Assembly: GCA_000818095.1 (NCBI GenBank)
Contig: CP009416.1
Span: 866,501 to 930,500 of the forward strand
DNA length: 64,000 nucleotides
DNA from: Jeotgalibacillus malaysiensis
Lineage (GTDB): Bacteria; Bacillota; Bacilli; Bacillales; Jeotgalibacillaceae
Direction: 5' to 3'
The position numbers and the translations under genes were made by a program. Positions 1 through 64,000 of this stretch are shown one piece after another. Within the stretch, counting starts at the first letter, position 1; each line of letters opens with the position of its first letter. Below the pieces are notes generated by a model. It searched no databases. It was given only the letters and a program-made list of their open reading frames with translations, and had not been told where the DNA came from.

Positions 1-115
1 CGTTTCCTTAAAATACTCGGATATGAAGCAACGAAAAATCATGAAATCACAGGTGGTGCACATAATGGGTTTTTTAAGTAATTTATTCGGACATCAAAAA
101 GAGGAGGAATTACAA

Positions 116-688
116 ATGACAAACGAAAAACTAAAGATTGGTATTATTTTAGGCAGTACACGTGAGGGACGCGTAAGTCCGCAGGTAGGAGAATGGGTTA
201 AAGGCATCGCTGATCAGCGAAATGACGCAGACTATGAAATCGTAGATATCGCAGATTACCAGCTTCCGTTCCTTGGTACAACTGATGGCACAGAGCCTGG
301 TATCGCTGCATGGAATGAGAAGCTTGATAGCCTTGATGGATTTGTGTTCATCGTACAGGAATATAACCACAGTCTCGCAGCTCCGCTTAAAAACGCAATC
401 GATTTCGCACGTGAAGCATGGTACAACAAAGCTGCGGGAATCGTAAGCTATGGTTCAACAGGCGGTGCGCGTGCAGCTGAACACTTGAGAGGGATCATGG
501 CAGAAATCAAAATCGCAGACGTGCGTACTCATCCGACACTTTCGCTATTTACTGATTTTGAAGGCATGAGTAAGTTCACACCACAGGAACTACACCTTGT
601 AAATGTTAACGCAATGCTTGATGATGTACTTGCATGGAGCGGCGCATTGAAGCCACTTCGTCAGCCGGTAGCAGCAGAGATGAAATAA
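116..688 (+). CDS. NADPH-dependent FMN reductase family protein
   Basis: A 190-residue flavodoxin-like protein of the NADPH-dependent FMN reductase family, expected to be cytosolic and to reduce flavins or quinones with NAD(P)H. The N-terminal strand and phosphate loop read GIILGSTREGR, and the FMN-contacting segment EYNHSLAAPLKNAIDF lies in the middle; both are hallmarks of the family. The ATG at 116 is chosen because GAGGAGG stands 8-9 bases before it. An in-frame ATG at 65 would add a 17-residue tail (MGFLSNLFGH...) that lies outside the usual fold. The gene appears monocistronic, with a terminator just downstream. The exact substrate cannot be told from sequence. Confidence 0.88.
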   Translation: MTNEKLKIGIILGSTREGRVSPQVGEWVKGIADQRNDADYEIVDIADYQLPFLGTTDGTEPGIAAWNEKLDSLDGFVFIVQEYNHSLAAPLKNAIDFAREAWYNKAAGIVSYGSTGGARAAEHLRGIMAEIKIADVRTHPTLSLFTDFEGMSKFTPQELHLVNVNAMLDDVLAWSGALKPLRQPVAAEMK

Positions 689-701
689 TTAAATAAATGT
701 T

Positions 702-770
702 ATCCCTGTGCCTGATTCCATTAGTCTTTTAAAGAAACTAAATGGGAATCTGAGGCGCAGGGATATTTTT
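702..770 (+). terminator. intrinsic terminator after the FMN reductase gene
   Basis: ATCCCTGTGCCT and, 3', AGGCGCAGGGAT form a long imperfect stem. The ATTCCCATT-type inner arms extend it, and a T run follows. Confidence 0.7.
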
Positions 771-852
771 AAACCTCTTGCATTTAACAATCTCCTGAGA
801 TATCCTTAAAACATTATCTGAATGTCAGATGATTCTTATAATTTCATAGCAT

Positions 853-1015
853 CATTTCAGGTGTCAGCAAAGTCTTTGCTGACATAATAGGGAAGTCCGG
901 TGAAATTCCGGCACGGTCGCGCCACTGTAAGGGGGAGCTTCTGATCAGCCACTGCACTATGCGGGAAGGGATCAGAGGTGTTGAAACCAAGTCAGGATAC
1001 CTGCCTGTTATGAAT
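853..1015 (+). ncRNA. cobalamin (B12) riboswitch upstream of metE
   Basis: The conserved blocks of a class I cobalamin riboswitch occur in order: AATAGGGAAGTCCGGTG at about 888, the GCGCCACTGTAA core, a second GCCACTG, GGGAAGG, and the closing AAGTCAGGATACCTGCC box near 989-1005. It sits 150 bases upstream of metE, with an intrinsic terminator between them. This fits B12-dependent shut-off of the B12-independent methionine synthase. The aptamer edges are approximate. Confidence 0.93.
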
Positions 1016-1101
1016 ACGCTAATCACCTACGCGTTATAGGGAGGAGTGTGGAGACAGTGATCAACTCTATATGGTTTGGTACTGGATAATTCTGCCTTCT
1101 T

Positions 1102-1133
1102 CCTCTTTTCCTTACTCGGAAAAGAGGTTTTTT
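1102..1133 (+). terminator. riboswitch expression-platform terminator
   Basis: CCTCTTTTCC (1102-1111) pairs with GGAAAAGAGG (1118-1127), and six T follow. It lies between the B12 aptamer and metE, so it is the likely ligand-controlled terminator. Confidence 0.85.
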
Positions 1134-1163
1134 AATTGATGAAACTAAAAGGGAGGCAATTGT

Positions 1164-3371
1164 ATGACATTGAAAACTTCTTCAATTGGTTATCCGAGAA
1201 TTGGTGAGAACAGAGAATGGAAAAAAGGGCTTGAACGTCACTGGAAGGGTGAGATCTCTTATGATCAACTGGCCAAGGAGCTAAAAGAGATCAGATTATC
1301 ATCTATTAAGAAACAGCATGAAGCAGGCATTGACCTTGTGCCGGTCGGGGACTTTTCGATGTATGACCATGTACTCGATGCCACACTATTATTCGGACTG
1401 GAGCCTGAAAGATTTCGTGATCTTCCGAATCAGGAAAAGCGCTTTGCCATAGCCAGAGGAACAAAGGAATTGCCGGCTGCTGAAATGACGAAATGGTTTA
1501 ACACAAACTATCACTATATTGTGCCTGAGCTGAATGAGGAATCTAAGCCGCAGCTTCAGCACAATCATCTGCTGGAGTGGTACCTTGAAGCAAAAGAAGA
1601 GCTTGGAATTGACACGAAGCCTGTACTGATTGGTCCGGTGACGCTTTTAAAACTAAGTAAAGGACAATTCGATCAGCAGAAGTTACTGGACAGGCTGCTG
1701 GTTGAGTATGGGAAATTATTAAATGAATTAACAAAGGCAGGTGCATCTTTTATACAGCTTGATGAACCTGTCTTAGTACTAGATCAGGATGAGTCAGTCA
1801 TGAATGATATAAAAAAATCCTATCAGACATTAAGAGAAACTGCACCGGAAGCGAGCATCTGGCTGCAAACTTATTTTGGTTCAGTGGAAGGTCTGCATCA
1901 ATTATACGAATTGCCGTTGGATGTCATTGGACTGGATGCAGTGGATGGTGAAGAAAAGTTGTTGGCACAGCTGAAGGCGAATCATTTTCCTGGTAATAAA
2001 AAATTGGCGCTTGGTGTGATTAATGGACGGAATGTGTGGAAAGCAGACGAGAAACGTGTGAAGAAAGTAGTTGAACAGGTACTGGCATCAGTTGATCAAT
2101 CCCATTTGATTCTTCAGCCATCCTGCAGTCTGCTTCACGTACCTGTCACACTAAAAAATGAAACAGACCTGTCCTCTGACATTATTCACAAGCTTGCTTT
2201 CGCTGATGAAAAGCTGGTGGAGTTAAAGCGGTTTGCATCGCGTCAATGGAGTGAAGGAGAAAGTGCAGGCCGAGAAGCGACAGGAGCGCCAGTATTGAAT
2301 GTGCCGGACAGAAGAGTCCCTTACGAAGAGAGGGTTAAAGCACAGCAGCATTTTAATCTTCCTCTGTTTCCTGTGACGACGATCGGGTCTTTCCCGCAGT
2401 CCGTGGAGTTAAGGCAAAAAAGACGGGACTGGAAAAAAGGGCAGCTGGCTGATGAAGCATTTCAGCATTTTATCAGAGAACAGATTGCAAAGTGGATCCG
2501 TCTTCAGGAGGAATTAAACCTTGATGTGCTTGTGCACGGTGAGTTCGAGCGCAATGATATGGTTGAATATTTTGGCGAGAAACTTGAAGGGATGGCTTTT
2601 ACAAAAAACGGATGGGTTCAGTCCTATGGCTCGAGATGCGTGAAGCCGCCGCTGATTCATGACGATATCTGGTGGGAAAAGCCAATGACGCTTGAGGAAA
2701 CAGTATACGCCCAGTCTCTGACCGACAAGCCGGTAAAGGGAATGCTGACAGGGCCGATTACAATTGCAAAATGGTCCTTTGTCAGAGAAGATCGCCCATC
2801 TGAACATGTTTTTTACCAGCTGGCACATGCAATCCGTCAGGAAGTGCTTTCTCTAGAGAAAGCAGGAATCCGGATGATTCAGGTGGATGAACCTGCAATC
2901 AGGGAGGGGCTGCCTTTAAAGAAAGCGGATCAGGATGACTATATTCATACCGCTGTAAAAGCATTCCGAATTGCTACTTCAAGTGTCCAGCCATCTACTC
3001 AGATTCATACGCATATGTGTTATTCATCTTTTGAAGACAGTATGCCGATGATCAGTGATATGGATGCTGATGTAATTTCAATTGAATTTTCGAGAAGTCA
3101 TGGTGATTTACTGACTGCCTTTTCAACGCACGGCTATCAAAACGGGATCGGTCCGGGTGTCTATGATATTCACAGCCCACGGATCCCTTCGGTCAAAGAA
3201 ATGACGGCGCAACTGCATAAAGCTTTATCCGTACTGCCTGCAAAGCTGCTGTGGGTGAACCCTGATTGCGGACTGAAAACACGTAGCGGACAAGAAGTAC
3301 TTGAGGCGCTCGAAAACATGGTTCAGGCAGCTGAACAGGTCAGAGCAGAAACGATGGAGAGAAGCCGGTGA
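1164..3371 (+). CDS. metE: cobalamin-independent methionine synthase
   Basis: Cytosolic 5-methyltetrahydropteroyltriglutamate-homocysteine methyltransferase, the last step of methionine synthesis without B12. At 735 residues it is slightly shorter than the roughly 760 usual for MetE. It has the two-barrel layout: the N-terminal half begins with IGYPRIGENREWKK, and the second half begins with FPVTTIGSFPQ at about residue 410. Zinc and homocysteine ligands are visible: His617 and Cys619 in HTHMCYSSFED, and Cys702 in NPDCGLKTR. GGGAGG precedes the ATG by 7 bases. The gene is controlled by the upstream B12 riboswitch and terminator, and its stop overlaps the start of the next gene. Confidence 0.97.
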   Translation: MTLKTSSIGYPRIGENREWKKGLERHWKGEISYDQLAKELKEIRLSSIKKQHEAGIDLVPVGDFSMYDHVLDATLLFGLEPERFRDLPNQEKRFAIARGTKELPAAEMTKWFNTNYHYIVPELNEESKPQLQHNHLLEWYLEAKEELGIDTKPVLIGPVTLLKLSKGQFDQQKLLDRLLVEYGKLLNELTKAGASFIQLDEPVLVLDQDESVMNDIKKSYQTLRETAPEASIWLQTYFGSVEGLHQLYELPLDVIGLDAVDGEEKLLAQLKANHFPGNKKLALGVINGRNVWKADEKRVKKVVEQVLASVDQSHLILQPSCSLLHVPVTLKNETDLSSDIIHKLAFADEKLVELKRFASRQWSEGESAGREATGAPVLNVPDRRVPYEERVKAQQHFNLPLFPVTTIGSFPQSVELRQKRRDWKKGQLADEAFQHFIREQIAKWIRLQEELNLDVLVHGEFERNDMVEYFGEKLEGMAFTKNGWVQSYGSRCVKPPLIHDDIWWEKPMTLEETVYAQSLTDKPVKGMLTGPITIAKWSFVREDRPSEHVFYQLAHAIRQEVLSLEKAGIRMIQVDEPAIREGLPLKKADQDDYIHTAVKAFRIATSSVQPSTQIHTHMCYSSFEDSMPMISDMDADVISIEFSRSHGDLLTAFSTHGYQNGIGPGVYDIHSPRIPSVKEMTAQLHKALSVLPAKLLWVNPDCGLKTRSGQEVLEALENMVQAAEQVRAETMERSR

Positions 3372-3832
3372 TGCGTGTAACAGGGAAGCCCGTCAAACAT
3401 TCAAGAACGGTTCAGACAAGGCTCGTACTTCCGCCTGACACCAACCATCTGAACACGATTTTTGGCGGGAAAGTCCTAGCCTATATTGATGAAATGGCAG
3501 CTCTATCAGCGATGAAGCATGCAGGCGGGGTCGTAGTGACTGCGTCAATCGATTCTGTTCACTTTCGCTCATCCGCAAAAGTGGGAGATCTGCTGACACT
3601 TGAATCATTCGTCACTTATACAGGTAAAACATCTATGGAAGTGTATGTGAAAGTGGAAGTTGAGCACGTCGCAACAGGTGAACGGACACTGACAACCGAG
3701 TCATTTCTGACGATGGTGGCAGTAAACGCTAATGGTGAGCCAAGAAGCGTTGAACCTGTCCTGCCTGAATCAGAAGATGAGATCAGATTATTTGAATCTG
3801 CAAGAGTCAGAAGGCTGCAAAGAAACAGCTGA
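3371..3832 (+). CDS. acyl-CoA thioesterase, hotdog fold (YkhA-like)
   Basis: A 153-residue single-hotdog acyl-CoA hydrolase, cytosolic, expected to hydrolyse medium- or long-chain acyl-CoA. The acidic catalytic region reads NHLNTIFGGKVLAYIDEMAA, where the conserved Asn and Asp belong to the YkhA/YciA group. IDSVHFRSSAKVGD is the second conserved block. The start overlaps the metE stop; a GTG at 3368 is an alternative and differs by only one residue. It is probably translated from the metE transcript, so it may also fall under the B12 riboswitch. Confidence 0.88.
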   Translation: MRVTGKPVKHSRTVQTRLVLPPDTNHLNTIFGGKVLAYIDEMAALSAMKHAGGVVVTASIDSVHFRSSAKVGDLLTLESFVTYTGKTSMEVYVKVEVEHVATGERTLTTESFLTMVAVNANGEPRSVEPVLPESEDEIRLFESARVRRLQRNS

Positions 3833-3849
3833 TTGAAAAGCAGTAGACG

Positions 3850-3875
3850 CTGCGGCGGTATCTATTCTGCCGCAG
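3850..3875. other. GC-rich hairpin without a T tract
   Basis: CTGCGGC (3850-3856) and GCCGCAG (3869-3875) form a 7-bp stem after the thioesterase gene. No T run follows on the plus strand, so a terminator function is uncertain. Confidence 0.35.
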
Positions 3876-3906
3876 TAAATACTGTCTATTAACAGGGGGA
3901 TAAGTG

Positions 3907-4152
3907 ATGGAATCACATAAAGATATTTTTAAATGTACAGAAAGCGGTATTGTATCAAATGACAAGCATGCAGGGTTTTGGGAGTATGCAATTTATTATA
4001 ATGAGGAACGTCAGCTTTCTTATTTTCATCTAAAGAACCTTGGAAATGGTCAGATGATTGGCCCACTGATGATGTCACACGGCGATCCTTATGCGCAGAT
4101 CAAAAGCGTGATCAGTAACCAAAAGTATATCACTTCAGTTTTTGCGATTTGA
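3907..4152 (+). CDS. small hypothetical protein
   Basis: An 81-residue soluble protein that I do not recognise. It starts at ATG 3907 behind AGGGGGA, and a GTG at 3904 is an alternative start. It has no signal peptide or membrane segment. The composition is ordinary for a small globular protein, with many aromatic residues (FWEYAIYYNEE). A good ribosome binding site and a strong terminator directly after its stop support it as a real single-gene unit. No function is inferred. Confidence 0.6.
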   Translation: MESHKDIFKCTESGIVSNDKHAGFWEYAIYYNEERQLSYFHLKNLGNGQMIGPLMMSHGDPYAQIKSVISNQKYITSVFAI

Positions 4153-4189
4153 TGGTTTGGTACAGAAAGTGACCAAATCATCTTTTTTT
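4151..4189 (+). terminator. intrinsic terminator
   Basis: GATGGTTTGGT pairs with ACCAAATCATC, and seven T follow. It overlaps the stop codon of the small gene. Confidence 0.85.
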
Positions 4190-4210
4190 GTCCGGCTGGA
4201 TTTGATCTGG

Positions 4211-4530
4211 TCATTCAGTTGCCATGTACCCCATGACTTCATTCGTGTCAGGGTCAATCAATATATTTGGCGTACCGTTCGTCAGGTTTTCTTTATTTTC
4301 GAAGATCACATACAATGCATCTTCTCCCCTGTAAGAATCATCTAACAGTTCATAACTTTGATCAGCCGTAACATTTCGCACTTCAGCACTTTTCCAATCT
4401 CCAGCCACAGTATCATCCCAGCCTTGTTCTTTCAGAAACTCCCACGCGGCCTCTTTTGCTTCGGAATATTCATCAGGAGCGGTTTGAACTGGTTCGCTTA
4501 TTTTCAGCCTGTAATAGTAAAGGTGAATGA
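4211..4530 (-). pseudogene. C-terminal remnant of an unknown, probably exported protein
   Basis: The minus-strand frame stays open from about 4530 down to the stop at 4211. It encodes a plausible acidic domain (about 105 residues, ending NILIDPDTNEVMGYMATE) that includes the block AAWEFLKEQGWDDTVAGDW. The only in-frame start of the usual kind is a GTG at 4408, which would cut this block. No ribosome binding site or signal sequence stands upstream, where the frame runs into the neighbouring plus-strand gene. I read it as a 5'-truncated gene whose original N-terminus is gone. The family is not recognised. Confidence 0.45.
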
Positions 4531-4547
4531 CTTTGAGGAGGTATCTT

Positions 4548-4741
4548 TTGTCTGAGAAAAAGATAAAACAATCTGCACATTGTGGGATGCTTTATTCACC
4601 TTTGGAATGTTGTCTTTCCTGAAAGATAGTCATGAAGCTCAAACCGATGAGAAAAAATTTAAGCAGATGCTGTTGCAGATGATCTTCGGCATTATTTTTG
4701 CAGTGAGTTTGTTTGCAATGATCTTTTGGTGGATTTCATAA
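4548..4741 (+). pseudogene. frameshifted small membrane protein
   Basis: GAGGAGGT (4535-4542) stands 5 bases before TTG 4548, which opens MSEKKIKQS and then reaches a stop after 24 codons. In another frame, from about 4577 to TAA 4739, there is a convincing continuation: TLWDALFTFGMLSFLKD, a charged stretch, then one hydrophobic helix (IIFAVSLFAMIFWWIS). Joining the two needs one frame change near 4572-4580. The intact product would be about 64 residues with one or two membrane segments. The break could be a real mutation or a sequencing error. Confidence 0.5.
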
Positions 4742-4746
4742 AAAGA

Positions 4747-4772
4747 GAAGTCAGGGGACATAACCTGACTTC
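4747..4772 (-). terminator. terminator of the receiver-protein gene
   Basis: GAAGTCAGG and CCTGACTTC form a 9-bp stem. On the minus strand it is followed by the T-rich TCTCTTTTTA. Confidence 0.65.
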
Positions 4773-4773
4773 A

Positions 4774-5142
4774 TTAAGAAATACTTTGATTTTTAGTAAG
4801 CTGCTGAATTAAAGATTTCAATTTCACCGGGCTGAATGGTTTGGTAATGAAATGTTTGATCCCGCAATTACGCGCATTTTCCTGATCTCTCTGTTGGGTC
4901 ATCGCTGTCAGCATAATAATATGTTCAGGACAGTGATCGGCAGACAGGTTTTCTATTACTTCAATACCAGACAATTTCGGCATGATGTTATCAATCACAC
5001 AAATATGGTAGTCTTCATTCTTTAGTTTTTCCAAAGCCTGTTGCCCATCTTCGGCAAAATCCAGTTCAGCATCTAATTCCTCCAGCGTGTCGCTAATCAG
5101 CATTCTTGAAAACTTTTCATCATCAGCGATTAGAATTTTCAT
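4774..5142 (-). CDS. stand-alone response-regulator receiver (CheY-like)
   Basis: A 122-residue phospho-receiver domain with no output domain. The acidic pocket is Asp7-Asp8 (IADDE), the phosphorylation site is Asp51 (VIDNIMP), the switch residue is Thr79 (LTAMT), and the conserved lysine is Lys101 (ITKPF). GGGAGG precedes the ATG by about 7 bases. No histidine kinase or chemotaxis gene is adjacent, so the partner is unknown. A role passing a phosphate to another protein, or acting by protein contact, follows from the family, not from this locus. Confidence 0.9.
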   Translation of the reverse strand: MKILIADDEKFSRMLISDTLEELDAELDFAEDGQQALEKLKNEDYHICVIDNIMPKLSGIEVIENLSADHCPEHIIMLTAMTQQRDQENARNCGIKHFITKPFSPVKLKSLIQQLTKNQSIS

Positions 5143-5291
5143 CGTATGACCTCCCAGACAAATACGCTCAAATTAAAATGTTGTTTAAACAATATCTTGA
5201 ACTAGATGTAAGTGAAAAACAAGTCATATTTGTATTTGATTATATATTGAGATACAGCAGGAATGAAAAGATATAAGCGCAATCCTTTAAC

Positions 5292-5333
5292 AAAAAAAGC
5301 GAAATCCGAGTGAAAATCGGATTTCGCTTTTTT
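5292..5333. terminator. bidirectional terminator
   Basis: AAAAAAGCGAAATCCGA and its exact complement TCGGATTTCGCTTTTTT enclose a 7-base loop just downstream of the protease stop codon. A/T tracts flank both sides. Confidence 0.9.
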
Positions 5334-5335
5334 AA

Positions 5336-6604
5336 TTAGTTCACTTTCGCAAATCCAAATCCAGAAGCAAGGTCATCACCCACAGCAGCGCTGCGTCCGC
5401 CAAGGATGTCGTTTGCTTTTGCACGGTTTTGAAGCTCAGTGCGAAGCTGAACGTGAGAGAAGCCTGGGTTTTCTGCCCATACTTTTGCTGCAAGTCCTGC
5501 AACGTGTGGAGAAGCCATTGATGTACCACTGATTGTGTTATAACCACCATTTGGCCAAGTAGAGAATACCGCTGCACCTGGAGCAGAAATTTCAACGTCA
5601 CCTTCCTGGATCAGATAGTCGCCATCGCCTTTACGTACGCCTCTTGAAGAGAAATCAGCTACGCGATACGTACCGTTTTCAAATCTGTTTTCAAGTGCTG
5701 CAACTGCGATCGCATTTTCAAGTGCGCCAGGGTAGCCGATTGAACCAACGCGGAATCCTGAGTTCCCTGCTGCTGCAACAACTAGAACGCCTTTATCATA
5801 TGCGTAATTGACTGCATCCTCAATCAGCGGGCTATTTGCAGATGAACCAAGAGACATATTGATCACTGTGTTTGAACCGGTTGCAACTGCCTGATCAGCT
5901 GTGTGGCGGATTGCCGCTGCGATATCATCTGAGTAACCCGATCCGTCATCACCAAGTACTTTATATGCCCACAGGTCAGCATCCGGTGCCACACCGTATA
6001 CGCCTGACCCGTCACTGCCGCCATCAGCAAGTACAGAACCTGCTACGTGCGTACCGTGACCATCAACATCGTTACATGATCCGTTTACAAGCGGAGTCGC
6101 CTGCGTGAAGTCTTTACACTGCTCAACTGTACCCTGAAGGTCATGGTGACCAGTGAATACGCCTGTATCCAGTACCGCTACATTGATGCCTGAACCACCT
6201 GAAGTGGCGCTTACGTTAGCATCATTATAGATTGCTTCAATGCCCCATGGCGTCTGATCTGCCGGTGCTGCGAATGCAGTCGTTACGTTTTTATTGCTTC
6301 TAAGTGTATCAACTGAGACCTCGTCCACTTTTGTCAGTTTAAGATTCTTATTGTTTTGAAGGGCTTTGAATTGCGCCTCATTCATATCAGTAGAAAACCC
6401 GTTTGCACCTAACTCCCAACGAGAATCATATTTTTTCTGTAGTGATGCTTTCGTTTTTTGAGCTGACTCTCCAGATACCTCTACGTATACGCGGAACTTT
6501 TCAGCATTGTTTGACTGCTGATCAGGTGCAGCACTTGCCCCTGCTGGCACTGCCAAACTTGCTGCTAATAATAAACTCATCATGACACTTCTCGACTTTT
6601 TCAA
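5336..6604 (-). CDS. secreted subtilisin-like serine protease (S8), TA41/sphericase-like
   Basis: A 422-residue preproprotease. Residues 1-26 are a Sec signal peptide ending ASAAPD. Residues about 37-105 are an I9 inhibitor-type prodomain, followed by the S8 catalytic domain. The triad is Asp146 (VLDTGV), His183 (DGHGTHVAGS) and Ser362 (SGTSMASPHVAG). Two cysteines lie between Asp and His (EQCKDF and NGSCND), as in the S41 and sphericase subtilisins. The start is TTG 6604, behind AAAGGAG, which gives a standard signal peptide beginning MKKSRS. It is expected to act outside the cell as a general or alkaline protease. It stands alone. Confidence 0.95.
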   Translation of the reverse strand: MKKSRSVMMSLLLAASLAVPAGASAAPDQQSNNAEKFRVYVEVSGESAQKTKASLQKKYDSRWELGANGFSTDMNEAQFKALQNNKNLKLTKVDEVSVDTLRSNKNVTTAFAAPADQTPWGIEAIYNDANVSATSGGSGINVAVLDTGVFTGHHDLQGTVEQCKDFTQATPLVNGSCNDVDGHGTHVAGSVLADGGSDGSGVYGVAPDADLWAYKVLGDDGSGYSDDIAAAIRHTADQAVATGSNTVINMSLGSSANSPLIEDAVNYAYDKGVLVVAAAGNSGFRVGSIGYPGALENAIAVAALENRFENGTYRVADFSSRGVRKGDGDYLIQEGDVEISAPGAAVFSTWPNGGYNTISGTSMASPHVAGLAAKVWAENPGFSHVQLRTELQNRAKANDILGGRSAAVGDDLASGFGFAKVN

Positions 6605-6933
6605 TTCCCTCGACTCCTTTTGTCTAAATATTTTGTGAATAGACTCATCCTAACAAAAGGAGCGTGACTTGTTTATCGGGAAAATCACAGATAGTTGAAT
6701 ACGGTAAAGGGGTATAGCATCCTTTATATGTAAGGGTTTGTACGGAGTGTTGGGGCTTGACTACTATGCAGGTTGGGAAAATTTCAGAAAAAGTGCCAGA
6801 TTCACACCTGTCGTTTTGTATAAAAATTTTATAAAACTGAATAAAAGTTGTTTTAAAAGGCTTGTTTTACTATATCTTTACATTTAACCCTTCAATCATC
6901 ATGGTATATCTGGATTCATTTTTAAAATTCTCA
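6605..6933. other. intergenic region between protease and polymerase genes
   Basis: About 330 AT-rich bases between divergent genes. It must hold the protease promoter on the minus strand, but I could not fix -35/-10 elements for it. No further gene or stable hairpin was seen. Confidence 0.4.
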
Positions 6934-6962
6934 TTGATAAAAAGAACATTTGTTCGTATAAT
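6934..6962 (+). promoter_or_regulatory. SOS promoter with LexA (DinR) box
   Basis: TTGATA (6934-6939) and TATAAT (6957-6962) are 17 bp apart. Between them lies GAACATTTGTTCG (6944-6956), which matches the Bacillus LexA box CGAAC-N4-GTTCG. It controls the Y-family polymerase gene. Confidence 0.88.
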
Positions 6963-7021
6963 TTTCTTGAAAGTGGGTAATAGTATATCAAGACATAATG
7001 CCAGGCAGAGGAGTGAAGGTG

Positions 7022-8302
7022 ATGGAAGTTGACTATTCGCTTGAAAAGAAGAAGGAAATTCTTTGTATAGATATGAGAAGTTTTTATGCAAGCTGTACAG
7101 CAGTTGAACTGGGTCAGGATCCTCTAACATGTAAAATTGCGATCATCGGTAACCAGGAACAAAAAGGAAGTGTTGTACTTGCTGCGTCTCCACGCGCAAA
7201 GAGTGAACACGGTATCAGAACCGGCACAAGACGTCATGAGATCCCCGATATACCTGATCTTCAATTAATTGAACCGGATATGGGACAGTACCTCAGGCTG
7301 TCCACTGAAATCACGAAGATTTTTACAAGGTTCGTTCCAAAAGAAAATATACACGTCTACAGTGTGGATGAAAGCTTTATTCAGGTGGATGGCACTTCTT
7401 CATTATGGGGAGGACCGCACGCTGTCGCACGAATGATCTCTGATGATATGATGCGTGAATTCGGTCTGCCGTGCGCAATCGGTATTGGGCCAAATATGCT
7501 GATTGCTAAGCTCTGTCTTGATCTTGAGGCTAAGAAGAAAGGGATATGCGAATGGACGTTTGAAGATATTCCAAAGAAGCTCTGGCCGCTTCAGCCCCTT
7601 TCAGCGATGTGGGGGATCGGCCGTCAGCTTGAAAAGCGGTTGAATCGGATGGGAATTTACTCAATCGGTGATCTTGCTGCACATGATCTCAGTCATCTGG
7701 AATCAGTTTTTGGGGTGATGGGTAACCAATTATATTATCACGCACACGGCATTGACCGCTCTGAGATCGGCGCACCAATTATTCAGGGACAGGTAAGCTA
7801 CGGGAAGAGTCAGATTCTTCTCAGAGACTACGACAAAATAGAAGAAATTGAAGCAGTGCTGCTTGAAATGTGTGAGGAAGTAGCTAGAAGAGCAAGGAAT
7901 AAACATCTGGGCGGCCGCACGATTCACTTAGGTGTCGGCTACAGCAAACGCACACCAATCAAATCATTCCATCGCTCAAAGTCACTCGATAAGCCGACTT
8001 CGATTACGATGGAAATTTACGAGGTATGTCTTGAAATTCTTCACGAAAACCTGCAGCCATTTCCAGTCAGAAAGATTTCAATTTCATTAACGAACCTTGC
8101 AGATGATTCAGCTCTGCAGCTGGATCTGTTCAATCCCGGCCGCGAAAAAGTTCACCGGCTCGGCTACGTTATGGACGACGTACGTCAGCGCTTCGGCTCC
8201 ACTGCACTGCTAAGGGCCATTTCCTATACAGATGGCGGTACAACGAGAAGGAGGTCCAGGTTGATTGGTGGGCATATTTCTAAGAAGGAATCGATGAGTT
8301 GA
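7022..8302 (+). CDS. Y-family DNA polymerase, UvrX/YqjW-like
   Basis: A 426-residue translesion polymerase of the UvrX/YqjW group. The palm carboxylates are visible in CIDMRSFYASC near the N-terminus and in YSVDESFIQVDG at about residue 115-125. A helix-hairpin-helix region (MWGIGRQLEKRLNRMGI) and a little-finger domain follow. The ATG at 7022 is preferred, with GAGGAG at a good distance; an ATG at 6998 would add only 8 residues. A LexA box overlaps the promoter, so SOS induction is expected, as for B. subtilis yqjW. The usual YqjX/YolD partner is not adjacent, but another LexA-controlled small gene lies at 61201. Confidence 0.93.
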   Translation: MEVDYSLEKKKEILCIDMRSFYASCTAVELGQDPLTCKIAIIGNQEQKGSVVLAASPRAKSEHGIRTGTRRHEIPDIPDLQLIEPDMGQYLRLSTEITKIFTRFVPKENIHVYSVDESFIQVDGTSSLWGGPHAVARMISDDMMREFGLPCAIGIGPNMLIAKLCLDLEAKKKGICEWTFEDIPKKLWPLQPLSAMWGIGRQLEKRLNRMGIYSIGDLAAHDLSHLESVFGVMGNQLYYHAHGIDRSEIGAPIIQGQVSYGKSQILLRDYDKIEEIEAVLLEMCEEVARRARNKHLGGRTIHLGVGYSKRTPIKSFHRSKSLDKPTSITMEIYEVCLEILHENLQPFPVRKISISLTNLADDSALQLDLFNPGREKVHRLGYVMDDVRQRFGSTALLRAISYTDGGTTRRRSRLIGGHISKKESMS

Positions 8303-8326
8303 AAATTTATCACAGTATATCAATAG

Positions 8327-8374
8327 TTTTGCGTTTATGCTAATATCGTTTATTATATTAGCATAAACGCAAAA
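8327..8374. promoter_or_regulatory. 20-bp-arm palindrome in the AbiE leader (probable AbiEi operator)
   Basis: TTTTGCGTTTATGCTAATAT (8327-8346) and its exact complement (8355-8374) flank an 8-base spacer. The second arm ends in the bases that start the ribosome binding site of the antitoxin gene. AbiEi antitoxins are known to repress their own operon through inverted repeats, so this is the likely operator. The RNA could also fold into a strong hairpin. Confidence 0.8.
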
Positions 8375-8385
8375 GAGGTGATCAA

Positions 8386-8979
8386 ATGAGTTATCGGGAA
8401 AAATTAGAGCAATTGATTAAAGAAAGAAGCGGAATTGTAGTAACAAGTGAAGCAGAAAAACACGGTATTCCTCGTCATTATCTGACTGTTTTATTGAGAG
8501 AAGGTGCACTTGAAAAGGTATCACATGGTGTATATATTACTCCTGACACATTCGAAGATGAAATGTATATAATTCAAATGAGAAATCCCAAAGTAATATT
8601 TTCGCATGAAACTGCAGTATTTCTACATGATCTGACTGACCGGGATCCGCTTGAATGGTCTGTTACGGTACCCACTGGCTATAATACTGCAAAGTTAAAA
8701 AGTGCGGGAATCAAAGCGTATTCTGTTAAAAAAACATTGCATTTAATGGGAGCTGCCGAAGTTCAAACTATGTTTGGAAGAAAGGTTATTGCTTATGACA
8801 GGGAAAGAACTATTTGTGATCTGATTCGAAATAAAAATAACATGGATATTGCTGTTTTAAATGATTCAATAAAAAAATATCTGAACAGTAAAGATAAAAA
8901 TATCCCTCTTTTAATGAAATATGCCGGAGAATTACGCGTCCAAAAAATATTAAGGACTTATATGGAGGTTTTGTTATGA
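8386..8979 (+). CDS. abiEi: AbiEi-type antitoxin and autoregulator
   Basis: A 197-residue antitoxin of the type IV AbiE toxin-antitoxin system. The N-terminal winged helix (residues about 10-60: EAEKHGIPRHYLTVLLREGA, then VSHGVYITPD) and the block FSHETAVFLHDLTDRDP are typical of AbiEi. The C-terminal part (ICDLIRN onwards) is the antitoxin domain. AGAGGTG stands 6 bases before the ATG. It overlaps the toxin gene by 4 bases (ATGA), so the two are coupled. Both are clearly more AT-rich than their neighbours, which suggests transfer. It likely binds the palindrome just upstream. Confidence 0.92.
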   Translation: MSYREKLEQLIKERSGIVVTSEAEKHGIPRHYLTVLLREGALEKVSHGVYITPDTFEDEMYIIQMRNPKVIFSHETAVFLHDLTDRDPLEWSVTVPTGYNTAKLKSAGIKAYSVKKTLHLMGAAEVQTMFGRKVIAYDRERTICDLIRNKNNMDIAVLNDSIKKYLNSKDKNIPLLMKYAGELRVQKILRTYMEVLL

Positions 8980-9818
8980 AAAGCTCTACACAAATTAAAG
9001 CCTTAATTAGAAATCTTGCAAAAGAGAAAAATATAAACGCCCAAATACTTTTAAGGAACTATATGTTGGAAAGGCTGCTTGAAAGGATATCAAAGTCAGA
9101 GTATCAAGGACATTTTGTTTTAAAGGGGGGCATGTTAATTGCTGCGCTAGTAGGTGTGGATATGAGATCTACGATAGATATGGATGCAACGATAAAATCT
9201 TTACCTGTTGATAGAGAAACGATTGAAGCAGTATTTAATGTTATTTTAGAAGTGCGGTTAAATGATAACGTCGATATGAAAATAAAACAAATTGATGATA
9301 TACGAGATGGGGATCAATATCAAGGATATCGAGTTTCAATAGAAGCAAGTATGGATAATGCAAGGGTCCCAATTAAAGTTGATATTACAACAGGAGATCA
9401 AATCACACCAAAAGAAATAACTTACAGGTTTGATTTATTACTAGAAGATAGAAAGATTGATATTCTCGCATACAATATTGAAACAGTCATTGCTGAAAAG
9501 GTCGAAACGCTATTAACACGGGGAATTACGAATACAAGAATGAGAGATTTCTACGATATATACATTCTTATCAAACTGCATGGACATAGAATAGATTATT
9601 CTGTATTGGGAGAAGCAATTAGAAAAACTGCTGAAAACAGAGGGTCAGCCACTATTATTTTAAGTGGGGACACAATTCTAGATGATATTATGATGGATGA
9701 GGTCATGAATAAGCACTGGATCAACTATCAAAATAAAAACAGTTATGCCGATCATATTACGTGGGAAGAAATCACTGAATCATTAACTCAACTTTGGAAT
9801 AGCGTTGATAAAAAATAA
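8976..9818 (+). CDS. abiEii: AbiEii-type nucleotidyltransferase toxin
   Basis: A 280-residue nucleotidyltransferase of the AbiEii/MenT family, the toxin of a type IV pair and a possible phage-defence effector. The active-site region reads FVLKGGML followed by TIDMDATIK, with the paired acidic residues. The later block IAEKVETLLTRG...TRMRDFYDIYIL contains the Lys and Asp conserved in AbiEii. It is translated from an ATG overlapping the antitoxin stop, behind GGAGG. It appears full length and intact. The target (for example tRNA or nucleotide addition) cannot be inferred. Confidence 0.92.
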   Translation: MKSSTQIKALIRNLAKEKNINAQILLRNYMLERLLERISKSEYQGHFVLKGGMLIAALVGVDMRSTIDMDATIKSLPVDRETIEAVFNVILEVRLNDNVDMKIKQIDDIRDGDQYQGYRVSIEASMDNARVPIKVDITTGDQITPKEITYRFDLLLEDRKIDILAYNIETVIAEKVETLLTRGITNTRMRDFYDIYILIKLHGHRIDYSVLGEAIRKTAENRGSATIILSGDTILDDIMMDEVMNKHWINYQNKNSYADHITWEEITESLTQLWNSVDKK

Positions 9819-9846
9819 GCAAAGCCCGAAAAAACCGAACTTTGCT
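9811..9846 (-). terminator. terminator of the SCO1/ABC operon
   Basis: AGCAAAG (9818-9824) and CTTTGCT (9840-9846) pair. The minus strand continues TATTTTTTATC. The stem overlaps the toxin stop codon. Confidence 0.7.
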
Positions 9847-9853
9847 CAAGAGC

Positions 9854-10435
9854 TTAGTAGTAATCCTGCAACAACTCAACCGCCTCAACAATCTCCTCAT
9901 AAGGCACATCAACAGACATTTCATACTGCTCAAGTATCCGGTCTCCAGCCATCAAATACAAAGACGTACTATGCACAAACTGATCAGACCCTTCCAACTG
10001 TGCAGCAGGAGACAGAAATCCTCTGTTGGCAAAGAGCTCAACGTCTTCCTGCTCATACCCTGATACGAAATCCCAGTTATCAAAATTCACTTCAAACTGT
10101 TCTCCATATGACTGCAGTACATCAGGCGTATCACGTTCAGGATCAATCGAAAAAGAAACGAACTGATAATCCAGGTCTTGTTCATCCAGCTGATCCTGCA
10201 GCTCTGACATATTGTAAGTCATCGGCATGCAGACCGTATCACAATTAGTGAAAATGAAAGCAGCAAGCCAGATTTCATCCTCCATCTCATCAGTATGAAA
10301 AGGTTCTTCGCTTTGGTTGACTGCCTGCAGGTCAGTGACTTCCCCGTTTAGAGAAAAATGTTCATCCAGGTTAACCCCGGATGAACATCCCTGCAGGATC
10401 AGCAGTGCAAAGCATGCTGTGATCCATTTTTTCAT
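9854..10435 (-). CDS. SCO1/SenC family lipoprotein (YpmQ-like)
   Basis: A 193-residue thioredoxin-fold protein that delivers copper to, or reduces, the CuA centre of cytochrome oxidase, anchored as a lipoprotein on the outer face of the membrane. The lipobox is LILQGC, with Cys at about residue 16. The copper motif is CDTVC in TNCDTVCMPM, and the third ligand is the His in FVHSTSLYLM. It is the last gene of the ABC operon and starts two bases after the binding-protein stop. That placement beside a sulfonate-type transporter is unexpected and may only reflect shared transcription. Confidence 0.92.
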   Translation of the reverse strand: MKKWITACFALLILQGCSSGVNLDEHFSLNGEVTDLQAVNQSEEPFHTDEMEDEIWLAAFIFTNCDTVCMPMTYNMSELQDQLDEQDLDYQFVSFSIDPERDTPDVLQSYGEQFEVNFDNWDFVSGYEQEDVELFANRGFLSPAAQLEGSDQFVHSTSLYLMAGDRILEQYEMSVDVPYEEIVEAVELLQDYY

Positions 10436-10437
10436 AT

Positions 10438-11442
10438 TTACTGTACACTTCCTACTTCAGTGTCCTGTGGAACAACCAGTTCATCAAACTCAGGCTTTTC
10501 TTTCAGGAACTGCAGGTCGTGAGAAGAATCAGCGAATGCCTGAATGACATCTGCATTCACTTCAGTCGTGTAAGTTACGCGCTCCCATGCACTTGCAATG
10601 ATTGACTCATCCATGCGCTGGTTTGTGATTTCTTCAATTGAATCAATGGCGATTGTTTGCGCTTCTTCAGGATTTTCATTAATGAATGCAATGCTCTTTT
10701 CATGCGCTGCTGTGATTTGATCAACAAGTTCACTTTGTTCTTCAATCATCTTTCCGCTTGTTACAAGAACAGTGTTCGGTAAAGTTGTACCATAAGCAAT
10801 TTCATCTGTATCAACAATGACCTTTGCACCGTTCGCTACAAGTGTAGAAGCCCATGGCTCAGGTACAGCTGCAAGGTCTACTTTACCTGATTCAAACATT
10901 GCCTGATACTGAGCCGGGTTACCAGTAACATGCTTCAGTGTTCCACCAATACGCGCTGAAGTAATACCCTGCTCCTTCAGGAATGTTTCCATTTGAACGT
11001 CGTGCGTGCACCCGATACCAGGTGTAATAAATGTATGGTTATCAAGATCTTCTAAGCCTTCAATGCCACTTTGCTCACTTGCAACAACGACTGTGCCACC
11101 TGATGAAGCACCGGCAAGGATTTTAACATCCGCACCGTTAGCATAGTTGTTCATGACAGGACCCGGTCCAACAAATCCTGCATCAATATCACCTGTTTTC
11201 AGGGCTGTCATAAATGCGCCGCCGTCAGGAAATGTCTTGTAAGTGACTTCTACGTCTTCACCAACTGCTTCTTCAAAGTATTGCTTTTCTTTTGCGATCA
11301 TCGCAGGTACGTGATCAATGTTAGGGAAGTAGCCGATGACAAGTTCATCTTTACTTCCCGACCCTGACGAGCTGTCAGATCCGCAGGCTGATAATACCAG
11401 GATTGCTGCCAGGAAAAATAGTGCACTAAGATTTTTTTTCAT
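10438..11442 (-). CDS. ABC transporter substrate-binding lipoprotein, SsuA/TauA/NrtA type
   Basis: A 334-residue periplasmic-binding-type lipoprotein. The signal with lipobox LVLSAC ends at about residue 20, and a Ser/Gly-rich linker and the NMT1/SsuA-like fold follow. Typical segments are VIGYFPNIDHVPAMIAKEK, TALKTGDIDAGFVGPGP and LAAVPEPWAS. The start at 11442 is preferred because GGAGG stands 9 bases before it. With the next two genes it makes a complete importer. The ligand is not certain: aliphatic sulfonates, taurine or another small sulfur compound fits the family, and nitrate is less likely. Confidence 0.92.
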   Translation of the reverse strand: MKKNLSALFFLAAILVLSACGSDSSSGSGSKDELVIGYFPNIDHVPAMIAKEKQYFEEAVGEDVEVTYKTFPDGGAFMTALKTGDIDAGFVGPGPVMNNYANGADVKILAGASSGGTVVVASEQSGIEGLEDLDNHTFITPGIGCTHDVQMETFLKEQGITSARIGGTLKHVTGNPAQYQAMFESGKVDLAAVPEPWASTLVANGAKVIVDTDEIAYGTTLPNTVLVTSGKMIEEQSELVDQITAAHEKSIAFINENPEEAQTIAIDSIEEITNQRMDESIIASAWERVTYTTEVNADVIQAFADSSHDLQFLKEKPEFDELVVPQDTEVGSVQ

Positions 11443-11461
11443 TTTTTTCGCCTCCAAAGTT

Positions 11462-12220
11462 TTATTCTGTTGCCAGTCCCCATTTTTTCAGGACTTTCTT
11501 TTCAACACGCTGGAAAAATAGTAAATCGACGATAATTCCAATTAACATAATCATGAGCATGATCGCGATCACACGGCTCATATCTCCAAAATCTGATGCG
11601 AAACGAAGAGAGTAACCAAGTCCGGGACCTGTACTTAATAGCTCACCGGCCATCAGTGCACGCCATGCAAATGCCCACGCAAGGCGGATACCAGTCACTG
11701 CATAAGGAATAGAAGCAGGTATCGTCACTTTCCTGAATAACCTGAAGCCTCTGTAGTTCATTGTCTTTGCTGCTTTTATGAAAAGCGGGGGCACATTAAT
11801 GATCCCCGTGCGGACATTAATCGTCATGACAATCGTTGCTCCAAGTACAACAATAAAGATGACAGCCATTTCATTCAGACCGAACCACATAATTGCAAGC
11901 GGAAGCCACACAATACTAGGTACAGACTGCAAGGCAAGAATCAGAGAGCCAAGCGTCTCGTCAGCCGTTTTTGATTTCGCTAACAGGACACCGAGTAAAA
12001 GTCCGAGTACCAGTGCAATCGCAAGACCGATAAATAATCGTCTGAAGCTGGCGATAAGGTCATAGACCAATGTAAGATTGCTAAATCCTTCATATAATGA
12101 GGCAAAAACATCTGTCGGTGCCGGCAAAAGAGATGGAGATACATCGAAAACATAGACTGCACCCTGCCAGATAGAAAATAGTAATACGTAAAAAATAATC
12201 CGTTTAACGGCTGGCTGCAT
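11462..12220 (-). CDS. ABC transporter permease, SsuC/TauC type
   Basis: A 252-residue membrane protein with about six helices. It carries the BPD_transp_1 EAA-type loop near residues 160-190 (AAKTMNYRGFRLFRKVTIP). It also carries LALQSVPSIVWLPLAIMWFG, which is characteristic of the sulfonate/nitrate/taurine permeases. It overlaps the ATPase gene upstream by 17 bases, and the binding-protein gene follows 19 bases later. It works with them as an importer in the cytoplasmic membrane. Confidence 0.93.
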   Translation of the reverse strand: MQPAVKRIIFYVLLFSIWQGAVYVFDVSPSLLPAPTDVFASLYEGFSNLTLVYDLIASFRRLFIGLAIALVLGLLLGVLLAKSKTADETLGSLILALQSVPSIVWLPLAIMWFGLNEMAVIFIVVLGATIVMTINVRTGIINVPPLFIKAAKTMNYRGFRLFRKVTIPASIPYAVTGIRLAWAFAWRALMAGELLSTGPGLGYSLRFASDFGDMSRVIAIMLMIMLIGIIVDLLFFQRVEKKVLKKWGLATE

Positions 12221-12989
12221 TTTTCTGCTCCTTTTCCGTTACCTTATCAATTTCAGATTTCAATAACGCCTGTATTTTTTCTTCATAATAGAGAAGCTCT
12301 TCCTTTGATTGAGAGCGGGGTCTCGGGAAGTTCAGTTCAATCACTTCTAAAATTGTGCCGGGCTGCGTGCCCATGACGACGATACGGTCAGAAAGCTTCA
12401 GCGATTCAGCGATACTGTGCGTAACGAACAAAATCGTCTTTTTCGTCTCAAGGAAGATTTTTTCTACAATTTCATGAAGCCTTGAACGTGTCTGCTCATC
12501 GAGTGCGCCAAACGGTTCATCCATCAATAGTAATGCCGGATCCATTGCGAGCGCTCTTGCAATGGCTACACGCTGCTGCATTCCACCCGAGATCTCATGC
12601 GGCGAATGCTTTGTATAAGCACCAAGCTGGACCATCTGTAAGTACTGATGGGCTTTTTGCTGCGCTTCCCTTTTAGACATATCCGGTAAAAGTGGGAACA
12701 TCACATTCTCTTCTACTGTCAGCCATGGAAATAATGCAGCCTGCTGGAATACCATGCCGCGTTCTTTGCCGGGACCTTTAATCGTTTTACCTTCAAGTTC
12801 AATCGATCCTTCAGTTGCGTGTGCAAGACCCGCCACGATCGATAATAGTGTTGACTTACCACAGCCGGATGGACCAAGGATCGAGACAAACTCGCCTTCT
12901 TTCACATCAAGCTGAATATCTGACAGTACAAGCTCAGTCTTTCCATTGTTCGTAAAAGACTTATGTACATTATTCATTGATAAAAACAA
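12204..12989 (-). CDS. ABC transporter ATP-binding protein, SsuB/TauB type
   Basis: A 261-residue cytosolic ATPase and the first gene of the uptake operon. It has Walker A GPSGCGKST, the Q-loop region VFQQAALFPWLTVEEN, signature SGGMQQR, Walker B LLLMDEPFGALDEQT and the switch His in VTHSIAES. TTG 12989 is the better start because AGGTGAT lies 6 bases before it; ATG 12977 would be too far away. A C-terminal extension rich in charged residues follows the core domain. The operon promoter lies in the 370-bp gap shared with the LacI-family gene. Confidence 0.93.
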   Translation of the reverse strand: MFLSMNNVHKSFTNNGKTELVLSDIQLDVKEGEFVSILGPSGCGKSTLLSIVAGLAHATEGSIELEGKTIKGPGKERGMVFQQAALFPWLTVEENVMFPLLPDMSKREAQQKAHQYLQMVQLGAYTKHSPHEISGGMQQRVAIARALAMDPALLLMDEPFGALDEQTRSRLHEIVEKIFLETKKTILFVTHSIAESLKLSDRIVVMGTQPGTILEVIELNFPRPRSQSKEELLYYEEKIQALLKSEIDKVTEKEQKNAASR

Positions 12990-13010
12990 AACATCACCTG
13001 CTTATCTCTT

Positions 13011-13035
13011 TAATCCTATAAAAATAATCGGAATT
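13011..13035 (-). promoter_or_regulatory. possible CymR-like operator before the uptake operon
   Basis: The segment TAATCCTATAAAAATAATCG followed by GAATT ends in GGAATT, the most conserved part of Bacillus CymR sites as I recall them. It lies just upstream of the ABC operon. The match is by memory only and should be treated as a suggestion. Confidence 0.3.
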
Positions 13036-13243
13036 GTATGTAAGTATAGCCGATGGAAATAGAAAGTCAATACTTTTTCATTTAATTCTTTAACGTGATG
13101 GCGGGGCAGAGGGGCACAAAATCATTCTGTATTGACAGAATTAATATATGCAATGTTCTTTCATTCGGTGAAAACTTGGGCAGATCACCTTTAATCTTTA
13201 ATAATCATTATTACATTTTAAGAAGGTATAAAATAACATTTAA

Positions 13244-13268
13244 TTTTACCGACTTTTAACCGGTAAAA
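13244..13268 (+). promoter_or_regulatory. palindromic operator-like site before the LacI-family gene
   Basis: TTTTACCG and CGGTAAAA are 9 bases apart. Overlapping them is the near-palindrome TTTTAACCGGTAAAAA, centred on CCGG as in LacI-family operators. It lies about 90 bases before the regulator start, so autoregulation and control of the sugar operon are plausible. Confidence 0.55.
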
Positions 13269-13355
13269 AGTAATTGTAACCGATTTCAAACGTTGATATC
13301 TTAAATTAACAAGATAAATAACTGAATCATCAGTTAACAAAAGGGGTGATTTTAC

Positions 13356-14402
13356 TTGGCTAATATTAGAGATGTAGCAAACAAATCCAAGGTATCGATT
13401 GCAACGGTCTCAAGAATACTGAATGGTGATAAAAATCTGGTTGTACTTGAAGAAACGAGAGAGCGGGTGCTGGCTGCAATTGAAGAACTCGAATATAAAC
13501 CTGTCGGTGGCCGTGGAAGAAAGAAGCAACACCAGGTCGTTCTTCCGAAAAGAAAAATAGGCTTACTGACATGGAATTCAGAAGAAGATGATAAAGCGGA
13601 TCCTTACTTTAAAGAAATTATGTATGGCATAGAAGACAAAGCAAAAGAATTAAACATGGATATCGTGATTACCCGGCGATTAAGAGAATGGAGGCAGGAG
13701 GATCAGCTTGAAGAGGTTGACGGGATTATCGTGATCGGTAAATCCAGTGCGGCTGATATAGCAGAAATCTATCAGGGCAAGAACATAGTCTTTATTGATC
13801 AGAGTCCTGAAAAACACAATTTTGATTCTGTCAGACCTGACCTGGAGCAGGCAACAGAAGAAGCACTGGAACATTTGATGTTACTTGGACACAGAAGTAT
13901 TGGATTTATTGGCGGCAGAGAATTTAAGGAAAGAACTTTATCCAAGAAGCTTGAAGTTCATGATGCACGCTTTGTTCACTTCAGGCGGTATATGCTGGAA
14001 CGTAATTTGTACAGGGACGAATACACCTTTCTCGGTAATGATGATGTAGGAGATTGGACGACGAAGGCAGGATACGAACTGATGAAGAAAGCGATCTCGC
14101 AAAAGCGTATTCCTACAGCGTTTTTCATTGCGAGTGATCCGATGGCAATTGGTGCAATGCGCGCGCTTCATGAAGCAGGCTACAGAGTGCCGGAGGATGT
14201 ATCGCTGGCGAGCGTTGATGACATTGATTTCGCGCTATATGTAACACCTCCTCTAACAACAACGCGTCTTTTCAGCCGTCAGATTGGCATGTCGGCTGTA
14301 CAGCTGCTGAAGGAACGAATAGAGGGCAGAGAAGTACCTCTTAATGTCACTGTATCAACGGAATTGAAGATCAGACAGTCAACTGGAAAAAGAGAATCTT
14401 AA
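13356..14402 (+). CDS. LacI-family transcriptional regulator of alpha-galactoside use
   Basis: A 348-residue repressor or activator. The N-terminal helix-turn-helix (residues 3-25: NIRDVANKSKVSIATVSRIL) and hinge (YKPVGGRGRKK) are followed by a periplasmic-binding-type sensor domain with the LGHRSIGFIGG segment. The start is TTG 13356, behind GGGGTGA. It is the first gene of a run with a sugar importer and an alpha-galactosidase and is probably their regulator, in the manner of MsmR/MelR. The effector (melibiose, raffinose or galactose) is inferred from context. Confidence 0.9.
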   Translation: MANIRDVANKSKVSIATVSRILNGDKNLVVLEETRERVLAAIEELEYKPVGGRGRKKQHQVVLPKRKIGLLTWNSEEDDKADPYFKEIMYGIEDKAKELNMDIVITRRLREWRQEDQLEEVDGIIVIGKSSAADIAEIYQGKNIVFIDQSPEKHNFDSVRPDLEQATEEALEHLMLLGHRSIGFIGGREFKERTLSKKLEVHDARFVHFRRYMLERNLYRDEYTFLGNDDVGDWTTKAGYELMKKAISQKRIPTAFFIASDPMAIGAMRALHEAGYRVPEDVSLASVDDIDFALYVTPPLTTTRLFSRQIGMSAVQLLKERIEGREVPLNVTVSTELKIRQSTGKRES

Positions 14403-14426
14403 CATAATATACAGGGAGGAATCAGA

Positions 14427-15653
14427 ATGAAGAAATCAGCGTTTATATTATCAGCAGCAGCGGCAGCAGTACTTGCAGCATGTGGAGGAGATGGTGGAAG
14501 CGGCGATGGGGATGTCACACTGGAATTCTTTCAGTATAAGCAGGAGGCAGTTGGTACATTTGATGAGCTGATCGCAAAGTTTGAAGAGGAAAATCCGGGT
14601 ATCACAGTCGAGCAGAATAACGTACCTGAATCAGATACAGTGCTTTTATCCCGCTTAACACAAAATGATATTCCGGATGTAATGAGTGTTAACGGTGGAG
14701 TGATGTATGGGGAACTTGTTAGAGCAGGGGTTTTGAGGGAAGTGACTGATCATGAAGTCCTTGGTGACATCAATGATGAATATTCTGATATGATCGCGCG
14801 CATCGCAGGTGATGGGGTCGACGGACATTTCGGCTTTCCACATACAGTGAACGCAAATGGTGTCATTTACAATAAAACAAAGTTTGAAGAGCTTGGGCTT
14901 GAAACACCGCAAACGTGGGATGAATTCATCGCACTCGCTGAAGAAATTGAAAGTGCAGGTGAGACACCTTTTTACTCAACATATGGAGAAGCATGGACAA
15001 TCCTTCCGCCTCTAAACAGCCTGGCGTCTAACATTCAACCTGATGACTTTTATGAGCAACTGGCATCAGGAGAAACAACATTTTCAGATGAGTATGGTGA
15101 AGTTGCAGACAAGCTCCAGCAGCTGCTTGAGTACACACATAATGATGTGTTCGGATCTGATTACAGCAGAGGAAACATGGAATTTGCACAGGGTGAAGCT
15201 GTGATGTATATGCAGGGAATCTGGGCGATCGGACAGGTTCAGGAAGCCAATCCTGACATAGAGCTTGGTGTATTCCCGCTGCCTGCAACAAATAACGCTG
15301 AAGAAAACAGACTTGTATCCGGTGTAGATCTTGTACTAGCAACAGCTGCAGATGCGGATCATCCTGAAGAAGCACAAATGTTTGTTGAGTTCCTGCTTGA
15401 AGAGGAAAACCTGCAGTTCTACATTGATCAGCAGCGACTGTTCTCAGCAGTTGAAGGACCGGAACAGACAGATGAAGCAATCAGTGAACTGCAGCCGGTA
15501 TTTGAAGAAGGCAAAATTACTTCTTTTGCTGACCATTACTACCCACAGGGATTTGGTATCGACACAATGTTCCAGAACTTCCTGCTTGAAGGGGATAAGG
15601 AAGCATTGTTGGAGGAACTGGATTCAGAGTATGAAAGATTAGCAGGGCAGTAA
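14427..15653 (+). CDS. sugar ABC transporter substrate-binding lipoprotein (MsmE/MelE-like)
   Basis: A 408-residue family 1 extracellular solute-binding protein. The signal and lipobox (AAVLAACGGDGG) put the lipidated Cys at about residue 19. The body has the maltose-binding-protein fold: LEFFQYKQEAVGTFDELIAK, then PDVMSVNGG, and a Trp-rich C-terminal lobe. GGGAGG precedes the ATG by 8 bases. It lies between the LacI-family regulator and two permease genes, and an intrinsic terminator just after it would leave more binding protein than permease. Confidence 0.93.
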   Translation: MKKSAFILSAAAAAVLAACGGDGGSGDGDVTLEFFQYKQEAVGTFDELIAKFEEENPGITVEQNNVPESDTVLLSRLTQNDIPDVMSVNGGVMYGELVRAGVLREVTDHEVLGDINDEYSDMIARIAGDGVDGHFGFPHTVNANGVIYNKTKFEELGLETPQTWDEFIALAEEIESAGETPFYSTYGEAWTILPPLNSLASNIQPDDFYEQLASGETTFSDEYGEVADKLQQLLEYTHNDVFGSDYSRGNMEFAQGEAVMYMQGIWAIGQVQEANPDIELGVFPLPATNNAEENRLVSGVDLVLATAADADHPEEAQMFVEFLLEEENLQFYIDQQRLFSAVEGPEQTDEAISELQPVFEEGKITSFADHYYPQGFGIDTMFQNFLLEGDKEALLEELDSEYERLAGQ

Positions 15654-15661
15654 TAAGTTAG

Positions 15662-15687
15662 AGAAGGGTTCAAAGCCCTTCTTTTTT
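15662..15687 (+). terminator. internal terminator between binding protein and permeases
   Basis: AGAAGGG and CCCTTCT enclose a 6-7 base loop, and six T follow. It probably stops part of the transcription, so that the binding protein is made in excess. Confidence 0.75.
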
Positions 15688-15709
15688 ATCACATGAAAGG
15701 GGCAGTAAA

Positions 15710-16573
15710 ATGAAGAAAAAGCCTTCTGTATATGTCTGGATGCTGCTTCCGGCAGTCATTCTGTTCTTCAGTTTTCATACACTTCCTGTACTTCAGGGGA
15801 TCTTTTACAGCTTCACGAATTTCAGAGGTTATGGTGTGTGGGAATTTGTCGGATTTGATAACTATGTCAGAGTATTTAATGACCGTAATGCGCTGAATGC
15901 GTACGGGTTTACGTTTCAATTTGCAATTGTCTCAACGATTCTTGTGAATATTATCAGCCTTGTGATCGCACTTGGGCTAAATGCAAAAATAAAGTTTCAT
16001 AAAACACTGCGCGGGATTTACTTTATGCCAAATATTTTAAGTATCCTGATTGTCGGCTTTATCTTTAACTATATCTTTTCTATTTTCATTCCGGAGATTG
16101 CAGAAAACACCGGGCTGACTGGTTTGACAAAGAGTATTCTCGGGAGTCCGGATCACGCCTGGATTGCGATTGTCATTGTGGCAGTATGGCAGGCAGCAGC
16201 ATTTAATACGATTTTGTATCTCGCTGGACTGGCAACGATTCCGCGGGACCTATATGAAGCTTCTGCACTAGACGGAGCCAGCAAATGGCAGGAATTCTGG
16301 AAGATTACATTCCCGCTGATCGCACCGTTTTTTACAATCAACATGGTGCTTGCGATGAAAAACTTCCTGATGGTGTTTGACCATATCGTTGCGTTAACAG
16401 GCGGAGGGCCGGGGCGCGCGACACAATCAATTTCATTATTAATCTATCAGGACGGGTTTGCCGGTGGACAGTTTGCCTACCAGTCTGCTAATGCGGTCAT
16501 TTACTTTATAGTGATTGTAACGATCTCAGTATTCCAGATCCGCATTCTTCAAAAACGGGAGGTGCAGCTGTAA
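15710..16573 (+). CDS. sugar ABC transporter permease 1 (MsmF/MelD-like)
   Basis: A 287-residue membrane protein of the MalF-type carbohydrate permeases with about six helices. The EAA loop (DLYEASALDGASKWQEFWKITFPL, about residues 180-205) contacts the ATPase. The start is ATG 15710, behind AAAGGGG. It overlaps the next permease by one base. No ATPase gene is present in the operon, so a shared ATPase of the MsmX type elsewhere in the genome is expected. Confidence 0.93.
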   Translation: MKKKPSVYVWMLLPAVILFFSFHTLPVLQGIFYSFTNFRGYGVWEFVGFDNYVRVFNDRNALNAYGFTFQFAIVSTILVNIISLVIALGLNAKIKFHKTLRGIYFMPNILSILIVGFIFNYIFSIFIPEIAENTGLTGLTKSILGSPDHAWIAIVIVAVWQAAAFNTILYLAGLATIPRDLYEASALDGASKWQEFWKITFPLIAPFFTINMVLAMKNFLMVFDHIVALTGGGPGRATQSISLLIYQDGFAGGQFAYQSANAVIYFIVIVTISVFQIRILQKREVQL

Positions 16574-17397
16574 TGAAAATTGGTAAGACGAATTGGCCGG
16601 TTACGCTCCTGTTAATGGCAGGAACCATTTTGATCCTGTTCCCGCTCTATATTACGGTGGTCAATGCATTTAAAACGCCTGCCGAAACAGCTGAATCGAT
16701 CCTGGCGTTACCTATTGAATGGACATTTAATAACTTCACAACAGCCATTGAAATGACGAATTTCTTTAATGCGTTTGGCAACAGCTTTTATATCACGATT
16801 GTGACCGTTGTTTTCACTGTGCTGACCAATTCACTTGTTGCTTATGCGATTGCACGGAATATGCATAAGAAAGCTTATAAGTTTCTATTTTATTATCTGG
16901 TCAGTGCGATGTTTGTGCCTTTTCCGATTATCATGCTGCCGATCGTTAACCAGATGAGTTCAATTGGCCTGATGAATCAGAATGGACTGATCCTTCTTTA
17001 CATCGTGTATGGTCTGTCATTCAATGTCTTTTTATATGTCGGTTATATTAAAACGATTCCAAAAGAGCTTGAGGAAGCGGCAATTGTTGACGGTTGTACA
17101 AGATGGGGTGTGTTCTGGCGTATTATATTCCCGATGCTTTCACCAATCAATGCGACTGTGGGGATTCTGACAGCGCTGTGGGCGTGGAATGATTTCCTGC
17201 TGCCGCTTGTTATTCTGAGTGACCGTGGAGACCATACGCTGCCGCTTGTGCAATATGTCTTCCAGTCACAGTTTGCAACTAACTATAATCTGGCGTTCTC
17301 ATCTTATCTGATGGCACTCCTGCCGATGCTGGTACTATACCTGTTCCTGCAGAAGTGGATCATCAGCGGCGTCACACAAGGAGCGATTAAATCCTGA
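16573..17397 (+). CDS. sugar ABC transporter permease 2 (MsmG/MelC-like)
   Basis: A 274-residue MalG-type permease with about six helices. The EAA loop (KELEEAAIVDGCTRWGVFWR, about residues 157-176) and the ALWAWNDFLLPLV block are family marks. The start codon overlaps the stop of permease 1 (TAATG), and its own stop overlaps the ATG of the alpha-galactosidase gene, so the three genes are translationally coupled. It completes the importer with the binding protein and permease 1. Confidence 0.93.
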   Translation: MKIGKTNWPVTLLLMAGTILILFPLYITVVNAFKTPAETAESILALPIEWTFNNFTTAIEMTNFFNAFGNSFYITIVTVVFTVLTNSLVAYAIARNMHKKAYKFLFYYLVSAMFVPFPIIMLPIVNQMSSIGLMNQNGLILLYIVYGLSFNVFLYVGYIKTIPKELEEAAIVDGCTRWGVFWRIIFPMLSPINATVGILTALWAWNDFLLPLVILSDRGDHTLPLVQYVFQSQFATNYNLAFSSYLMALLPMLVLYLFLQKWIISGVTQGAIKS

Positions 17398-19610
17398 TGA
17401 ATCATTTATCAAATAAAACCACTGGCATCTTTATCAGTGAGGATGAAAAAACATTTCATCTTCAGACAGAGGAAACGAGTTATATCATTGAAGTGTACAG
17501 GGAATATGTGACCCATGTGTATTGGGGGAAAAGAATTGAACATTACAATGGATTGATGCAGCACCGCTTCAGGGATCGCGGCTTTTCAGCGAACCCTGAC
17601 AGCAGTGACAGAGCTTTTTCACTGGATACACTTTCACAGGAGTACCCGTCTTACGGACATACTGATTTCAGAGACCCTGCTGTTCATCTTCAATGGGCGG
17701 ACGGGTCAACCGTTTCAGATTTCCGCTTCTCAGATTACAAAGTGATCAGTGGCAAACCTGCACCTGAAGGACTGCCTCACGTATATGCAGAAACAGAAGG
17801 AGACGCTGAAACGCTTGTGATCAGGTTGAAAGATCAGCTAAGGGATGCAGTGATCGAGCTTTCTTATACTGTCTTTGGTAAGCGTAATGCGATCACCAGA
17901 AGTGCACGTATTATCAATGAAGGTACATTATCTTTCCGCATTCAGAAGTGTGCGTCAGTGAATATTGATTTTAGAAAGGACGATTTTGATGTAATTAATC
18001 TTCCAGGTGCCCATGAAAGGGAGCGTGACATGGAGCGATCATCTCTCGGCAGGCATGCACTCTCGCTTGAAAGCCGAAGAGGATCAAGTTCTCATCAGCA
18101 AAATCCTTTTCTGGCGCTTGCTGAAAAGGGGGCAGGCGAAGAACACGGGGACGTATTTGCCTTTAACCTGGTGTATAGCGGAAGCTTTAAGGCGATTGCT
18201 GAAGCAGATCAATTCAGGAATACGCGTGTCAATATGGGGATTCACCCATTTGATTTCAGCTGGCTGCTTGAAGCGGGAGAAGCATTTCAGACTCCTGAAG
18301 TAGTACTTGTCTATTCTGATCAGGGTATCGGTAAAATGTCGCGAACTTTTCATCAGCTGTACAACAATCATCTGGTAAGAGGTGAACATAAAGGAAAAGA
18401 AAGGCCTGTTCTCATCAATAATTGGGAAGCAACTTATTTCGATTTTACTGAAGAGAAAGTTAAGGAAATCGTACACGCTGCAGCCGGTACAGGCGTTGAA
18501 CTGTTTGTACTGGATGATGGCTGGTTTGGTAAAAGAGACCATGACAGGGCTTCACTCGGTGACTGGATTGTGCACCAAGAAAAGCTGCCGTCCGGACTTT
18601 CCGGGATTGCAGATGAAGTCAATCAGTCTGGAATGAAGTTTGGTCTCTGGTTCGAACCTGAGATGGTATCGCCCGATAGTGAGCTGTATAGAAACCATCC
18701 TGACTGGTGCCTTCACGTGACGGACAGAAGGCGGTCTGAAAGCCGGAATCAGCTTGTATTGGATTTTGCTAATCCGGAGGTCAGAACAAACATTATTGAT
18801 CAGCTGAAAGTAATTTTATCAAGTGCCAATATTGAGTATGTAAAGTGGGATATGAACCGCAATATGACAGAGATCGGTTCACCTTCTCTGCCGGCAGACA
18901 GACAGCGTGAAACTGCTCATCGCTATATGCTTGGTCTGTATGAGGTCATGGAGGAAATCACTGCAGCATTTCCGCATATTTTGTTTGAAAGTTGCTCAGG
19001 CGGTGGCGGCCGGTTTGACCCGGGCATGCTTTATTATATGCCTCAGACCTGGACGAGCGATAATACAGATGCAGTCAGCAGAGCTTCCATTCAGTACGGC
19101 ACAAGCCTTGCGTATCCTGCAAGCGCAATGGGTGCACATGTCTCAGCCTCGCCGAATCATCAGACCGGCCGCCTGACGTCATTAAAGACGCGCGGTTATG
19201 TCGCGATGGAGGCGAACTTTGGCTACGAGCTTGATGTTACAACGATGACTGAAGACGAATTATCTGTGATGACCAGTCAGGTAGAGGTGTACAAAAATAT
19301 TCGTGCAACCATACAGTTTGGTGACCTATATAGACTGAAAAATGTTCACGAAGACAAGTGTTATGCCACGATTAAAGTTAACCCGGATCAATCTGAAGCT
19401 GTATTTCTCTATTTACACATTCTGAATGAAGCAAATGGTCCGTTCAAGCGTGTGAGGTTAAGAGGGCTGGATCCTCATGCCAAATATTATGTTGATGGGC
19501 TTGAAGCTGTGTATGGCGGGGACGAGCTGATGAATGCAGGGGTGCCGCTTCCTTATCCGGATGGCGATTTTGATAGTGTATTATGGACATTGAAGAAAGT
19601 GAATAAATAG
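17397..19610 (+). CDS. alpha-galactosidase, glycoside hydrolase family 36
   Basis: A 737-residue cytosolic enzyme that removes terminal alpha-1,6-galactose from melibiose, raffinose or stachyose. It has the three-part GH36 layout: an N-terminal beta-supersandwich, a TIM barrel from about residue 330, and a C-terminal beta domain. The nucleophile is Asp485 in KWDMNR and the acid/base is Asp555 in WTSDNTDAVSR. The spacing of 70 residues is the same as in the Geobacillus AgaA/AgaB enzymes. Also visible are VLDDGWFGKRD and ESCSGGGGRFD. It is the last gene of the operon. Family length is about 730, so it is complete. Confidence 0.95.
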   Translation: MNHLSNKTTGIFISEDEKTFHLQTEETSYIIEVYREYVTHVYWGKRIEHYNGLMQHRFRDRGFSANPDSSDRAFSLDTLSQEYPSYGHTDFRDPAVHLQWADGSTVSDFRFSDYKVISGKPAPEGLPHVYAETEGDAETLVIRLKDQLRDAVIELSYTVFGKRNAITRSARIINEGTLSFRIQKCASVNIDFRKDDFDVINLPGAHERERDMERSSLGRHALSLESRRGSSSHQQNPFLALAEKGAGEEHGDVFAFNLVYSGSFKAIAEADQFRNTRVNMGIHPFDFSWLLEAGEAFQTPEVVLVYSDQGIGKMSRTFHQLYNNHLVRGEHKGKERPVLINNWEATYFDFTEEKVKEIVHAAAGTGVELFVLDDGWFGKRDHDRASLGDWIVHQEKLPSGLSGIADEVNQSGMKFGLWFEPEMVSPDSELYRNHPDWCLHVTDRRRSESRNQLVLDFANPEVRTNIIDQLKVILSSANIEYVKWDMNRNMTEIGSPSLPADRQRETAHRYMLGLYEVMEEITAAFPHILFESCSGGGGRFDPGMLYYMPQTWTSDNTDAVSRASIQYGTSLAYPASAMGAHVSASPNHQTGRLTSLKTRGYVAMEANFGYELDVTTMTEDELSVMTSQVEVYKNIRATIQFGDLYRLKNVHEDKCYATIKVNPDQSEAVFLYLHILNEANGPFKRVRLRGLDPHAKYYVDGLEAVYGGDELMNAGVPLPYPDGDFDSVLWTLKKVNK

Positions 19611-19611
19611 C

Positions 19612-19651
19612 AGAAAGCGAAGCAGAGGTATGTCCTTGCTTCGCTTTCTTT
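19612..19651 (+). terminator. terminator of the alpha-galactoside operon
   Basis: AGAAAGCGAAGCA and TGCTTCGCTTTCTTT pair perfectly over 13 bp, and a short T-rich stretch follows. Confidence 0.8.
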
Positions 19652-19765
19652 AATTGTCAGCAGTCTTTCATTAAATGTTAAGAATCCTTTAGGCACAAAG
19701 TCAATGTATTGTCCAAAAGGCTCAGCGTATTCATTTTTCTCCGGTCTAGTCAGCATCTGCATCAT
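19646..19765 (-). pseudogene. N-terminal remnant of a DinB-superfamily gene
   Basis: On the minus strand AAAGGA precedes ATG codons at 19765 and 19756. These open a reading frame starting MLTRPEKNEYAEPFGQYIDF and continuing VPKGFLTFNERL. This matches the first 35-40 residues of the DinB family (about 170 residues, with an N-terminal RP..EY.P...YI..VP pattern). After that the frame runs through the terminator of the alpha-galactosidase operon and has no family likeness. The rest of the gene is missing. It is a real start region of a truncated gene and is unlikely to be functional. Confidence 0.5.
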
Positions 19766-19975
19766 TCCTTTTCAATTGGTTAATCAAGTATAACGGCTTT
19801 TCCCCGGTGAGACATATTTCAATCTGTTTGCTCCGTCATAAATAAAGTAATACATGCTATAGTCACTTCTTCTAATTTTATTGAACGAGTACACAACATG
19901 AATATATGAAAACAAAGGATAAAAATTTTAAAGACTATCTTTTCAACTCAGGAATTCACTTGAGTAAAAAATGTT
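19766..19975. other. intergenic region with no recognised feature
   Basis: AT-rich DNA between the DinB remnant and the small membrane protein genes. No gene, hairpin or repeat was noticed. Confidence 0.4.
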
Positions 19976-20206
19976 TTAAATGGAAATTAAGATATACATA
20001 CTCACGATAATCATAAAACCTGCTGAGAAAAACAGTGACAGGGCGTTCGGACTGCGCTTTTGAAATTCAGAAAGGCCGCTGAGTATAATAGCACCCCCGG
20101 CGGTTAGAAGAACGTAAGGGGAGATGAGGCTGACCTGATTGTTAAGGATCCCATAAGCGGCTAAGCTGATCGTGAGAAAAATGAATATGAACCTGAGTTT
20201 TTTCAT
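19976..20206 (-). CDS. small membrane protein, DUF3953-like
   Basis: A 76-residue protein with three predicted membrane helices (FIFIFLTISLAAYGIL, ISPYVLLTAGGAIILSGL and LFFSAGFMIIVSMYIL). The loop GLSEFQKR matches the pattern G..EF.K that I associate with DUF3953 proteins of bacilli. The start at 20206 is chosen because AAAGGA stands 8 bases before it; upstream in-frame codons lack a binding site. It is third in a run of small membrane protein genes on this strand. The function is unknown. Confidence 0.65.
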   Translation of the reverse strand: MKKLRFIFIFLTISLAAYGILNNQVSLISPYVLLTAGGAIILSGLSEFQKRSPNALSLFFSAGFMIIVSMYILISI

Positions 20207-20228
20207 TTGAAATGTCCTTTCAAGGCTT

Positions 20229-20537
20229 TTACAAAAGAATATAAATCGAAACAAAAAACATACATCCTGTAACGATTAAAAGAAGTTTGAAATGCTTTTT
20301 TTCTTTAGTCATCTTCATTTCAATTAAATTCATCGCATTAGAGAGTGCCAGAAAAAAGAGCAAACCTGAAAGCATTGGACCAGTAACCCCGTTTTCGGCA
20401 TTTGGACTGCTCAGCGCAGAAACTGAAAGGTAGATAATCTGTAATGAAAAGAACAATGCGACTGCGTTAAAGAGAACTTTCAGTGTCAGAAGATATTTGT
20501 TTTTGTTACGGAAGTTTCCCTGGAGTTTGCTGGTCAT
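20229..20537 (-). CDS. small membrane protein of unknown function
   Basis: A 102-residue protein with three hydrophobic helices and a basic N-terminus (MTSKLQGNFRNKNKY). A central segment MLSGLLFFLALSNAMNLIEMK is followed by a lysine-rich turn, which resembles the DUF3953-like neighbour in layout. The ATG overlaps the stop of the upstream 218-residue gene by 4 bases, and GGGGGCAG provides the ribosome binding site. The three genes 21190-19976 therefore look like one operon. The function is unknown. Confidence 0.65.
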   Translation of the reverse strand: MTSKLQGNFRNKNKYLLTLKVLFNAVALFFSLQIIYLSVSALSSPNAENGVTGPMLSGLLFFLALSNAMNLIEMKMTKEKKHFKLLLIVTGCMFFVSIYILL

Positions 20538-21190
20538 ATTCTGCCCCCTTCTGCCTCCTGAGATTCGCGCTCAAGCTCAGCATTAGACTTATAATTTAAC
20601 AGCTTTCCAATATGTACAAACCCATAAATCAATACAGCTGAAATGGTCCAGCTGAGCACCTGTCTGAGGACAAGACCTTTATCAAATGCTTCAACACCGT
20701 AATTCATGATCAGCCAGACTTTAATTGACGCAAGCAGGATACCCTGAAAAGCAAAGCCAAACGTGATCAATTTAAAAATAAAAAGAACTTTCTTTTGGTA
20801 AAATTCCTGTTTTAAAATCTCTCTGTTTCTGCCGCGGAGTTCCATGATATCAACTGCAAACAGCAGATAGAGCGGTTTATTGATCGCAATACTAATCAGT
20901 AGAAGAAATGAGAGTGCATAGCTGTAAATGACACTGTTCCAAAGCATCTGCATCGCTGATCCTGCAAGTACGTCAATCAGTGTGCCGATTGCGAGTGTAA
21001 CAATTAAATAAATGCCCAGGAAATTCACTTTCTTCAGAATCACAAAACGAATGATGCTATAGATAAACCCCGGTACTGTTGAAATGAGCATGGCATAGTA
21101 ATCACCAATGTACTCTCTGGAACCGTGCCAGATGATGAGCGGAAAAATGATGTAGCAGATTAAATCCCATAACACGATATTTTTGTGCAA
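20534..21190 (-). CDS. multi-pass membrane protein, VC0807-like
   Basis: A 218-residue protein with about six helices. The layout resembles the VC0807 family: an N-terminal helix pair with YIIFPLIIWHGSREYIGDYYA, a charged cytoplasmic loop around residues 110-130 (ELRGRNREILKQEFYQKK) and a helix pair near the C-terminus. The start is TTG 21190, with GGAGG 8-9 bases upstream. It is the first gene of the three-gene membrane-protein run. No transported substrate is known for the family. Confidence 0.65.
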   Translation of the reverse strand: MHKNIVLWDLICYIIFPLIIWHGSREYIGDYYAMLISTVPGFIYSIIRFVILKKVNFLGIYLIVTLAIGTLIDVLAGSAMQMLWNSVIYSYALSFLLLISIAINKPLYLLFAVDIMELRGRNREILKQEFYQKKVLFIFKLITFGFAFQGILLASIKVWLIMNYGVEAFDKGLVLRQVLSWTISAVLIYGFVHIGKLLNYKSNAELERESQEAEGGRI

Positions 21191-21260
21191 TATAAGGCCT
21201 CCAGATTTTCTAATATAAAATTATTACAAGTTATAAGGTGATTCTAACACATTTTTCCAC

Positions 21261-21756
21261 ATGGAAAGGCCGTTATTTCTAATCGTTTATCTTTTTAGAA
21301 ACGGGGGTATGGATAGAGGATATTTACGGCAATCTGTATACCAGGATGTCTATATGAATAGGAAGGCATGTGAAGAGAAAGTGGATATAAATCAATATCT
21401 GGTAAAGCATAATGAGAAAGTGAACCTTGGATCCTATGCCACAAAAGAAGATCACGGTATAAAAGAGGACGCCTAAGAAAAACTGGGAGTTCTCTTTCAA
21501 TGATATTAAAGAGCGACGTTACTGGGATGACTATCAGAAAGCATTTGAAGAAATGCTCGGGCATACTTCCACTGACTTTGCTCCATGGTATGTGCTTCCA
21601 GCTGATGATGAGTTATATTCCCGTTATATCATTACTGAAGTTATGGTGAATGTACTGGAGGAGATTAATCCCCAGTTTCCAGAACTATCAGATGAGGACC
21701 AGGAGAAAATGGATGAAGTGATTGAAGAGTTGGAGAATGAGAAGAATGAACGTTAA
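21261..21756 (+). pseudogene. decayed polyphosphate kinase 2 (PPK2) remnant
   Basis: The last 90 codons encode a clear PPK2 C-terminus: NWEFSFNDIKERRYWDDY, then HTSTDFAPWYVLPADD and a final acidic helix. They follow in the frame that opens at about 21462. A second open stretch, 21261-21476, in another frame, holds INQYLVKHNEKVNL...ATKED, which fits the preceding PPK2 segment. Stops and at least one frame change separate the two. The Walker A part, which would lie near the N-terminus, is absent. Intact PPK2 proteins have about 250-300 residues, so this is a 5'-truncated, frameshifted remnant. An ATG at 21553 with no binding site is unlikely to start a real gene. Confidence 0.6.
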
Positions 21757-21783
21757 AAAGACTGTGTGATACAGTCTTTTTTT
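21755..21783. terminator. bidirectional terminator
   Basis: AAAAAGACTGT and ACAGTCTTTTT enclose a 5-base loop, and further T follow on the plus strand. It lies between convergent genes. Confidence 0.8.
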
Positions 21784-21809
21784 GTTGCATGCAAATTAAT
21801 TTGAGCCAT

Positions 21810-22061
21810 CTATTCGCCTGCTGCGTCTATATTATGCAAGTTTTCAATCGAAAACCAGACAAGCATGACAACAATGACTGATATAAAAATAATTCGTAAT
21901 GATCCAACCGTCACGTCAAAATTCTGTTCAGTGATGGCGAGCGTTGTATCAGCGTATTTTGCTGTGTACTGAAAGAACAGTGATTCTCCACTGTATTGAA
22001 TGATAGAAATGATGATGCCAATAATGACATCACTTAAAAGCAGCAGCCAGAATTTCTTCAT
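21810..22061 (-). CDS. small membrane protein of unknown function
   Basis: An 83-residue protein with an N-terminal helix (MKKFWLLLLSDVIIGIIIS), an extracellular-looking middle (YAAKYADT-like stretch, ITEQNFDVTVGS) and a second helix (IIFISVIVVMLVWF). ATG 22061 has GAGGAGG at 6 bases. It follows the next small membrane gene (ending 22077) closely, so the two form a unit. The family is not recognised. Confidence 0.6.
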   Translation of the reverse strand: MKKFWLLLLSDVIIGIIISIIQYSGESLFFQYTAKYADTTLAITEQNFDVTVGSLRIIFISVIVVMLVWFSIENLHNIDAAGE

Positions 22062-22076
22062 GATCATCCTCCTCAA

Positions 22077-22322
22077 TTAAGTGGTTTTTTCACTTTTCCG
22101 ATGCTGCCATGTAACCAGCAGCCCACTAACCCCAATTGAAACAGCCGCTTTCGGAATGAAATAGGCAAGCAATCCCTCGCTCGTATATCCCCATGTCTTT
22201 TGTATAAACGTAGCTTCCGGCGTCCAGTCAATTACATAGCCGATGCCGAAAATGAAAGGAAGGCTTAATACAAGATAGCTCAGTATCGCATTATAAATCA
22301 TTTTTTCCATATCATAGATCAA
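22077..22322 (-). CDS. small membrane protein of unknown function
   Basis: An 81-residue protein with two helices (AILSYLVLSLPFIFGIGYVI and FIPKAAVSIGVSGLLVTW) and a basic C-terminus (QHRKSEKTT). The start is uncertain: TTG 22322 lies very close to AGGAG, while ATG 22310 is rather far from it. It is transcribed away from a 53-residue membrane protein gene, and a strong palindrome lies in the shared region. I do not recognise the family. Confidence 0.55.
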   Translation of the reverse strand: MIYDMEKMIYNAILSYLVLSLPFIFGIGYVIDWTPEATFIQKTWGYTSEGLLAYFIPKAAVSIGVSGLLVTWQHRKSEKTT

Positions 22323-22351
22323 TACTCCTGTTTCAGCTTGACTGAAATAGC

Positions 22352-22388
22352 AAATATTTCTATGCTATATTATAACATAGAAATATTT
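22352..22388. promoter_or_regulatory. operator-like palindrome between divergent small genes
   Basis: AAATATTTCTATG (22352-22364) and its exact complement CATAGAAATATTT (22376-22388) flank an 11-base AT spacer containing TATATTATAA. The position between divergent starts suggests a shared operator. No regulator gene is adjacent. Confidence 0.6.
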
Positions 22389-22409
22389 CCAAAAAAGGAG
22401 ATTAATAAA

Positions 22410-22571
22410 ATGCTTAATAATGTGATTGCGATCCTTTTTGTATTTGTCATTACCTTCTTTATCAGCGCAACTCTCAACATTTTCTTAAAGACAACGAGTA
22501 AAATTGACTGGGCCATCACATTGTTACTCTGTATGGGACTATCCGTCATATTAGTAGGGGTTTTAGGATGA
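22410..22571 (+). CDS. 53-residue membrane protein
   Basis: A short protein made of two hydrophobic helices (VIAILFVFVITFFISATLNI and WAITLLLCMGLSVILVGVL) joined by FLKTTSKID. AAAGGAG stands 9 bases before ATG 22410. An upstream in-frame ATG at 22338 would start inside the palindromic regulatory region and has no binding site. It is divergent from the small membrane gene at 22322. The family is not recognised. Confidence 0.6.
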   Translation: MLNNVIAILFVFVITFFISATLNIFLKTTSKIDWAITLLLCMGLSVILVGVLG

Positions 22572-22576
22572 ATGCA

Positions 22577-23212
22577 TTAATCCACAATTACCAGTCCAAG
22601 CAGTGCTGCAAACTGTATCGCCTGCTGAGTAGAGACTTTACACCCCTTAAGATCCTCAAGTGAAAGAATCAGTGATTGGAACGTTGAGGTACTAATATCA
22701 ACGTTTTTGAGCGGTGTTCTTTCAAAGTTGGCACTGTTCAGGTTACATCGATTGAATTCAATCTTCTTCAATACACACTCATAAAAATCGGCACTTTCCA
22801 ATGAATCCGATTCAAACCTCACTTTTTCAAACTTTGAGCTTCCGAATGAAGAAAGATTTAAAATTGAATCTTCAAAAAACACATTTCCCATTCTTGAATC
22901 AGTCAGATCCGTTCCGGTAAATTTACAGTTTTGAAAGCTGACCCTATGTATAGAAGCTTTACTTAGGATTGCATTAGAGAAATCACAGTTTTCAAACTGA
23001 ACGTCTGTCATACTGATCGAAGTAAAGTCAGTCCCATTAAAGCGACAGTTTTTAATGATCATTCCAGACAGATTCACTCTATGCAAATCTTCATTTTCAA
23101 AATCAGTATCACTGACCAGACAGTTGTCGAGCTCCGGATAATCTTCATAAAAAATATCTTCAAATCTTTTCTCCATCAGTTCAGTACGGATCCTTGGTGA
23201 ATCTAATTTCAT
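22577..23212 (-). CDS. pentapeptide-repeat protein
   Basis: A 211-residue right-handed beta-helix protein. From about residue 35 to 185 it shows repeats with Phe or Leu at the centre and Ala, Cys or Ser two places before: DFTSIS, QFENCDFSNA, SFQNCKFTGT and ADFYECVLKK. The end, LKGCKVSTQQAIQFAALLGL, is the C-terminal cap seen in many Firmicute members. The length is near that of Qnr/MfpA-type proteins (about 190-220), which mimic DNA and protect gyrase, but most family members have no such proven role. It stands alone on the minus strand. Confidence 0.85.
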   Translation of the reverse strand: MKLDSPRIRTELMEKRFEDIFYEDYPELDNCLVSDTDFENEDLHRVNLSGMIIKNCRFNGTDFTSISMTDVQFENCDFSNAILSKASIHRVSFQNCKFTGTDLTDSRMGNVFFEDSILNLSSFGSSKFEKVRFESDSLESADFYECVLKKIEFNRCNLNSANFERTPLKNVDISTSTFQSLILSLEDLKGCKVSTQQAIQFAALLGLVIVD

Positions 23213-23446
23213 CGATCTAACCTCTTTCAGTTTATTAATAAGTTCAGTGTAGGGAAATCAGGCGTGAAAAAACAGACTATCTTTTTTGGAGTAGTTATGT
23301 GCAACGTGAAAAAAATTCAATTTCAGCTGAAACTTTTCAGATCAATACCTGAAATAGATTCATTCTTTTTAGAGAACCTGACAGATGTTTACATTCTATC
23401 ATGTGAGGAAAAGAGTGGTATCTACAAGATAAAGGAGCTGGATGAA

Positions 23447-24316
23447 ATGGATATTCAACAACGACAAAAGGGCGGTCAGCCAGGACAAACTCAGGCAGAA
23501 CAGCCCGGGATTGAGTCGAAAATGGACCCGCGTCCACTTCAGCCGCTTGACTATAAAGGCAGTGAAAAGCTGACTGACCGGGTCGCGCTAATTACAGGAG
23601 GGGACAGCGGAATTGGCCGCGCTGTCGCAATTGCATATGCCCGTGAAGGCGCGCACCTTGCGATCAATTATCTAAAGGACGAACAGAGTGATGCGGATGA
23701 GACGAAAAAACTGATTGAACAGGAAGGTGTAAAGTGCCTGTTGATTCCAGGAGACGTGTCTAAAGAAGAGACTTGCAAGGAATTAGTTGAAAAAACGGTG
23801 GAGCACTTTGGCCGTCTGAACATTTTAATCAATAATTCAGCGGTACAATACCCAACCTCGAACCTGGAGGATATTTCATTTGAACAGTGGGATAAAACGT
23901 TCAAAACAAATATGTATTCCGTGTTTCATATGACGAAGTTTGCATTGCGTCATCTAAAAGTGGGCGGCGCAATTATTAATACGACGTCAGTCAATCCGTA
24001 TAAAGGAAATCCGCAGCTGATTGATTACACCTCTACAAAAGGTGCGATTGTCGGTTTCACGCGCAGTATGGCAGCGAACCTTGCCGACAGAGGCATCCGT
24101 GTGAATATGGTGGCGCCGGGACCGATCTGGACACCGCTCATTCCATCTACATTTGACGAGGAAAAAGTAGAGGAATTCGGTACAGATACATTAATGGGTC
24201 GTCCGGGTCAGCCGTCTGAGCTTGTCGGACCTTATGTGCTGCTTGGTTCTGATGACGGATCTTACATGACCGGTCAGTGTATCCATGTGAATGGCGGACA
24301 GATCATGTCGTCTTAA
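23447..24316 (+). CDS. short-chain dehydrogenase, YdaD/Gsp39-like
   Basis: A 289-residue classical/extended SDR of the general-stress-protein-39 type, NAD(P)-dependent and cytosolic. A hydrophilic N-terminal extension (QRQKGGQPGQTQ...) precedes the Rossmann motif TGGDSGIGRA. The NNSA motif, the catalytic Ser (INTTSVN) and YTSTKGA (Tyr and Lys four apart) are all present. The ATG at 23447 has AAGGAG 8 bases upstream. Homologues in B. subtilis are sigma-B-dependent, but I could not identify a convincing sigma-B promoter here. A terminator follows. Confidence 0.92.
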   Translation: MDIQQRQKGGQPGQTQAEQPGIESKMDPRPLQPLDYKGSEKLTDRVALITGGDSGIGRAVAIAYAREGAHLAINYLKDEQSDADETKKLIEQEGVKCLLIPGDVSKEETCKELVEKTVEHFGRLNILINNSAVQYPTSNLEDISFEQWDKTFKTNMYSVFHMTKFALRHLKVGGAIINTTSVNPYKGNPQLIDYTSTKGAIVGFTRSMAANLADRGIRVNMVAPGPIWTPLIPSTFDEEKVEEFGTDTLMGRPGQPSELVGPYVLLGSDDGSYMTGQCIHVNGGQIMSS

Positions 24317-24334
24317 TTCGTATAGATTTATTTG

Positions 24335-24370
24335 AAAAACCTTTGGCATGAACAGGCCAAAGGTTTTTTT
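24335..24370 (+). terminator. terminator after the SDR gene
   Basis: AAAAACCTTTGGC and GCCAAAGGTTTTTTT form a 12-bp stem ending in a T run. Confidence 0.9.
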
Positions 24371-24467
24371 ATGGGAAATTTTAAAAGAAAGTTGCAAAAA
24401 ATAAAGATTAGACATATACTTATATACATAACTATATAACCATAAAGCATAAGGCGGTGATTTACTA

Positions 24468-24845
24468 TTGAGCCACTCACTGAATGACAGTAAGCCGATT
24501 TTTATACAGATCAAGGAACGGATTGAGGATCAGATTGTGAATGACCAGCTGAAGGCCCACGAACAGATTCCATCCACTACTCAGCTTGTGACCTTTTATA
24601 AAATTAATCATTTGACCGTAGCTAAAGGTATTAACCTGCTTGTCGACGCAGGAATTATCTATAAAAAACGGGGTGTCGGCATGTTTGTTGCAGAGGGGGC
24701 AAAAGAAATGCTGATGGAACAAAGAAAAGAAGGGTTTGTGGATCAATATATGCTGCCTATGCTGCAGGAAGCAGAAAAACTTGGGATATCTCAGGAGGAA
24801 TTAACTAAAATTATGGAACACTTGAAAGGACGTGATAAACAGTGA
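24468..24845 (+). CDS. GntR-family regulator, YtrA-like
   Basis: A 125-residue short GntR regulator with an N-terminal winged helix (PIFIQIKERIEDQIVNDQL, then IPSTTQLVTFYKINHLTVAKG) and a small helical dimerisation tail. This is the YtrA type, which controls ABC transporter genes after cell-wall antibiotic stress. The start is TTG 24468, behind AAGGCGGTGA. It overlaps the next gene by 4 bases, so it is the first gene of a three-gene operon and probably its repressor. Confidence 0.9.
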   Translation: MSHSLNDSKPIFIQIKERIEDQIVNDQLKAHEQIPSTTQLVTFYKINHLTVAKGINLLVDAGIIYKKRGVGMFVAEGAKEMLMEQRKEGFVDQYMLPMLQEAEKLGISQEELTKIMEHLKGRDKQ

Positions 24846-25729
24846 CGGCTAATATTCTGATTGACCAGGTATCTGTAAAATATAAAAAGTTCCATGCGCT
24901 GGACCATGTATCGCTGAAGCTGGAAGGAGAAAAAATCTATGGGTTAATCGGACGGAATGGTGCCGGGAAGACAACGCTTCTATCACTGCTTGCTTCTTTT
25001 GCAGAACCGGATGAAGGAGCGATCCAGGTGAATGGACAGCCGTTATTTGAAAATGCCGAGCTAATGCAGCAGGTAACGTTTGTTTATGAAAAAGACTTCA
25101 GAGAAGAGTCTGAAAAAGTAAAAACCTACTTGAACGCAGCTGCTGAATATAAGCCGCATTATGATGCTGAATATGCACTGGAATTAGTGGGAATCTTTAA
25201 CCTTCCCCTGAACAAACCTGTGTATAAATTGTCGAAAGGCATGCAGTCTGTACTGAACGCAGTCATCGGTCTTGCTTCGCGCTCACCCATTACGATTTTC
25301 GATGAAGTCTATTCGGGGATGGACGCACCGACACGTGAACTCTTTTATCAGCAGCTGCTGGAAGATCACGCCCGTCACCCGAGAACGATGATTTTATCTA
25401 CACACCTTGTCTCTGAAATGGATTATCTGTTTGAAGAAGCAATCATACTCCATAAGGGAAAAGTGCTTTTGCATGAGCCTGTTGATGTTGTACTTGAAAA
25501 AGGTGCATCTGTTACTGGCGCTGCTGATCTTGTAGATGAATTTGTAGCAGGGATGAATCAGATTCACACACAAAAACTCGGTGGGACAAAGTCAGTTATG
25601 GTAATTGACCCAATTACTGAAGAGCAACTGGTACATGCATCGCAGTCAGGTCTTGAAATCGGACCTGTCTCACTTCAGGATCTGTTTATTCATCTCACTA
25701 AGGAGGAGGGGCAGCATGGACCAAAGTAA
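24842..25729 (+). CDS. ABC transporter ATP-binding protein, YtrB-like
   Basis: A 295-residue ATPase. It has Walker A GLIGRNGAGKTT and Walker B ITIFDEVYSGMD, with Glu replaced in the usual way for this subfamily. The signature is LSKGMQS instead of the common LSGGQ. The switch His lies in STHLVSEMD. A C-terminal domain of about 70 residues follows. The start is GTG 24842, overlapping the regulator stop. It pairs with the permease encoded next. The exported substrate is unknown; by family it may be linked to envelope stress. Confidence 0.92.
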   Translation: MTANILIDQVSVKYKKFHALDHVSLKLEGEKIYGLIGRNGAGKTTLLSLLASFAEPDEGAIQVNGQPLFENAELMQQVTFVYEKDFREESEKVKTYLNAAAEYKPHYDAEYALELVGIFNLPLNKPVYKLSKGMQSVLNAVIGLASRSPITIFDEVYSGMDAPTRELFYQQLLEDHARHPRTMILSTHLVSEMDYLFEEAIILHKGKVLLHEPVDVVLEKGASVTGAADLVDEFVAGMNQIHTQKLGGTKSVMVIDPITEEQLVHASQSGLEIGPVSLQDLFIHLTKEEGQHGPK

Positions 25730-26420
25730 ACGGAAAGACTTGAAAATTGCTTTTAGTATGACCTTCATGCAGTTTGGATGGTCAGTGTGGATGATTGGTA
25801 TTGTGCTGTTACTGTTCATTACCTTACAGGTCTTTACTGATTTTCAGGTCATATTAAATAATGAAGAAGTAGCCTTTCAGGGGTTTATTCATTTTATAGA
25901 AAACCCGTTTAAGATTTTCATGCTGGTTGTTGGTATTCTGTCAGTGCCAAAGTTCTTGAGCTGGTTTGTGAAAACAGGTGTTACCAGAAAAGACTATTTC
26001 ACTGGTACTGCCGTTGCGGCTGCAGCACTATCGGCAATCTTTATGGTCATAGCGGTTATTGTTGCCGGGATTGAACAACTGATTGCACCTGTTGAGTTCG
26101 TGACCTATTTAGGTGAAGACGCCTCATGGTTTCTGATCTTTGTTGTCTATACGTTAAATATTTTTGTCTATTATCTTGCAGGCTGGCTCATCGGGGCCGG
26201 GTATTATCGTTTTGGCGGCTGGGGCTTGCTCTTATATATTGCCGGAGCACTTGGACTGATTTTTATGATGGACCTTTTATGGACGAATCAGCTGGAGACA
26301 CCGCTGCATGCATCTGAAAACATGCCAATATTTATTTCGTTCAGTGCAACAGTTATTTTAATTGGGATTTCTCTCTGGGTGATTCGGATGAGTACGAAGC
26401 GAGTGAGGGTAAAGCTGTAG
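25716..26420 (+). CDS. ABC transporter permease of the YtrA-type operon
   Basis: A 234-residue membrane protein with about six helices. Its N-terminus is cytoplasmic and basic (MDQSKRKDLKIAFSM), and the helices include IGIVLLLFITLQVF, FMLVVGILSV and a final VILIGISLWVI. The sequence FLSWFVKTGVTRKDYFTGTAVAAA resembles the short permeases of YtrB-type transporters. ATG 25716 has GGAGGAGGGG directly upstream, and the gene overlaps the ATPase gene by 14 bases. It is the last gene of the operon. Confidence 0.85.
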   Translation: MDQSKRKDLKIAFSMTFMQFGWSVWMIGIVLLLFITLQVFTDFQVILNNEEVAFQGFIHFIENPFKIFMLVVGILSVPKFLSWFVKTGVTRKDYFTGTAVAAAALSAIFMVIAVIVAGIEQLIAPVEFVTYLGEDASWFLIFVVYTLNIFVYYLAGWLIGAGYYRFGGWGLLLYIAGALGLIFMMDLLWTNQLETPLHASENMPIFISFSATVILIGISLWVIRMSTKRVRVKL

Positions 26421-26459
26421 GCAGCGTTTTAGTTATAAAATGGTCTGTACGGGCTCTCA

Positions 26460-26640
26460 GCACACTCCGCTCTATGGGTGAATGTTGTAAACTCTCCAGT
26501 GACGTTGGTATTTTCGCGATCGACGTAGCGATACACCTGGATTGAAGCAGATATTAGCGGAGTTGACTGTCATGACAACGAAATTGACGCAGGTGAGAGA
26601 CAGAACCACGTTCACTATACTAATCCTGACTGGTCTTTCA
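26460..26640. repeat. intergenic repeat-word element, copy 1
   Basis: The region holds GTAGCGATACACCTGG (26525-26540), GATTGAAGCAG and TGACTGTCATGA. All recur in recognisable form at 29220-29395, and the first also occurs in the repeats near 52.5-52.8 kb. It has no convincing gene. I read it as one member of a dispersed, degenerate intergenic element family. Confidence 0.45.
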
Positions 26641-26710
26641 CTCTGTTTACCACATCTCTCATCGGGTAAAGTCTTTATATTCATCTAATCTGCAGAAGAG
26701 GTGTTTCAAA

Positions 26711-27700
26711 ATGAAAAATGACATTACAATCAAACATAAACTCGGTCTCGGAACAGCACCGCTCGGTAATATGTTCAGGGACGTTCCTGAAGAGGAAGCA
26801 ATGGAGACGATTCAATCAGCCTGGAATGAAGGAATCCGTTATTATGATACTGCCCCGTTTTATGGAGCAGGACTGGCAGAGATCAGACTTGGAGAAATCC
26901 TGTCTTCTTATAATCGTGATGAATATCTTTTGAGCTCCAAAGTCGGCCGCCTGGTCCTGGATGAAACGGAAGAAAAAGAAGGACTGTTTCAGTACGGCAG
27001 AAAGAATAAAATTCAGACGGATTACACGGAAGACGGAACACTCAGATCCATTGAAGACAGCCTGAAGCGGTTGAAGACGGATCGGCTGGATATGGTATAT
27101 GTGCATGATATTTCCCCTGACTTCCTTGGTGACGAGTGGGTGACAAAGTTTGATGAAGCGCGTAATGGTGCTTTCAAGGTGCTCGATCGCCTGAGAGATG
27201 AAGGTGTCATTAAAGCCTGGGGAATTGGCGTCAATACAACAACGCCGATCGAGGTGGCACTTGAACTTGAGGAAGCGCATCCGGACCTCAGTTTATCTGC
27301 TACACAATATACGCTGCTTCAGCATGAGCGCGCACTTGAACGAATGATGCCGCTTGCTGAAAAGAGTGGTGGCGGACTTGTCATTGGATCTGCATTTAAC
27401 TCAGGCGCGCTGCTCGGTGGAGACCACTTTGACTATCAGGACATCACACCTGAAGTTAAGGAACGAGTGAATCAGTTCAATGAAGTGGCACTGAATCACG
27501 GCGTAAAGCTGAAGGATGCTGCACTTCAGTTTTCAACAGCACACCCTGCAGTAAAAGCAGTCGTAACAGGCTCTACAAGACCTGACCGTATTAAGGAAGA
27601 TCTGGAGGCACTGAAAGCAGATATTCCGGCCGGTTTCTGGGATGAGCTTGTGGAGAAAGGTCTTGTTTCTGCGAGAGCAGTTCTGCCTGGTAGAAAATAA
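26711..27700 (+). CDS. aldo/keto reductase, aldose 1-dehydrogenase-like
   Basis: A 329-residue (beta/alpha)8 NAD(P)-dependent oxidoreductase. The catalytic Asp and Tyr lie in YYDTAPFYG, the catalytic Lys in SSKVGRLV and the His in VYVHDISPD. The late block TGSTRPDRIKEDL binds the cofactor phosphate or adenine. The length and sequence fit the D-threo-aldose 1-dehydrogenase/pyridoxal-reductase side of the family. AGAGGTG is the ribosome binding site. It stands alone with a terminator. The substrate is unproven. Confidence 0.92.
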   Translation: MKNDITIKHKLGLGTAPLGNMFRDVPEEEAMETIQSAWNEGIRYYDTAPFYGAGLAEIRLGEILSSYNRDEYLLSSKVGRLVLDETEEKEGLFQYGRKNKIQTDYTEDGTLRSIEDSLKRLKTDRLDMVYVHDISPDFLGDEWVTKFDEARNGAFKVLDRLRDEGVIKAWGIGVNTTTPIEVALELEEAHPDLSLSATQYTLLQHERALERMMPLAEKSGGGLVIGSAFNSGALLGGDHFDYQDITPEVKERVNQFNEVALNHGVKLKDAALQFSTAHPAVKAVVTGSTRPDRIKEDLEALKADIPAGFWDELVEKGLVSARAVLPGRK

Positions 27701-27711
27701 GATAAGATCGC

Positions 27712-27744
27712 AAAGAGCTTTGGTATTGACCGGAGCTCTTTTTT
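27712..27744 (+). terminator. terminator after the aldo/keto reductase gene
   Basis: AAAGAGCT and AGCTCTTT pair, with further G-C pairs inside, and T6 follows. Confidence 0.8.
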
Positions 27745-27873
27745 GGTGAATCACCATTTTCAGCAGGGATCTAGAAACTTAGGGAGAATGTTATAAGTGG
27801 TTGAATATAACAATTAGAGGTGCCCGGTTGCGAAAACAAAAGTCATAAAAGTTCAATAATAGGAGGCATTATC

Positions 27874-28179
27874 ATGAGTAAATTCAGTTTGTTTGGGAAG
27901 TTCACAGTACAGGAAGGGAAGCGAGATCTGCTTGCTGACATATTGTTAGAGGCGGCTGAATCGATGAAAAGTCTGCACGATTGTGAACTATACCTTGTAA
28001 GTGTATCTGAAAATGAACCCGATACAGTATATGTGTACGAAACGTGGGAGAATGAACAGGCGCATCAGCATTCATTGTCACTTGAGGCAACTCAGACACT
28101 GATCAGCCGTGCAAAACCAATTATTACTGGGATGGAGAGAATTAGTACGCTTCAGACTATTGGCGGTAAAGGGATTTAA
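27874..28179 (+). CDS. antibiotic-biosynthesis-monooxygenase (ABM) family protein
   Basis: A 101-residue dimeric ferredoxin-like (ABM) protein. The first strand is SLFGKFTVQEGKRDLLADIL. The middle contains LYLVSVSENEPDTVYVYETW and the final strand ISTLQTI. This layout is shared by quinol monooxygenases and many proteins without a known substrate. ATG 27874 has AGGAGG 7 bases upstream; the upstream in-frame codons lack a binding site. It is monocistronic. The function may be quinone or aldehyde handling, but nothing local shows it. Confidence 0.85.
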   Translation: MSKFSLFGKFTVQEGKRDLLADILLEAAESMKSLHDCELYLVSVSENEPDTVYVYETWENEQAHQHSLSLEATQTLISRAKPIITGMERISTLQTIGGKGI

Positions 28180-28255
28180 GGAAGCTTTTTGTTCTGTCTC
28201 TTATATGAGGTAAAGAAATTATGTTAATATTGTGTTCAGTATAGGAACGTATGAA

Positions 28256-28837
28256 ATGGGGCGCAATATGAACAAGATCTTCTTCGGACTGCTTTTGGTA
28301 TTTTTAAAACTCAACATCAATTTTCTCGATATCAGTCTTACATATTCTTTATCAAATCTCATCGGTTACGTACTGATTTTTCTTGGTGTAAAAGAACTGA
28401 GCAAAAAATATAATCAGGTGGAAAAAATCCAGCCTTTAGTTGGATTCATGGTTTTTCACAGCCTTGCTTTCCTGATCCTGAATGCGTCAGGTAATTCTCC
28501 TCTGCTGCTACCGCTGGATTCTTATCTTGCAGTGATTTCTTATGCCGGGCTGGCATTTGTGATTGCAGGGATGTTTATCGTTTACGTGATCATTTCACGT
28601 CTGATTGAAGCACTTGAAGAAGAGAAAGGTGTCACTTCTCACACTAAACGTTTAAAAAAACTGACGGTCATCATGATGCTCGCATTCGTTGTACTGGGCA
28701 TGTTATATTTCTTGTTCTCAGCACTTCCGGGAATTTCACAGATGTTAATGGGCGTATTGATCATGCTGCAGATCATCTTCCTGATCGAGTTTTACAATAC
28801 TTTTTTAAAAGCCAGTAACGTAGCAGCTGAAAGGTAA
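28256..28837 (+). CDS. multi-pass membrane protein of unknown function
   Basis: A protein of about 193 residues with five or six hydrophobic helices. Two are separated by ELSKKYNQVEKIQP, and a charged cytoplasmic loop lies at about residues 125-145 (EALEEEKGVTSHTKRLKKL). ATG 28256 and ATG 28268 are both possible starts, and neither has a strong binding site (AGGAAC and GGGGCG). A strong terminator overlaps the stop. The family is not recognised. Confidence 0.7.
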   Translation: MGRNMNKIFFGLLLVFLKLNINFLDISLTYSLSNLIGYVLIFLGVKELSKKYNQVEKIQPLVGFMVFHSLAFLILNASGNSPLLLPLDSYLAVISYAGLAFVIAGMFIVYVIISRLIEALEEEKGVTSHTKRLKKLTVIMMLAFVVLGMLYFLFSALPGISQMLMGVLIMLQIIFLIEFYNTFLKASNVAAER

Positions 28838-28869
28838 AGCGGGGGGCGTAACCTGCTTTACCTTTTTTT
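28831..28869 (+). terminator. terminator after the membrane protein gene
   Basis: AAGGTAAAGC and GCTTTACCTT pair around a GC-rich loop, and T7 follows. Confidence 0.9.
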
Positions 28870-28915
28870 GTTATAATAACAATGAAAGATAGTTTGAATT
28901 AGAGGAGAGAAAATC

Positions 28916-29113
28916 ATGAGCAAAAGCAAAGCAAAAAAGCAGCGCCTGCATGCAGTGAGAAATGGCAGATTTGACGTTGAAATGAAACGCGGCACTCAGA
29001 CTGAGATCAGCACACACGTCAGAAAAACGAAAACCAAAAAGGAGAAGCTGGATCAGGTGAGAAACAAGCACAAAAAATCAACATCAGGGTGGAGGGTAGA
29101 AAAAGTTGCCTGA
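28916..29113 (+). CDS. small basic conserved protein
   Basis: A 65-residue, strongly basic protein with many Lys and Arg and no hydrophobic segment: MSKSKAKKQRLHAVRNGR, then RKTKTKKEKLDQVRNKHKK. It resembles a small Bacillus family with the same N-terminal SKAKK.R and C-terminal KHK pattern. The composition suggests RNA or ribosome binding, but this is inference only. GAGGAGAG stands 8 bases before the ATG, and a strong terminator follows some 50 bases after the stop. Confidence 0.75.
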   Translation: MSKSKAKKQRLHAVRNGRFDVEMKRGTQTEISTHVRKTKTKKEKLDQVRNKHKKSTSGWRVEKVA

Positions 29114-29162
29114 TGGAATAAGGAAGAGTGAAGACTGGGGTCAGACACCGGCCTTCGCAACT

Positions 29163-29207
29163 AAAGATCCCCTCAGCGTTGATTGATTAACGCTGAGGGG
29201 ATCTTTT
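29163..29207. terminator. strong hairpin terminator
   Basis: AAGATCCCCTCAGCGTT and its exact complement enclose GATTGATT, and TTTT follows. The preceding 40 bases contain GGGGTCAGACACC, a word common in bacterial intergenic repeats. Confidence 0.9.
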
Positions 29208-29219
29208 AAGTGATATTTA

Positions 29220-29395
29220 GGTTAGCGCAAGAATGTCTGTAGATTGACTGCTGTTAGTTCGGGATTGAAGTAGCGATACACCCGGGGTAAGTGCAGTGAA
29301 ATGGCCACTGACTGTCATGAACTCGGGATTGAACGTCGTGACACCGCAATCGACGACAGCGACAGCCCGCTGTCTCCCGTAACAACTCACACCCA
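29220..29395. repeat. intergenic repeat-word element, copy 2
   Basis: It shares with copy 1 the words GTAGCGATACACCCGG (29270-29285), GATTGAAG and TGACTGTCATGA. It also has GGTTAGCGCAAG, which recurs at about 50740. The internal words GATTGAACGTCGTGACA and ATCGACGACAG look like degenerate copies of one another. No gene is supported. Confidence 0.45.
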
Positions 29396-29400
29396 GTCAT

Positions 29401-29482
29401 TCAAACAATCATTTAAATATCATATTGACATACACCACGCCACACACATACACTATAACTATACAATCAAACAACTATTTGA
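29401..29482 (+). promoter_or_regulatory. cadCA promoter flanked by two CadC operator-like repeats
   Basis: TCAAACAATCATTTAA (29401-29416) and TCAAACAACTATTTGA (29467-29482) are near-identical dyads of the TCAAA-N6-TTTGA type that CadC binds. Between them are TTGACA (29425-29430) and a possible -10 TACACT, 18 bases downstream. The downstream copy closely resembles the S. aureus cad operator (TATTTGAATGA). Confidence 0.7.
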
Positions 29483-29495
29483 ATGAGGTGCGAGT

Positions 29496-29864
29496 ATGGT
29501 TAAATCAGCGAATCAGACAACACAGGATACATGTGAAACGTACTGTTATGACGAAGCAGTGGTGAATCGGATCCAGCCGAAAATTCCTGATGCAGAAGGT
29601 GTCGAGCTGATTTTCAAGGCGCTTGCTGATGCCACGCGCGTAAAAATTACTTATGCGCTCACACTAGAAGATGAACTGTGTGTATGTGACATCGCGAATA
29701 TTATCGGCTGTTCAACAGCAACTGCCTCACATCACTTACGGCTGCTGCGCAACATGAAGCTTGCAAAGTACCGTAAAGAAGGCAAGCTGGTATTTTACTC
29801 GCTGGCAGATGACCATGTACGCCAGCTTGTGTCGATCGCGTTAGTTCATGCGAATGAGGAATAG
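29496..29864 (+). CDS. cadC: ArsR-family metal sensor CadC
   Basis: A 122-residue winged-helix repressor that leaves DNA when Cd(II), Pb(II) or Zn(II) binds. The alpha3N metal site is visible: Cys residues in DTCETYCYDE near the N-terminus and in ELCVCDIANI in the recognition region. The helix-turn-helix reads STATASHHLRLLRNM, and the final helix has the Asp and His of the alpha5 site. The sequence is close in pattern to S. aureus CadC. GAGGTG precedes the ATG. It is co-transcribed with the P-type ATPase gene, which starts 3 bases after the stop. Confidence 0.95.
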   Translation: MVKSANQTTQDTCETYCYDEAVVNRIQPKIPDAEGVELIFKALADATRVKITYALTLEDELCVCDIANIIGCSTATASHHLRLLRNMKLAKYRKEGKLVFYSLADDHVRQLVSIALVHANEE

Positions 29865-29866
29865 GG

Positions 29867-32302
29867 GTGCTCAGAGTGCAAAAAACTGAACAGGAAACAA
29901 AGTCAGCATGCTGTTCCACTGAAAAAATGCAGGAACAAACAGCAGAAGCATGCTGTGCAAATAAAGGTGCGGAGCCTGAAACAACGGCAGATGCGGGTGA
30001 GATAAAAACATATAAAGTCACCGGTATGGACTGCCCGTCATGCGCTTTAACACTTGAAAAGGGCCTCTCAAAAACTGAGGGCATCAAATCTGTCAAAGTC
30101 AATTATGCAGCAGGGAAAATGGCTGTCGGAGCTGCAAGCCCTGACCTGTATGATGCCATTCCGGGATACGTTAAGAAATACGGCTTTGAAGCTGAACCAG
30201 ACCGTCCGGCAAAGGATGCACACATTTACCAGGTAAGCGGAATGGACTGCAGCTCGTGTGCAGCAACGCTTGAAAAGCATATGTCCGGCAATCCTGATGT
30301 TCAGAGTGTAAGGGTCAACTTTTCAACAGGAAAGATGCATATTGCCCATACGCTGACTGCAGATCAGGTCGTAAAAGAAGTTCAGAAGTCAGGCTTTGAT
30401 GCGGTACCGGCGACTCTACGAAATCAGAAAAAAGATGATCAAAAAGCTGGGAAGGCACTGCCGGTCACAACCATTTCCGGACTCCTTTTAGCGCTTGGAT
30501 TCATCGGATCTTTTACAGCCATTCCTGAGTGGCTGGTGACTGCATTTTATGCAGCTGCGATTGCCATCGGCGGATATAAGCCGACGAGAAGTGCATTTTA
30601 CGCGGTGAAAAGCCGCTCGCTTGATATGAACGTCTTAATGGTGACTGCAGCAATCGGGGCAGCACTAATCGGCGAATGGTTTGAAGGGGCAACGGTTGTC
30701 TGGCTGTTCGCACTCGGAAATGCACTGCAGAACAGATCAATCGAACGTACAAGAGATTCAATTCGCAGTCTGATCAACCTGACACCGTCTGAAGCTGTGA
30801 TTAAAACTGCAGAGGGTACGATCGTAAAAGAGGTAGAAGACGTTGCGATTCATGACATTATGGTCGTAAAGCCGGGTGAGAAAATTCCTCTCGATGGTGA
30901 GATTATTGCCGGACGCTCAAGTCTGAATCAGGCGCCGATTACAGGAGAATCACTGCCGGTTGATAAAGAACCAGGAGATAAAGTATATGCTGGCACAGTC
31001 AACGAAAGCGGCTCTCTGGAAGTGAAGGTGACGAGACTTTCAGAGGATACAACCATTGCCCGCATCATACATTTAGTAGAAGAGGCACAGGAGAAAAAAG
31101 CGCCGACACAGGCCTTTATCGACCGGTTTGCAGCTGTTTATACGCCAATTGTGTTTATTCTTGCGCTGCTGGTCATGGTGGTTCCGCCAGTCGCTGGTTT
31201 TGGTGCGTGGGGTGAATGGTTCTACAGAGGACTCGCGCTACTGGTCGTTGCCTGTCCTTGTGCACTGGTGATTTCAACGCCGGTTGCGATTGTGTCTGCG
31301 ATCGGAAATGCTGCGCGTAACGGCGTACTGATCAAAGGTGGTACATTCCTTGAAAAAGCAGGCGCGATCAAGGCAATCGCATTTGATAAAACAGGTACGC
31401 TAACAGAAGGAAAGCCGAAAGTAACGCAGGTGATTTCACTGGAAGAAGACAGTGAAACAGTTGTCAGTATCGCAAAAACAATTGAAGAACATTCAACGCA
31501 TCCTATTGCACAGGCAGTGATCAGCTATGCAAATGAACGCAACATTTCATCAAAAGCAGGAAGTGGTTTTAGTGCAATCGCAGGTAAAGGTGCCACTGCA
31601 ATGATTGGTGGTACTGAATACTTTGCAGGGAAGCCAAAGCTTTTTAAAGAAATGGGTGTGTCAACTGCACATCTTGATGAGCAGATAGACGTGATGCAAA
31701 ATGAAGGCAATACGCTGGTGGCAGTAGGGACACGGGAGCAGATCCTTGGCTTGATCGCAGTAGCTGACACAGTCCGCGATATCACGGTCCGTTCAATTGA
31801 AAAGCTGAAGCAGGCTGGCATCGGTGAAATGGTCATGTTGACTGGTGATAATGAAGGCACAGCGAAGAAAATGGCCGCTGAAACTGGTGTGGATCGCTAT
31901 TTTGCTGAGCTGATGCCTGAAGATAAGGTAACGGCTGTCAAGAAGCTGCAGGATGAAGGGAAGCAGGTCGCTATGGTAGGTGACGGCATTAATGATGCCC
32001 CGGCACTTGCGACAGCTGACCTTGGCATTGCGATGGGCGGTGCCGGAACTGATACGGCGATGGAAACAGCGGATATCGTGCTGATGGCAGATAACCTTGA
32101 AAAGCTGCCGCACACGATCCGGCTGAGCCAAAAAGCGCTCACAATTATCAAGCAGAATATCTGGTTTTCGCTGATTACAAAGCTTGCAGCGCTTATGCTG
32201 ATTTTCCCGGGGTACTTAACTCTCTGGATGGCTGTACTGAGTGACACGGGTGCTGCGTTGATTGTCATTTTGAATAGTATGCGGTTGTTGCGGATGAAAT
32301 GA
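29867..32302 (+). CDS. cadA: heavy-metal P1B-type ATPase (Cd/Zn/Pb efflux)
   Basis: An 811-residue efflux pump. The N-terminus has a Cys-rich stretch (SACCSTEK and EACCANKG), then two heavy-metal-associated domains with GMDCPSCALTLEK and GMDCSSCAATLEK. The membrane part contains the CPC motif (Cys463-Pro-Cys465) and the phosphorylated Asp507 in DKTGT. HP (THPIAQAV) and GDGINDAP follow. Two HMA domains instead of one, together with the CC pairs, suggest tight metal capture. The start is GTG 29867, or GTG 29876, which has GGGGTG at a better distance. Confidence 0.96.
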   Translation: MLRVQKTEQETKSACCSTEKMQEQTAEACCANKGAEPETTADAGEIKTYKVTGMDCPSCALTLEKGLSKTEGIKSVKVNYAAGKMAVGAASPDLYDAIPGYVKKYGFEAEPDRPAKDAHIYQVSGMDCSSCAATLEKHMSGNPDVQSVRVNFSTGKMHIAHTLTADQVVKEVQKSGFDAVPATLRNQKKDDQKAGKALPVTTISGLLLALGFIGSFTAIPEWLVTAFYAAAIAIGGYKPTRSAFYAVKSRSLDMNVLMVTAAIGAALIGEWFEGATVVWLFALGNALQNRSIERTRDSIRSLINLTPSEAVIKTAEGTIVKEVEDVAIHDIMVVKPGEKIPLDGEIIAGRSSLNQAPITGESLPVDKEPGDKVYAGTVNESGSLEVKVTRLSEDTTIARIIHLVEEAQEKKAPTQAFIDRFAAVYTPIVFILALLVMVVPPVAGFGAWGEWFYRGLALLVVACPCALVISTPVAIVSAIGNAARNGVLIKGGTFLEKAGAIKAIAFDKTGTLTEGKPKVTQVISLEEDSETVVSIAKTIEEHSTHPIAQAVISYANERNISSKAGSGFSAIAGKGATAMIGGTEYFAGKPKLFKEMGVSTAHLDEQIDVMQNEGNTLVAVGTREQILGLIAVADTVRDITVRSIEKLKQAGIGEMVMLTGDNEGTAKKMAAETGVDRYFAELMPEDKVTAVKKLQDEGKQVAMVGDGINDAPALATADLGIAMGGAGTDTAMETADIVLMADNLEKLPHTIRLSQKALTIIKQNIWFSLITKLAALMLIFPGYLTLWMAVLSDTGAALIVILNSMRLLRMK

Positions 32303-32304
32303 AG

Positions 32305-32336
32305 AAAAAGCAGATCCATGATGGGTCTGCTTTTTT
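32305..32336 (+). terminator. terminator of cadCA
   Basis: AAAAAGCAGA and TCTGCTTTTTT pair around CCATGATGG, which adds inner pairs. T6 ends the structure. Confidence 0.88.
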
Positions 32337-32380
32337 ATGGATAAGAAAAGCCACACTTTTAATAGTGCGGCTCTGTCCAA

Positions 32381-33074
32381 TCAGCTTTGCTGAGCCTGAT
32401 ATACTTCCTCATACGGTTGCACAACAACAAACCCATTCCCTGAAAACTTCATCTGTACAGACTCTCCGCTGCCTCTGCCGAAAAAGCTTTTCAACTGAAC
32501 GTCTGTCACAAACTCAGGCTCCAGACTACCTGACCAGGCAACCGTTGCATTCGGGTCAGTGAATACTGGCTTGTCCGGCGTGACATGTAGCGTAAGCGGC
32601 TCATAATGTGAAGTGAAAGCAACAAGCCCCTGACCTTCAAGGCGCACATTAAACAGTCCGCCAGCCATCATTCCTGCAACACGTCTCATTAACTTGATAT
32701 CCCAGTCTAATCCGTCCTGAAAAGCGAGCAAGTCATTTCCATTAATAAAAATGCTTTCACCTTCAAGATCAAGCACCGTTATCTTCTTACCCATATCTGC
32801 GATGTAAAGTCTGCCCTGACCATTCGCCTTCATTAACTGAGCACCTTCACCACTGAAAGCCTTCTTCACAAACTTCCCAAGCCCATGCTCAAGCATACCT
32901 TCACGTTCAAATTTAATATTGCCATCATAAGAAATCATCGAGCCTGCTTTTGCCCAAACCCTTCCATTCAGATTGACCTCAAGCATACGGTCAGTCTCCA
33001 GCTCAAAAAAAATCACGCGCGCTATCTTCCTGCTGCGTTTCCTGTACAAATTGTCTGATCGAGTACTTTGACAT
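32381..33074 (-). pseudogene. AIM24 family protein gene with a frameshift near the start
   Basis: From about 33005 down to 32381 the frame encodes an AIM24 (DUF124) protein: FFELETDRMLEVNLNGRVWA, then FEREGMLEHGLGKFVKKAFSGEG and a beta-rich core. The family N-terminus lies in another frame: AAGGAGG precedes ATG 33074, which opens MSKYSIRQFVQETQQEDSAR and stops at a run of eight A on the plus strand (33005-33012). With seven, the two parts would join as ARDFFELETDRML. The reading is therefore one base out in a homopolymer. It could be a sequencing error, a slippery site or a recent mutation. The function of bacterial AIM24 proteins is unknown. Confidence 0.8.
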
Positions 33075-33235
33075 CACAATTCCTCCTTGGTTCGGATAAT
33101 CATTTATACGGCAGATAAAAGAAATAGTTTCAAATGCAGGAAAAAGGGTCAAGTCCTTTTAGAATCGTACACAGAAAATGGAATAGAGCATGTTGATTGA
33201 GAAGGAGCAAAGGATGGGGTCTGGCTTTATCCAAC

Positions 33236-33265
33236 AACGCCCCGGTAATCGAGGCGTTTATTTTT
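33236..33265 (+). terminator. hairpin with T run between convergent genes
   Basis: AACGCC and GGCGTT enclose CCGGTAATCGA, and TTATTTTT follows. It is not clearly tied to a plus-strand gene. Confidence 0.5.
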
Positions 33266-33276
33266 GAGTGAATTAC

Positions 33277-33453
33277 TTAAGTAACTCTCCTGCTTCTTAA
33301 ATATGTATCACCAGCCGCAATGATCAGTCCAACTATATTTAAGCCAAGCATGATCATATAGTAAAGAGAATCCGATCCCTGCATCAGATAGCTTGAATAT
33401 CTGATTGTATTAAAAGCTAACAATCCTATAAGCAACAATGTTATTTTACTCAT
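33277..33453 (-). CDS. 58-residue membrane protein
   Basis: On the minus strand AAGGAGGGTG stands 5 bases before ATG 33453, which opens a 58-codon frame: MSKITLLLIGLLAFNTIRY, then a short polar loop with QGSDSLYY, a second helix (MIMLGLNIVGLIIAAG) and a basic tail (YLRSRRVT). The strong binding site, two membrane helices and the positive end support it as a real gene although it is short. No family is recognised. Confidence 0.7.
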   Translation of the reverse strand: MSKITLLLIGLLAFNTIRYSSYLMQGSDSLYYMIMLGLNIVGLIIAAGDTYLRSRRVT

Positions 33454-33599
33454 TCATCACCCTCCTTTGAAAAATAAGGCTAATATTATTACGTGTGAAA
33501 AAGGGTGGGGTTTCATTTATCCTTAAAATTCCCACTTTTGGTTACGATCTTTCAATTGTATGATAGACTGATTAAAACATTAGGTTAGAGAGTTTTTTG

Positions 33600-33848
33600 A
33601 TGCTGCTCAGAAGATTGCTCGCAGTTGTAGCGGTGCTTGTTGTAACAGCTGGCTTTTACAGTTCTAATCATGAACCTGATCTATTTTCCACCTTATTCTT
33701 AGGGATACCACTCAGCGCATTCTTTTTGATGATGGGACTAAAAGAGTGGCCAAAAGAAAAAGGTAAAGTTGGAGCCATAATACTCTTTATTGGCGCTGGT
33801 GTGATTCTGATCACCATGATTAGAATGAGTATGAGGTATTTATCGTAA
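33600..33848 (+). CDS. small membrane protein
   Basis: An 82-residue protein with three hydrophobic helices (LLAVVAVLVVTAGFY, TLFLGIPLSAFFLMMGL and AIILFIGAGVILITMI). The turn GLKEWPKEKGK recalls the DUF3953-like protein at 19976-20206. The start is ATG 33600, or TTG 33597; the binding site (TTAGAGAG) is weak. The next gene begins 13 bases after its stop. The function is unknown. Confidence 0.6.
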   Translation: MLLRRLLAVVAVLVVTAGFYSSNHEPDLFSTLFLGIPLSAFFLMMGLKEWPKEKGKVGAIILFIGAGVILITMIRMSMRYLS

Positions 33849-33861
33849 AAGGGGGATTAGT

Positions 33862-34314
33862 TTGGAGAATCAAAATTCATACACGATCGTTTGGCAGCCT
33901 GAGGGAATCGAACACCTGAAAGGTAAAAATCCGAGTTATCTATTCTTAGAATCAGTTAAAGTAGACCCGAATTTTCTTGAGATTATGATTAGTGATTTAA
34001 GTGGGCATACGGTTCGGATTGTATATGATCAGGCATGCGCGGCAGACTATGCTGTCTGGTATTTTGAATATGATACACATGATGGCAGGATGGACCTCAG
34101 ATATGATCTCGATGTTCAATTTCCAACTGACTATGACAATACAAAGCCTTATTTCATGAAAACCTACAATGCCCCAAAACTTGAGGTCTACAAGCGCAGT
34201 CTCACACTTGCAGACGCCATCCCAAAGGCTGAAATCCATACTTATTCTACGATCAATGAGTTTTTCAGGGTTATTAGTGAGTATGATCCTGTGATTACAA
34301 TCTATGAAGGTTAA
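33862..34314 (+). CDS. hypothetical cytosolic protein
   Basis: A 150-residue soluble protein with many aromatic and acidic residues, opening MENQNSYTIVWQPEGIEH. Recognisable blocks are VRIVYDQACAADYAVWYFEY in the middle and FFRVISEYDPVITIYEG at the end. The start is TTG 33862, behind GGGGGA. It follows the small membrane protein gene closely. I do not recognise a family; small immunity-like or DUF proteins of bacilli have this look, but that is no evidence of function. Confidence 0.65.
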   Translation: MENQNSYTIVWQPEGIEHLKGKNPSYLFLESVKVDPNFLEIMISDLSGHTVRIVYDQACAADYAVWYFEYDTHDGRMDLRYDLDVQFPTDYDNTKPYFMKTYNAPKLEVYKRSLTLADAIPKAEIHTYSTINEFFRVISEYDPVITIYEG

Positions 34315-34320
34315 CTGATT

Positions 34321-34524
34321 TTAGCCGTCTTCTGTAGGCTTATCGAAACGACTGAAAACCCACTTATAAATCAAATAATACAAAATCGCTATCGGAATGG
34401 CTGTTGAGAAGTAAATAATACCGTTTACAAGCCCATCTTTGGGTATAAACATACTATGGTAATATGAAACAATACTCCCGGTCAGCAGGATATAAAGTAC
34501 TTTTAAAATTTTCAATGAAACCAT
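34321..34524 (-). CDS. small membrane protein
   Basis: A 67-residue protein with two helices (KVLYILLTGSIVSYYHSMF and IIYFSTAIPIAILYYLIYKWV) and a charged end (FSRFDKPTEDG). ATG 34524 or 34527 may serve as start, with AGAGAG upstream. It is convergent with the hypothetical gene before it and lies just downstream of the DinB-type gene on the same strand. The family is unknown. Confidence 0.6.
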   Translation of the reverse strand: MVSLKILKVLYILLTGSIVSYYHSMFIPKDGLVNGIIYFSTAIPIAILYYLIYKWVFSRFDKPTEDG

Positions 34525-34548
34525 CACTCTCTTCTACCAAATTCGTTA

Positions 34549-35067
34549 TTAATTCTTATGTAAAAGCATCTTCTTAATCATTCTGATCTGCCCGCGGTGA
34601 TTGATTTCATCTTCCATCACATGATACCAGAACCAGTAGTTATTATGAGAAACACCATTATCCCACTTACCTTCTTGAAACAGCCATTCTTCATTTTTTG
34701 AACTCAAAATAGAATATGTTTTTTCTCTGGTTTCCTGCAGGATATTCAAGTAATACTCAAGTGGATGATTTCTGATCTCGTTGCTTGCTTCAGATCCAAG
34801 AAATAGTGCAGTTTTCCATTTTGAAAATTCTTCTTCATTTAAATCTCTGTCTTCGTGCGTAATTACCTGGTGAACAAAATCCACTGATGCGATGTGCATG
34901 AGAAGTGCGCCTATTGAGTTTGCGCCGTCGTAAGCGATGAAATCAAGGTCATCCTGGCTTAGGTCTTTGATATCTTCAAGCAGGACAGCTCTTGAGTAAT
35001 CAAGCATTGCAACCAGTTCGCCAATTTTCCCTTCAAAACCTTCTTTTTCTTTTATGGTAAATTCCAT
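34549..35067 (-). CDS. DinB-family protein
   Basis: A 172-residue four-helix-bundle protein of the DinB/YfiT superfamily, which includes metal-dependent thiol transferases of low-molecular-weight thiols. Three His positions suited to a metal site are visible: His in SIGALLMHIASVD, His in FWYHVMEDEINHRGQI, and the second His of that block. The start at 35067 is chosen because GGGAGG stands 7 bases before it. It is full length, unlike the truncated DinB relative at 19646-19765. The reaction is unknown. Confidence 0.87.
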   Translation of the reverse strand: MEFTIKEKEGFEGKIGELVAMLDYSRAVLLEDIKDLSQDDLDFIAYDGANSIGALLMHIASVDFVHQVITHEDRDLNEEEFSKWKTALFLGSEASNEIRNHPLEYYLNILQETREKTYSILSSKNEEWLFQEGKWDNGVSHNNYWFWYHVMEDEINHRGQIRMIKKMLLHKN

Positions 35068-35196
35068 TTGAATCCTCCCTGAAATGCAGTATAAATCTAA
35101 TCTTAACAGTAAAAAAATGGAGAACAAGGCTGATAGATTTAGAGGATAAATGCTATAATTAAATCAAGCATTCATGATAAGGGAATAGCGTTTCCT

Positions 35197-35236
35197 GTGA
35201 CACTACACTGAAATTAAGGTATAGTAAATTTACTAT
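35197..35236 (+). promoter_or_regulatory. mph promoter with palindrome over the -10 region
   Basis: GTGACA (35197-35202) and TATAGT (35220-35225) are 17 bp apart, five of six matches to each consensus. The perfect 16-bp palindrome ATAGTAAATTTACTAT (35221-35236) covers the -10 and the expected start of transcription, so a repressor may bind here. Confidence 0.7.
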
Positions 35237-35256
35237 ATAAGAGGAGGGTTATAAAA

Positions 35257-35301
35257 ATGTATTCAGTGAGACTACGCCAGCAAACTTTGAACAATCAGTA
35301 A
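35257..35301 (+). CDS. 14-codon leader peptide with Arg-Leu-Arg stalling motif
   Basis: GAGGAGGG stands 8 bases before ATG 35257, which encodes MYSVRLRQQTLNNQ and a stop. The peptide has the basic-X-basic motif (Arg-Leu-Arg at codons 5-7) at which macrolide-bound ribosomes stall. Its overall look, including the TLN.Q end, resembles the ErmD leader. It lies 229 bases upstream of a macrolide phosphotransferase-like gene. Codons 10-13 form one arm of an RNA stem with 35309-35317, so a stalled ribosome would change the folding downstream. Confidence 0.82.
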   Translation: MYSVRLRQQTLNNQ

Positions 35302-35346
35302 TTTCATATGTTCAAAGGCTCTGTTTTCATAAATGGAGTAAACGGG
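35285..35346 (+). promoter_or_regulatory. leader RNA pairing elements (putative antiterminator strand)
   Basis: CTTTGAACA (35285-35293) pairs perfectly with TGTTCAAAG (35309-35317). Next comes GCTCTGTTTTC (35318-35328). It is complementary in two blocks to the 5' arms of both downstream terminators, at 35399-35409 and 35469-35482. GTAAACGGG (35338-35346) is the exact complement of CCCGTTTAC (35458-35466). Confidence 0.6.
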
Positions 35347-35397
35347 AGAAGTCTGCACATTTTTAATTACCTTCAACGGATCAATTTTTGCCGCTGA

Positions 35398-35428
35398 AGA
35401 AAGGCAGAGGAGGTCTGTCTTTCTTTTT
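35398..35428 (+). terminator. attenuator terminator 1 before mph
   Basis: AGAAAGGCAGA (35398-35408) and TCTGTCTTTCT (35414-35424) form an 11-bp stem with one G-T pair and a GGAGG loop, and T4 follows. It lies between the leader peptide and mph. Confidence 0.75.
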
Positions 35429-35468
35429 GTATATCAAGGGAGACATTATTTAGTGTACCCGTTTACCC

Positions 35469-35497
35469 GAAACCCGCAGAGCAGTCTGCGGGTTTTT
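35469..35497 (+). terminator. attenuator terminator 2 before mph
   Basis: AACCCGCAGA (35471-35480) and TCTGCGGGTT (35485-35494) form a perfect 10-bp stem with a GCAG loop, and a T run follows. It ends about 20 bases before the mph ribosome binding site. Confidence 0.88.
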
Positions 35498-35529
35498 GAA
35501 TTAATTAAAATAATATGGAGGTATTTAAA

Positions 35530-36426
35530 ATGAAACAATCAGAAATTATTCATTTAGCTAAACAGGAAGGATTGCTGTTGTCAGAAGAAAGCTTTAAAAT
35601 CAATGAATCCGGCGTGGATTTCAGAGTGGCACATGCGACAGATCTGCAGGGCGAAAAGTGGATTTTACGCATTCCGCGCCAAAAGGAATCAATGAGGCAT
35701 GCAATTATTGAGAAGCGTGCACTCGATATTTTGAGTGGAAACGTCACTTTCCAGGTGCCGCGCTGGTCCATATTTACAGATCAGCTGATTGCTTATCAGC
35801 AGCTTGACGGTGTTCCGGCCGCAACAATAGATATGGAGCAGCAGGTATATGTGTGGGAGCTTGATGAGCAGAATCCGCCAGAAGAATTTTATCGTTCGCT
35901 GGGGAAAGCAATGGCGGAACTGCATACATTGGATACTGAGTTACTCAAAGATGCCGGTATCACAATCATTGAAGGAAAAGATATGAGAGCTGCAATGAAG
36001 GAAAGAATGAATCGTATCAAACAACATTTTGATATCCATCCGGCACTTTGGGAGCGCTGGGAAAAATGGCTGGCAAATGAACAGATATGGCCGGCGCATT
36101 CAGGTGTGAGACATGGCGACCTACACCCTGGTCACATTTTGATCAATGAGGAAAGTGCAGTGACCGGGTTCATCGACTGGACAGAAGTAAGCGTCGGTGA
36201 TGTATCATTCGATTTTACAGCGCATCTTCAGATCTTCGGAAAAGAAGGACTTCAAAAGCTGCTTGATGCTTATGGTGCTGCAGGCGGGCGGACTTGGTCA
36301 GGGATGGCTGCGCATATTGAAGAGGTGAAAGCAGCTGGAGCAATTGTGGTTGCTGAGTATGCATTAGTGTCGGGGCTTGATGAGATGCATAAGATGGCTA
36401 TTCAGATGCTTGGGGCAAGTGAGTAA
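35530..36426 (+). CDS. mph: macrolide 2'-phosphotransferase-like kinase
   Basis: A 298-residue cytosolic antibiotic kinase of the APH fold. The catalytic loop is VRHGDLHPGHIL, with the catalytic Asp, and the metal motif FIDWTEVSVGDVSFDF has its Asp. The HGDLHPGH and IDWTE forms are those of the Mph group that phosphorylates the 2'-OH of macrolides with GTP, rather than of aminoglycoside kinases. The length is typical (about 295-305). The start at 35530 has GGAGG 8 bases upstream. A leader peptide and two terminators precede it, which suggests drug-induced attenuation. Activity is inferred, not shown. Confidence 0.85.
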   Translation: MKQSEIIHLAKQEGLLLSEESFKINESGVDFRVAHATDLQGEKWILRIPRQKESMRHAIIEKRALDILSGNVTFQVPRWSIFTDQLIAYQQLDGVPAATIDMEQQVYVWELDEQNPPEEFYRSLGKAMAELHTLDTELLKDAGITIIEGKDMRAAMKERMNRIKQHFDIHPALWERWEKWLANEQIWPAHSGVRHGDLHPGHILINEESAVTGFIDWTEVSVGDVSFDFTAHLQIFGKEGLQKLLDAYGAAGGRTWSGMAAHIEEVKAAGAIVVAEYALVSGLDEMHKMAIQMLGASE

Positions 36427-36477
36427 TAAACTGATGTGAAGTGTCTCTAAACCGGTATTTATGCTTATTCTGACAGC

Positions 36478-36514
36478 AAAACCCCCATCAGCTTAATTTG
36501 CTGATGGGGGTTTT
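36478..36514. terminator. bidirectional terminator after mph
   Basis: AAAACCCCCATCAGC and GCTGATGGGGGTTTT pair perfectly around TTAATTT. It serves convergent genes. Confidence 0.92.
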
Positions 36515-36523
36515 CATCCAAAT

Positions 36524-37429
36524 TTAAATTGCCCACTTTCTGTCCCCGGTAAAGGAAATTGTGAGCCATTTTGTATATTTCATATGATGTATCTTATTTG
36601 AGAATTCGCTTCTGATCTGATCCTGCATTTTGACTGTCTGAATAGAGCTTTGAGGTGATACGACAAAGTCGATTTCAACAAATAGCTTACCCCCGACCTT
36701 TGCGACACGTACAATCGACTCCTGAAAGTCATATTTTTTCTCCAGATCCTCTGTAATTGCTTCTATTTGTGACTGGATTATTTGATCTGGTGACATCTCC
36801 AATATTTCTCTGCCTGATTTCATCATCTCAGTTACAGGAACTTTGATAAAATATCCTGCAACAATCAGTACCATAACCGGATCGATATAAGGAACGACAA
36901 AATCATAGTCAGTCCTTGATAACACTGCAGCGATCATAAAGCCGATTAAAACAGCCGAACTTAAAAGAGAGTCCATTTTCCACTGATTCGACTCTGCTGT
37001 AATAAAGCCGCCAGCATTTTTGGATTTTCTTTTGAAATATAAATAAATTGCCAGACACCCTGCTGCACCAATGATGGAATAAAGCAGTGCACCATCAATA
37101 TCTGTCGCCCGGCCACCGGTAGTTAATCCGGTTACTGCCTGTACAATGGAAAATATACAAAGTAACAGAATGATGGAGTATTTAAACAAAATAACAATCG
37201 GTTCAAGCATATCCTTTCCGAATGGAAAACGTTTGTGGTCATGTCTTCTAATGAATTGTGCGGCTCCTAACGAAAGCATAGATAAGCCAACGCTGATTAA
37301 AGAATAATATCCATCAAATTGAACCATTTGTGAGGATACAAGCCATCCCCAAACGATCCCCCCTACTGCAAAAACAAGTGCGGCATAGACAGATAGCTTT
37401 AATAATGATTTTTCCTGCTGGTGTTGCAT
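36524..37429 (-). CDS. cation diffusion facilitator family transporter
   Basis: A 301-residue CDF antiporter with about six helices (VYAALVFAVGGIVWGWL onwards) and a C-terminal cytoplasmic domain (about residues 205-295). The helix 2 and helix 5 metal sites are seen in part: FDGYYSLISVGLSML and DSLLSSAVLIGFM. The usual HxxxD in these helices is modified (Asp kept, His replaced by Tyr or Asp), so the metal may differ from zinc. It is 15 bases after the TetR-family gene, in the same operon, and is probably under its control. Confidence 0.88.
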   Translation of the reverse strand: MQHQQEKSLLKLSVYAALVFAVGGIVWGWLVSSQMVQFDGYYSLISVGLSMLSLGAAQFIRRHDHKRFPFGKDMLEPIVILFKYSIILLLCIFSIVQAVTGLTTGGRATDIDGALLYSIIGAAGCLAIYLYFKRKSKNAGGFITAESNQWKMDSLLSSAVLIGFMIAAVLSRTDYDFVVPYIDPVMVLIVAGYFIKVPVTEMMKSGREILEMSPDQIIQSQIEAITEDLEKKYDFQESIVRVAKVGGKLFVEIDFVVSPQSSIQTVKMQDQIRSEFSNKIHHMKYTKWLTISFTGDRKWAI

Positions 37430-37444
37430 AATAGCAAATCCTTT

Positions 37445-37999
37445 CTAATTAATTGCGTTTAAAATAAATTGTGTGACGTGCTGTTGACTTTGTTGTTCTG
37501 TGTTCTCCTGCTGATAGGCTACATGATACATTTCTGCTGCATTTTCAATCGTATTAACAATCATTCTGGCTGTCTGAAAAGCTGGAGCGGGTAGTGTTAG
37601 AGATTGATTCTGCTCAAGTTGTAAAGCGATTTTTTCATAATAAGGTCTGTAGATTTCTTCCCATCGCTCAAGAGAATGGTAGAACGCCATTCCTGAATAG
37701 CAAAGCGTAATTACCTTACGATATCGTTTCGTCATTTCAAAAGAGCTTACAACCAATTTTGTGATCAGATCTTCAATCGGTAGACCATCCTGCAGATCAA
37801 GCTGCTCAACGAGTTCATTCAAAATCCGCTCAGCAATTGCCGGTACAATCGCACTTTTTGAATCAAAATATAAATAAAAGGTGCCATGAGCGACACCGGC
37901 TTCTTTCACAATGTGAGAGATTGAAGTCTTCTCAAATCCTTTTTCAGTTAATACTTCAATTGCTGCATCTAATAAAAGGTTATATTTATCTTTTTTCAC
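37445..37999 (-). CDS. TetR-family regulator of the CDF operon
   Basis: A 184-residue repressor. The helix-turn-helix lies at about residues 25-45 (ISHIVKEAGVAHGTFYLYF), after the first helix LLDAAIEVLTEKGFEKTS. The C-terminal ligand domain is specific and not recognised. The ATG has AGGAGG upstream. A perfect 27-bp palindrome lies directly before the gene and is its likely operator, so it should repress itself and the CDF gene. The inducer (a metal or a small molecule) is unknown. Confidence 0.9.
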   Translation of the reverse strand: MKKDKYNLLLDAAIEVLTEKGFEKTSISHIVKEAGVAHGTFYLYFDSKSAIVPAIAERILNELVEQLDLQDGLPIEDLITKLVVSSFEMTKRYRKVITLCYSGMAFYHSLERWEEIYRPYYEKIALQLEQNQSLTLPAPAFQTARMIVNTIENAAEMYHVAYQQENTEQQSQQHVTQFILNAIN

Positions 38000-38012
38000 T
38001 TCTCATCCTCCT

Positions 38013-38039
38013 AAAAATGACTGACTATCAGTCATTTTT
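38013..38039 (-). promoter_or_regulatory. 27-bp TetR-type operator
   Basis: AAAAATGACTGA (38013-38024) and its exact complement TCAGTCATTTTT (38028-38039) flank CTA. It lies 14 bases upstream of the TetR-family start and partly matches the TGACTGA dyads of many AcrR/QacR-like operators. Confidence 0.8.
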
Positions 38040-38372
38040 ATATAGTACATTATTTTCAGGATAAAATAAAGCAAGATGCTTATCATTTTGGGATGATGAT
38101 AGATGGAATTAATCACTTTGGACGCCCTGCTTTTAGATCGAAGATAAAAGTAATAACGTATATACCCCGGGCGTGAAATACTGGTCAGGAATTAAATAAA
38201 TTCATAATGAAAAATAAAAATGAATCTAAAAGTAGAATTGTGTCGTCAATAGGGAAGAATACAAATGGATGACGATGGTCCTGCATGTTTTAAAGTGGGC
38301 TATCCGAAAAAATGATTATATTTTGGAAATGTTTGTTACCATATACATAACAAATCAACTTGGGGGTCTTTG
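38040..38372. other. intergenic region with no recognised gene
   Basis: About 330 AT-rich bases between the TetR operator and the PBP gene. It should contain the PBP promoter, but I could not assign it with confidence. No hairpin with a T run was seen. Confidence 0.4.
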
Positions 38373-40361
38373 ATGAAAACGAAAATGGCAGGATTAGCAG
38401 CTATGCTGGCGGCCGTCTTTTTGGCAGGTTGCCAGGATGAACCGATTACACCGGAAGAGCGTCTGAGTGAATATGTATCGCACTGGAATGAGCAGGATTT
38501 TGATGTGATGTTTGAAGAATATTCAACAACCGAGTCGAAAGAAACTTTTACTGAAGAAGAAATGATTGACTATTGGTCAAAAGTCTATGGTGATATCGAG
38601 ATATCGAACCTGGATGTTTCAATGGTAGAAGTTCCGGAAGACAAAGAGTTTCCCGAGGAAGAACCAGCTGAGATTGGGATCAGCATTGCTTTCGATACGT
38701 TTGCCGGACCGGTTTCTTACAGTAAAAATGTAACGCTGATCAATGAGGAACGTGAGGAAGAGAGTAATTGGTATGTGGATTGGGAACGTTCATTTATTCT
38801 GCCTGACCTTCAACCGGAAGATCAGATTCAGATTTCATCCACCAAGGGGATACGCGGGGAATTGTTCGACCGTAATGGCAACCCTTTAGCGATTAATGGG
38901 ACAGGCTACCGGGTAGGCGTGATCGCTGGGGATATAACAGATGAAGCTAAAAGTGGGCTTGCTGAAGCATTATCAATCACAACTGAAGAAATTGACAGCA
39001 CCCTTGATCAGGAATGGGTGAGTGATGGTTTGTTTGTCCCTATACAGGATTTGCCGCATTCTCAGGAGGAAGTATTAAGTGGCCTGAATGATCTTGAAGG
39101 TGTCGATTATCAGACTGTCGATATGAGGGAATATCCATATGGTGAAGCCGTGTCTCACCTGACGGGCTATATCGCACCAATTACAGCTGAACAGCTCGAG
39201 GAAGCTGAAGGTGATGGCTATACATCCAATGATTTATACGGTCAAAGAGGCCTTGAACAATTGTTAAATGATCGTCTGCGACCAAAAGCGGGTGGAGTCA
39301 TCGCGATTGAAAGAGGTGAGGAAGTGATCACAGTTGCAGAAAATGCACCGGAAGATGGAGAGAGCATTACACTGACTATTGACGCTGAACTCCAGCGCAC
39401 AGCCTTTGAAGCAATGGATGGTCAACCGGGTACAGCTGCAGCAGTGGATCCGGGAACAGGGGAGACACTTGTACTTGCAAGCTCGCCGGGTTTTGATCCG
39501 ACTGCAATGGCGCTTGGTATCGGACGTGAAGAACTCTCGGAAGACCCCGATCAGCCAACGTTGAACCGCTTTTCAGCAGCTTATGCACCGGGGTCAACTC
39601 AGAAAACAATTACTGCTGCAATAGGATTAGAGGCAGGAACGCTTGACCCAAATGAAGGGATTACAATCAATGATGGCTTAACATGGAGCAAAGAGGGCTG
39701 GGGTGACTTTCATGTAACCCGCGTCTACGAAACTGAAAATCCAGTTGACCTGAATAAAGGCCTCGTCTACTCTGACAACATTTATTTTGCCATGGTGGCA
39801 CTTGATATGGGTGCAGAAACGCTGATTGAAGGACTTGAATCTTATGGCTATGAAGAAGAAATGCCGTTTACTTATCCAATGACAATATCCCAGATTTCAA
39901 ATGACGGCACGATCGGATCAGAGGGACAGCTTGTTGATACGTCATACGGACAGGGTGAGATGCTGACCAATATTCTGCACCTTGCTTCTATGTATGAAGT
40001 AGTCATTACAAACGGCACAATCATGAAGCCGCTTTTACTTGAAGAAGAGGAGCCTGAAGTTTGGAAAGAGGGACTTCTTTCTGAAGAAAATGCTGCACTT
40101 TTAAGAACGGATCTGCGCGAGGTTGTCACTGAAGGTTTTGCACAGCCGGCAAATGTTGATGAGGTCAGCATTGCAGGTAAAACCGGAACAGCTGAACTGA
40201 AGCTTGCCGGAGAAGAGTCCGGTAAAGAGAATGGATTCTTTGTCGCTTATGATCAGAACAATCCTGAGTTTGTCATGGCGATGATGATTGAAAGTGTGGA
40301 AGATAAGGGTGGAAGTACGTATGTTTCTGAGCTTGTGACTGAGGTGTTTTTGAGTCAATAA
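38373..40361 (+). CDS. PBP2a/PbpC-like class B penicillin-binding protein
   Basis: A 662-residue lipid-anchored transpeptidase. Residues 1-20 are a lipoprotein signal (AAVFLAGC). Residues about 25-140 form an NTF2-like MecA_N domain, then a dimerisation domain and the transpeptidase domain. The active-site motifs are Ser408-Thr-Gln-Lys411, Ser467-Asp-Asn469 and Lys603-Thr-Gly605. This layout is that of S. aureus PBP2a and B. subtilis PbpC (PBP3), which have low affinity for beta-lactams. The start is ATG 38373, behind GGGGG. No mecR/blaR-type regulator is adjacent. Confidence 0.93.
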   Translation: MKTKMAGLAAMLAAVFLAGCQDEPITPEERLSEYVSHWNEQDFDVMFEEYSTTESKETFTEEEMIDYWSKVYGDIEISNLDVSMVEVPEDKEFPEEEPAEIGISIAFDTFAGPVSYSKNVTLINEEREEESNWYVDWERSFILPDLQPEDQIQISSTKGIRGELFDRNGNPLAINGTGYRVGVIAGDITDEAKSGLAEALSITTEEIDSTLDQEWVSDGLFVPIQDLPHSQEEVLSGLNDLEGVDYQTVDMREYPYGEAVSHLTGYIAPITAEQLEEAEGDGYTSNDLYGQRGLEQLLNDRLRPKAGGVIAIERGEEVITVAENAPEDGESITLTIDAELQRTAFEAMDGQPGTAAAVDPGTGETLVLASSPGFDPTAMALGIGREELSEDPDQPTLNRFSAAYAPGSTQKTITAAIGLEAGTLDPNEGITINDGLTWSKEGWGDFHVTRVYETENPVDLNKGLVYSDNIYFAMVALDMGAETLIEGLESYGYEEEMPFTYPMTISQISNDGTIGSEGQLVDTSYGQGEMLTNILHLASMYEVVITNGTIMKPLLLEEEEPEVWKEGLLSEENAALLRTDLREVVTEGFAQPANVDEVSIAGKTGTAELKLAGEESGKENGFFVAYDQNNPEFVMAMMIESVEDKGGSTYVSELVTEVFLSQ

Positions 40362-40453
40362 ACAGCCTGAAGTTTTCATGATGTGCAATTTTGATCATAA
40401 TCCTGATCTGTCCGGGTAAAGTGACCTATAAGACTTAACTGGAAGGGGATTAC

Positions 40454-41050
40454 ATGAAAAAATATTCTTACTTAACAGCTGCATCTGTGATGAGTGCAGT
40501 TGTCGTGATGAGCGGATGTGCAGGTACAGAAGAAAGCACCGAAAATGAAATAGTAGAAACGGCAGAGGATGGTTCATCTACTCCACAGCCGAATGAGGCA
40601 TTTAGTGATATCGATGTCTCTGGAGACGGTGAAATTCCTGATGGACTTGAAACAGCAGAAGACCCTGCATTTGCAGAAGGCGACACAGTGACGATCAATG
40701 CATCTCATTTTGGTGGAATGGAGGGAGCTGAAGGCACAATTGTCGGTGCTTACACCTCAAATGCCTACAGTATTTCTTATGAACCATCAGATGGAGGTGA
40801 CATGGTAGAAGATTATCAGTGGATTATTGATGAAGAAACGCGTGCAGGCGCACTTGAAACCCCTTATGCAGAGGGAGACGAGGTGGAAATTACGACTGAC
40901 CGTGTAGAAGGTATGTTTGGCGTCATGGTGGAAATTCAGTCTGTTCAGGAGGATGCTACGATCTATATGGTGGACTTTTCACTGACTGACAGTGAAGATA
41001 CAGTGTTGAATTATAAGTGGCTTGCAGAAGATGAGTTGTCTGCTGATTAA
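40454..41050 (+). CDS. YdhK-like lipoprotein with two DUF1541 domains
   Basis: A 198-residue surface lipoprotein. The lipobox SGC is at about residues 20-22, and an acidic low-complexity linker runs to about 70. Two repeats follow: YAEGDTVTI-like (AFAEGDTVTINASHFGGMEG) and PYAEGDEVEITTDRVEGMFG, each about 60 residues and each ending in a W(I/L)(I/A)(D/E)E motif. These are the DUF1541 domains found in YdhK and in copper-related lipoproteins. AAGGGG precedes the ATG. A terminator follows the gene. Confidence 0.9.
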   Translation: MKKYSYLTAASVMSAVVVMSGCAGTEESTENEIVETAEDGSSTPQPNEAFSDIDVSGDGEIPDGLETAEDPAFAEGDTVTINASHFGGMEGAEGTIVGAYTSNAYSISYEPSDGGDMVEDYQWIIDEETRAGALETPYAEGDEVEITTDRVEGMFGVMVEIQSVQEDATIYMVDFSLTDSEDTVLNYKWLAEDELSAD

Positions 41051-41055
41051 AATGG

Positions 41056-41082
41056 ACCGGTGGCTAAGGGCTGCCGGTTTTT
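41056..41082 (+). terminator. terminator after the YdhK-like gene
   Basis: ACCGGTGGC and GCTGCCGGT form an imperfect stem, and T5 follows. Confidence 0.75.
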
Positions 41083-41270
41083 GCTGTGTTGGTGTGGGAG
41101 GGCAGGAGCTGGGCTGCGGTAAGGGTAATTCAGTCACCTTTTGGAATATATCTATTGGCAATTGAATTATTCGACCATCAATCGTGTGGATTTCATCAAT
41201 AGTGGATTGGGGGATGGTGGATTACATCATCAATCAAATTAATTCGACCGGAAAATGGAAATTAATTCCA
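41083..41270. other. intergenic region downstream of the HAD remnant
   Basis: About 190 bases with repeated short words (ATTCGACC at two places, and ATCAATC). They look like the degenerate word elements seen elsewhere in the window. No gene is supported. Confidence 0.35.
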
Positions 41271-41408
41271 TTATAAGTCTACAATCTCTGTTGATGTTAC
41301 ATCCATTTCTGAAGCTGCTATAATCTGATTGCAGATATTTGAAATGATTTCTCCATCTTCATGTACAATGGTTCCATAAAAATCTAAGAAAAATGCTCTA
41401 ATAGTCAA
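41271..41408 (-). pseudogene. N-terminal remnant of a HAD-family hydrolase
   Basis: On the minus strand AAGGAGGAG stands 7 bases before TTG 41408. It opens MTIRAFFLDFYGTIVHEDGE, continues IISNICNQIIAASEMDVTS, and ends at a stop after 45 codons. The first 30 residues are the classical start of HAD phosphatases with the DFYGT form of motif I. The remaining roughly 180-200 residues of the family, with motifs II-IV, are missing, and the following DNA has no continuation. It is a truncated gene with intact start signals. Confidence 0.65.
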
Positions 41409-41468
41409 AAAGGCTCCTCCTTAACGAATGTATCTTTATAACCTGACTATACTCTGATTTTTCTTATC

Positions 41469-41927
41469 TTACAGCTTGTTTTTCACATCCACCAACTCAA
41501 ACCGCTCACAAACCAGCATCATATCCTCCGTATACGCTAGTCCCACCTCGCTCAATTCTTTCCTGAAAAAGCATTCGTGAGCTTCTTTCCAATAACGGTA
41601 GGTTCTGTCACCTTCACCCTCAGCAATTGCAAATTCTTCAGGTACTTCATTCATCGGCATCTGATCGACCTGAGAAGTTCGTATAATGGCTACCGGTTCC
41701 TCGTTACTATTGAGAATAATACTGTAATCATCCACTGCCGGCAGCGGTTCATTTTCAAGTTCATAGAAAATGAGGCCGGAGCAGGTGGCTGTTTTCACTC
41801 CGTCGACCACTAACTGAGCCAGCTCGTCTGGCACTGCACCAAACTGCCATGCAGTTACTGAAGGTGGCTTTTCTTTTCCTCTTGCGCTCCAAAAGTCGTT
41901 CCAATATTTCTGAGATGCTTTATTCAT
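41469..41927 (-). CDS. ASCH-domain protein
   Basis: A 152-residue cytosolic protein with an ASCH beta-barrel (a PUA-like RNA-binding fold). Typical features are the N-terminal helix YWNDFWSARG, WQFGAVPDELAQLVVDGVKTAT with Lys and Thr near the putative active site, and VDDYSIILNSNEEPVAIIRT. The C-terminal YRYWKEAHECFF is a family mark. Related proteins act on modified nucleosides or coactivators, but the substrate here is unknown. It stands alone on the minus strand. Confidence 0.88.
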   Translation of the reverse strand: MNKASQKYWNDFWSARGKEKPPSVTAWQFGAVPDELAQLVVDGVKTATCSGLIFYELENEPLPAVDDYSIILNSNEEPVAIIRTSQVDQMPMNEVPEEFAIAEGEGDRTYRYWKEAHECFFRKELSEVGLAYTEDMMLVCERFELVDVKNKL

Positions 41928-41974
41928 CCTGATTCTCCTAACATAACAAAATTTAAATCCGTTATTATATGTCG

Positions 41975-42011
41975 GGGACAGAGGAGAAAACCTTAAGCTA
42001 TCCTCTGTCCC
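41975..42011. other. 11-bp perfect inverted repeat
   Basis: GGGACAGAGGA (41975-41985) and its complement TCCTCTGTCCC (42001-42011) are 15 bases apart. No T run follows on the minus strand, so it is a hairpin or binding site of unknown role between two minus-strand genes. The next 60 bases contain TGTACATGTACA. Confidence 0.45.
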
Positions 42012-42073
42012 TTATGTGTACACCTAACGGCACTCTAACCTCCGTCTCCAACATGTACATGTACACGTACAAA

Positions 42074-43000
42074 TCAATGCACGTGCTCACTCTGGTGACA
42101 GCACATCACAGTCTCATCATGAGGGTGTGCATCGTCTTCAAGCTGAATTGTGACGTGTCCGATTTTTTCATGGGCGAGTTTGTGTTCGACCTCACGCAAC
42201 AGCTCCTGACATTCATTGATGGAAAGGCTGCCTTCTACAACTGCATGGCAGGAAAGGGCATTGTTGCCGCTGGTGATTGACCAGACGTGCAGGTCGTGAA
42301 TGTCTTTGATACCACTCACGCTTTTGATGGTTTTGATGACCTGTTCGAGATCTACATTTTCCGGTGTACCCTCCATCAGAACGTGAATGGAATCCTTTGT
42401 TACGCGCCAGCCGCTAATTAAGACAAGGGCAGCGACGATTACACTTGCAAGCGGGTCCGCCCAGCCCCAATTAAAGAAAATAATCAGAAGAGCGGCTGTA
42501 ATAGCACCTACTGACCCGAGCAGATCGCCAAGCACGTGAAGAAACGCAGCGCGCAGGTTCAGATTCTCCTTTGTATCTCCTTTACGCATAAGCAGCCATG
42601 CGACCACAAGATTAACAATCAGTCCAAGTGTAGCAATGATCAGCATACCGGTTGAAGCAATTTCAGGCGGATTACTAAAGCGCTGGAAAGCCTCATAAAA
42701 AATATAGCCGGCAATCAGTACAAGTGTGACACCGTTAAAAACAGCTGCTAAAATTTCAAACCGTTTGTATCCATAGGTTTTACTCCGGTCAGCAGCTCTT
42801 TCACCTAACGTAAAAGCAAGCAATCCAACACCAAGTGAAATCGAATCACTCAGCATGTGACCTGCATCAGAGAGTAGTGCAAGGCTGTTTGTCAAAAAAC
42901 CGCCGATTGCTTCTACAATCATAAATGCGGTAATGATAATAAAGCTGATTAATAATGCTTTCTTATTCGAGGTATGTGCATGATCATGTCCGTGTCCCAT
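42074..43000 (-). CDS. czcD: CDF zinc/cadmium exporter, CzcD-like
   Basis: A 308-residue cation diffusion facilitator with six helices. The N-terminus is His-rich (MGHGHDHAHTSNKK), and so is the C-terminus (DAHPHDETVMCCHQSEHVH), both typical of metal-binding ends. Helix 2 has the site LLSDAGHMLSD and helix 5 HVLGDLLGSVG, the full HxxxD pair for zinc. It follows a CzrA-like repressor gene by 20 bases, so the operon is expected to respond to Zn, Cd or Co. Confidence 0.95.
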   Translation of the reverse strand: MGHGHDHAHTSNKKALLISFIIITAFMIVEAIGGFLTNSLALLSDAGHMLSDSISLGVGLLAFTLGERAADRSKTYGYKRFEILAAVFNGVTLVLIAGYIFYEAFQRFSNPPEIASTGMLIIATLGLIVNLVVAWLLMRKGDTKENLNLRAAFLHVLGDLLGSVGAITAALLIIFFNWGWADPLASVIVAALVLISGWRVTKDSIHVLMEGTPENVDLEQVIKTIKSVSGIKDIHDLHVWSITSGNNALSCHAVVEGSLSINECQELLREVEHKLAHEKIGHVTIQLEDDAHPHDETVMCCHQSEHVH

Positions 43001-43020
43001 TCGAATTCCTCCATTATATT

Positions 43021-43326
43021 TTAATGCCGGGCGTGCTTGATCATTTGTTCAAGTATATTCATGACATGTTCATCATCATGAGAATAGTATAGTGTGGTTC
43101 CTTCACGGCGATACTTGACGAGGCGAAGGTTTTTAAGAAATCTTAGCTGGTGTGAAACGGTTGATTGCTTTAAGTTCAATGCTTCAGAAATGCCATTCAC
43201 CGAGTATTCATTTGTAAAAAGCAGGTGTAAGATCCGTATCCTTGTCGGGTCCCCGAGTGCTTTGAATGTCTGGGAGACGACAAAAAGGGTTTCTTCATCA
43301 AGGTTTTCAGGGTGATGATTTTCCAA
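43021..43326 (-). CDS. czrA: ArsR/SmtB-family metal sensor, CzrA-like
   Basis: A 101-residue winged-helix repressor. The recognition helix reads [14 protein letters not shown]. The last helix carries the alpha5 zinc site: Asp and His in [10 protein letters not shown], and the His pair in IKHARH. TTG 43326 is preferred because GGAGGTGG stands 4-5 bases before it. A longer reading to 43371 would run into the operator. It controls the downstream CDF gene and itself. Confidence 0.93.
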
Positions 43327-43353
43327 AAGACCACCTCCAAATGATTCATGTTT

Positions 43354-43373
43354 ATATGAGTATATATTCATAT
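43354..43373 (-). promoter_or_regulatory. CzrA-type operator
   Basis: ATATGAGTATATATTCATAT contains the TGA-N8-TCA dyad with AT arms typical of CzrA/SmtB sites. It lies 28 bases before the chosen start of the repressor gene. Confidence 0.8.
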
Positions 43374-43451
43374 ATTAAAACTGCAGAATGAATTTGTCAA
43401 ATAGGTGGAAGCGATTTCCCGGATATAAAACTTTATGAATAATAAAGCACA

Positions 43452-43482
43452 AAAGATGCAGCCCATAAGCAGAGCTGCACCT
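43452..43482 (-). terminator. terminator of the large membrane protein gene
   Basis: On the minus strand GGTGCAGC and GCTGCATC pair around CTGCTTATG, and TTTTGT follows. Confidence 0.7.
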
Positions 43483-43489
43483 TTTACAA

Positions 43490-44899
43490 TTATAGAAAGA
43501 ATACGATAAAACCCTGCAAATAAACCTGCACCATCAAATAAAACGCAATCGCAAATTTATAGTTGAATAGAAAGCTGTTCTTCACAATACTTAACCCATT
43601 TACCGAGCTCAGAACAATCGTTGGCAGAATCAGCGGTGAAAGCATAATGGAGATCACACTGCCCGAAGTAATGCCAAGCAGCACGATTTCAGGTGGATAA
43701 GGGACTTCAACGCCCTGCAGGATACCTGATACAAGAACGATCACCGTCAGCGGTCCGAGTCCGATAAATCCAAGAATGATGACGACAAATGGCAGTACCC
43801 ACAGGAAATTCAGGAAAGGTATTGCGTCAGATACTAAAAATAATCCATCTACAATATATTCCCCGTAGCCTGACTGATTGACTGCATCAATTAAGAAGCC
43901 GGCTGCAAGCAGAATTGAAAATTGCTGCGCTTTATTTGGCACACCTGACTTTGCATAATCAAGGCTGTTATTAACAATCTTATGCGGTTTGCGCCGAATG
44001 ATAAAGTTCAGTATGACCCATGCGATAATCACAAGCGGAATGATCAGCAGCAGACTTGCATTCCAGATTGAATTGATCAGGAAAATGGAGCCGAACAGTG
44101 TCACGAATAAAAAGATAAATTCTTTTACTTCCTGATCACCGGCAGGCTGCTGTTGTCCTGCGATTTTAGCCAGCTGCTCCTGGATGCCGGCTGTCAGATC
44201 CACACCATATCTGCGTTCCCTGATATAAGAAGTGAATACTGATAGCAGAATTCCTGCAAATGAAATGACAAAACCTTGAGCAATAGACAGCCCAAGTGAC
44301 GCGCCAAGTGCATCTACTGCAAAAATAAAGCTTGGAATACTAATGACCCACATCGTCGTTAAGGCAAAACCTCTGAGCAGGGCAGTTCCTTTGAAATTTT
44401 CCCATGCCTCGCCGCGCTGATCGCTCAGAAAGTTGTTAATCATGCCATAGACCATTGGAATCGCACCAAATAATAAAAAGTAGGAAATGACCTGAGTAAT
44501 CATCATCATGCCAAAATAAAATTTCCTGCTCGTATTCAAGAGCTTCTGGGCAAAATGGATAACAGATTCAATATAAGGCTTTTCATCAAGCACCCAGCTG
44601 ATAATCGGTACAATTAACAATAGTGCAATCAGTCCGCTCATGACGGTGAAGCCTGAAACGGATGCCTCTAAAAGAGAGGTCCCTGCGGTAAAATGAATGA
44701 TGATTGCAATGACTAACAGCATAATTGAAATTGAAGCCTGTTTGATCGGTAGAAAAAAATAACCGATTGCAAACGCTGCAAGCCCGGATAATGAAAGTGG
44801 CGTCGTTAAAGAATCAGCCTGCGTCAGTGCGACGATAAAATGTGTTATGACATATAAGAGAATAAAAAGGGTGTAACCCCATTTAGCAAATTTTTTCAT
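43490..44899 (-). CDS. large membrane protein, possible ion transporter
   Basis: A 469-residue protein with about 11-12 helices and very few charged residues in them. A cytoplasmic loop at about 225-250 is polar (ERRYGVDLTAGIQEQLAK, then AGQQQPAGDQE). The two-half layout, each half ending in a helix-break segment such as GLGPLTVIVLVSGIL and ISIMLSPLILPTIVLSS, recalls the ion-transporter superfamily (ArsB/NhaD/DASS). I cannot assign a substrate. ATG 44899 has GGGAG 8 bases upstream, and an ATG further up lacks one. It stands alone. Confidence 0.75.
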   Translation of the reverse strand: MKKFAKWGYTLFILLYVITHFIVALTQADSLTTPLSLSGLAAFAIGYFFLPIKQASISIMLLVIAIIIHFTAGTSLLEASVSGFTVMSGLIALLLIVPIISWVLDEKPYIESVIHFAQKLLNTSRKFYFGMMMITQVISYFLLFGAIPMVYGMINNFLSDQRGEAWENFKGTALLRGFALTTMWVISIPSFIFAVDALGASLGLSIAQGFVISFAGILLSVFTSYIRERRYGVDLTAGIQEQLAKIAGQQQPAGDQEVKEFIFLFVTLFGSIFLINSIWNASLLLIIPLVIIAWVILNFIIRRKPHKIVNNSLDYAKSGVPNKAQQFSILLAAGFLIDAVNQSGYGEYIVDGLFLVSDAIPFLNFLWVLPFVVIILGFIGLGPLTVIVLVSGILQGVEVPYPPEIVLLGITSGSVISIMLSPLILPTIVLSSVNGLSIVKNSFLFNYKFAIAFYLMVQVYLQGFIVFFL

Positions 44900-45059
44900 C
44901 ACAGATACTCCCATCTGCTTCGTGTTATGTGCACAGATATCGTATCATAGAGCACGGTGATAATCTTTTTTTACGTTTCCTGCTGAGAGGTTTGCCCGGG
45001 CAGAATAACAGGGAATTCTATGTTACAGACAATTCATTTAAAATGAGGTAGCCTGTTAG

Positions 45060-45812
45060 ATGAAAGCAGTACAAGTAATCGGTTATGGGGATACAGATCA
45101 GCTGAAAGTGGTCGATATACCGGTTCCGGAGCCAAAAGAAGGAGAAGTATTGGTGAGAGTAAAAGCCTGTGCCATTAACAATACAGAGATCTGGATGCGT
45201 GAGGGGGCTTATGGAACCGGTGAAAAATCGGGCTGGCGTCCTGAAGGGGTTCAGTTTCCGCGGATTCCGGGCTCTGATATTACAGGAGAGATCGTCAGCG
45301 CAGAAGATGAGTCACTGATTGGTAAAAGCGTTGTGCTGTTTCCGTTTACTTCAAGTGGAGAGGAAGGGACGGAGCATATTTCAGAAGACATGTCTTTTAT
45401 TGGATCAGAATACGAAGGAGGCTATGCAGAATACGCTGTCTGGCCTGCTGCACTTTGCTATGACATGCCGCTTGAGGACTTTGCTGAGAGCGCGGTTTTC
45501 TCTGTGAGTGGACTGACTGCCTGGCATATGGTCAGTCAGATCCAGGCAAAGCCCGGCGAAGTGATCCTTGTAACCGGAGCAAATGGCGGAGTTGGCTCAT
45601 TGAATATCCAGATTGCTGCAAATGTATATGGGTCAAAAGTTATTGCCGTTGTTGGGGATTTAAAAGATGGGGAGAAGCTGAAAGAACTTGGTGCAGCTGA
45701 GGTGGTCTCCTACAGATCAGAAACCCTGATAGACGATATTTTAAAAGCAGCGGGCGGACCTGTAGATTCAGTACTTGATGTTGTTGGAGATGCTTTGTTG
45801 ATTTTGAAATGA
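45060..45812 (+). pseudogene. zinc-type alcohol dehydrogenase, 3'-truncated
   Basis: A medium-chain dehydrogenase/reductase of 250 residues. The N-terminal GroES-like domain (MKAVQVIGYGDTDQLKVVDI, then IPGSDITGEIV) and the start of the Rossmann domain (VTGANGGVGSLNIQIAANVYG) are intact. The sequence stops after VDSVLDVVGDALLILK. Family members have 320-350 residues, so about 80-100 C-terminal residues are missing. The usual next motif is not found in any frame downstream. ATG 45060 has GAGGTAG upstream. A shortened protein could be made, but it lacks half of the cofactor domain. Confidence 0.75.
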
Positions 45813-46044
45813 AAGGAATTGAGTGGAGGTGATCGAATTATCCAGCTTCCTGAAGGAATTAAATGTTGGCATGACGGAAAAGACCACGTTGAAATTGAAT
45901 TTAAGGTAATAATTTCAGGATTGATGTAATGAGCTGTAAAATTGAAGGGAAGATTTCAAGATTGAAGGAAAATATTCTATTTTGAAAGAAATACGCAAAC
46001 TGCCGGCTCACACCCATCCGCCATCTCGAAAACTCTATTCATAA
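45813..46044. other. region downstream of the truncated dehydrogenase
   Basis: It contains a near-perfect Shine-Dalgarno (GGAGGTGATC, 45825-45834) followed by ATT 45837 and a 30-codon open frame (IIQLPEGIKCWHDGKDHVEI...). Otherwise no gene or repeat is seen. The word ATTGAAGG recurs at 45940-45970. Confidence 0.3.
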
Positions 46045-46078
46045 AAATAAAAAAGAACCGCCATCCCCGGCGGTTCCC
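46045..46078 (-). terminator. terminator of htpX
   Basis: On the minus strand GAACCGCC and GGCGGTTC pair around GGGGAT, and TTTTTTATTTTT follows. Confidence 0.9.
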
Positions 46079-46088
46079 CATTAATTAA

Positions 46089-47003
46089 TTATCGCTGTTC
46101 CAAACGCGCAATACGCTCATCAAGGTCCGGGTGAGTTGAGAACAATCTCATCACGCCACCTTTACCACTGATCTTCATCGTGGCAACAGCTGAATCATCT
46201 GTATGATCTTTTACATTCGTACGGCCCACCTGTGCTTTTAATGAACGCAGTGCGTGCGCCATTTTGTCATTACCTGCTAAGTCACCGCCGCCACGGTCAG
46301 CGTGGAATTCGCGGTGTCTTGAGTAGGCACTTACAACAAGGCTTCCAAGAATCGAGAAGAGGATCTGGAAGACAATAATCGCTGCGAATTGAACAATAAA
46401 TTGAAGATCTTCACGAACGAAACGGCTTAGAACAATCGCAACAATTCGTGATAGGAATACAACGAAAGTATTCACGATACCCTGAAGCAGTGTCATTGTT
46501 ACCATATCTCCGTTTGATACGTGTGCAACCTCATGCGCAATAACACCCTCAACTGCATCGTCATCCATATTATCAAGTAATCCTTGAGATACTGCGACAA
46601 GTGACTTCTTTTTAGAAGGACCCGTTGCAAATGCATTTACTTCAGGGGAAGGGTAGATTCCGACCTGAGGCATATGCGTTAAGCCGGCCGCACGAGAGAA
46701 GCGGTGTACCTTTTCGACTACCGCACGTTCCTGGGCAGTAAGACTGCCATCCGGATCGAGCACCTTTACCTTCATCATCCATTTTGCCATCATGCGGGAC
46801 ATCGCAAGCGAGATGAATGACCCGGCAAAACCTACAAGTAAACTGAATACACCAAGTGAAATGAAGTCAATTCCAAGCCCTGGTCCGCCTGTCTGGAATG
46901 AACCGTTGATTCCTGTATATGAAACAATGAGTGACCATACAATCACAATTGTCGTCATGACAAGGATGTTCGTTAATAAAAACAGTAAAACTCTTTTGCC
47001 CAT
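46089..47003 (-). CDS. htpX: membrane zinc metalloprotease HtpX
   Basis: A 304-residue M48 protease of the cytoplasmic membrane that degrades damaged membrane proteins. Two N-terminal helices ([20 protein letters not shown] and [20 protein letters not shown]) precede the zinc motif HEVAH ([14 protein letters not shown], about residue 160). The third ligand Glu lies in [10 protein letters not shown]. Two more helices lie between them. GGAGG precedes the ATG. It is monocistronic with its own terminator. Heat or envelope stress control is expected from the family, but no operator was recognised. Confidence 0.95.
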
Positions 47004-47169
47004 TTATGCGCCTCCTCTTACATTAGATTGTGATTATTGTAGCATAGTTTTCTCTGAAAAGCGTGACAAAAGAAAGGCGGAAAGTTCCTTCATTAAAGCG
47101 GTTCATTTATTTATGTGAAATGCGGTGGGTACAATAAAATTAAGAATTGCAAAAGAAGGAGTTTTAAAA

Positions 47170-47280
47170 ATGAATAAATGCAATTTTGAAGCGGAATTAA
47201 CTAATAAATCAAACAATAAAAAACACTATTGTACTGACAGCGCTTACCCATTTACACTGATTTGTGAATTGAATCACTAA
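47170..47280 (+). CDS. 36-residue small protein
   Basis: AAGGAG stands 8 bases before ATG 47170. The product MNKCNFEAELTNKSNNKKHY, then a short end containing CTDSAYPF and CELNH, has three Cys and two His. That composition could suit metal binding or an unfolded leader. It ends 28 bases before the formate/nitrite transporter start, so it could be a leader peptide of that gene. No family is known, and the support rests on the binding site and position. Confidence 0.4.
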   Translation: MNKCNFEAELTNKSNNKKHYCTDSAYPFTLICELNH

Positions 47281-47308
47281 ATTTACACGGAATTCAGGAT
47301 GGTGACGA

Positions 47309-48148
47309 ATGGAACAGTCTACAATAGAGAAATTATTAGGCGCTGCAACTGTAAAGAGAGATCTGCTAAACGAGCAGCCGAATCACTATATGGTACGTGC
47401 CATGCTTGCTGGTATGTACGTCGGAATGGCAGTTGTCATGGCATTCCGTCTAGCACAGCCGTTTTACGAAGCAGCCTCACCGGCAACTTATTTTATTAAC
47501 GCAATCTTCTTCGGTGTTGCATTTTGCTTGATTTTATACGGGAAAACGGAGCTGTTTACATCAAATACGATGTATATGGTCGTTGGTGCCATGAAGAAGA
47601 AAACGAACTGGATGGACACACTGCGCGTATGGGGTGCGTGCTATCTTGGCAATCTGGTCGGTATTTTATTTTTCACAGGATTGATTATCATGACCGGTTT
47701 ATTTGCGACAATGGATCCGACGGAATCGTATTTGATCACTGCTGCTGAAAAGAAAATGAACCTGCCTTATTCTGAGATGTTCTTCAGAGCAATCCTTGCT
47801 AACTGGCTTGTCTGCCTGGCTGTATGGATTCCGCTTCAGGTAAAGGATGATATGTCTAAAATCGTGCTGATGATCCTATTCGTCTTCACCTTCTTTATCT
47901 CCGGGTATGAACATAGCATTGCAAACATGGCGTTATTCTCAATCGCACTCACAGCACCGCACACTGCGCTTGTAACTGTACAGGCAGCAGTTGAAAACGT
48001 GTTGATCGTTACACTTGGAAATATCGTTGGCGGCGCATTCTTCGTCGGCGTACTTTACACGTATTTGAACTCGGTTAAAAAAGAAAAAGAACTGACGGCG
48101 AAATCGTCTGCTAATGCATCTGCTCCTAAGGCTGCTTTAGAGAAATAA
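47309..48148 (+). CDS. formate/nitrite transporter family channel (FNT)
   Basis: A 279-residue membrane channel with six helices and re-entrant loops. Family blocks are AGMYVGMAVVMAFRLAQPF, the helix-loop GKTELFTSNTMYMVVGAMKK, GACYLGNLVGILFF and IANMALFSIALTAPH (the H of the FNT selectivity region lies in the EHSIANM block). The C-terminus is cytoplasmic and basic (KKEKELTAKSSANASAPKAA). It transports formate, nitrite or another small monovalent anion. AGGATGGTG precedes the ATG. No formate or nitrite enzyme gene is adjacent. Confidence 0.93.
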   Translation: MEQSTIEKLLGAATVKRDLLNEQPNHYMVRAMLAGMYVGMAVVMAFRLAQPFYEAASPATYFINAIFFGVAFCLILYGKTELFTSNTMYMVVGAMKKKTNWMDTLRVWGACYLGNLVGILFFTGLIIMTGLFATMDPTESYLITAAEKKMNLPYSEMFFRAILANWLVCLAVWIPLQVKDDMSKIVLMILFVFTFFISGYEHSIANMALFSIALTAPHTALVTVQAAVENVLIVTLGNIVGGAFFVGVLYTYLNSVKKEKELTAKSSANASAPKAALEK

Positions 48149-48159
48149 TGATCATTATC

Positions 48160-48197
48160 TGCCTTCATTCAGTGAGAACTGGATGGAGGCAGTTTTT
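48160..48197 (+). terminator. terminator after the FNT gene
   Basis: CTGCCT and AGGCAG form the base of a longer stem that includes CAGT and ACTG, and T6 follows. Confidence 0.85.
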
Positions 48198-48292
48198 TGT
48201 AATCATTTACATAAATGAAAAGGTTTTTTAGACAGCCGTGTTGAAACATAGTGATAATGAAATCATTACCTGTGTAAAAAGGGGGAATTCCG

Positions 48293-49048
48293 CTGAGTCC
48301 GTCAGAGAATATAAACTTTACGATCGCAGCAGTTATTGTGGTGTTTTTCATCATAGTGACGTGGGTCGTTTTTAAAAAGAAAAAAAGAATGGCGATATCC
48401 ATTTCAGTCCTGCTTGCAGCGGGACTTGCAGCAAGCTATTTCTATTATCCGGTTTACAAAGCGAATGAACATGCCAAACGTCATGAAGTTATGATGAATT
48501 ATCTCAGAGAAAATTATCCAGGCGAAACGTTCAATGTCAGTCGTGAAGTATACGAACCCGGTGTCATTGTTGGCAGTTTTGATATTGCTTACGCAGATAC
48601 ACCGGAGATCGGTGTCACCATGCAGGTCGAGCGTGATGGACAGGTGTTTCAGAGAAGTACGTGGACAGACGACAGCACGCCGGAGCAGGAGGAACTGTGG
48701 CAGGACCTTCTCTTTTTTTATGGAGAGGAGTACACCCTTGATAAGCAGCTGCCTGAGTTAAAGAAGGTGGATCAGTATATCGATGGGAAGCTAACCGTCT
48801 TTGCACTTGATATCAATGATCAACCTGCCATCGCAGTATATGAGTATGATCAGAATAGTTATGGCCTGCTAGCGTTAGAAGAGGGTCAAAAAGATGAGTT
48901 TGTACAAATAGAATCCGGGGGTCAACTGTTTATCTATGCTGACGAAGATATTGAAGAAAATAAAATTGATCTTTTAAACAGTAACGACCCCTTAAATATT
49001 TCTGATCAAAAAGGTAAGCTCATCATTCATAAAAATAAGGAGGGATAA
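48293..49048 (+). CDS. hypothetical membrane-anchored protein, probable CTG start
   Basis: A 251-residue protein if it starts at CTG 48293, which has GGGGGAA 5 bases upstream and opens LSPSENINFTIAAVIVVFFI. The other choice, GTG 48338, has no binding site and would cut the first helix. Two N-terminal helices (TIAAVIVVFFIIVTWVVF and ISISVLLAAGLAASYFYYPV) separated by KKKKR are followed by an acidic extracellular domain of about 190 residues. It sits one base before the VOC gene, so they are likely co-transcribed. I do not recognise the family. Confidence 0.65.
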   Translation: MSPSENINFTIAAVIVVFFIIVTWVVFKKKKRMAISISVLLAAGLAASYFYYPVYKANEHAKRHEVMMNYLRENYPGETFNVSREVYEPGVIVGSFDIAYADTPEIGVTMQVERDGQVFQRSTWTDDSTPEQEELWQDLLFFYGEEYTLDKQLPELKKVDQYIDGKLTVFALDINDQPAIAVYEYDQNSYGLLALEEGQKDEFVQIESGGQLFIYADEDIEENKIDLLNSNDPLNISDQKGKLIIHKNKEG

Positions 49049-49049
49049 C

Positions 49050-49424
49050 ATGTTTTCAAAACTCGGACAGGTCATGTTATATGTCAATGATCAGGAAGCG
49101 GCAAAGCATTTCTGGACTGATAAAGCAGGTTTTCATGTGTTGAAGGAAGAAGAATCGCACGGTATGCGGTGGATTGAAATTGCGCCGCATCAAGAGTCGG
49201 AAACCACACTGGTCCTTCATGACAGAGCAGTCGTGGAGGAAATGTCACCTGGCGTTAACCTTGGAACACCTTCGCTTATGTTTAACACCGACCGTTTTGA
49301 TGAGCTTTATCAGGCACTTTCAGAAAAGGGAGTAACGGTTGGTAAGGTCGTGGACATGCCTTCAGGAAGAGTATTTAACTTTGCTGATGATGAAGATCAA
49401 TATTTTGCTGTGATGGAGAAGTAA
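49050..49424 (+). CDS. VOC-family (glyoxalase-like) protein
   Basis: A 124-residue protein with two beta-alpha-beta-beta-beta units. The first opens QVMLYVNDQEAAKHFWTDK, and the second has LMFNTDRFDELYQALSEKG and ends FADDEDQYFAVMEK. Typical VOC metal ligands (Glu near the end, His near VLHD) are possible. The family covers glyoxalases, dioxygenases and antibiotic-binding proteins, and the exact role is unknown. AAGGAGGG precedes the ATG. It is the second gene of a two-gene unit. Confidence 0.88.
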   Translation: MFSKLGQVMLYVNDQEAAKHFWTDKAGFHVLKEEESHGMRWIEIAPHQESETTLVLHDRAVVEEMSPGVNLGTPSLMFNTDRFDELYQALSEKGVTVGKVVDMPSGRVFNFADDEDQYFAVMEK

Positions 49425-49451
49425 GGTGACAAACGAATAATTTATGAGTGA

Positions 49452-49493
49452 AGAGGGAATTTCTATCTGTATCCAGAGAGAAATTCTCTTTTT
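49452..49493 (+). terminator. terminator after the VOC gene
   Basis: GAGGGAATTTCT and AGAAATTCTC pair around ATCTGTATCCAGAG, and T7 follows. Confidence 0.8.
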
Positions 49494-49644
49494 TTGCCCT
49501 CAGCCAAATCTTTTCCCCGTGATTCAATTCATTTAGCCCTCTAAACACTCATGACTACCATTAAAAAGGTTTGTATAGACCCACTCAAGGGCAGTCTGGT
49601 AGGATAATGAAGCTGCAACAAATTTGCACAGGTGGTGTGATTAC

Positions 49645-50538
49645 ATGAACAATCGATTTAAAGAAGCTGAGTTTGCCACATGGGTCGGGATCGTGGCAAA
49701 TACGCTGTTAACCATATTAAAAGGTGTGTTCGGCTATATTTCAGGGAGCCGCGCACTTGTCGCTGATGCGGCGCACTCTGCTTCAGATGTTGCCGGGTCG
49801 GTCGCTGTACTGGCAGGACTTCGTACAGCAAGAAAACCGCCTGATGACGATCACCCGTACGGTCACGGGAAAGCAGAAAACATTGCTACGATCATCGTTG
49901 CGATATTACTGGTTGTCGTGGGTGTGGAAATTGCTACTTCATCGGGAAGTGTATTCTTCGGGGAAGTCCCTGAAGCCCCGGGCACAATCGCCCTTGCAGT
50001 CATTGTATTTTCCATCGCAGTAAAAGAAATCTTATTTCACTATAAGAAGCGGATTGCTAAAAAAATCGACAGTTCTGCACTGATGGCTGAAGCCTGGCAT
50101 CACCGATCAGATGCGCTTTCATCAGTTGCTGCCTTCCTAGGAGTAGGTGGAGCTATTCTTGGAGAAAGATTAGAGCTCTCCTTTTTACTTTACGCTGACC
50201 CGATTGCGGGGCTCATTGTATCACTAATTGTTATTAAGATCGGATTTTCACTAGCTAAGGAAGCAGGTTCAATTATGATGGAGCAGGTGCTCGAGCCTGA
50301 TAAAACGAATCCATTTATCGAGACCGTTATGTCAGTCCCGGGTGTAAAAAGAGTGGACGAACTGCTAGCCAGAACGCATGGTCACTATATTGTTATTGAT
50401 ATTAAAGTAAGTGTGGATCCGTACATTACAGTAGAAGAGGGTCACCGCATTTCAAAAAACGTGAAGCGCAGACTGCTTGAGCGGCATGAGGATATCAATA
50501 ACGTGCTGGTCCATATTAATCCATATAATGAAGAGTAA
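49645..50538 (+). CDS. cation diffusion facilitator, YdfM/FieF-like
   Basis: A 297-residue CDF exporter. Helix 2 has the zinc-type site ALVADAAHSASD and helix 5 has AEAWHHRSDALSS. The mid-part HPYGHGKAENIAT is a marker of the FieF-like branch (iron, zinc or manganese). The C-terminal domain has HGHYIVIDIKVSVDPYITVEEGH. The start is ATG 49645, behind GGTGGTG. It is the third CDF gene of the window and is not paired with a regulator. Confidence 0.93.
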   Translation: MNNRFKEAEFATWVGIVANTLLTILKGVFGYISGSRALVADAAHSASDVAGSVAVLAGLRTARKPPDDDHPYGHGKAENIATIIVAILLVVVGVEIATSSGSVFFGEVPEAPGTIALAVIVFSIAVKEILFHYKKRIAKKIDSSALMAEAWHHRSDALSSVAAFLGVGGAILGERLELSFLLYADPIAGLIVSLIVIKIGFSLAKEAGSIMMEQVLEPDKTNPFIETVMSVPGVKRVDELLARTHGHYIVIDIKVSVDPYITVEEGHRISKNVKRRLLERHEDINNVLVHINPYNEE

Positions 50539-50735
50539 GTTCCTTTTATAAAAGCTTTGTTAAAGATCATTGTTGATTCTGCACCGCCGATCCTGGGGGA
50601 AGCTTCCTCTGTGGAGCTGCAATCAACAGCCAACTTTAATTTAGCCTTTACAAAAATGTTCATAGAGCGCATGATCACACAGAATAAGGGTATCGGTAAT
50701 GTAGGTTCTTTATTTTGGACGATTCCGCATTAAAG
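50539..50735 (+). other. open frame after the CDF stop, no start codon
   Basis: Directly behind the CDF stop, and in the same frame, 65 more codons are open. They read VPFIKALLKIIVDSAPPILG, then EASSVELQSTANFNLAFTKM, and end SLFWTIPH. The sequence looks like real protein but has no start of its own. It may be a remnant of another gene or a chance frame. It is not part of the CDF family. Confidence 0.35.
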
Positions 50736-50737
50736 TT

Positions 50738-50764
50738 GGTTAGCGCAAGCGCAATTGTGCTAAC
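50738..50764. other. imperfect inverted repeat before the monooxygenase gene
   Basis: GTTAGCGCAA and TTGTGCTAAC pair with one mismatch around GCGCAA. It lies 60 bases before the monooxygenase start and may be an operator or a degenerate repeat word; GGTTAGCGCAAG also occurs at 29220. Confidence 0.45.
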
Positions 50765-50819
50765 GTAAAATAAACGGATCTGTGCCACACCAGCTTGATG
50801 AACGAAAGGAGCACGTCTC

Positions 50820-52436
50820 ATGGCTGTGATCGAAACAGATGTACTGATTATCGGAGCAGGGCCCGCCGGACTGATGGCTGCAAATGTCATGACAAAGCGG
50901 GGCGTAGACTATATCTGCCTGGAGAAAAAACCGGGCCGTTCAGTGTTATCAAAAGCACTCGGCATACAGGCAAGATCACTTGAATTATTTGAATTTCTCG
51001 GTGTAAATAAACCATTTTTGAAAAGAGGATACCCCGGACCCGGTGCTAAGCTTCATTTAGCCGGAAAACATCCATCTTACGTTGAAATGTATCATATTAA
51101 AAGCAGATATCCATACCTCCTCATTATCCCGCAGGATGAAATTGAAGAAATCCTGGAAGAGCACCTCAACGCACGCGGCGGTCAGGTCTTCAGGGAACAT
51201 GAGGTGCTTGACGTTACTCAAAAAGATAACGGCGTCTATGTAACGGCTGTGCATAACGGTATAACTAAAACATATTTTGCAAAATACCTGCTTGCATGCG
51301 ATGGTTCGCACAGCAAGGTACGCAAAGAACTCGATGTCCCATTCCCCGGTGAGGATGAAGGAATCACATTCTTCACAGGCGATGTAGAAGTTCCCGATAT
51401 GAAGGAAATTCATATTAACCTGCACCTTAATGATCGTGGAGCGGCAGCGTTCTTTCCATATAAAGACGGTACTTACAGGGTCGTCGGCTTTGATAGAACG
51501 AGACAGGGCGGTCCTAAAAAGCGTGAAATGAAGCTGCATGAACTGCAGACCACACTCGATACCATTCTTGATCAATCGTATAAAGTTCAGCATCCAAAAT
51601 GGCTCGCCTATTTCGGAACATCACACAGGCAGGTGCCAAATTACCGTGTCGGAAACGTGTTCTTCGTCGGAGACGCTGCACATGTCAATAATCCGCTTGG
51701 CGGTCAGGGTATGAATATCGGTCTTGAAGATGTCGGCAATCTCTGCTGGAAAATCGATACGGTGTTGAAAGGCTATGCAGGCAGTCCATTCCTCGATACG
51801 TATCATGAAGAACGGGCACCTGTGGCAAAAGAAGTCATCTTCAATACCACCATGGAACTGAAGCTGATTAATATGAAGGGGCTGCTCGGTAAAGCAAGGA
51901 ACTGGTCAGGCAAAGCCGTTCTGTCACAAGGATGGGTTCAGTCCAGATTTGCAAATGCGCTCTCACACGTACACAGTGATTACGATAAAACGCCGATTAA
52001 CCGTTCATTCAAAGACAAATCTCTACCCAGAAAAGCTATTCAAGCCGGTGAACGCGTACCGGATCAGGTTCTTTTCAATGAAGGTACAACGGATGAGCGG
52101 CTGTACCCGCTTATTCAGCGGATCGGCTACGTATGCTTAATCTATATTGATTGCTATGAGCAGGATCTGATTGACTACGCATATGACTTTGCCCATGAAG
52201 CGAACCGGGCATTCCCGGATATGCTCAAAGTCTATCTAGTCGCTCGCGGGGGCACCGTCCTTACAGAGCGTGACGAGCTGCCGATTATCTATGACGTACA
52301 TCGCGATCTGGATCATAATCTCGGTATGCAAAAAGGAAGCACACTGTTTATCCGTCCTGATGGACACGTCGGTTTTCATGACGGTTCGGCTGATGTGAGG
52401 AAAGTGATGGCGAAGTTGAAGCGGTATTTTATTTAA
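50820..52436 (+). CDS. FAD-dependent aromatic-type monooxygenase
   Basis: A 538-residue flavoprotein of the PheA/MhpA-type hydroxylases. The Rossmann motif is GAGPAGLMAANVM with the acidic ribose-binding end YICLEKK. The DG motif reads YLLACDGSHSKVRKEL, and the GD motif VFFVGDAAHVNNPLGGQGMN. The C-terminal thioredoxin-like extension ends with FIRPDGHVGFHDGS. It uses NAD(P)H and oxygen to hydroxylate an aromatic or polyketide compound. AAAGGAG precedes the ATG by about 9 bases. No ring-cleavage genes are adjacent, so the substrate is open. Confidence 0.92.
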   Translation: MAVIETDVLIIGAGPAGLMAANVMTKRGVDYICLEKKPGRSVLSKALGIQARSLELFEFLGVNKPFLKRGYPGPGAKLHLAGKHPSYVEMYHIKSRYPYLLIIPQDEIEEILEEHLNARGGQVFREHEVLDVTQKDNGVYVTAVHNGITKTYFAKYLLACDGSHSKVRKELDVPFPGEDEGITFFTGDVEVPDMKEIHINLHLNDRGAAAFFPYKDGTYRVVGFDRTRQGGPKKREMKLHELQTTLDTILDQSYKVQHPKWLAYFGTSHRQVPNYRVGNVFFVGDAAHVNNPLGGQGMNIGLEDVGNLCWKIDTVLKGYAGSPFLDTYHEERAPVAKEVIFNTTMELKLINMKGLLGKARNWSGKAVLSQGWVQSRFANALSHVHSDYDKTPINRSFKDKSLPRKAIQAGERVPDQVLFNEGTTDERLYPLIQRIGYVCLIYIDCYEQDLIDYAYDFAHEANRAFPDMLKVYLVARGGTVLTERDELPIIYDVHRDLDHNLGMQKGSTLFIRPDGHVGFHDGSADVRKVMAKLKRYFI

Positions 52437-52453
52437 ATAGTTGATTTAGGAGG

Positions 52454-52482
52454 AAGCCTTGATTGCAGGGCTTCTTTTTTTG
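52454..52482 (+). terminator. terminator after the monooxygenase gene
   Basis: GAAGCC and GGCTTC pair around TTGATTGCAG, and T7 follows. Confidence 0.85.
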
Positions 52483-52507
52483 TGGATTTTCGTAATGGGA
52501 AGAGTGG

Positions 52508-52631
52508 GTGTGGGATAGGGACGTTTGCGGGTGTGAAAGCGACATTCTGGTCGGGGATTGCAACAAATACCCAGGCGTATCGCTACAAACCAAGCTTAGA
52601 TTGATACAAATCCGGCCAAAACACATACAAA
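52508..52631. repeat. intergenic direct repeat, unit A
   Basis: It begins GTGTGGGATAGGGACGTTTG and ends ACATACAAA. It matches unit B, 206 bases downstream, at most positions, including GAAAGCGACATTCTGG and CAAATCCGGCCAAAACACAT. Small open frames in it on the minus strand (start MCFGRIC) are by-products of the repeat. Confidence 0.8.
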
Positions 52632-52713
52632 CGTACCCAGCCGCCCTGCATGCACTTGGGAAATAAGCTTTTGTTTCTGAAAAGCATTAAGAGGGGGTGG
52701 TGCAGCAACTTTG

Positions 52714-52837
52714 GTGTGGGATAGGGACATTTGCGGACGTGAAAGCGACATTCTGGCCGGGGATTGTAACAAACACCCAGGTGTATCGCTACAAATCAAG
52801 ATTAAATTGCTACAAATCCGGCCAAAACACATACAAA
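52714..52837. repeat. intergenic direct repeat, unit B
   Basis: Second copy of the roughly 124-bp unit, opening GTGTGGGATAGGGACATTTG. Both copies contain CCAGG(C/T)GTATCGCTAC, the reverse complement of the word in the elements at 26.5 and 29.3 kb. Within each unit TACAAA recurs four or five times at irregular spacing. Confidence 0.8.
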
Positions 52838-52951
52838 TCGCGCATCGCCGGCACCACTAAAAACTTTTTTCAAAAAAAGTGATCCAAATCAAAACTCCTT
52901 ACGTTAGCTGTTCAAAGAAAGATAATCCAGTTGAAAAAGGAGAGAAATATC

Positions 52952-54292
52952 ATGACGAACAAAAAATTACTTAAAAGAATTGCAGCACCTGTACTAGGAC
53001 TTTCACTTATCGCACCAACAACAGGACTTGCAGCTGAGGAACCAACGGCCATTACGCCGGCATCGGATCTTCGCTCAACTTTAGATCAATTACTATCAGA
53101 ACATTACGTGCTGGCAGTTAATGCAATGGTGAAGGATTACAACGATGCACCAGATGAAGAGCAGGCTTATGCAGCACTTGAGCAAAATGCTTTAGACATG
53201 ACACCGGCTATTGAATCAATTTATGGCGCGGAAGGTGCACAGCAGTTTGAAGACATCTTCGTTAATCACAACGATTATTCACCTGACTTTGTCGAAGCAG
53301 CAAAATCAGATGATGCGGATTTAAGAGCACAGGCAGAAGCAGAGGTTGAAGAATTTACACAGGAATTCGGTGGATTCCTGGCAACAGCAACAGAAGGAAA
53401 TCTTCCTGAAGAAGCAGCAGTAGAAGTACTGGTTGCACACGAACAGGATGTAATCAGCGCATTTGACAGCTATGTGGAAGGTGACTATGAAGCTTATTTT
53501 TCTAACTTCATGGAAGGCTACGACAGAATGTTTGATATCAGTAAAGCATTATCTGTTGCGATCGTGACGCAAATGCCGGATAACTTTGAAGGATCAAAAG
53601 CAGATGCACCAGCAGCTGATCTGAGATCTACTTTAAATAACCTTGCAGCTGAACACTTCGCACTTGCAGTAATGAGCATGCAAAAAGGTGTAAGCGGTGC
53701 TGAGGATTATGACTTTGCTACATGGGCAGAAGATATGAATACAGATGAATTCACAGCGGCGATCGGCTCAATCTACGGTGAAGAAGGCGCAGCTCAGTTT
53801 AAAGAGGTTTGGACAAGTGAACACATTAATGCACAGGCAGACCTTGTAAGTGCGACAGTTGCTGGTGATGAAGAAGGCATTGCAGCAGCAAAAGAAAGTC
53901 TGTCTATGTTTACTCAGGAATTTGGCGCATTTCTTGCAACTGCAACTGAAGGAAACCTTCCTGAAGATGCAGCTGTAGGTTCACTGACAACACATGAAGA
54001 TCAGGTTGTAAAAGCATTTGAATCTTATGTAGCAGAAGACTACCAGACAAGTACTGACACATTCCGTGAAGGCTATGCATTCATGTTCGGTGTAGGTGAA
54101 GCACTTGGTGATGCAATTGTGAAGCAGATGCCTGATCAGTTCGCATCAGATGTACCAGCTGATATGCCTAATACTGGTCTTGGCGGCGCAGCTGAACAGC
54201 AGACACCGATTGCTGTATATGTAGCAATTGCGACGGCACTTCTTGCAGCAGCAGGATTTGCGGTTAAAAAGAAAACAGCGAATCAGGAATAA
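52952..54292 (+). CDS. wall-anchored protein with two helical repeat domains and MPNTG sorting signal
   Basis: A 446-residue exported protein. The signal peptide is residues 1-28 (IAAPVLGLSLIAPTTGLAAEE). Two related domains of about 170 residues follow, each opening DLRSTL(D/N)(Q/N)L..EH.(V/A)LAV. Each has an IYG(A/E)EGA(Q/A)QF block, TQEFG(G/A)FLATATEGNLPE, and a closing QMP(D)(N/Q)F. The C-terminus has MPNTG at about residue 405, a hydrophobic helix and a basic tail (KKKTANQE), a sortase signal with Met in place of Leu. Acidic and with conserved His, it may bind metal, but that is a guess. A sortase gene follows directly. Confidence 0.88.
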   Translation: MTNKKLLKRIAAPVLGLSLIAPTTGLAAEEPTAITPASDLRSTLDQLLSEHYVLAVNAMVKDYNDAPDEEQAYAALEQNALDMTPAIESIYGAEGAQQFEDIFVNHNDYSPDFVEAAKSDDADLRAQAEAEVEEFTQEFGGFLATATEGNLPEEAAVEVLVAHEQDVISAFDSYVEGDYEAYFSNFMEGYDRMFDISKALSVAIVTQMPDNFEGSKADAPAADLRSTLNNLAAEHFALAVMSMQKGVSGAEDYDFATWAEDMNTDEFTAAIGSIYGEEGAAQFKEVWTSEHINAQADLVSATVAGDEEGIAAAKESLSMFTQEFGAFLATATEGNLPEDAAVGSLTTHEDQVVKAFESYVAEDYQTSTDTFREGYAFMFGVGEALGDAIVKQMPDQFASDVPADMPNTGLGGAAEQQTPIAVYVAIATALLAAAGFAVKKKTANQE

Positions 54293-54311
54293 TAGTCTGA
54301 CAGAATAGGAA

Positions 54312-54340
54312 GAAGAGCGGTTTGAACCGCTCTTCTCTAT
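54312..54340 (+). terminator. hairpin between wall protein and sortase genes
   Basis: GAAGAGCGGTT and AACCGCTCTTC form a perfect 11-bp stem. Only CTATT follows, so termination is probably partial, which would give more substrate than sortase. Confidence 0.6.
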
Positions 54341-54364
54341 TCATATAAATGGAGGAATGAAGCC

Positions 54365-55354
54365 ATGAAGAAAAAGCTTTTTATTCTTATAACAACAGTC
54401 ATTTTGCTGAGTGTGGTCAGTTATCAGGCGATTGCAATGAACCAGTCAAAAGAAGAACCACAAACAGCTTCAACAGATGAAACGCAGGACCTGAAAGAAA
54501 AGATTGAAGAAGAAACGGCAAAACAGACAAAGGCAGTTGCCCACCAGGGAGAAGAGTTTGTTCTTCTTGACTCTTTAAAAAAACGTCAGGCAGAGCTTGA
54601 AGAACAGCTAAAGGTTCAAGAAGAGGGAATTAATCCTGCCCGCATCCAGATCCCGAGTCTTGATATCGATACAGGTGTTATCCCTGTAGGACTTTTAGAT
54701 AATGGGGAAATGGAAGTGCCTGAGGAAACAGATGTCACCGGATGGTATGACCGCGGTGTGCAGCCTGGTGCAGTCGGGAACTCTGTCATTGCAGGTCATG
54801 TCGACAGCAAGGAGGGTCCGGCCATTTTCTTTTATTTAAAAGATATTGAACCGGGTGAGGAAATCATCATCACTGACGAAAATGGTGTGGAACTGACATT
54901 TGAAGTGAAAACGAAGGAAAGCTATCCTACAGATGAATCACCGATTGAACAAATCTTTGGTCCATCTGATAAACGAAACCTGAACATCATCACATGTACG
55001 GGCACGTTTGACCGTGAGCAGCACTTATACCCTGACAGACTGGTCGTCTATACTGAACTTGTGTCTGAAGAGGCACCTTCTGATCCGTTAAAAGTGACGG
55101 AAGCACCTGAAAATGTAGAAGTAGAAGCAGGCTCAGTGACTTGGCACGCGGTACGTAATGAAACAGTCATCGGCTACCGCGTCTATAAAAAGTCTGAGCA
55201 GGATCCACGTTTTGTACATGTTGCAAGCGTGTCAGCGCACGAACGTAAAAACTATTATGATCCGGATGCAACAGCCGGAGATCAGTACTATGTAACGGCT
55301 GTTAATCTTAAAAATAAAGAATCAGCACCGTCTCAAAAAGTAGAGGGGAACTGA
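54365..55354 (+). CDS. class F-like sortase fused to a fibronectin type III-like domain
   Basis: A 329-residue membrane-anchored transpeptidase. One N-terminal helix (LFILITTVILLSVVSYQAI) is followed by a coiled-coil stalk at about 33-85 and the sortase barrel at about 90-235. The catalytic residues are His145 (IAGHVDSKEG), Cys211 (IITCTGTFD) and Arg225 (YPDRLVVY). From about 240 to the end a beta-rich domain reads APENVEVEAGSVTWHAV and TVIGYRVYKKSEQDP, then YYVTAVNLKNKES, which fits fibronectin type III. That extra domain is unusual for sortases. The gene directly follows its likely substrate with MPNTG. Confidence 0.88.
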   Translation: MKKKLFILITTVILLSVVSYQAIAMNQSKEEPQTASTDETQDLKEKIEEETAKQTKAVAHQGEEFVLLDSLKKRQAELEEQLKVQEEGINPARIQIPSLDIDTGVIPVGLLDNGEMEVPEETDVTGWYDRGVQPGAVGNSVIAGHVDSKEGPAIFFYLKDIEPGEEIIITDENGVELTFEVKTKESYPTDESPIEQIFGPSDKRNLNIITCTGTFDREQHLYPDRLVVYTELVSEEAPSDPLKVTEAPENVEVEAGSVTWHAVRNETVIGYRVYKKSEQDPRFVHVASVSAHERKNYYDPDATAGDQYYVTAVNLKNKESAPSQKVEGN

Positions 55355-55360
55355 GTGTTG

Positions 55361-55394
55361 ACCGCAAAGTGCCGGGGGGTGCTTTGCGGTTTTT
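55361..55394 (+). terminator. terminator after the sortase gene
   Basis: ACCGCAAAG and CTTTGCGGT pair around TGCCGGGGGGTG, and T5 follows. Confidence 0.9.
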
Positions 55395-55430
55395 AAGTTG
55401 GTGCAGAAGGTGAGCTGAAAGTCCTGAAGT

Positions 55431-55534
55431 GTCGAACGTGAGGTGATGAACGTCGAACATCAAAGGTTAAGTGTCGAACGACCATGCTCAAATGCCGAAC
55501 AAAGCGGCTCAAATCACGAACCCCGTCATACGAA
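55431..55534. repeat. array of CGAAC words in the sortase-TetR gap
   Basis: Within 104 bases CGAAC occurs seven times, four of them as GTCGAAC, at irregular spacing (at 55432, 55452, 55474, 55495, 55517, 55531 and near). The words are direct repeats on one strand, separated by 10-20 different bases. Confidence 0.6.
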
Positions 55535-55562
55535 CGTCGAACACCACCACAACCGCACAAAA

Positions 55563-56132
55563 TCACTTCTCCAAATAAGATAACCCCTCATTCACAAAAC
55601 TGTTAATCAGCACCGCAAGCTCCTGGGCAGGCTGGTCCAGGTCATTGGCCAGCCACTCTTTAATGACATGAATGGCGCCGCTGATCACAAAGATACTCAG
55701 GTATTTCGATTCCTGCTGACGAATGCCATTATCATTCATAAGATTATTCATCATATAAAGCCGCGTCAGTTCCATCACTTTCTTTTCGAAAGCTGAAGAG
55801 CCGTTCGGGCTGAGGAGGGCCTGAATGATGTCTTTGTGATCGATCATGTATTCAAGAATTTTCTCAGTGATCTTAAGTGCTTCTTCGTCAAGCTCTGTTC
55901 TGTAACGCTGCAGATAACGGCTCATATCTTCAACGATTTCCTCTTCTATTTTATGGAGAAGATCAAAATGATCCTGGTAATGTGTATAAAAAGTGGAGCG
56001 GTTAATATCAGCGATTTCACATATTTCTTTTACAGTCACTGAAGAAATTGGCTTTGTCCCGAGCAGATGAATAATACTTTCTTTCAGTATTTTACGCGTA
56101 TATTTTTTGCGGTGATCCAGTTTTTCAGACAT
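55563..56132 (-). CDS. TetR-family regulator of the MMPL operon
   Basis: A 189-residue repressor. The helix-turn-helix is at about residues 35-55 (TVKEICEIADINRSTFYTHY), and the C-terminal domain is of the type common in Firmicute YhgD-like regulators. The start at 56132 has GGGAGAG upstream. It is divergent from the MMPL gene, and two dyads lie between them, so it probably represses both. B. subtilis YhgD beside YhgE is a similar arrangement. The ligand is unknown. Confidence 0.88.
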   Translation of the reverse strand: MSEKLDHRKKYTRKILKESIIHLLGTKPISSVTVKEICEIADINRSTFYTHYQDHFDLLHKIEEEIVEDMSRYLQRYRTELDEEALKITEKILEYMIDHKDIIQALLSPNGSSAFEKKVMELTRLYMMNNLMNDNGIRQQESKYLSIFVISGAIHVIKEWLANDLDQPAQELAVLINSFVNEGLSYLEK

Positions 56133-56167
56133 TTAATTCTCTCCCTTATGTTAAACCTTTGTGAAAA

Positions 56168-56195
56168 TCCAACACATAATAGACATTGTGTTGGA
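56168..56195. promoter_or_regulatory. operator-like dyad 1, TetR-MMPL gap
   Basis: TCCAACACA (56168-56176) and its complement TGTGTTGGA (56187-56195) are 10 bases apart. CCAACAC recurs at about 56239. Confidence 0.65.
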
Positions 56196-56210
56196 TAACT
56201 GACAGAACGA

Positions 56211-56225
56211 AACAGACTGTCTGTT
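56211..56225. promoter_or_regulatory. operator-like dyad 2, TetR-MMPL gap
   Basis: AACAGACTGTCTGTT is a perfect 15-base palindrome around a central T, between the divergent TetR and MMPL genes. Confidence 0.65.
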
Positions 56226-56286
56226 GAATACCCAACACCGTGTCAATATAATATTAGAGTGTATATAAGTGCTGTGCAAGAGAGGA

Positions 56287-58347
56287 TGACGCTTTATCGA
56301 CTGGACGTCACAGGTTATTAAACGTAAAAAAAGTATCGTAATCATCTTTTTTATACTGACGATTATTAGTGCGGCGGCTCAATTTGCCGTCTCAGTAAAT
56401 TACAATATGGCAGATTATCTGCCGGATGATGCACCGTCGATCGAGGCGGTAGACATCATGCAGGAAGAGTTCGATGAGCCAATGCCGAATGCAAATGTGA
56501 TGATTCCAGACGTCACCATTGCTGAAGCGCTGGATATAAAAGAACAGTTGTCAGAGATTGACGGGATCTCAAGCGTCATGTGGCTTGATGATGTCATGGA
56601 TCTGACGGTTCCGCTTGAAATGGCTGATGATGAGATGCTGTCGTCTTATTATCAGGACGATGCGGCACTCATTTCGATCACGATTGAAGAGGAGCAGGAA
56701 GTAGCGGTTACCAATGAAGTGTATGATTTGATTGGTGAAGAAGGCGCGCTGACAGGTGAGGCCGTGACAACTGCAGTATCCCAGCAGATGGCGGGGGACG
56801 AATCGATGTATGCCGCACTGCTGCTCGTGCCAATTATTATTATCATCTTGATTTTATCAACAAATTCCTGGATTGAACCGGTGTTCTTTTTAACAGCGAT
56901 CGGTGTATCAATCCTGATCAATCTTGGAACAAATATTTTTCTCGGGGAAGTTTCATTTATCACGCAATCCGTTGCCCCAATTCTCCAGCTCGCCGTATCG
57001 CTGGATTATGCGATCTTTTTACTTCACAGCTTTTCTGATTACCGTAAAAAGGTTGATGACCCTACTACCGCGATGAAGCTTGCAATGAAGCGGTCTTTCC
57101 CGGCGATTATTGCCAGTGCTTCAACGACCTTCTTCGGGTTTATGGCGCTGACCTTTATGGAGTTCGGAATTGGGTCTGATTTAGGGATCAACCTTGTAAA
57201 AGGCATTCTGCTCAGCTTTATCAGTGTCATTATTTTCTTACCGGCGCTGACGTTAATGTTTTATAAATGGATTGATAAAACGCAGCACCGCCAGTTTATC
57301 CCTGACTTTAAGGGTGTTGGTAAACGCGTAATGAAGCTGCGGATACCAAGTTTAATTTTGGTGATGCTGCTGATCGTTCCGGCATTTCTCGCGCAAAGTA
57401 ATACGACGTTCATTTACGGAGCGGGTGAGCATCCTGAAAATACGCGTGCAGGACAGGATGCGATCGCAACAGAAGAGATTTTCGGCAAGGAAACGCCAAT
57501 GGTTCTGCTGGTTCCAGCAGAAGACCGAGGTACGGAAGAAGAGCTTGTCAGAGAGATTGAAGCGCTCGACAATGTCTCAGGTGTCATGTCCTATGTAAAT
57601 GTAGCGGGCGCCGCAGTTCCACCTGAATATCTTGATGAATCAGTCACTGATCAGTTTTACTCAGATCATTACGCAAGAATTACGATTTTTGCTGAGACAG
57701 AAACGGAAGGTGACGCTGCTTTTTCTCTAATTGAAGAGGTGAAAGAGACAGCAGACAGCTATTACGATGATACGCACCTGCTTGGTGAAAGTGTGACGCT
57801 GTATGATATGAGAGAGATCGTTCAAAAGGATAATACATTTGTGAATATCATGACGGTTGTAACGGTTGCACTCGTTCTGCTGATTACATTCCGTTCGCTA
57901 TCTATTCCGGTTGTGCTGCTGATCACGATTCAGGCTTCAGTCTGGATTAACCTGGCGATTCCATACTTTACGGATGCGCCGCTTGTCTATATTGGTTATC
58001 TGCTGATCAGTACCATTCAGCTTGCTGCAACGGTGGATTACGGCATTCTGTTTACAGAGAATTATTACAAGCTCAGACAGGAAATGACGGCGCTTGAAGC
58101 GATTAAAAAGACGATTGATGAAAAGCTGTTTGCGATCTTTGTATCAGCTTCGATCCTTTCAAGTGTTGGGTTTATTCTCTGGATTACTTCAACAAACCCG
58201 GTCGTTTCATCAATTGGATTGCTGCTCGGACGTGGTGCACTGTTAGCCTTTATTATGGTTGTCTTTGTACTGCCGGCACTGCTGGTGATATTCGATAAAG
58301 TCATTGAGAAAACAACGTGGAAAGCAAATTTTTATAAGGGGAAATGA
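56287..58347 (+). CDS. MMPL/RND-type membrane exporter, start region one base out of frame
   Basis: A protein of about 683 residues with 12 helices and two extracellular loops, of the MMPL (YdfJ-like) family. Recognised blocks are YNMADYLPDDAPSIEAVDIM, LAVSLDYAIFLLHSFSDYRK with the proton-relay Asp in helix 4, and AATVDYGILFTENYYKLRQE in helix 10. The first helix (IVIIFFILTIISAAAQFAVS) lies upstream of the first in-frame ATG (56407), so that ATG cannot be the true start. AGAGAGG with ATG 56287 is in another frame. The proper frame needs a one-base change just after that ATG, or an unusual ATC start at 56296. Confidence 0.85.
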
Positions 58348-58349
58348 CA

Positions 58350-60167
58350 ATGAAATTTAAACGCACAAGCGCAGGATTCGCAGCATTTCTACTTGCGATG
58401 CCAACTCTCCTCGTCTCAGCGGAAACACAAAATACTGCTGAAGACAATGCGGAGGCAGGGGAAGGCACTTTTGATAAGAAAACAGAAGTCGTGTACGCAA
58501 CACTCGATGCTGCAGGTGATCAAAAGGACCTTTACGTCGTTAATAACTTCACTGTCAGCAACTTTGGTGAGATTACGGATTACGGGGATTACACAAACGT
58601 TCAGAATCTGACCGACCTCACACCGATTGAACAGCAGGCGCGTCAGATCACACTAAATGCACAGGAAGAAGAGTTTTATTATCAGGGTAATCTTGAAAAC
58701 CGGGCCTTACCATGGGATTTTGATATCAGCTATTCGTTAGATGGTGAAGAGACAGATGCTGATTCACTGATTGGGCAGGATGGGAAGCTTAACATTCAAA
58801 TCGATTCATCTAAAAATGCTGACGGTGAAGAACTCTTTTTCAACAATTATATGGTTCAGATCACGATGACATTTGACGCTGAAAAGTTTAAAAACATTGA
58901 AGCGCCGGACGGAACGATTGCGACTGCCGGTAAAAACAGACAGGTCACATTTACTGTGATGCCTGAAAAAGAAGAAAGCTATACTGTCAGCGCAGATGTA
59001 ACGGACCTTGAAATGGAGGCCATTGAAATTGCAGCTGTCCCGTCATCGGTGTCAATCGATGAACCGGATACGACCGAAGTAAAAGAGGAAATGACATCAC
59101 TTTCTGATGCTACTGCTGAAGTGAATAACGGTGTGGGTGAATTGCAGAGTGGAATTGCTGAACTGAATAACGGTACAGCCAGCCTGTATGATGGCTCAGC
59201 ACAATTCCAGGATGGCATCACCCAGCTTTCCCAAAATGCAGGCGGGTTAATTGAAGGATCTTCTTCAATACAGCAGGCATTAAATCAGATGAGTGAGTCA
59301 GTCGGAGCAGGTGTTGGTGATGTTGATACAAGTGAATTCAGTGAGCTGCCAGGCGCATTCAGACAGATCGCCGGCGGACTTGATGAAGTAGGAACGGGTC
59401 TGACAAACTTAAGCGGAAGCTATGAGCAGGCTTACCATGCACTTGATCAGGCGATTGCCGGGATGCCTGAACATCATGTAAGTGAAGAAGAGATTGCTGC
59501 ACTTTATGAAAGCGGAGCAGATGAAGCAACTGTTAATAAGCTCGTTGAAAGCTATCAGTCATCGCTTGCAGTCAAAGAAACGTACAGACAGACGCAGGAA
59601 GCATTTGCAGCTGTACCTGGTGCACTTTCAGGAAGCACAGGCGCTTTAGGTGAAATGAGCGGCAATCTGTATTCAATTGCAGACCAGCTTGAAAGCGGAC
59701 TTGCAGCGAGTAATATGGATGAATCACTTGGTCAGCTGCAGCAGGGACTTGCAACGCTTGCAGCCAACTATGCTGACTTCCATTCAGGACTAAATGAATA
59801 CACTGGCGGCGTCAGTCAGCTTGCAGGTTCGTACAGCGAACTTCATAGCGGCCTTGGCGGTCTGACAGGCGGTACAGATGAGCTGGAAAATGGGGCAGGC
59901 GAGCTATATAGCGGCACATCAGAGCTTGCTTCAGCAACAAGTGAGCTGCCTGATCAGCTTCAGGAAGAAATCGATGCCATGCTGAGTGAGTTTGATAAAT
60001 CAGATTTTGAGCCGGTTTCATTCGTTTCTGAGGAAAATGAAAATGTTGAATCTGTTCAATTTGTCATTAAAACAGACAGCCTGAAAAAAGAAGATGACGA
60101 AACGTCAGAGGTAGAAGCTGAAGAAGAAAAAAGCTTTTGGGATCGTCTGATGGATTTGTTTAATTAA
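58350..60167 (+). CDS. YhgE-like exported heptad-repeat protein
   Basis: A 605-residue protein. An N-terminal signal (GFAAFLLAMPTLLVSA) leads to a beta-rich domain to about residue 230. A long Ser/Gly/Asn-rich helical region to about 560 carries repeats such as ELQSGIAELNNGTASLYDGS and ELENGAGELYSGTSELASAT, as in YhgE/Pip proteins. The C-terminus is acidic and ends WDRLMDLFN. It overlaps the MMPL stop region, and ATG 58350 is preferred since AAGGGG lies 8 bases upstream. It is expected to work with the MMPL exporter outside the membrane. Confidence 0.85.
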   Translation: MKFKRTSAGFAAFLLAMPTLLVSAETQNTAEDNAEAGEGTFDKKTEVVYATLDAAGDQKDLYVVNNFTVSNFGEITDYGDYTNVQNLTDLTPIEQQARQITLNAQEEEFYYQGNLENRALPWDFDISYSLDGEETDADSLIGQDGKLNIQIDSSKNADGEELFFNNYMVQITMTFDAEKFKNIEAPDGTIATAGKNRQVTFTVMPEKEESYTVSADVTDLEMEAIEIAAVPSSVSIDEPDTTEVKEEMTSLSDATAEVNNGVGELQSGIAELNNGTASLYDGSAQFQDGITQLSQNAGGLIEGSSSIQQALNQMSESVGAGVGDVDTSEFSELPGAFRQIAGGLDEVGTGLTNLSGSYEQAYHALDQAIAGMPEHHVSEEEIAALYESGADEATVNKLVESYQSSLAVKETYRQTQEAFAAVPGALSGSTGALGEMSGNLYSIADQLESGLAASNMDESLGQLQQGLATLAANYADFHSGLNEYTGGVSQLAGSYSELHSGLGGLTGGTDELENGAGELYSGTSELASATSELPDQLQEEIDAMLSEFDKSDFEPVSFVSEENENVESVQFVIKTDSLKKEDDETSEVEAEEEKSFWDRLMDLFN

Positions 60168-60186
60168 AGTCCACTCCAGGTAAAGA

Positions 60187-60222
60187 AAAAGGTCTATCTG
60201 AAAAGTCAGATAGACCTTTTTT
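60187..60222. terminator. bidirectional terminator
   Basis: AAAAGGTCTATCTGA and TCAGATAGACCTTTT pair perfectly around AAAG, with T/A tracts on both sides. It separates convergent genes. Confidence 0.93.
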
Positions 60223-61015
60223 ATGCTGTTTTTTGATTAATATAGCTCAGAGCTGCCTTTACATGACTGAATGCATGTAACGACTTCATATCAGCCTGAA
60301 TGGCGGTCATCTTCTGGGCAAGTGAAGGCTGAATGCCCGATACAATTGCTGTAGTCCCAGTAAGCGAAATCAGCTTATGCAGGTCAAACAGATGATTCAC
60401 TGCAATCTCATCAATTTCCACCAGGCCGGACAAATCAATGATCAGGTAACTGTCAGCTGTCTGCTGCAGATAAATCATGACATTATCTATGAGCATATTG
60501 TACCGGCGCTCATTCAGCTGTCCAATCAATGGAAGGACCGAAGCATGCTCATTGACAGGAACAATTGGCGTGGACATTTGCTCCATTTCCTTGAAGTATG
60601 CATCAAGCTGTTCTTTTTGACGCATATTTTCAGTAACATCCTTTTGAACACCGACAAAGTATAATTTGCCATCAAGGTACAGCGGGTCTACAAATAACTC
60701 ATTCCAGAACATTTCATTGTTCTTAGTATAATTCACGATTTGTACATTCACTGATTCCTCTGCAACAATTCCGTCTCTAAGCTTTTTTACAGTCAACGGA
60801 TCTGTTTTTTCACCCTGAAGAAAGCGGCAGTTTTGTCCAATCACTTCCTCTTCACTGTAACCCGTCATATCAAAAAAGCCTTTATTCGCATAAATAATCG
60901 GATTATCAGGAAGTGTAGAATCTGTAATAATCAGTCCTGCTCTCGTATAATCAAGCGCCTTTTCAATAAACCTTGCCAGTTCTTTATCATTATCAGCCTT
61001 TATCAATCGCTTCAC
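60221..61015 (-). CDS. ytvA: blue-light photoreceptor, LOV-STAS (YtvA)
   Basis: A 264-residue cytosolic photoreceptor. The LOV (PAS) domain is at about residues 15-125, with the FMN-adduct motif GQNCRFLQG; Cys63 forms the light-dependent bond to FMN. The linker helix (VTENMRQKEQLDAYFKEMEQ) leads to a STAS domain at about 145-258 (YLIIDLSGLVEIDE, then GTTAIVSGI). This is the architecture of B. subtilis YtvA, which joins the stressosome and activates sigma-B in blue light. No other stressosome gene is in the window. The gene stands alone. Confidence 0.96.
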   Translation of the reverse strand: MKRLIKADNDKELARFIEKALDYTRAGLIITDSTLPDNPIIYANKGFFDMTGYSEEEVIGQNCRFLQGEKTDPLTVKKLRDGIVAEESVNVQIVNYTKNNEMFWNELFVDPLYLDGKLYFVGVQKDVTENMRQKEQLDAYFKEMEQMSTPIVPVNEHASVLPLIGQLNERRYNMLIDNVMIYLQQTADSYLIIDLSGLVEIDEIAVNHLFDLHKLISLTGTTAIVSGIQPSLAQKMTAIQADMKSLHAFSHVKAALSYINQKTA

Positions 61016-61149
61016 CCGCTTCTTGCATTCTATTATGATCAGTTTTTACCCTATTACCTGTCATTATAATCCTTCGTAAATGAAAATACATTGTAATTGT
61101 TTAAATATGTTGGATATTTTTAAAGAGTCCCTTTGCAGCAGCTTTTCAG

Positions 61150-61178
61150 TTTACTTTTAGAACGTTTGTTCGTATAAT
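61150..61178 (+). promoter_or_regulatory. SOS promoter with LexA (DinR) box
   Basis: TTTACT (61150-61155) and TATAAT (61173-61178) are 17 bp apart. GAACGTTTGTTCG (61160-61172) lies between them, the same arrangement as at 6934-6962, and matches the LexA consensus. Confidence 0.88.
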
Positions 61179-61200
61179 AAAAGTAAGAGGAGGGATGATC

Positions 61201-61422
61201 ATGAAGGAAAAATTATTCCGCTACTGGCAGCAGGGGCTGACAGTGAAAATGATCTATATGAAGAGTGACGGCATCTGTTCTGAGAGAAGAGTAAAAATCA
61301 GAAAACTTGGAGAAACGTCATTTACAGCATACTGTCTGAAAAGAAGAGCTGTGCGGACTTTTCACTATGACCGCATCCTGTCCATCAAGCCAATGATCAA
61401 AAAAGAAAAGCTGATTATCTGA
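61201..61422 (+). CDS. small SOS-controlled protein
   Basis: A 73-residue basic protein, with a C-terminal part (MIYMKSDGICSERRVKIRKL, then AYCLKRRAVRTFHYDRILSI) that resembles the small-barrel ends of WYL-type or YolD-like proteins. It starts at ATG 61201, with GAGGAGGG at a suitable distance; ATG 61195 is too close. The LexA box in its promoter puts it in the SOS regulon. Its partner may be the Y-family polymerase at 7022, which lacks the usual small neighbour. That link is inference. Confidence 0.75.
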   Translation: MKEKLFRYWQQGLTVKMIYMKSDGICSERRVKIRKLGETSFTAYCLKRRAVRTFHYDRILSIKPMIKKEKLII

Positions 61423-61429
61423 ACATATA

Positions 61430-61470
61430 AAAAGAGTCCTCCCGGAAGCGGGTGCTTCAAAAGGACTCTG
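61430..61470 (-). terminator. terminator of the 392-residue membrane protein gene
   Basis: On the minus strand AGAGTCCT and AGGACTCT pair, with GAAGC and GCTTC inside, and TTTTTATATG follows. It can also stop plus-strand transcription weakly. Confidence 0.75.
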
Positions 61471-61480
61471 AGTTTACATA

Positions 61481-62659
61481 CTAATTCTCTCTTTCCTCTT
61501 CCATTCTCCTGATCTCCTCGTATCGCTGGCGCTGCCTGTAACCATAAGTTGAAGAAAGAACGACTTCCTCATCTTCAAGGGCGGAACCAAGTGCGCCAAT
61601 AATCGTCGCAATACTTGTCGCTGTCCAGGCAATATAGAAGTAGTTCACATATCCAACGTCCGGTGACACCTCAGACTGCAGCAGTCCCATTGGAATAAAC
61701 AAAATGACCGCAAATGAAAAAAGTATGAAAAGCATCATATAATACAGACAGACCGCTGTGAAAAGCGTAAAAAACGTTGTGGCATTATAAAGTTTTCTAA
61801 GGTGCGGTGCTTTAGTCGTGACTTTTTTTCTCTCCCACAACTTATGAGCAGAAATAATCCAGAATACCATCGCCAGAATAGCGATATTTGAAAGCAGGAA
61901 CATTCTCCAGACAGTATATTCATTGCTGAGCATCCACAGCGTTGGGAATACGAGTGCGTATGCGCCTGTTGTAAAAGCGAGCATAATGACTTTTTTAAAT
62001 GATGAAAACATCGCCCACGGTTTATTCGCCCGAACCATTCCGGTTAACAGCCGCAGCACGCTGCCAACATATGAATTCACCTTAAAGCGTACATCAATAT
62101 TCTCTGTCTCTTCAGGCAGTTCTCTTTTAATCGGAGAAATTTTATCAAAGCCTTTTCTTCCGACTAATCTTTTCGGATTTCTTGTTTTCAAATCCTTATC
62201 CTCAGTCCGGTCTTTTCTTTCAAGGCGCTGTTCAGCTTTCTCACGCCCTTCTTCAGAGGTGGTATAAAACATTTCATTGACCAGCTGCAGTATTGAATCT
62301 CTGACTCTACGTGCAAGTGGAACTGCACCAAGTCCCGGCAGGCTGATCAAAGCAATATTAGCCTCCTCATAAGCTTCTGCGATAATCGCTTTCTTACCTT
62401 GTAATAACGGAAGGTCCGTAATTGCGACTGTAAAATCCCAATTATTTTCATCCCGGTGCGTCAGGATTGCTTTCATGACTTCTTCAGATTGATCTGTCCC
62501 GCCTGTTAAAGAATCAACCAAGCAATCGATCTTCCATTTGTATCGGTCATCAACATAGTAATCAAGCAGCTCCGGGAGATCAGTCTTCATTGAATCAATC
62601 AGTTCTTTCGGATAGCCCGGTGCTGCTATGAGACCTACTGTATAATTCGACCCGCTCAT
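61481..62659 (-). CDS. conserved membrane protein with soluble N-terminal domain
   Basis: A 392-residue protein. Residues 1-130 form a soluble alpha/beta domain (VGLIAAPGYPKELIDSMKTD, then WDFTVAITDLPLLQGKKAII and ISLPGLGAVPLARRVRDSIL). A charged linker is at about 140-200. Four helices follow in two pairs (VIMLAFTTGAYALVFPTLWML onwards), and a charged C-terminus (RQRQRYEEIRRMEEEREN). Some Bacillus relatives carry a tetrahydrofolate-dehydrogenase name, which this sequence does not support. The function is unknown. It stands alone. Confidence 0.8.
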   Translation of the reverse strand: MSGSNYTVGLIAAPGYPKELIDSMKTDLPELLDYYVDDRYKWKIDCLVDSLTGGTDQSEEVMKAILTHRDENNWDFTVAITDLPLLQGKKAIIAEAYEEANIALISLPGLGAVPLARRVRDSILQLVNEMFYTTSEEGREKAEQRLERKDRTEDKDLKTRNPKRLVGRKGFDKISPIKRELPEETENIDVRFKVNSYVGSVLRLLTGMVRANKPWAMFSSFKKVIMLAFTTGAYALVFPTLWMLSNEYTVWRMFLLSNIAILAMVFWIISAHKLWERKKVTTKAPHLRKLYNATTFFTLFTAVCLYYMMLFILFSFAVILFIPMGLLQSEVSPDVGYVNYFYIAWTATSIATIIGALGSALEDEEVVLSSTYGYRQRQRYEEIRRMEEEREN

Positions 62660-62764
62660 ATGATCACCCCGCCAATTTATGTATGTCTTATGTCTTTATC
62701 CTAAAATAAAGGAGTTAAAAACTTTCGCATCGTATTTATTAGATAATATTTTTTAAAATAACGA

Positions 62765-62795
62765 TTGACCTTCACGTTACGTAAAGCCTTATGCT
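62765..62795 (+). promoter_or_regulatory. MerR-type promoter with 19-bp spacer
   Basis: TTGACC (62765-62770) and TATGCT (62790-62795) are 19 bp apart. The dyad CTTCACGTTACGTAAAG fills the spacer. The long spacer and the central dyad are the signature of promoters that MerR-family activators untwist; the dyad resembles that of TipAL. Confidence 0.85.
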
Positions 62796-62817
62796 GTATT
62801 TGTCAGGAGGGGTTCAA

Positions 62818-63576
62818 ATGGAATATACAGTTCAGCAGCTGGCAAAGCTGTCCGGTGTAAGCGGCCGCACACTGAGATATTATGATGAGATCGATCTGTT
62901 AAAGCCTGCAAGAATCAGTTCTTCAGGCTACCGGATCTACAGTCAGAAGGAAGTGGATCTGCTGCAGCAGATTCTCTTTTACCGGGAACTTGAAGTGAGT
63001 CTGGATGAGATCAGGCACATCATTCATCACCCGGACTTTGATCTGGTCTCAGCGTTGCAGCAGCATGTTCAAAAGCTGCAGGAGAAACATGCCCGTCTTG
63101 AACAAATTATTTCAACCGTACAAAAAACGATTGAAAGTAAAGAAGGAGGCACTCCAATGAAAGATCAGGAGAAGTTTGAAGGGTTTAAGAAAAAGATGAT
63201 TGATGAAAATGAGAAGCAGTATGGAAATGAAGTGCGCGAAAAATATGGGGATCAGGTAGTAGACGCCAGCAATGCAAAAATGATGGGGCTATCTGAAGCT
63301 GACTTCAACAAGATGAATGAGGTTGAAAAATCATTTTTTGTAGAACTGAAAAAAGCGTTTGAGACAGGAGACCCCGCTTCACCTGAAGCACAAAAAGCAG
63401 TCGCACTGCATAAAGAATGGCTCAGTTTTACATGGCCGAAATACTCTAGAGAAGCGCATGCGGGTCTTGGGGATATGTACGTAAGCGATGAGCGGTTTAC
63501 AGCTTATTATGATCAGTATGTTGAAGGGGGGACAAAATTTTTACGGGATGCGATCTCTGTGTATGCCGGAAAATAA
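62818..63576 (+). CDS. MerR-family regulator with TipAS drug-binding domain (Mta/TipA-like)
   Basis: A 252-residue activator. The N-terminal winged helix (VQQLAKLSGVSGRTLRYYDE) and RISSSGYRIYSQKEVDLL are followed by a coiled coil at about 75-115. The TipAS domain begins around 130 (EKYGDQVVDASNAKMMGLSE, then FTWPKYSREAHAGLGDMYV). TipAS domains bind thiopeptide or other peptide drugs and switch on multidrug genes. ATG 62818 has AGGAGGGG upstream; an upstream in-frame ATG lies in the -10 element and is excluded. It probably activates its own promoter. Confidence 0.93.
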   Translation: MEYTVQQLAKLSGVSGRTLRYYDEIDLLKPARISSSGYRIYSQKEVDLLQQILFYRELEVSLDEIRHIIHHPDFDLVSALQQHVQKLQEKHARLEQIISTVQKTIESKEGGTPMKDQEKFEGFKKKMIDENEKQYGNEVREKYGDQVVDASNAKMMGLSEADFNKMNEVEKSFFVELKKAFETGDPASPEAQKAVALHKEWLSFTWPKYSREAHAGLGDMYVSDERFTAYYDQYVEGGTKFLRDAISVYAGK

Positions 63577-63585
63577 TAGGTGACT

Positions 63586-63806
63586 GAGGGTGGGACAAAA
63601 GATTGTCTCATCCTTTTTCTCGTTTCGCTGCGCTTCAGGCGGACACTTTCCGGACGGTGGTTGCTGAGCCTCCTCAACGCTACGCGTCTGCGGGGTCTCA
63701 GCTTCCCACTAATCGTCCCGGAGTCGCCGCCTTACGCTCCGTTGCACTTAGATTTTAATCAACATATTGTTTAACTTAACAAAATAGATTGTTTTGTCCC
63801 AGCCTC
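63586..63806. repeat. Bacillaceae intergenic repeat with TGGGACAAAA ends
   Basis: TGGGACAAAA (63591-63600) and its complement TTTTGTCCCA (63792-63801), in a longer GAGGNTGGGACAAAA context, bound about 220 bases. The inside has GGCGGACACTTTCCGG, GCCTCCTCAACGC, TGCGGGGTCTCAGCTTCCC and GGAGTCGCCGCCTTACGCTC, the well-known body of an intergenic repeat common in bacilli. The first 30 bases can form the terminator of the preceding gene. Confidence 0.8.
63589..63619 (+). terminator. terminator after the MerR-family gene
   Basis: GGGTGGGACAA and TTGTCTCATCC pair with G-T pairs around AAGA, and T5 follows. It forms the first part of the repeat element. Confidence 0.6.
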
Positions 63807-63980
63807 TTTTTTCTCTCTTCTAAAAAAACACAATGACTTACATACAAATCATATACTTTACAGAAAATTTAGCTTTTTCCTAAAAAGAGAGTTGTTTTTT
63901 TCAACAAAGTATAATAAAATTACTGACATTATGAAAACCAACTAAGTTTATCAGAATTAGAGGGATTGGAGGCTGTAAGT
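63807..63980. other. promoter region of the next gene
   Basis: AT-rich DNA with TATAAT at 63910-63915 and the small dyad GTTG-N7-CAAC just before it. I could not assign a convincing -35. No gene is seen. Confidence 0.4.
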
Positions 63981-64000
63981 TTGAGTGATTCGGTAATTAA
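63981..64000 (+). CDS. start of the next gene (partial)
   Basis: GGAGG (63968-63972) stands 8 bases before TTG 63981, which opens MSDSVI and runs off the window. Only six codons are visible, so nothing can be said of its product. Confidence 0.55.

Follow-up and report, generated by a model that had tools for sequence, protein, structure and literature searches.

A probable ermD/ermK-type transcription attenuator upstream of a macrolide kinase gene in Jeotgalibacillus malaysiensis

What is the role of a short reading frame with an Arg-Leu-Arg (RLR) motif upstream of a macrolide kinase gene? The locus was identified in a stretch of 64,000 nucleotides of Jeotgalibacillus malaysiensis DNA (contig CP009416.1, positions 866,501 to 930,500), here called the window; coordinates are positions in the window, on the forward strand unless otherwise stated. 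The leader peptide MYSVRLRQQTLNNQ, given by the sequence and its open reading frame translation, comprises 14 codons from the ATG at 35257 to the end of the TAA at 35301, with the RLR codons at 35269-35277. A preliminary description of this DNA had reported a strong ribosome-binding site before the peptide, and the AGGAGG at 35242-35247, read directly from the sequence, bears this out; it falls in invariant or nearly invariant columns of the element alignment (A1). The leader had also been placed 229 bases before an Mph-type kinase gene. This order was confirmed, with 228 bases between the two (229 is the difference of the positions), the start of mph being taken as the ATG at 35530 behind the GGAGG at 35517-35521. 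The promoter of the preliminary description held in part. A putative sigma-70 promoter, GTGACA-17-TATAGT, is present at 35197-35225, and the nearest relative carries the identical two hexamers, 17 bases apart with different spacer letters, upstream of its leader, but the number of such matches in the region was not above the shuffle count (five found, 4.5 expected).

The gene at 35530-36426 encodes a protein of 298 amino acids. The best NCBIfam model was MphL (NF038057), with 411.5 bits over residues 4-295 and an E value of 1.9e-123; the name MphL proper was rejected, as the score is below the 612-bit cut-off of that model. The product also matched Pfam APH and the solved Mph enzymes (solved Mph II, E 3.5e-83). 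Judged by full-length similarity, the kinase is a member of the macrolide 2'-phosphotransferase family. It has a single close copy in the genome, the second match being just 24% identical, and the RNA element described below likewise occurs once, the other model match having an E value of 9. A thiol-transferase/DinB-like gene (Pfam MST and DinB) at 34549-35127 on the reverse strand is oriented divergently from the mph leader. Two Priestia plasmids (H10 and H19) likewise have DinB-family genes beside their leader-mph unit.

The region is best read as an ermD/ermK-type attenuator, in which the ribosome would control transcription into the macrolide kinase gene, and the probability of this reading is put at roughly 84%. 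The preliminary description had compared the leader with ErmD-type leaders on the basis of the basic-X-basic motif. The likeness was found to exceed the tripeptide, as the RNA is homologous to a Bacillus licheniformis ErmD leader (74.8% over 95% of the 141-base query). The conserved RNA core at 35237-35372 scored 140.2 bits with the model R1, which has the window sequence in its training set; an ErmD leader outside that set (H6/L283) scored 132.9 bits with an E value of 2e-28. On this similarity the window element belongs with the known ermD/ermK attenuators, with mph as the gene behind it. The B. licheniformis system, with the leader MTHSMRLRFPTLNQ, shares the 14-codon RLR leader, the order of hairpins, the GAGUAAACGGG strand and the terminator-like hairpins, whereas the gene controlled is a 23S rRNA methyltransferase instead of mph, and the ErmD leader has the N-terminus MTHSM and FP after RLR where the window has MYSV and QQ. 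Arrest of ErmDL at Arg6-Leu7-Arg8, with codon 7 in the P site, is described with erythromycin or telithromycin in PMC8298421, where stalling is stated to depend on the residues before RLR. ErmK is reported to be transcription-attenuated with the leader MTHSMRLRFPTLNQ in PMC4335068 and PMC5418344.

Three other systems resemble the window element. The hflXr attenuator rli80 of Listeria is described in PMC6310831 with a 14-amino-acid RLR leader, transcription attenuation and induction by erythromycin and lincomycin; the leader type is that of the window and the attenuation that proposed for it, while the downstream gene differs. The mef(E)/mel attenuator of streptococci, with the RLR leader MTASMRLR and transcription attenuation according to PMC4335068, is similar in both respects, but its RNA is not detectably related. 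R1 gave only 11.4 bits (E 0.28) on mef(A) leaders from two phages of Streptococcus suis, one locus of which (L307) encodes MTASMRLR, and membership in the streptococcal mef family was rejected; blastn of the element against phages gave no match. Since its RNA matches that of ErmD and not the mef(A) leaders, the window element would work like ermD/ermK and streptococcal mef, but is kin to ermD/ermK only. The tlrB (yxjB) leader of Bacillus subtilis, MIIQFIRYR, shares the R-X-R motif, but has nine amino acids; PMC6851288 describes a terminator and a start-hiding hairpin and a response to tylosin and not to erythromycin. No match to the element was found in Rfam 15 at gathering score; five sub-threshold matches fell in 35100-35560, the best with an E value of 0.052. 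Within the whole window, a cobalamin riboswitch at 842-1022 (101 bits) alone reached the gathering score of an Rfam family. No report of an RLR attenuator on an mph gene was found in the accessible text of the open-licence literature searched. The wide reuse of one RNA, and a leader residue that varies with the class of gene that follows, also go beyond what was found in print.

R1 matches were found in at least 133 of 397 genomes of the same order and in 91 of 398 genomes drawn from the class, some of these shared with the same-order set. Among genomes drawn from the phylum there were matches in 14 of 398, eight of them outside the class by the kinship label of the search. From the listed element sites 100 of 120 were fetched, together with loci from the order and class searches. 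The first gene behind 185 unique elements was Mph in 53 cases, an Msr-type ABC-F in 32, HflX in 30, Mef-like in 29, Erm in 16, RlmA-like in 12 and LmrB-like in four, with others or none in nine; as mph loci were fetched first, these counts lean to mph. The classes were obtained by blastp clustering, with NCBIfam names for one or two representatives of each cluster, several below curated cut-offs, and the names therefore apply at the level of the family. On the element tree the gene class changes 43 times, with few forks supported. Two elements (L192 and L202) precede a sugar ABC transporter ATPase and an OsmF-like binding protein; a resistance gene has possibly been lost there.

It is proposed, tentatively, that in Bacilli one homologous RNA chassis stands before at least six unrelated kinds of gene for resistance to ribosome-targeting drugs (Mph, Msr ABC-F, Mef-like, Erm, HflX and RlmA-like) and that the residue two before RLR (position -2) may act as a drug dial matching the sensor to the resistance spectrum. 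With the same reserve, a small S, A or G could fit erythromycin-type drugs and a bulky F or Y tylosin-type drugs. In PMC8298421, substitutions of ErmDL Ser4 are reported to reduce erythromycin stalling except for Ala or Gly, and its side chain to sit in a small cleft between the sugars. Of 79 Mph and Mef leaders, 71 had S, A or G at position -2, as did seven of 29 HflX leaders and one of 12 RlmA-like leaders. In ten of the 12 RlmA-like leaders the residue was F or Y; the tlrB leader of B. subtilis has F at this place. Taken together, the Mph, Mef, ABC-F and Erm leaders had a small residue in 98 of 122 cases, versus the one of 12 for RlmA-like. Erm leaders were mixed (six S, three W, three F, one T and three unassigned). 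The leader MTHFMRLRFPTLNQ before RlmA-like genes and MTHSMRLRFPTLNQ before Mef and ABC-F genes differ solely at position -2. Comparing RlmA-like leaders with the rest, position -2 was the most informative of nine (excess 0.156, next 0.053), whereas for all six classes position -3 was slightly more informative (0.641 versus 0.614). A tree test of position -2, in which T was also counted as small and the element tree was poorly resolved, gave one well-supported independent pair, agreeing in 0.8 of random pairings; with HflX added there were three pairs, 1.3 for and 1.1 against.

By analogy, the Ser two before the first Arg of the window leader makes erythromycin-type drugs the expected inducers. 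It could instead be argued that the element mainly senses other stalling drugs, such as 16-membered macrolides or lincosamides, given that tlrB answers tylosin and not erythromycin (PMC6851288), that lincomycin as well as erythromycin induces hflXr (PMC6310831) and that the context before RLR is reported to matter (PMC8298421). This is unlikely, although it is the strongest of the alternatives. The window Ser occupies the place of ErmDL Ser4 as described in PMC8298421, S or A is found at that place in 44 of 51 unique mph leaders, and the downstream gene is a macrolide kinase homologue.

The leader was found to form the 5' opening of an attenuator of about 240 nt with two terminator hairpins. 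The region folds with a z-score of -4.8, and none of 100 shuffles was that low. In the outer helix, identified as an inverted repeat and by covariation, the spacer and AUG of the leader (35252-35260) pair with ACAUUUUUA at 35357-35365. Helix P0, obtained from folding, strand pairing and covariation, joins the RLR codons (35269-35278) to GGGAGAAGUCU at 35344-35354, a strand that overlaps the alternative helix. The 5' strand of P1 (35285-35293) lies inside leader codons 10-13 and its 3' strand at 35309-35317 (inverted repeat, covariation), and the P2 hairpin follows at 35318-35339 (folding, covariation). An alternative helix would join GUAAACGGG at 35338-35346 to CCCGUUUAC at 35458-35466, immediately upstream of terminator 2, both strands being placed by inverted repeat, strand pairing and stall folding. 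Terminator 1 (35396-35426, -16.1 kcal/mol) and terminator 2 (35471-35494, -17.1 kcal/mol) are predicted intrinsic terminators, each followed by a U-run. A generic terminator scan of the region gave the first hairpin only, with no excess over shuffles (one found, 1.5 expected); a second scan recovered both, and terminator 2 is also seen as an inverted repeat. The preliminary description contained neither the terminators nor the leader-anchored hairpins and the alternative helix. It had proposed that macrolides stall the leader and thereby induce mph, and had named no step downstream of the stall; the structures described here point to transcription attenuation as that step.

In the proposed mechanism a macrolide would stall this leader and raise mph transcription. 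Without drug, the leader would be translated and released, the RLR codons would pair with GGGAGAAGUCU in P0, and P1 and P2 would form; the start of the leader itself would be covered by the outer helix, and RNA polymerase would halt at terminator 1 or 2. Once a macrolide occupies the exit tunnel, translation would stall with Leu6 as the P-site and Arg7 as the A-site residue, and the ribosome would hide the 5' strands of P0 and P1. The GUAAACGGG strand thus freed would pair with CCCGUUUAC beside terminator 2, and read-through into mph would be favoured. In free RNA ending just before terminator 2, P0 had a median of 8.4 expected pairs and the alternative helix 0.0. When the leader was masked by a ribosome reaching from its binding site to a point 16 bases beyond the first base of the Leu codon, the median for the alternative helix was 8.2 pairs, with a gain of more than three in 90 of 108 loci. 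These 108 were picked from 129 because the alternative helix could be placed at -9 kcal/mol or better, and are thus informative on exclusion, not on frequency. In the other 21 of the 129 loci the alternative helix was too weak for placement, and in five of the 108 it was preformed without a ribosome. For the window it reached 5.7 expected pairs, yet the stalled minimum-energy fold shows other pairs. In full-length equilibrium folds with RLR masked by the ribosome, the terminators still formed in each of four loci, the window included, so that antitermination would have to be kinetic. Capture of terminator 1 by GUCUGC:GCAGA was rejected as the main switch, since equilibrium folding gave a shift on stalling in only 11 of 66 loci. 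A pseudoknot between GUCUG and the terminator arm is conceivable as a means by which the alternative helix might disable terminator 2.

The structure was also examined across homologues. In 49 sequences a nested structure was found, consisting of the outer helix (leader start with CAUUUUUAAUAAUC), P0 (RLR codons with GGGAGUAGUCU), P1 and P2. In this four-helix structure 94.0% of cells were paired, compared with 34.2-48.1% when it was slid by one to three columns. Changes on both sides of a pair were seen in 38 cells versus 8.7 in shuffles, and none of 500 shuffles was as high. Covariation resided mostly in the outer helix, where seven of 14 pairs had changed on both sides; one such pair was found in P0 (87.3% of cells paired), one in P1 and two in P2. 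Native strand pairs of P0, P1, the outer helix and the alternative helix (GAGUAAACGGG with CUCGUUUACUC) beat swapped ones, with none of 2000 permutations as good, in a test of 170 unique elements with 13 dropped, where a misplaced anchor in some rows adds noise. For the alternative helix the pairing was -12.6 for native strands, -11.2 for swapped strands and -9.2 with the downstream stretch shuffled. Of 157 loci, 154 had at least one terminator in the stretch from leader to gene and 94 had two or more; the 157 are those of the 185 unique elements that have a gene of a named class no more than 650 bases away. Base-shuffled stretches gave at least one terminator in 11 of 157 and two or more in none.

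These terminators bear on whether control could be exerted mainly at translation, with a released strand or a hairpin hiding the mph start and the terminators mattering little. The strand closing the outer helix (35361-35375) and the stretch at the mph start (35516-35530) show 87% complementarity, the two pair in the predicted fold of the window, and hairpins over the gene start are present in the ABC-F and erm loci read. Such control as the main mechanism is nevertheless improbable, somewhat more so than the sensing of another drug class: the window has two terminator hairpins, at least one is kept in nearly all of the 157 loci, and a start hairpin of the ABC-F type was not found in the short-spacer mph loci read (the window, L054, L073 and L074). 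Transcription attenuation thus remains the preferred reading for mph, to which the complementarity of the two window stretches may possibly add translation control. The hairpins of the TTACATTCCTTT/AAAGGAAGTGTAA type over the start of the first gene in L065, L042 and other ABC-F or erm loci suggest translation control on top of termination in those loci.

A blastn search of plasmids gave 19 records with the element, and no feature was listed under the match in a gene table that is incomplete by its own description. Examination covered 16 of the 19 matches (H15, H17 and H18 were left out). The genes were mphN in four (H5, H11, H12 and H14), and another mph in four (H7, H8, H10 and H19). H2-H4 carry mef(F)-msr(G), H9 carries an MFS gene and, at a greater distance, msr(G), and in H13 and H16 an RNA methyltransferase gene precedes msr(I). 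H6 has ErmD, while H1 is cut by the end of the record. An Exiguobacterium plasmid (L305) has no feature listed over the RLR leader before mphN, and on the same plasmid an ErmL attenuator leader is named by RefSeq (101-184 of L305).

A relative of the same genus as the window (L055) has the order leader, ABC-F, mph. At E 1e-3 or better, pieces of ABC-F genes were found in the spacer of seven of 40 leader-mph loci; both ends of the gene are represented in L068, L076 and L089, and three loci matched only weakly. From this gene order and these pieces, the leader-mph arrangement is likely to have arisen, in at least some lineages, by loss of ABC-F out of a leader-ABC-F-mph operon. Beside the ABC-F remnants of L076 stands a leader variant, MMHSGRIWSRTLNNK, with RIW in place of RLR. 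The gene order in L055 and the spacer pieces could also be taken to mean that the switch served a lost ABC-F gene and no longer regulates mph in the window. That it is such a relic is quite improbable, as the window locus keeps RLR and helices P0, P1 and P2 along with the two terminators and the strands of the alternative helix, and the search of its spacer for ABC-F pieces gave none.

The element was further examined at the level of the mph loci and of the leader codons. Mph relatives at E 1e-40 or better were found in 70 of 397 same-order genomes, giving 71 loci that were all taken with their upstream DNA. The ermD-type element was present upstream of mph in 53 of these 71 sampled loci of the window's order (nhmmer E 1e-3 or better), with mph as the first gene behind it in 40, ABC-F in ten and HflX in three. 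Its presence by identity to the window protein was 30 of 34 loci at 50% or more, 20 of 29 at 44-50% and three of eight below. Of the 18 loci where no element was found at this threshold, some (L075, L080 and L104) have another short RXR peptide nearby. A few elements lacked RXR in the leader called by script, L112 and L119 among the mph loci. Three of 19 pattern matches (L035, L046 and L047) look like chance by their peptide and neighbours.

The preliminary description had pointed to RLR codons conserved amid variable flanks as the pattern to look for, and this was the pattern found. For the unfiltered codon count, R1 matches in the 100 fetched loci were taken with no peptide filter, R1 itself being built from filtered leaders. 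They gave 95 distinct elements, of which 93 align over nine codon positions, the weak L269 and L273 being set aside for gaps. All 93 had R-X-R/K (92 R-X-R and one R-X-K), and pN/pS was 0.16 for RXR, 0.51 for the next two codons and 1.06 for TLN. The filtered counts demanded R-X-R/W, and Arg is there by construction; they gave 0.12, 0.77 and 1.03 for 173 of the 185 unique elements, and 0.18, 0.75 and 0.83 for the 50 leaders of the mph subset. The TLN codons form one side of P1, and a low ratio in RXR with a ratio near 1 in TLN is what is expected if P1 holds TLN and the peptide holds RXR. Judged by these ratios, the RXR stall motif is conserved at the peptide level and TLN is without such peptide constraint. 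Short RXR frames are common, but a chance frame with an RLR tripeptide has a negligible probability here, being refuted by conservation, codon-level selection and covariation.

If the attenuator works as proposed, mph resistance in this group would be inducible, and susceptibility tests without induction could miss it. The shared RNA chassis and the natural leader variants make it testable how the leader sequence sets the macrolide that is sensed; a study of uORF consensus versus inducibility for ABC-F genes is called for in PMC10201436. Several variants were observed in addition to those above. L083 has the leader MMLPGRIRLRTLNEK. The leader of L080, MMLHGRLR, stops right after RLR about 70 bases before mph, with no significant element match; by its sequence it may be either a shorter, different attenuator or a decayed one. 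In L042 and L043, Amphibacillus erm genes stand behind the mph-type leader MTPSGRLRQQTLNNK, the gene of L042 being nearest to ErmC/ErmG by NCBIfam.
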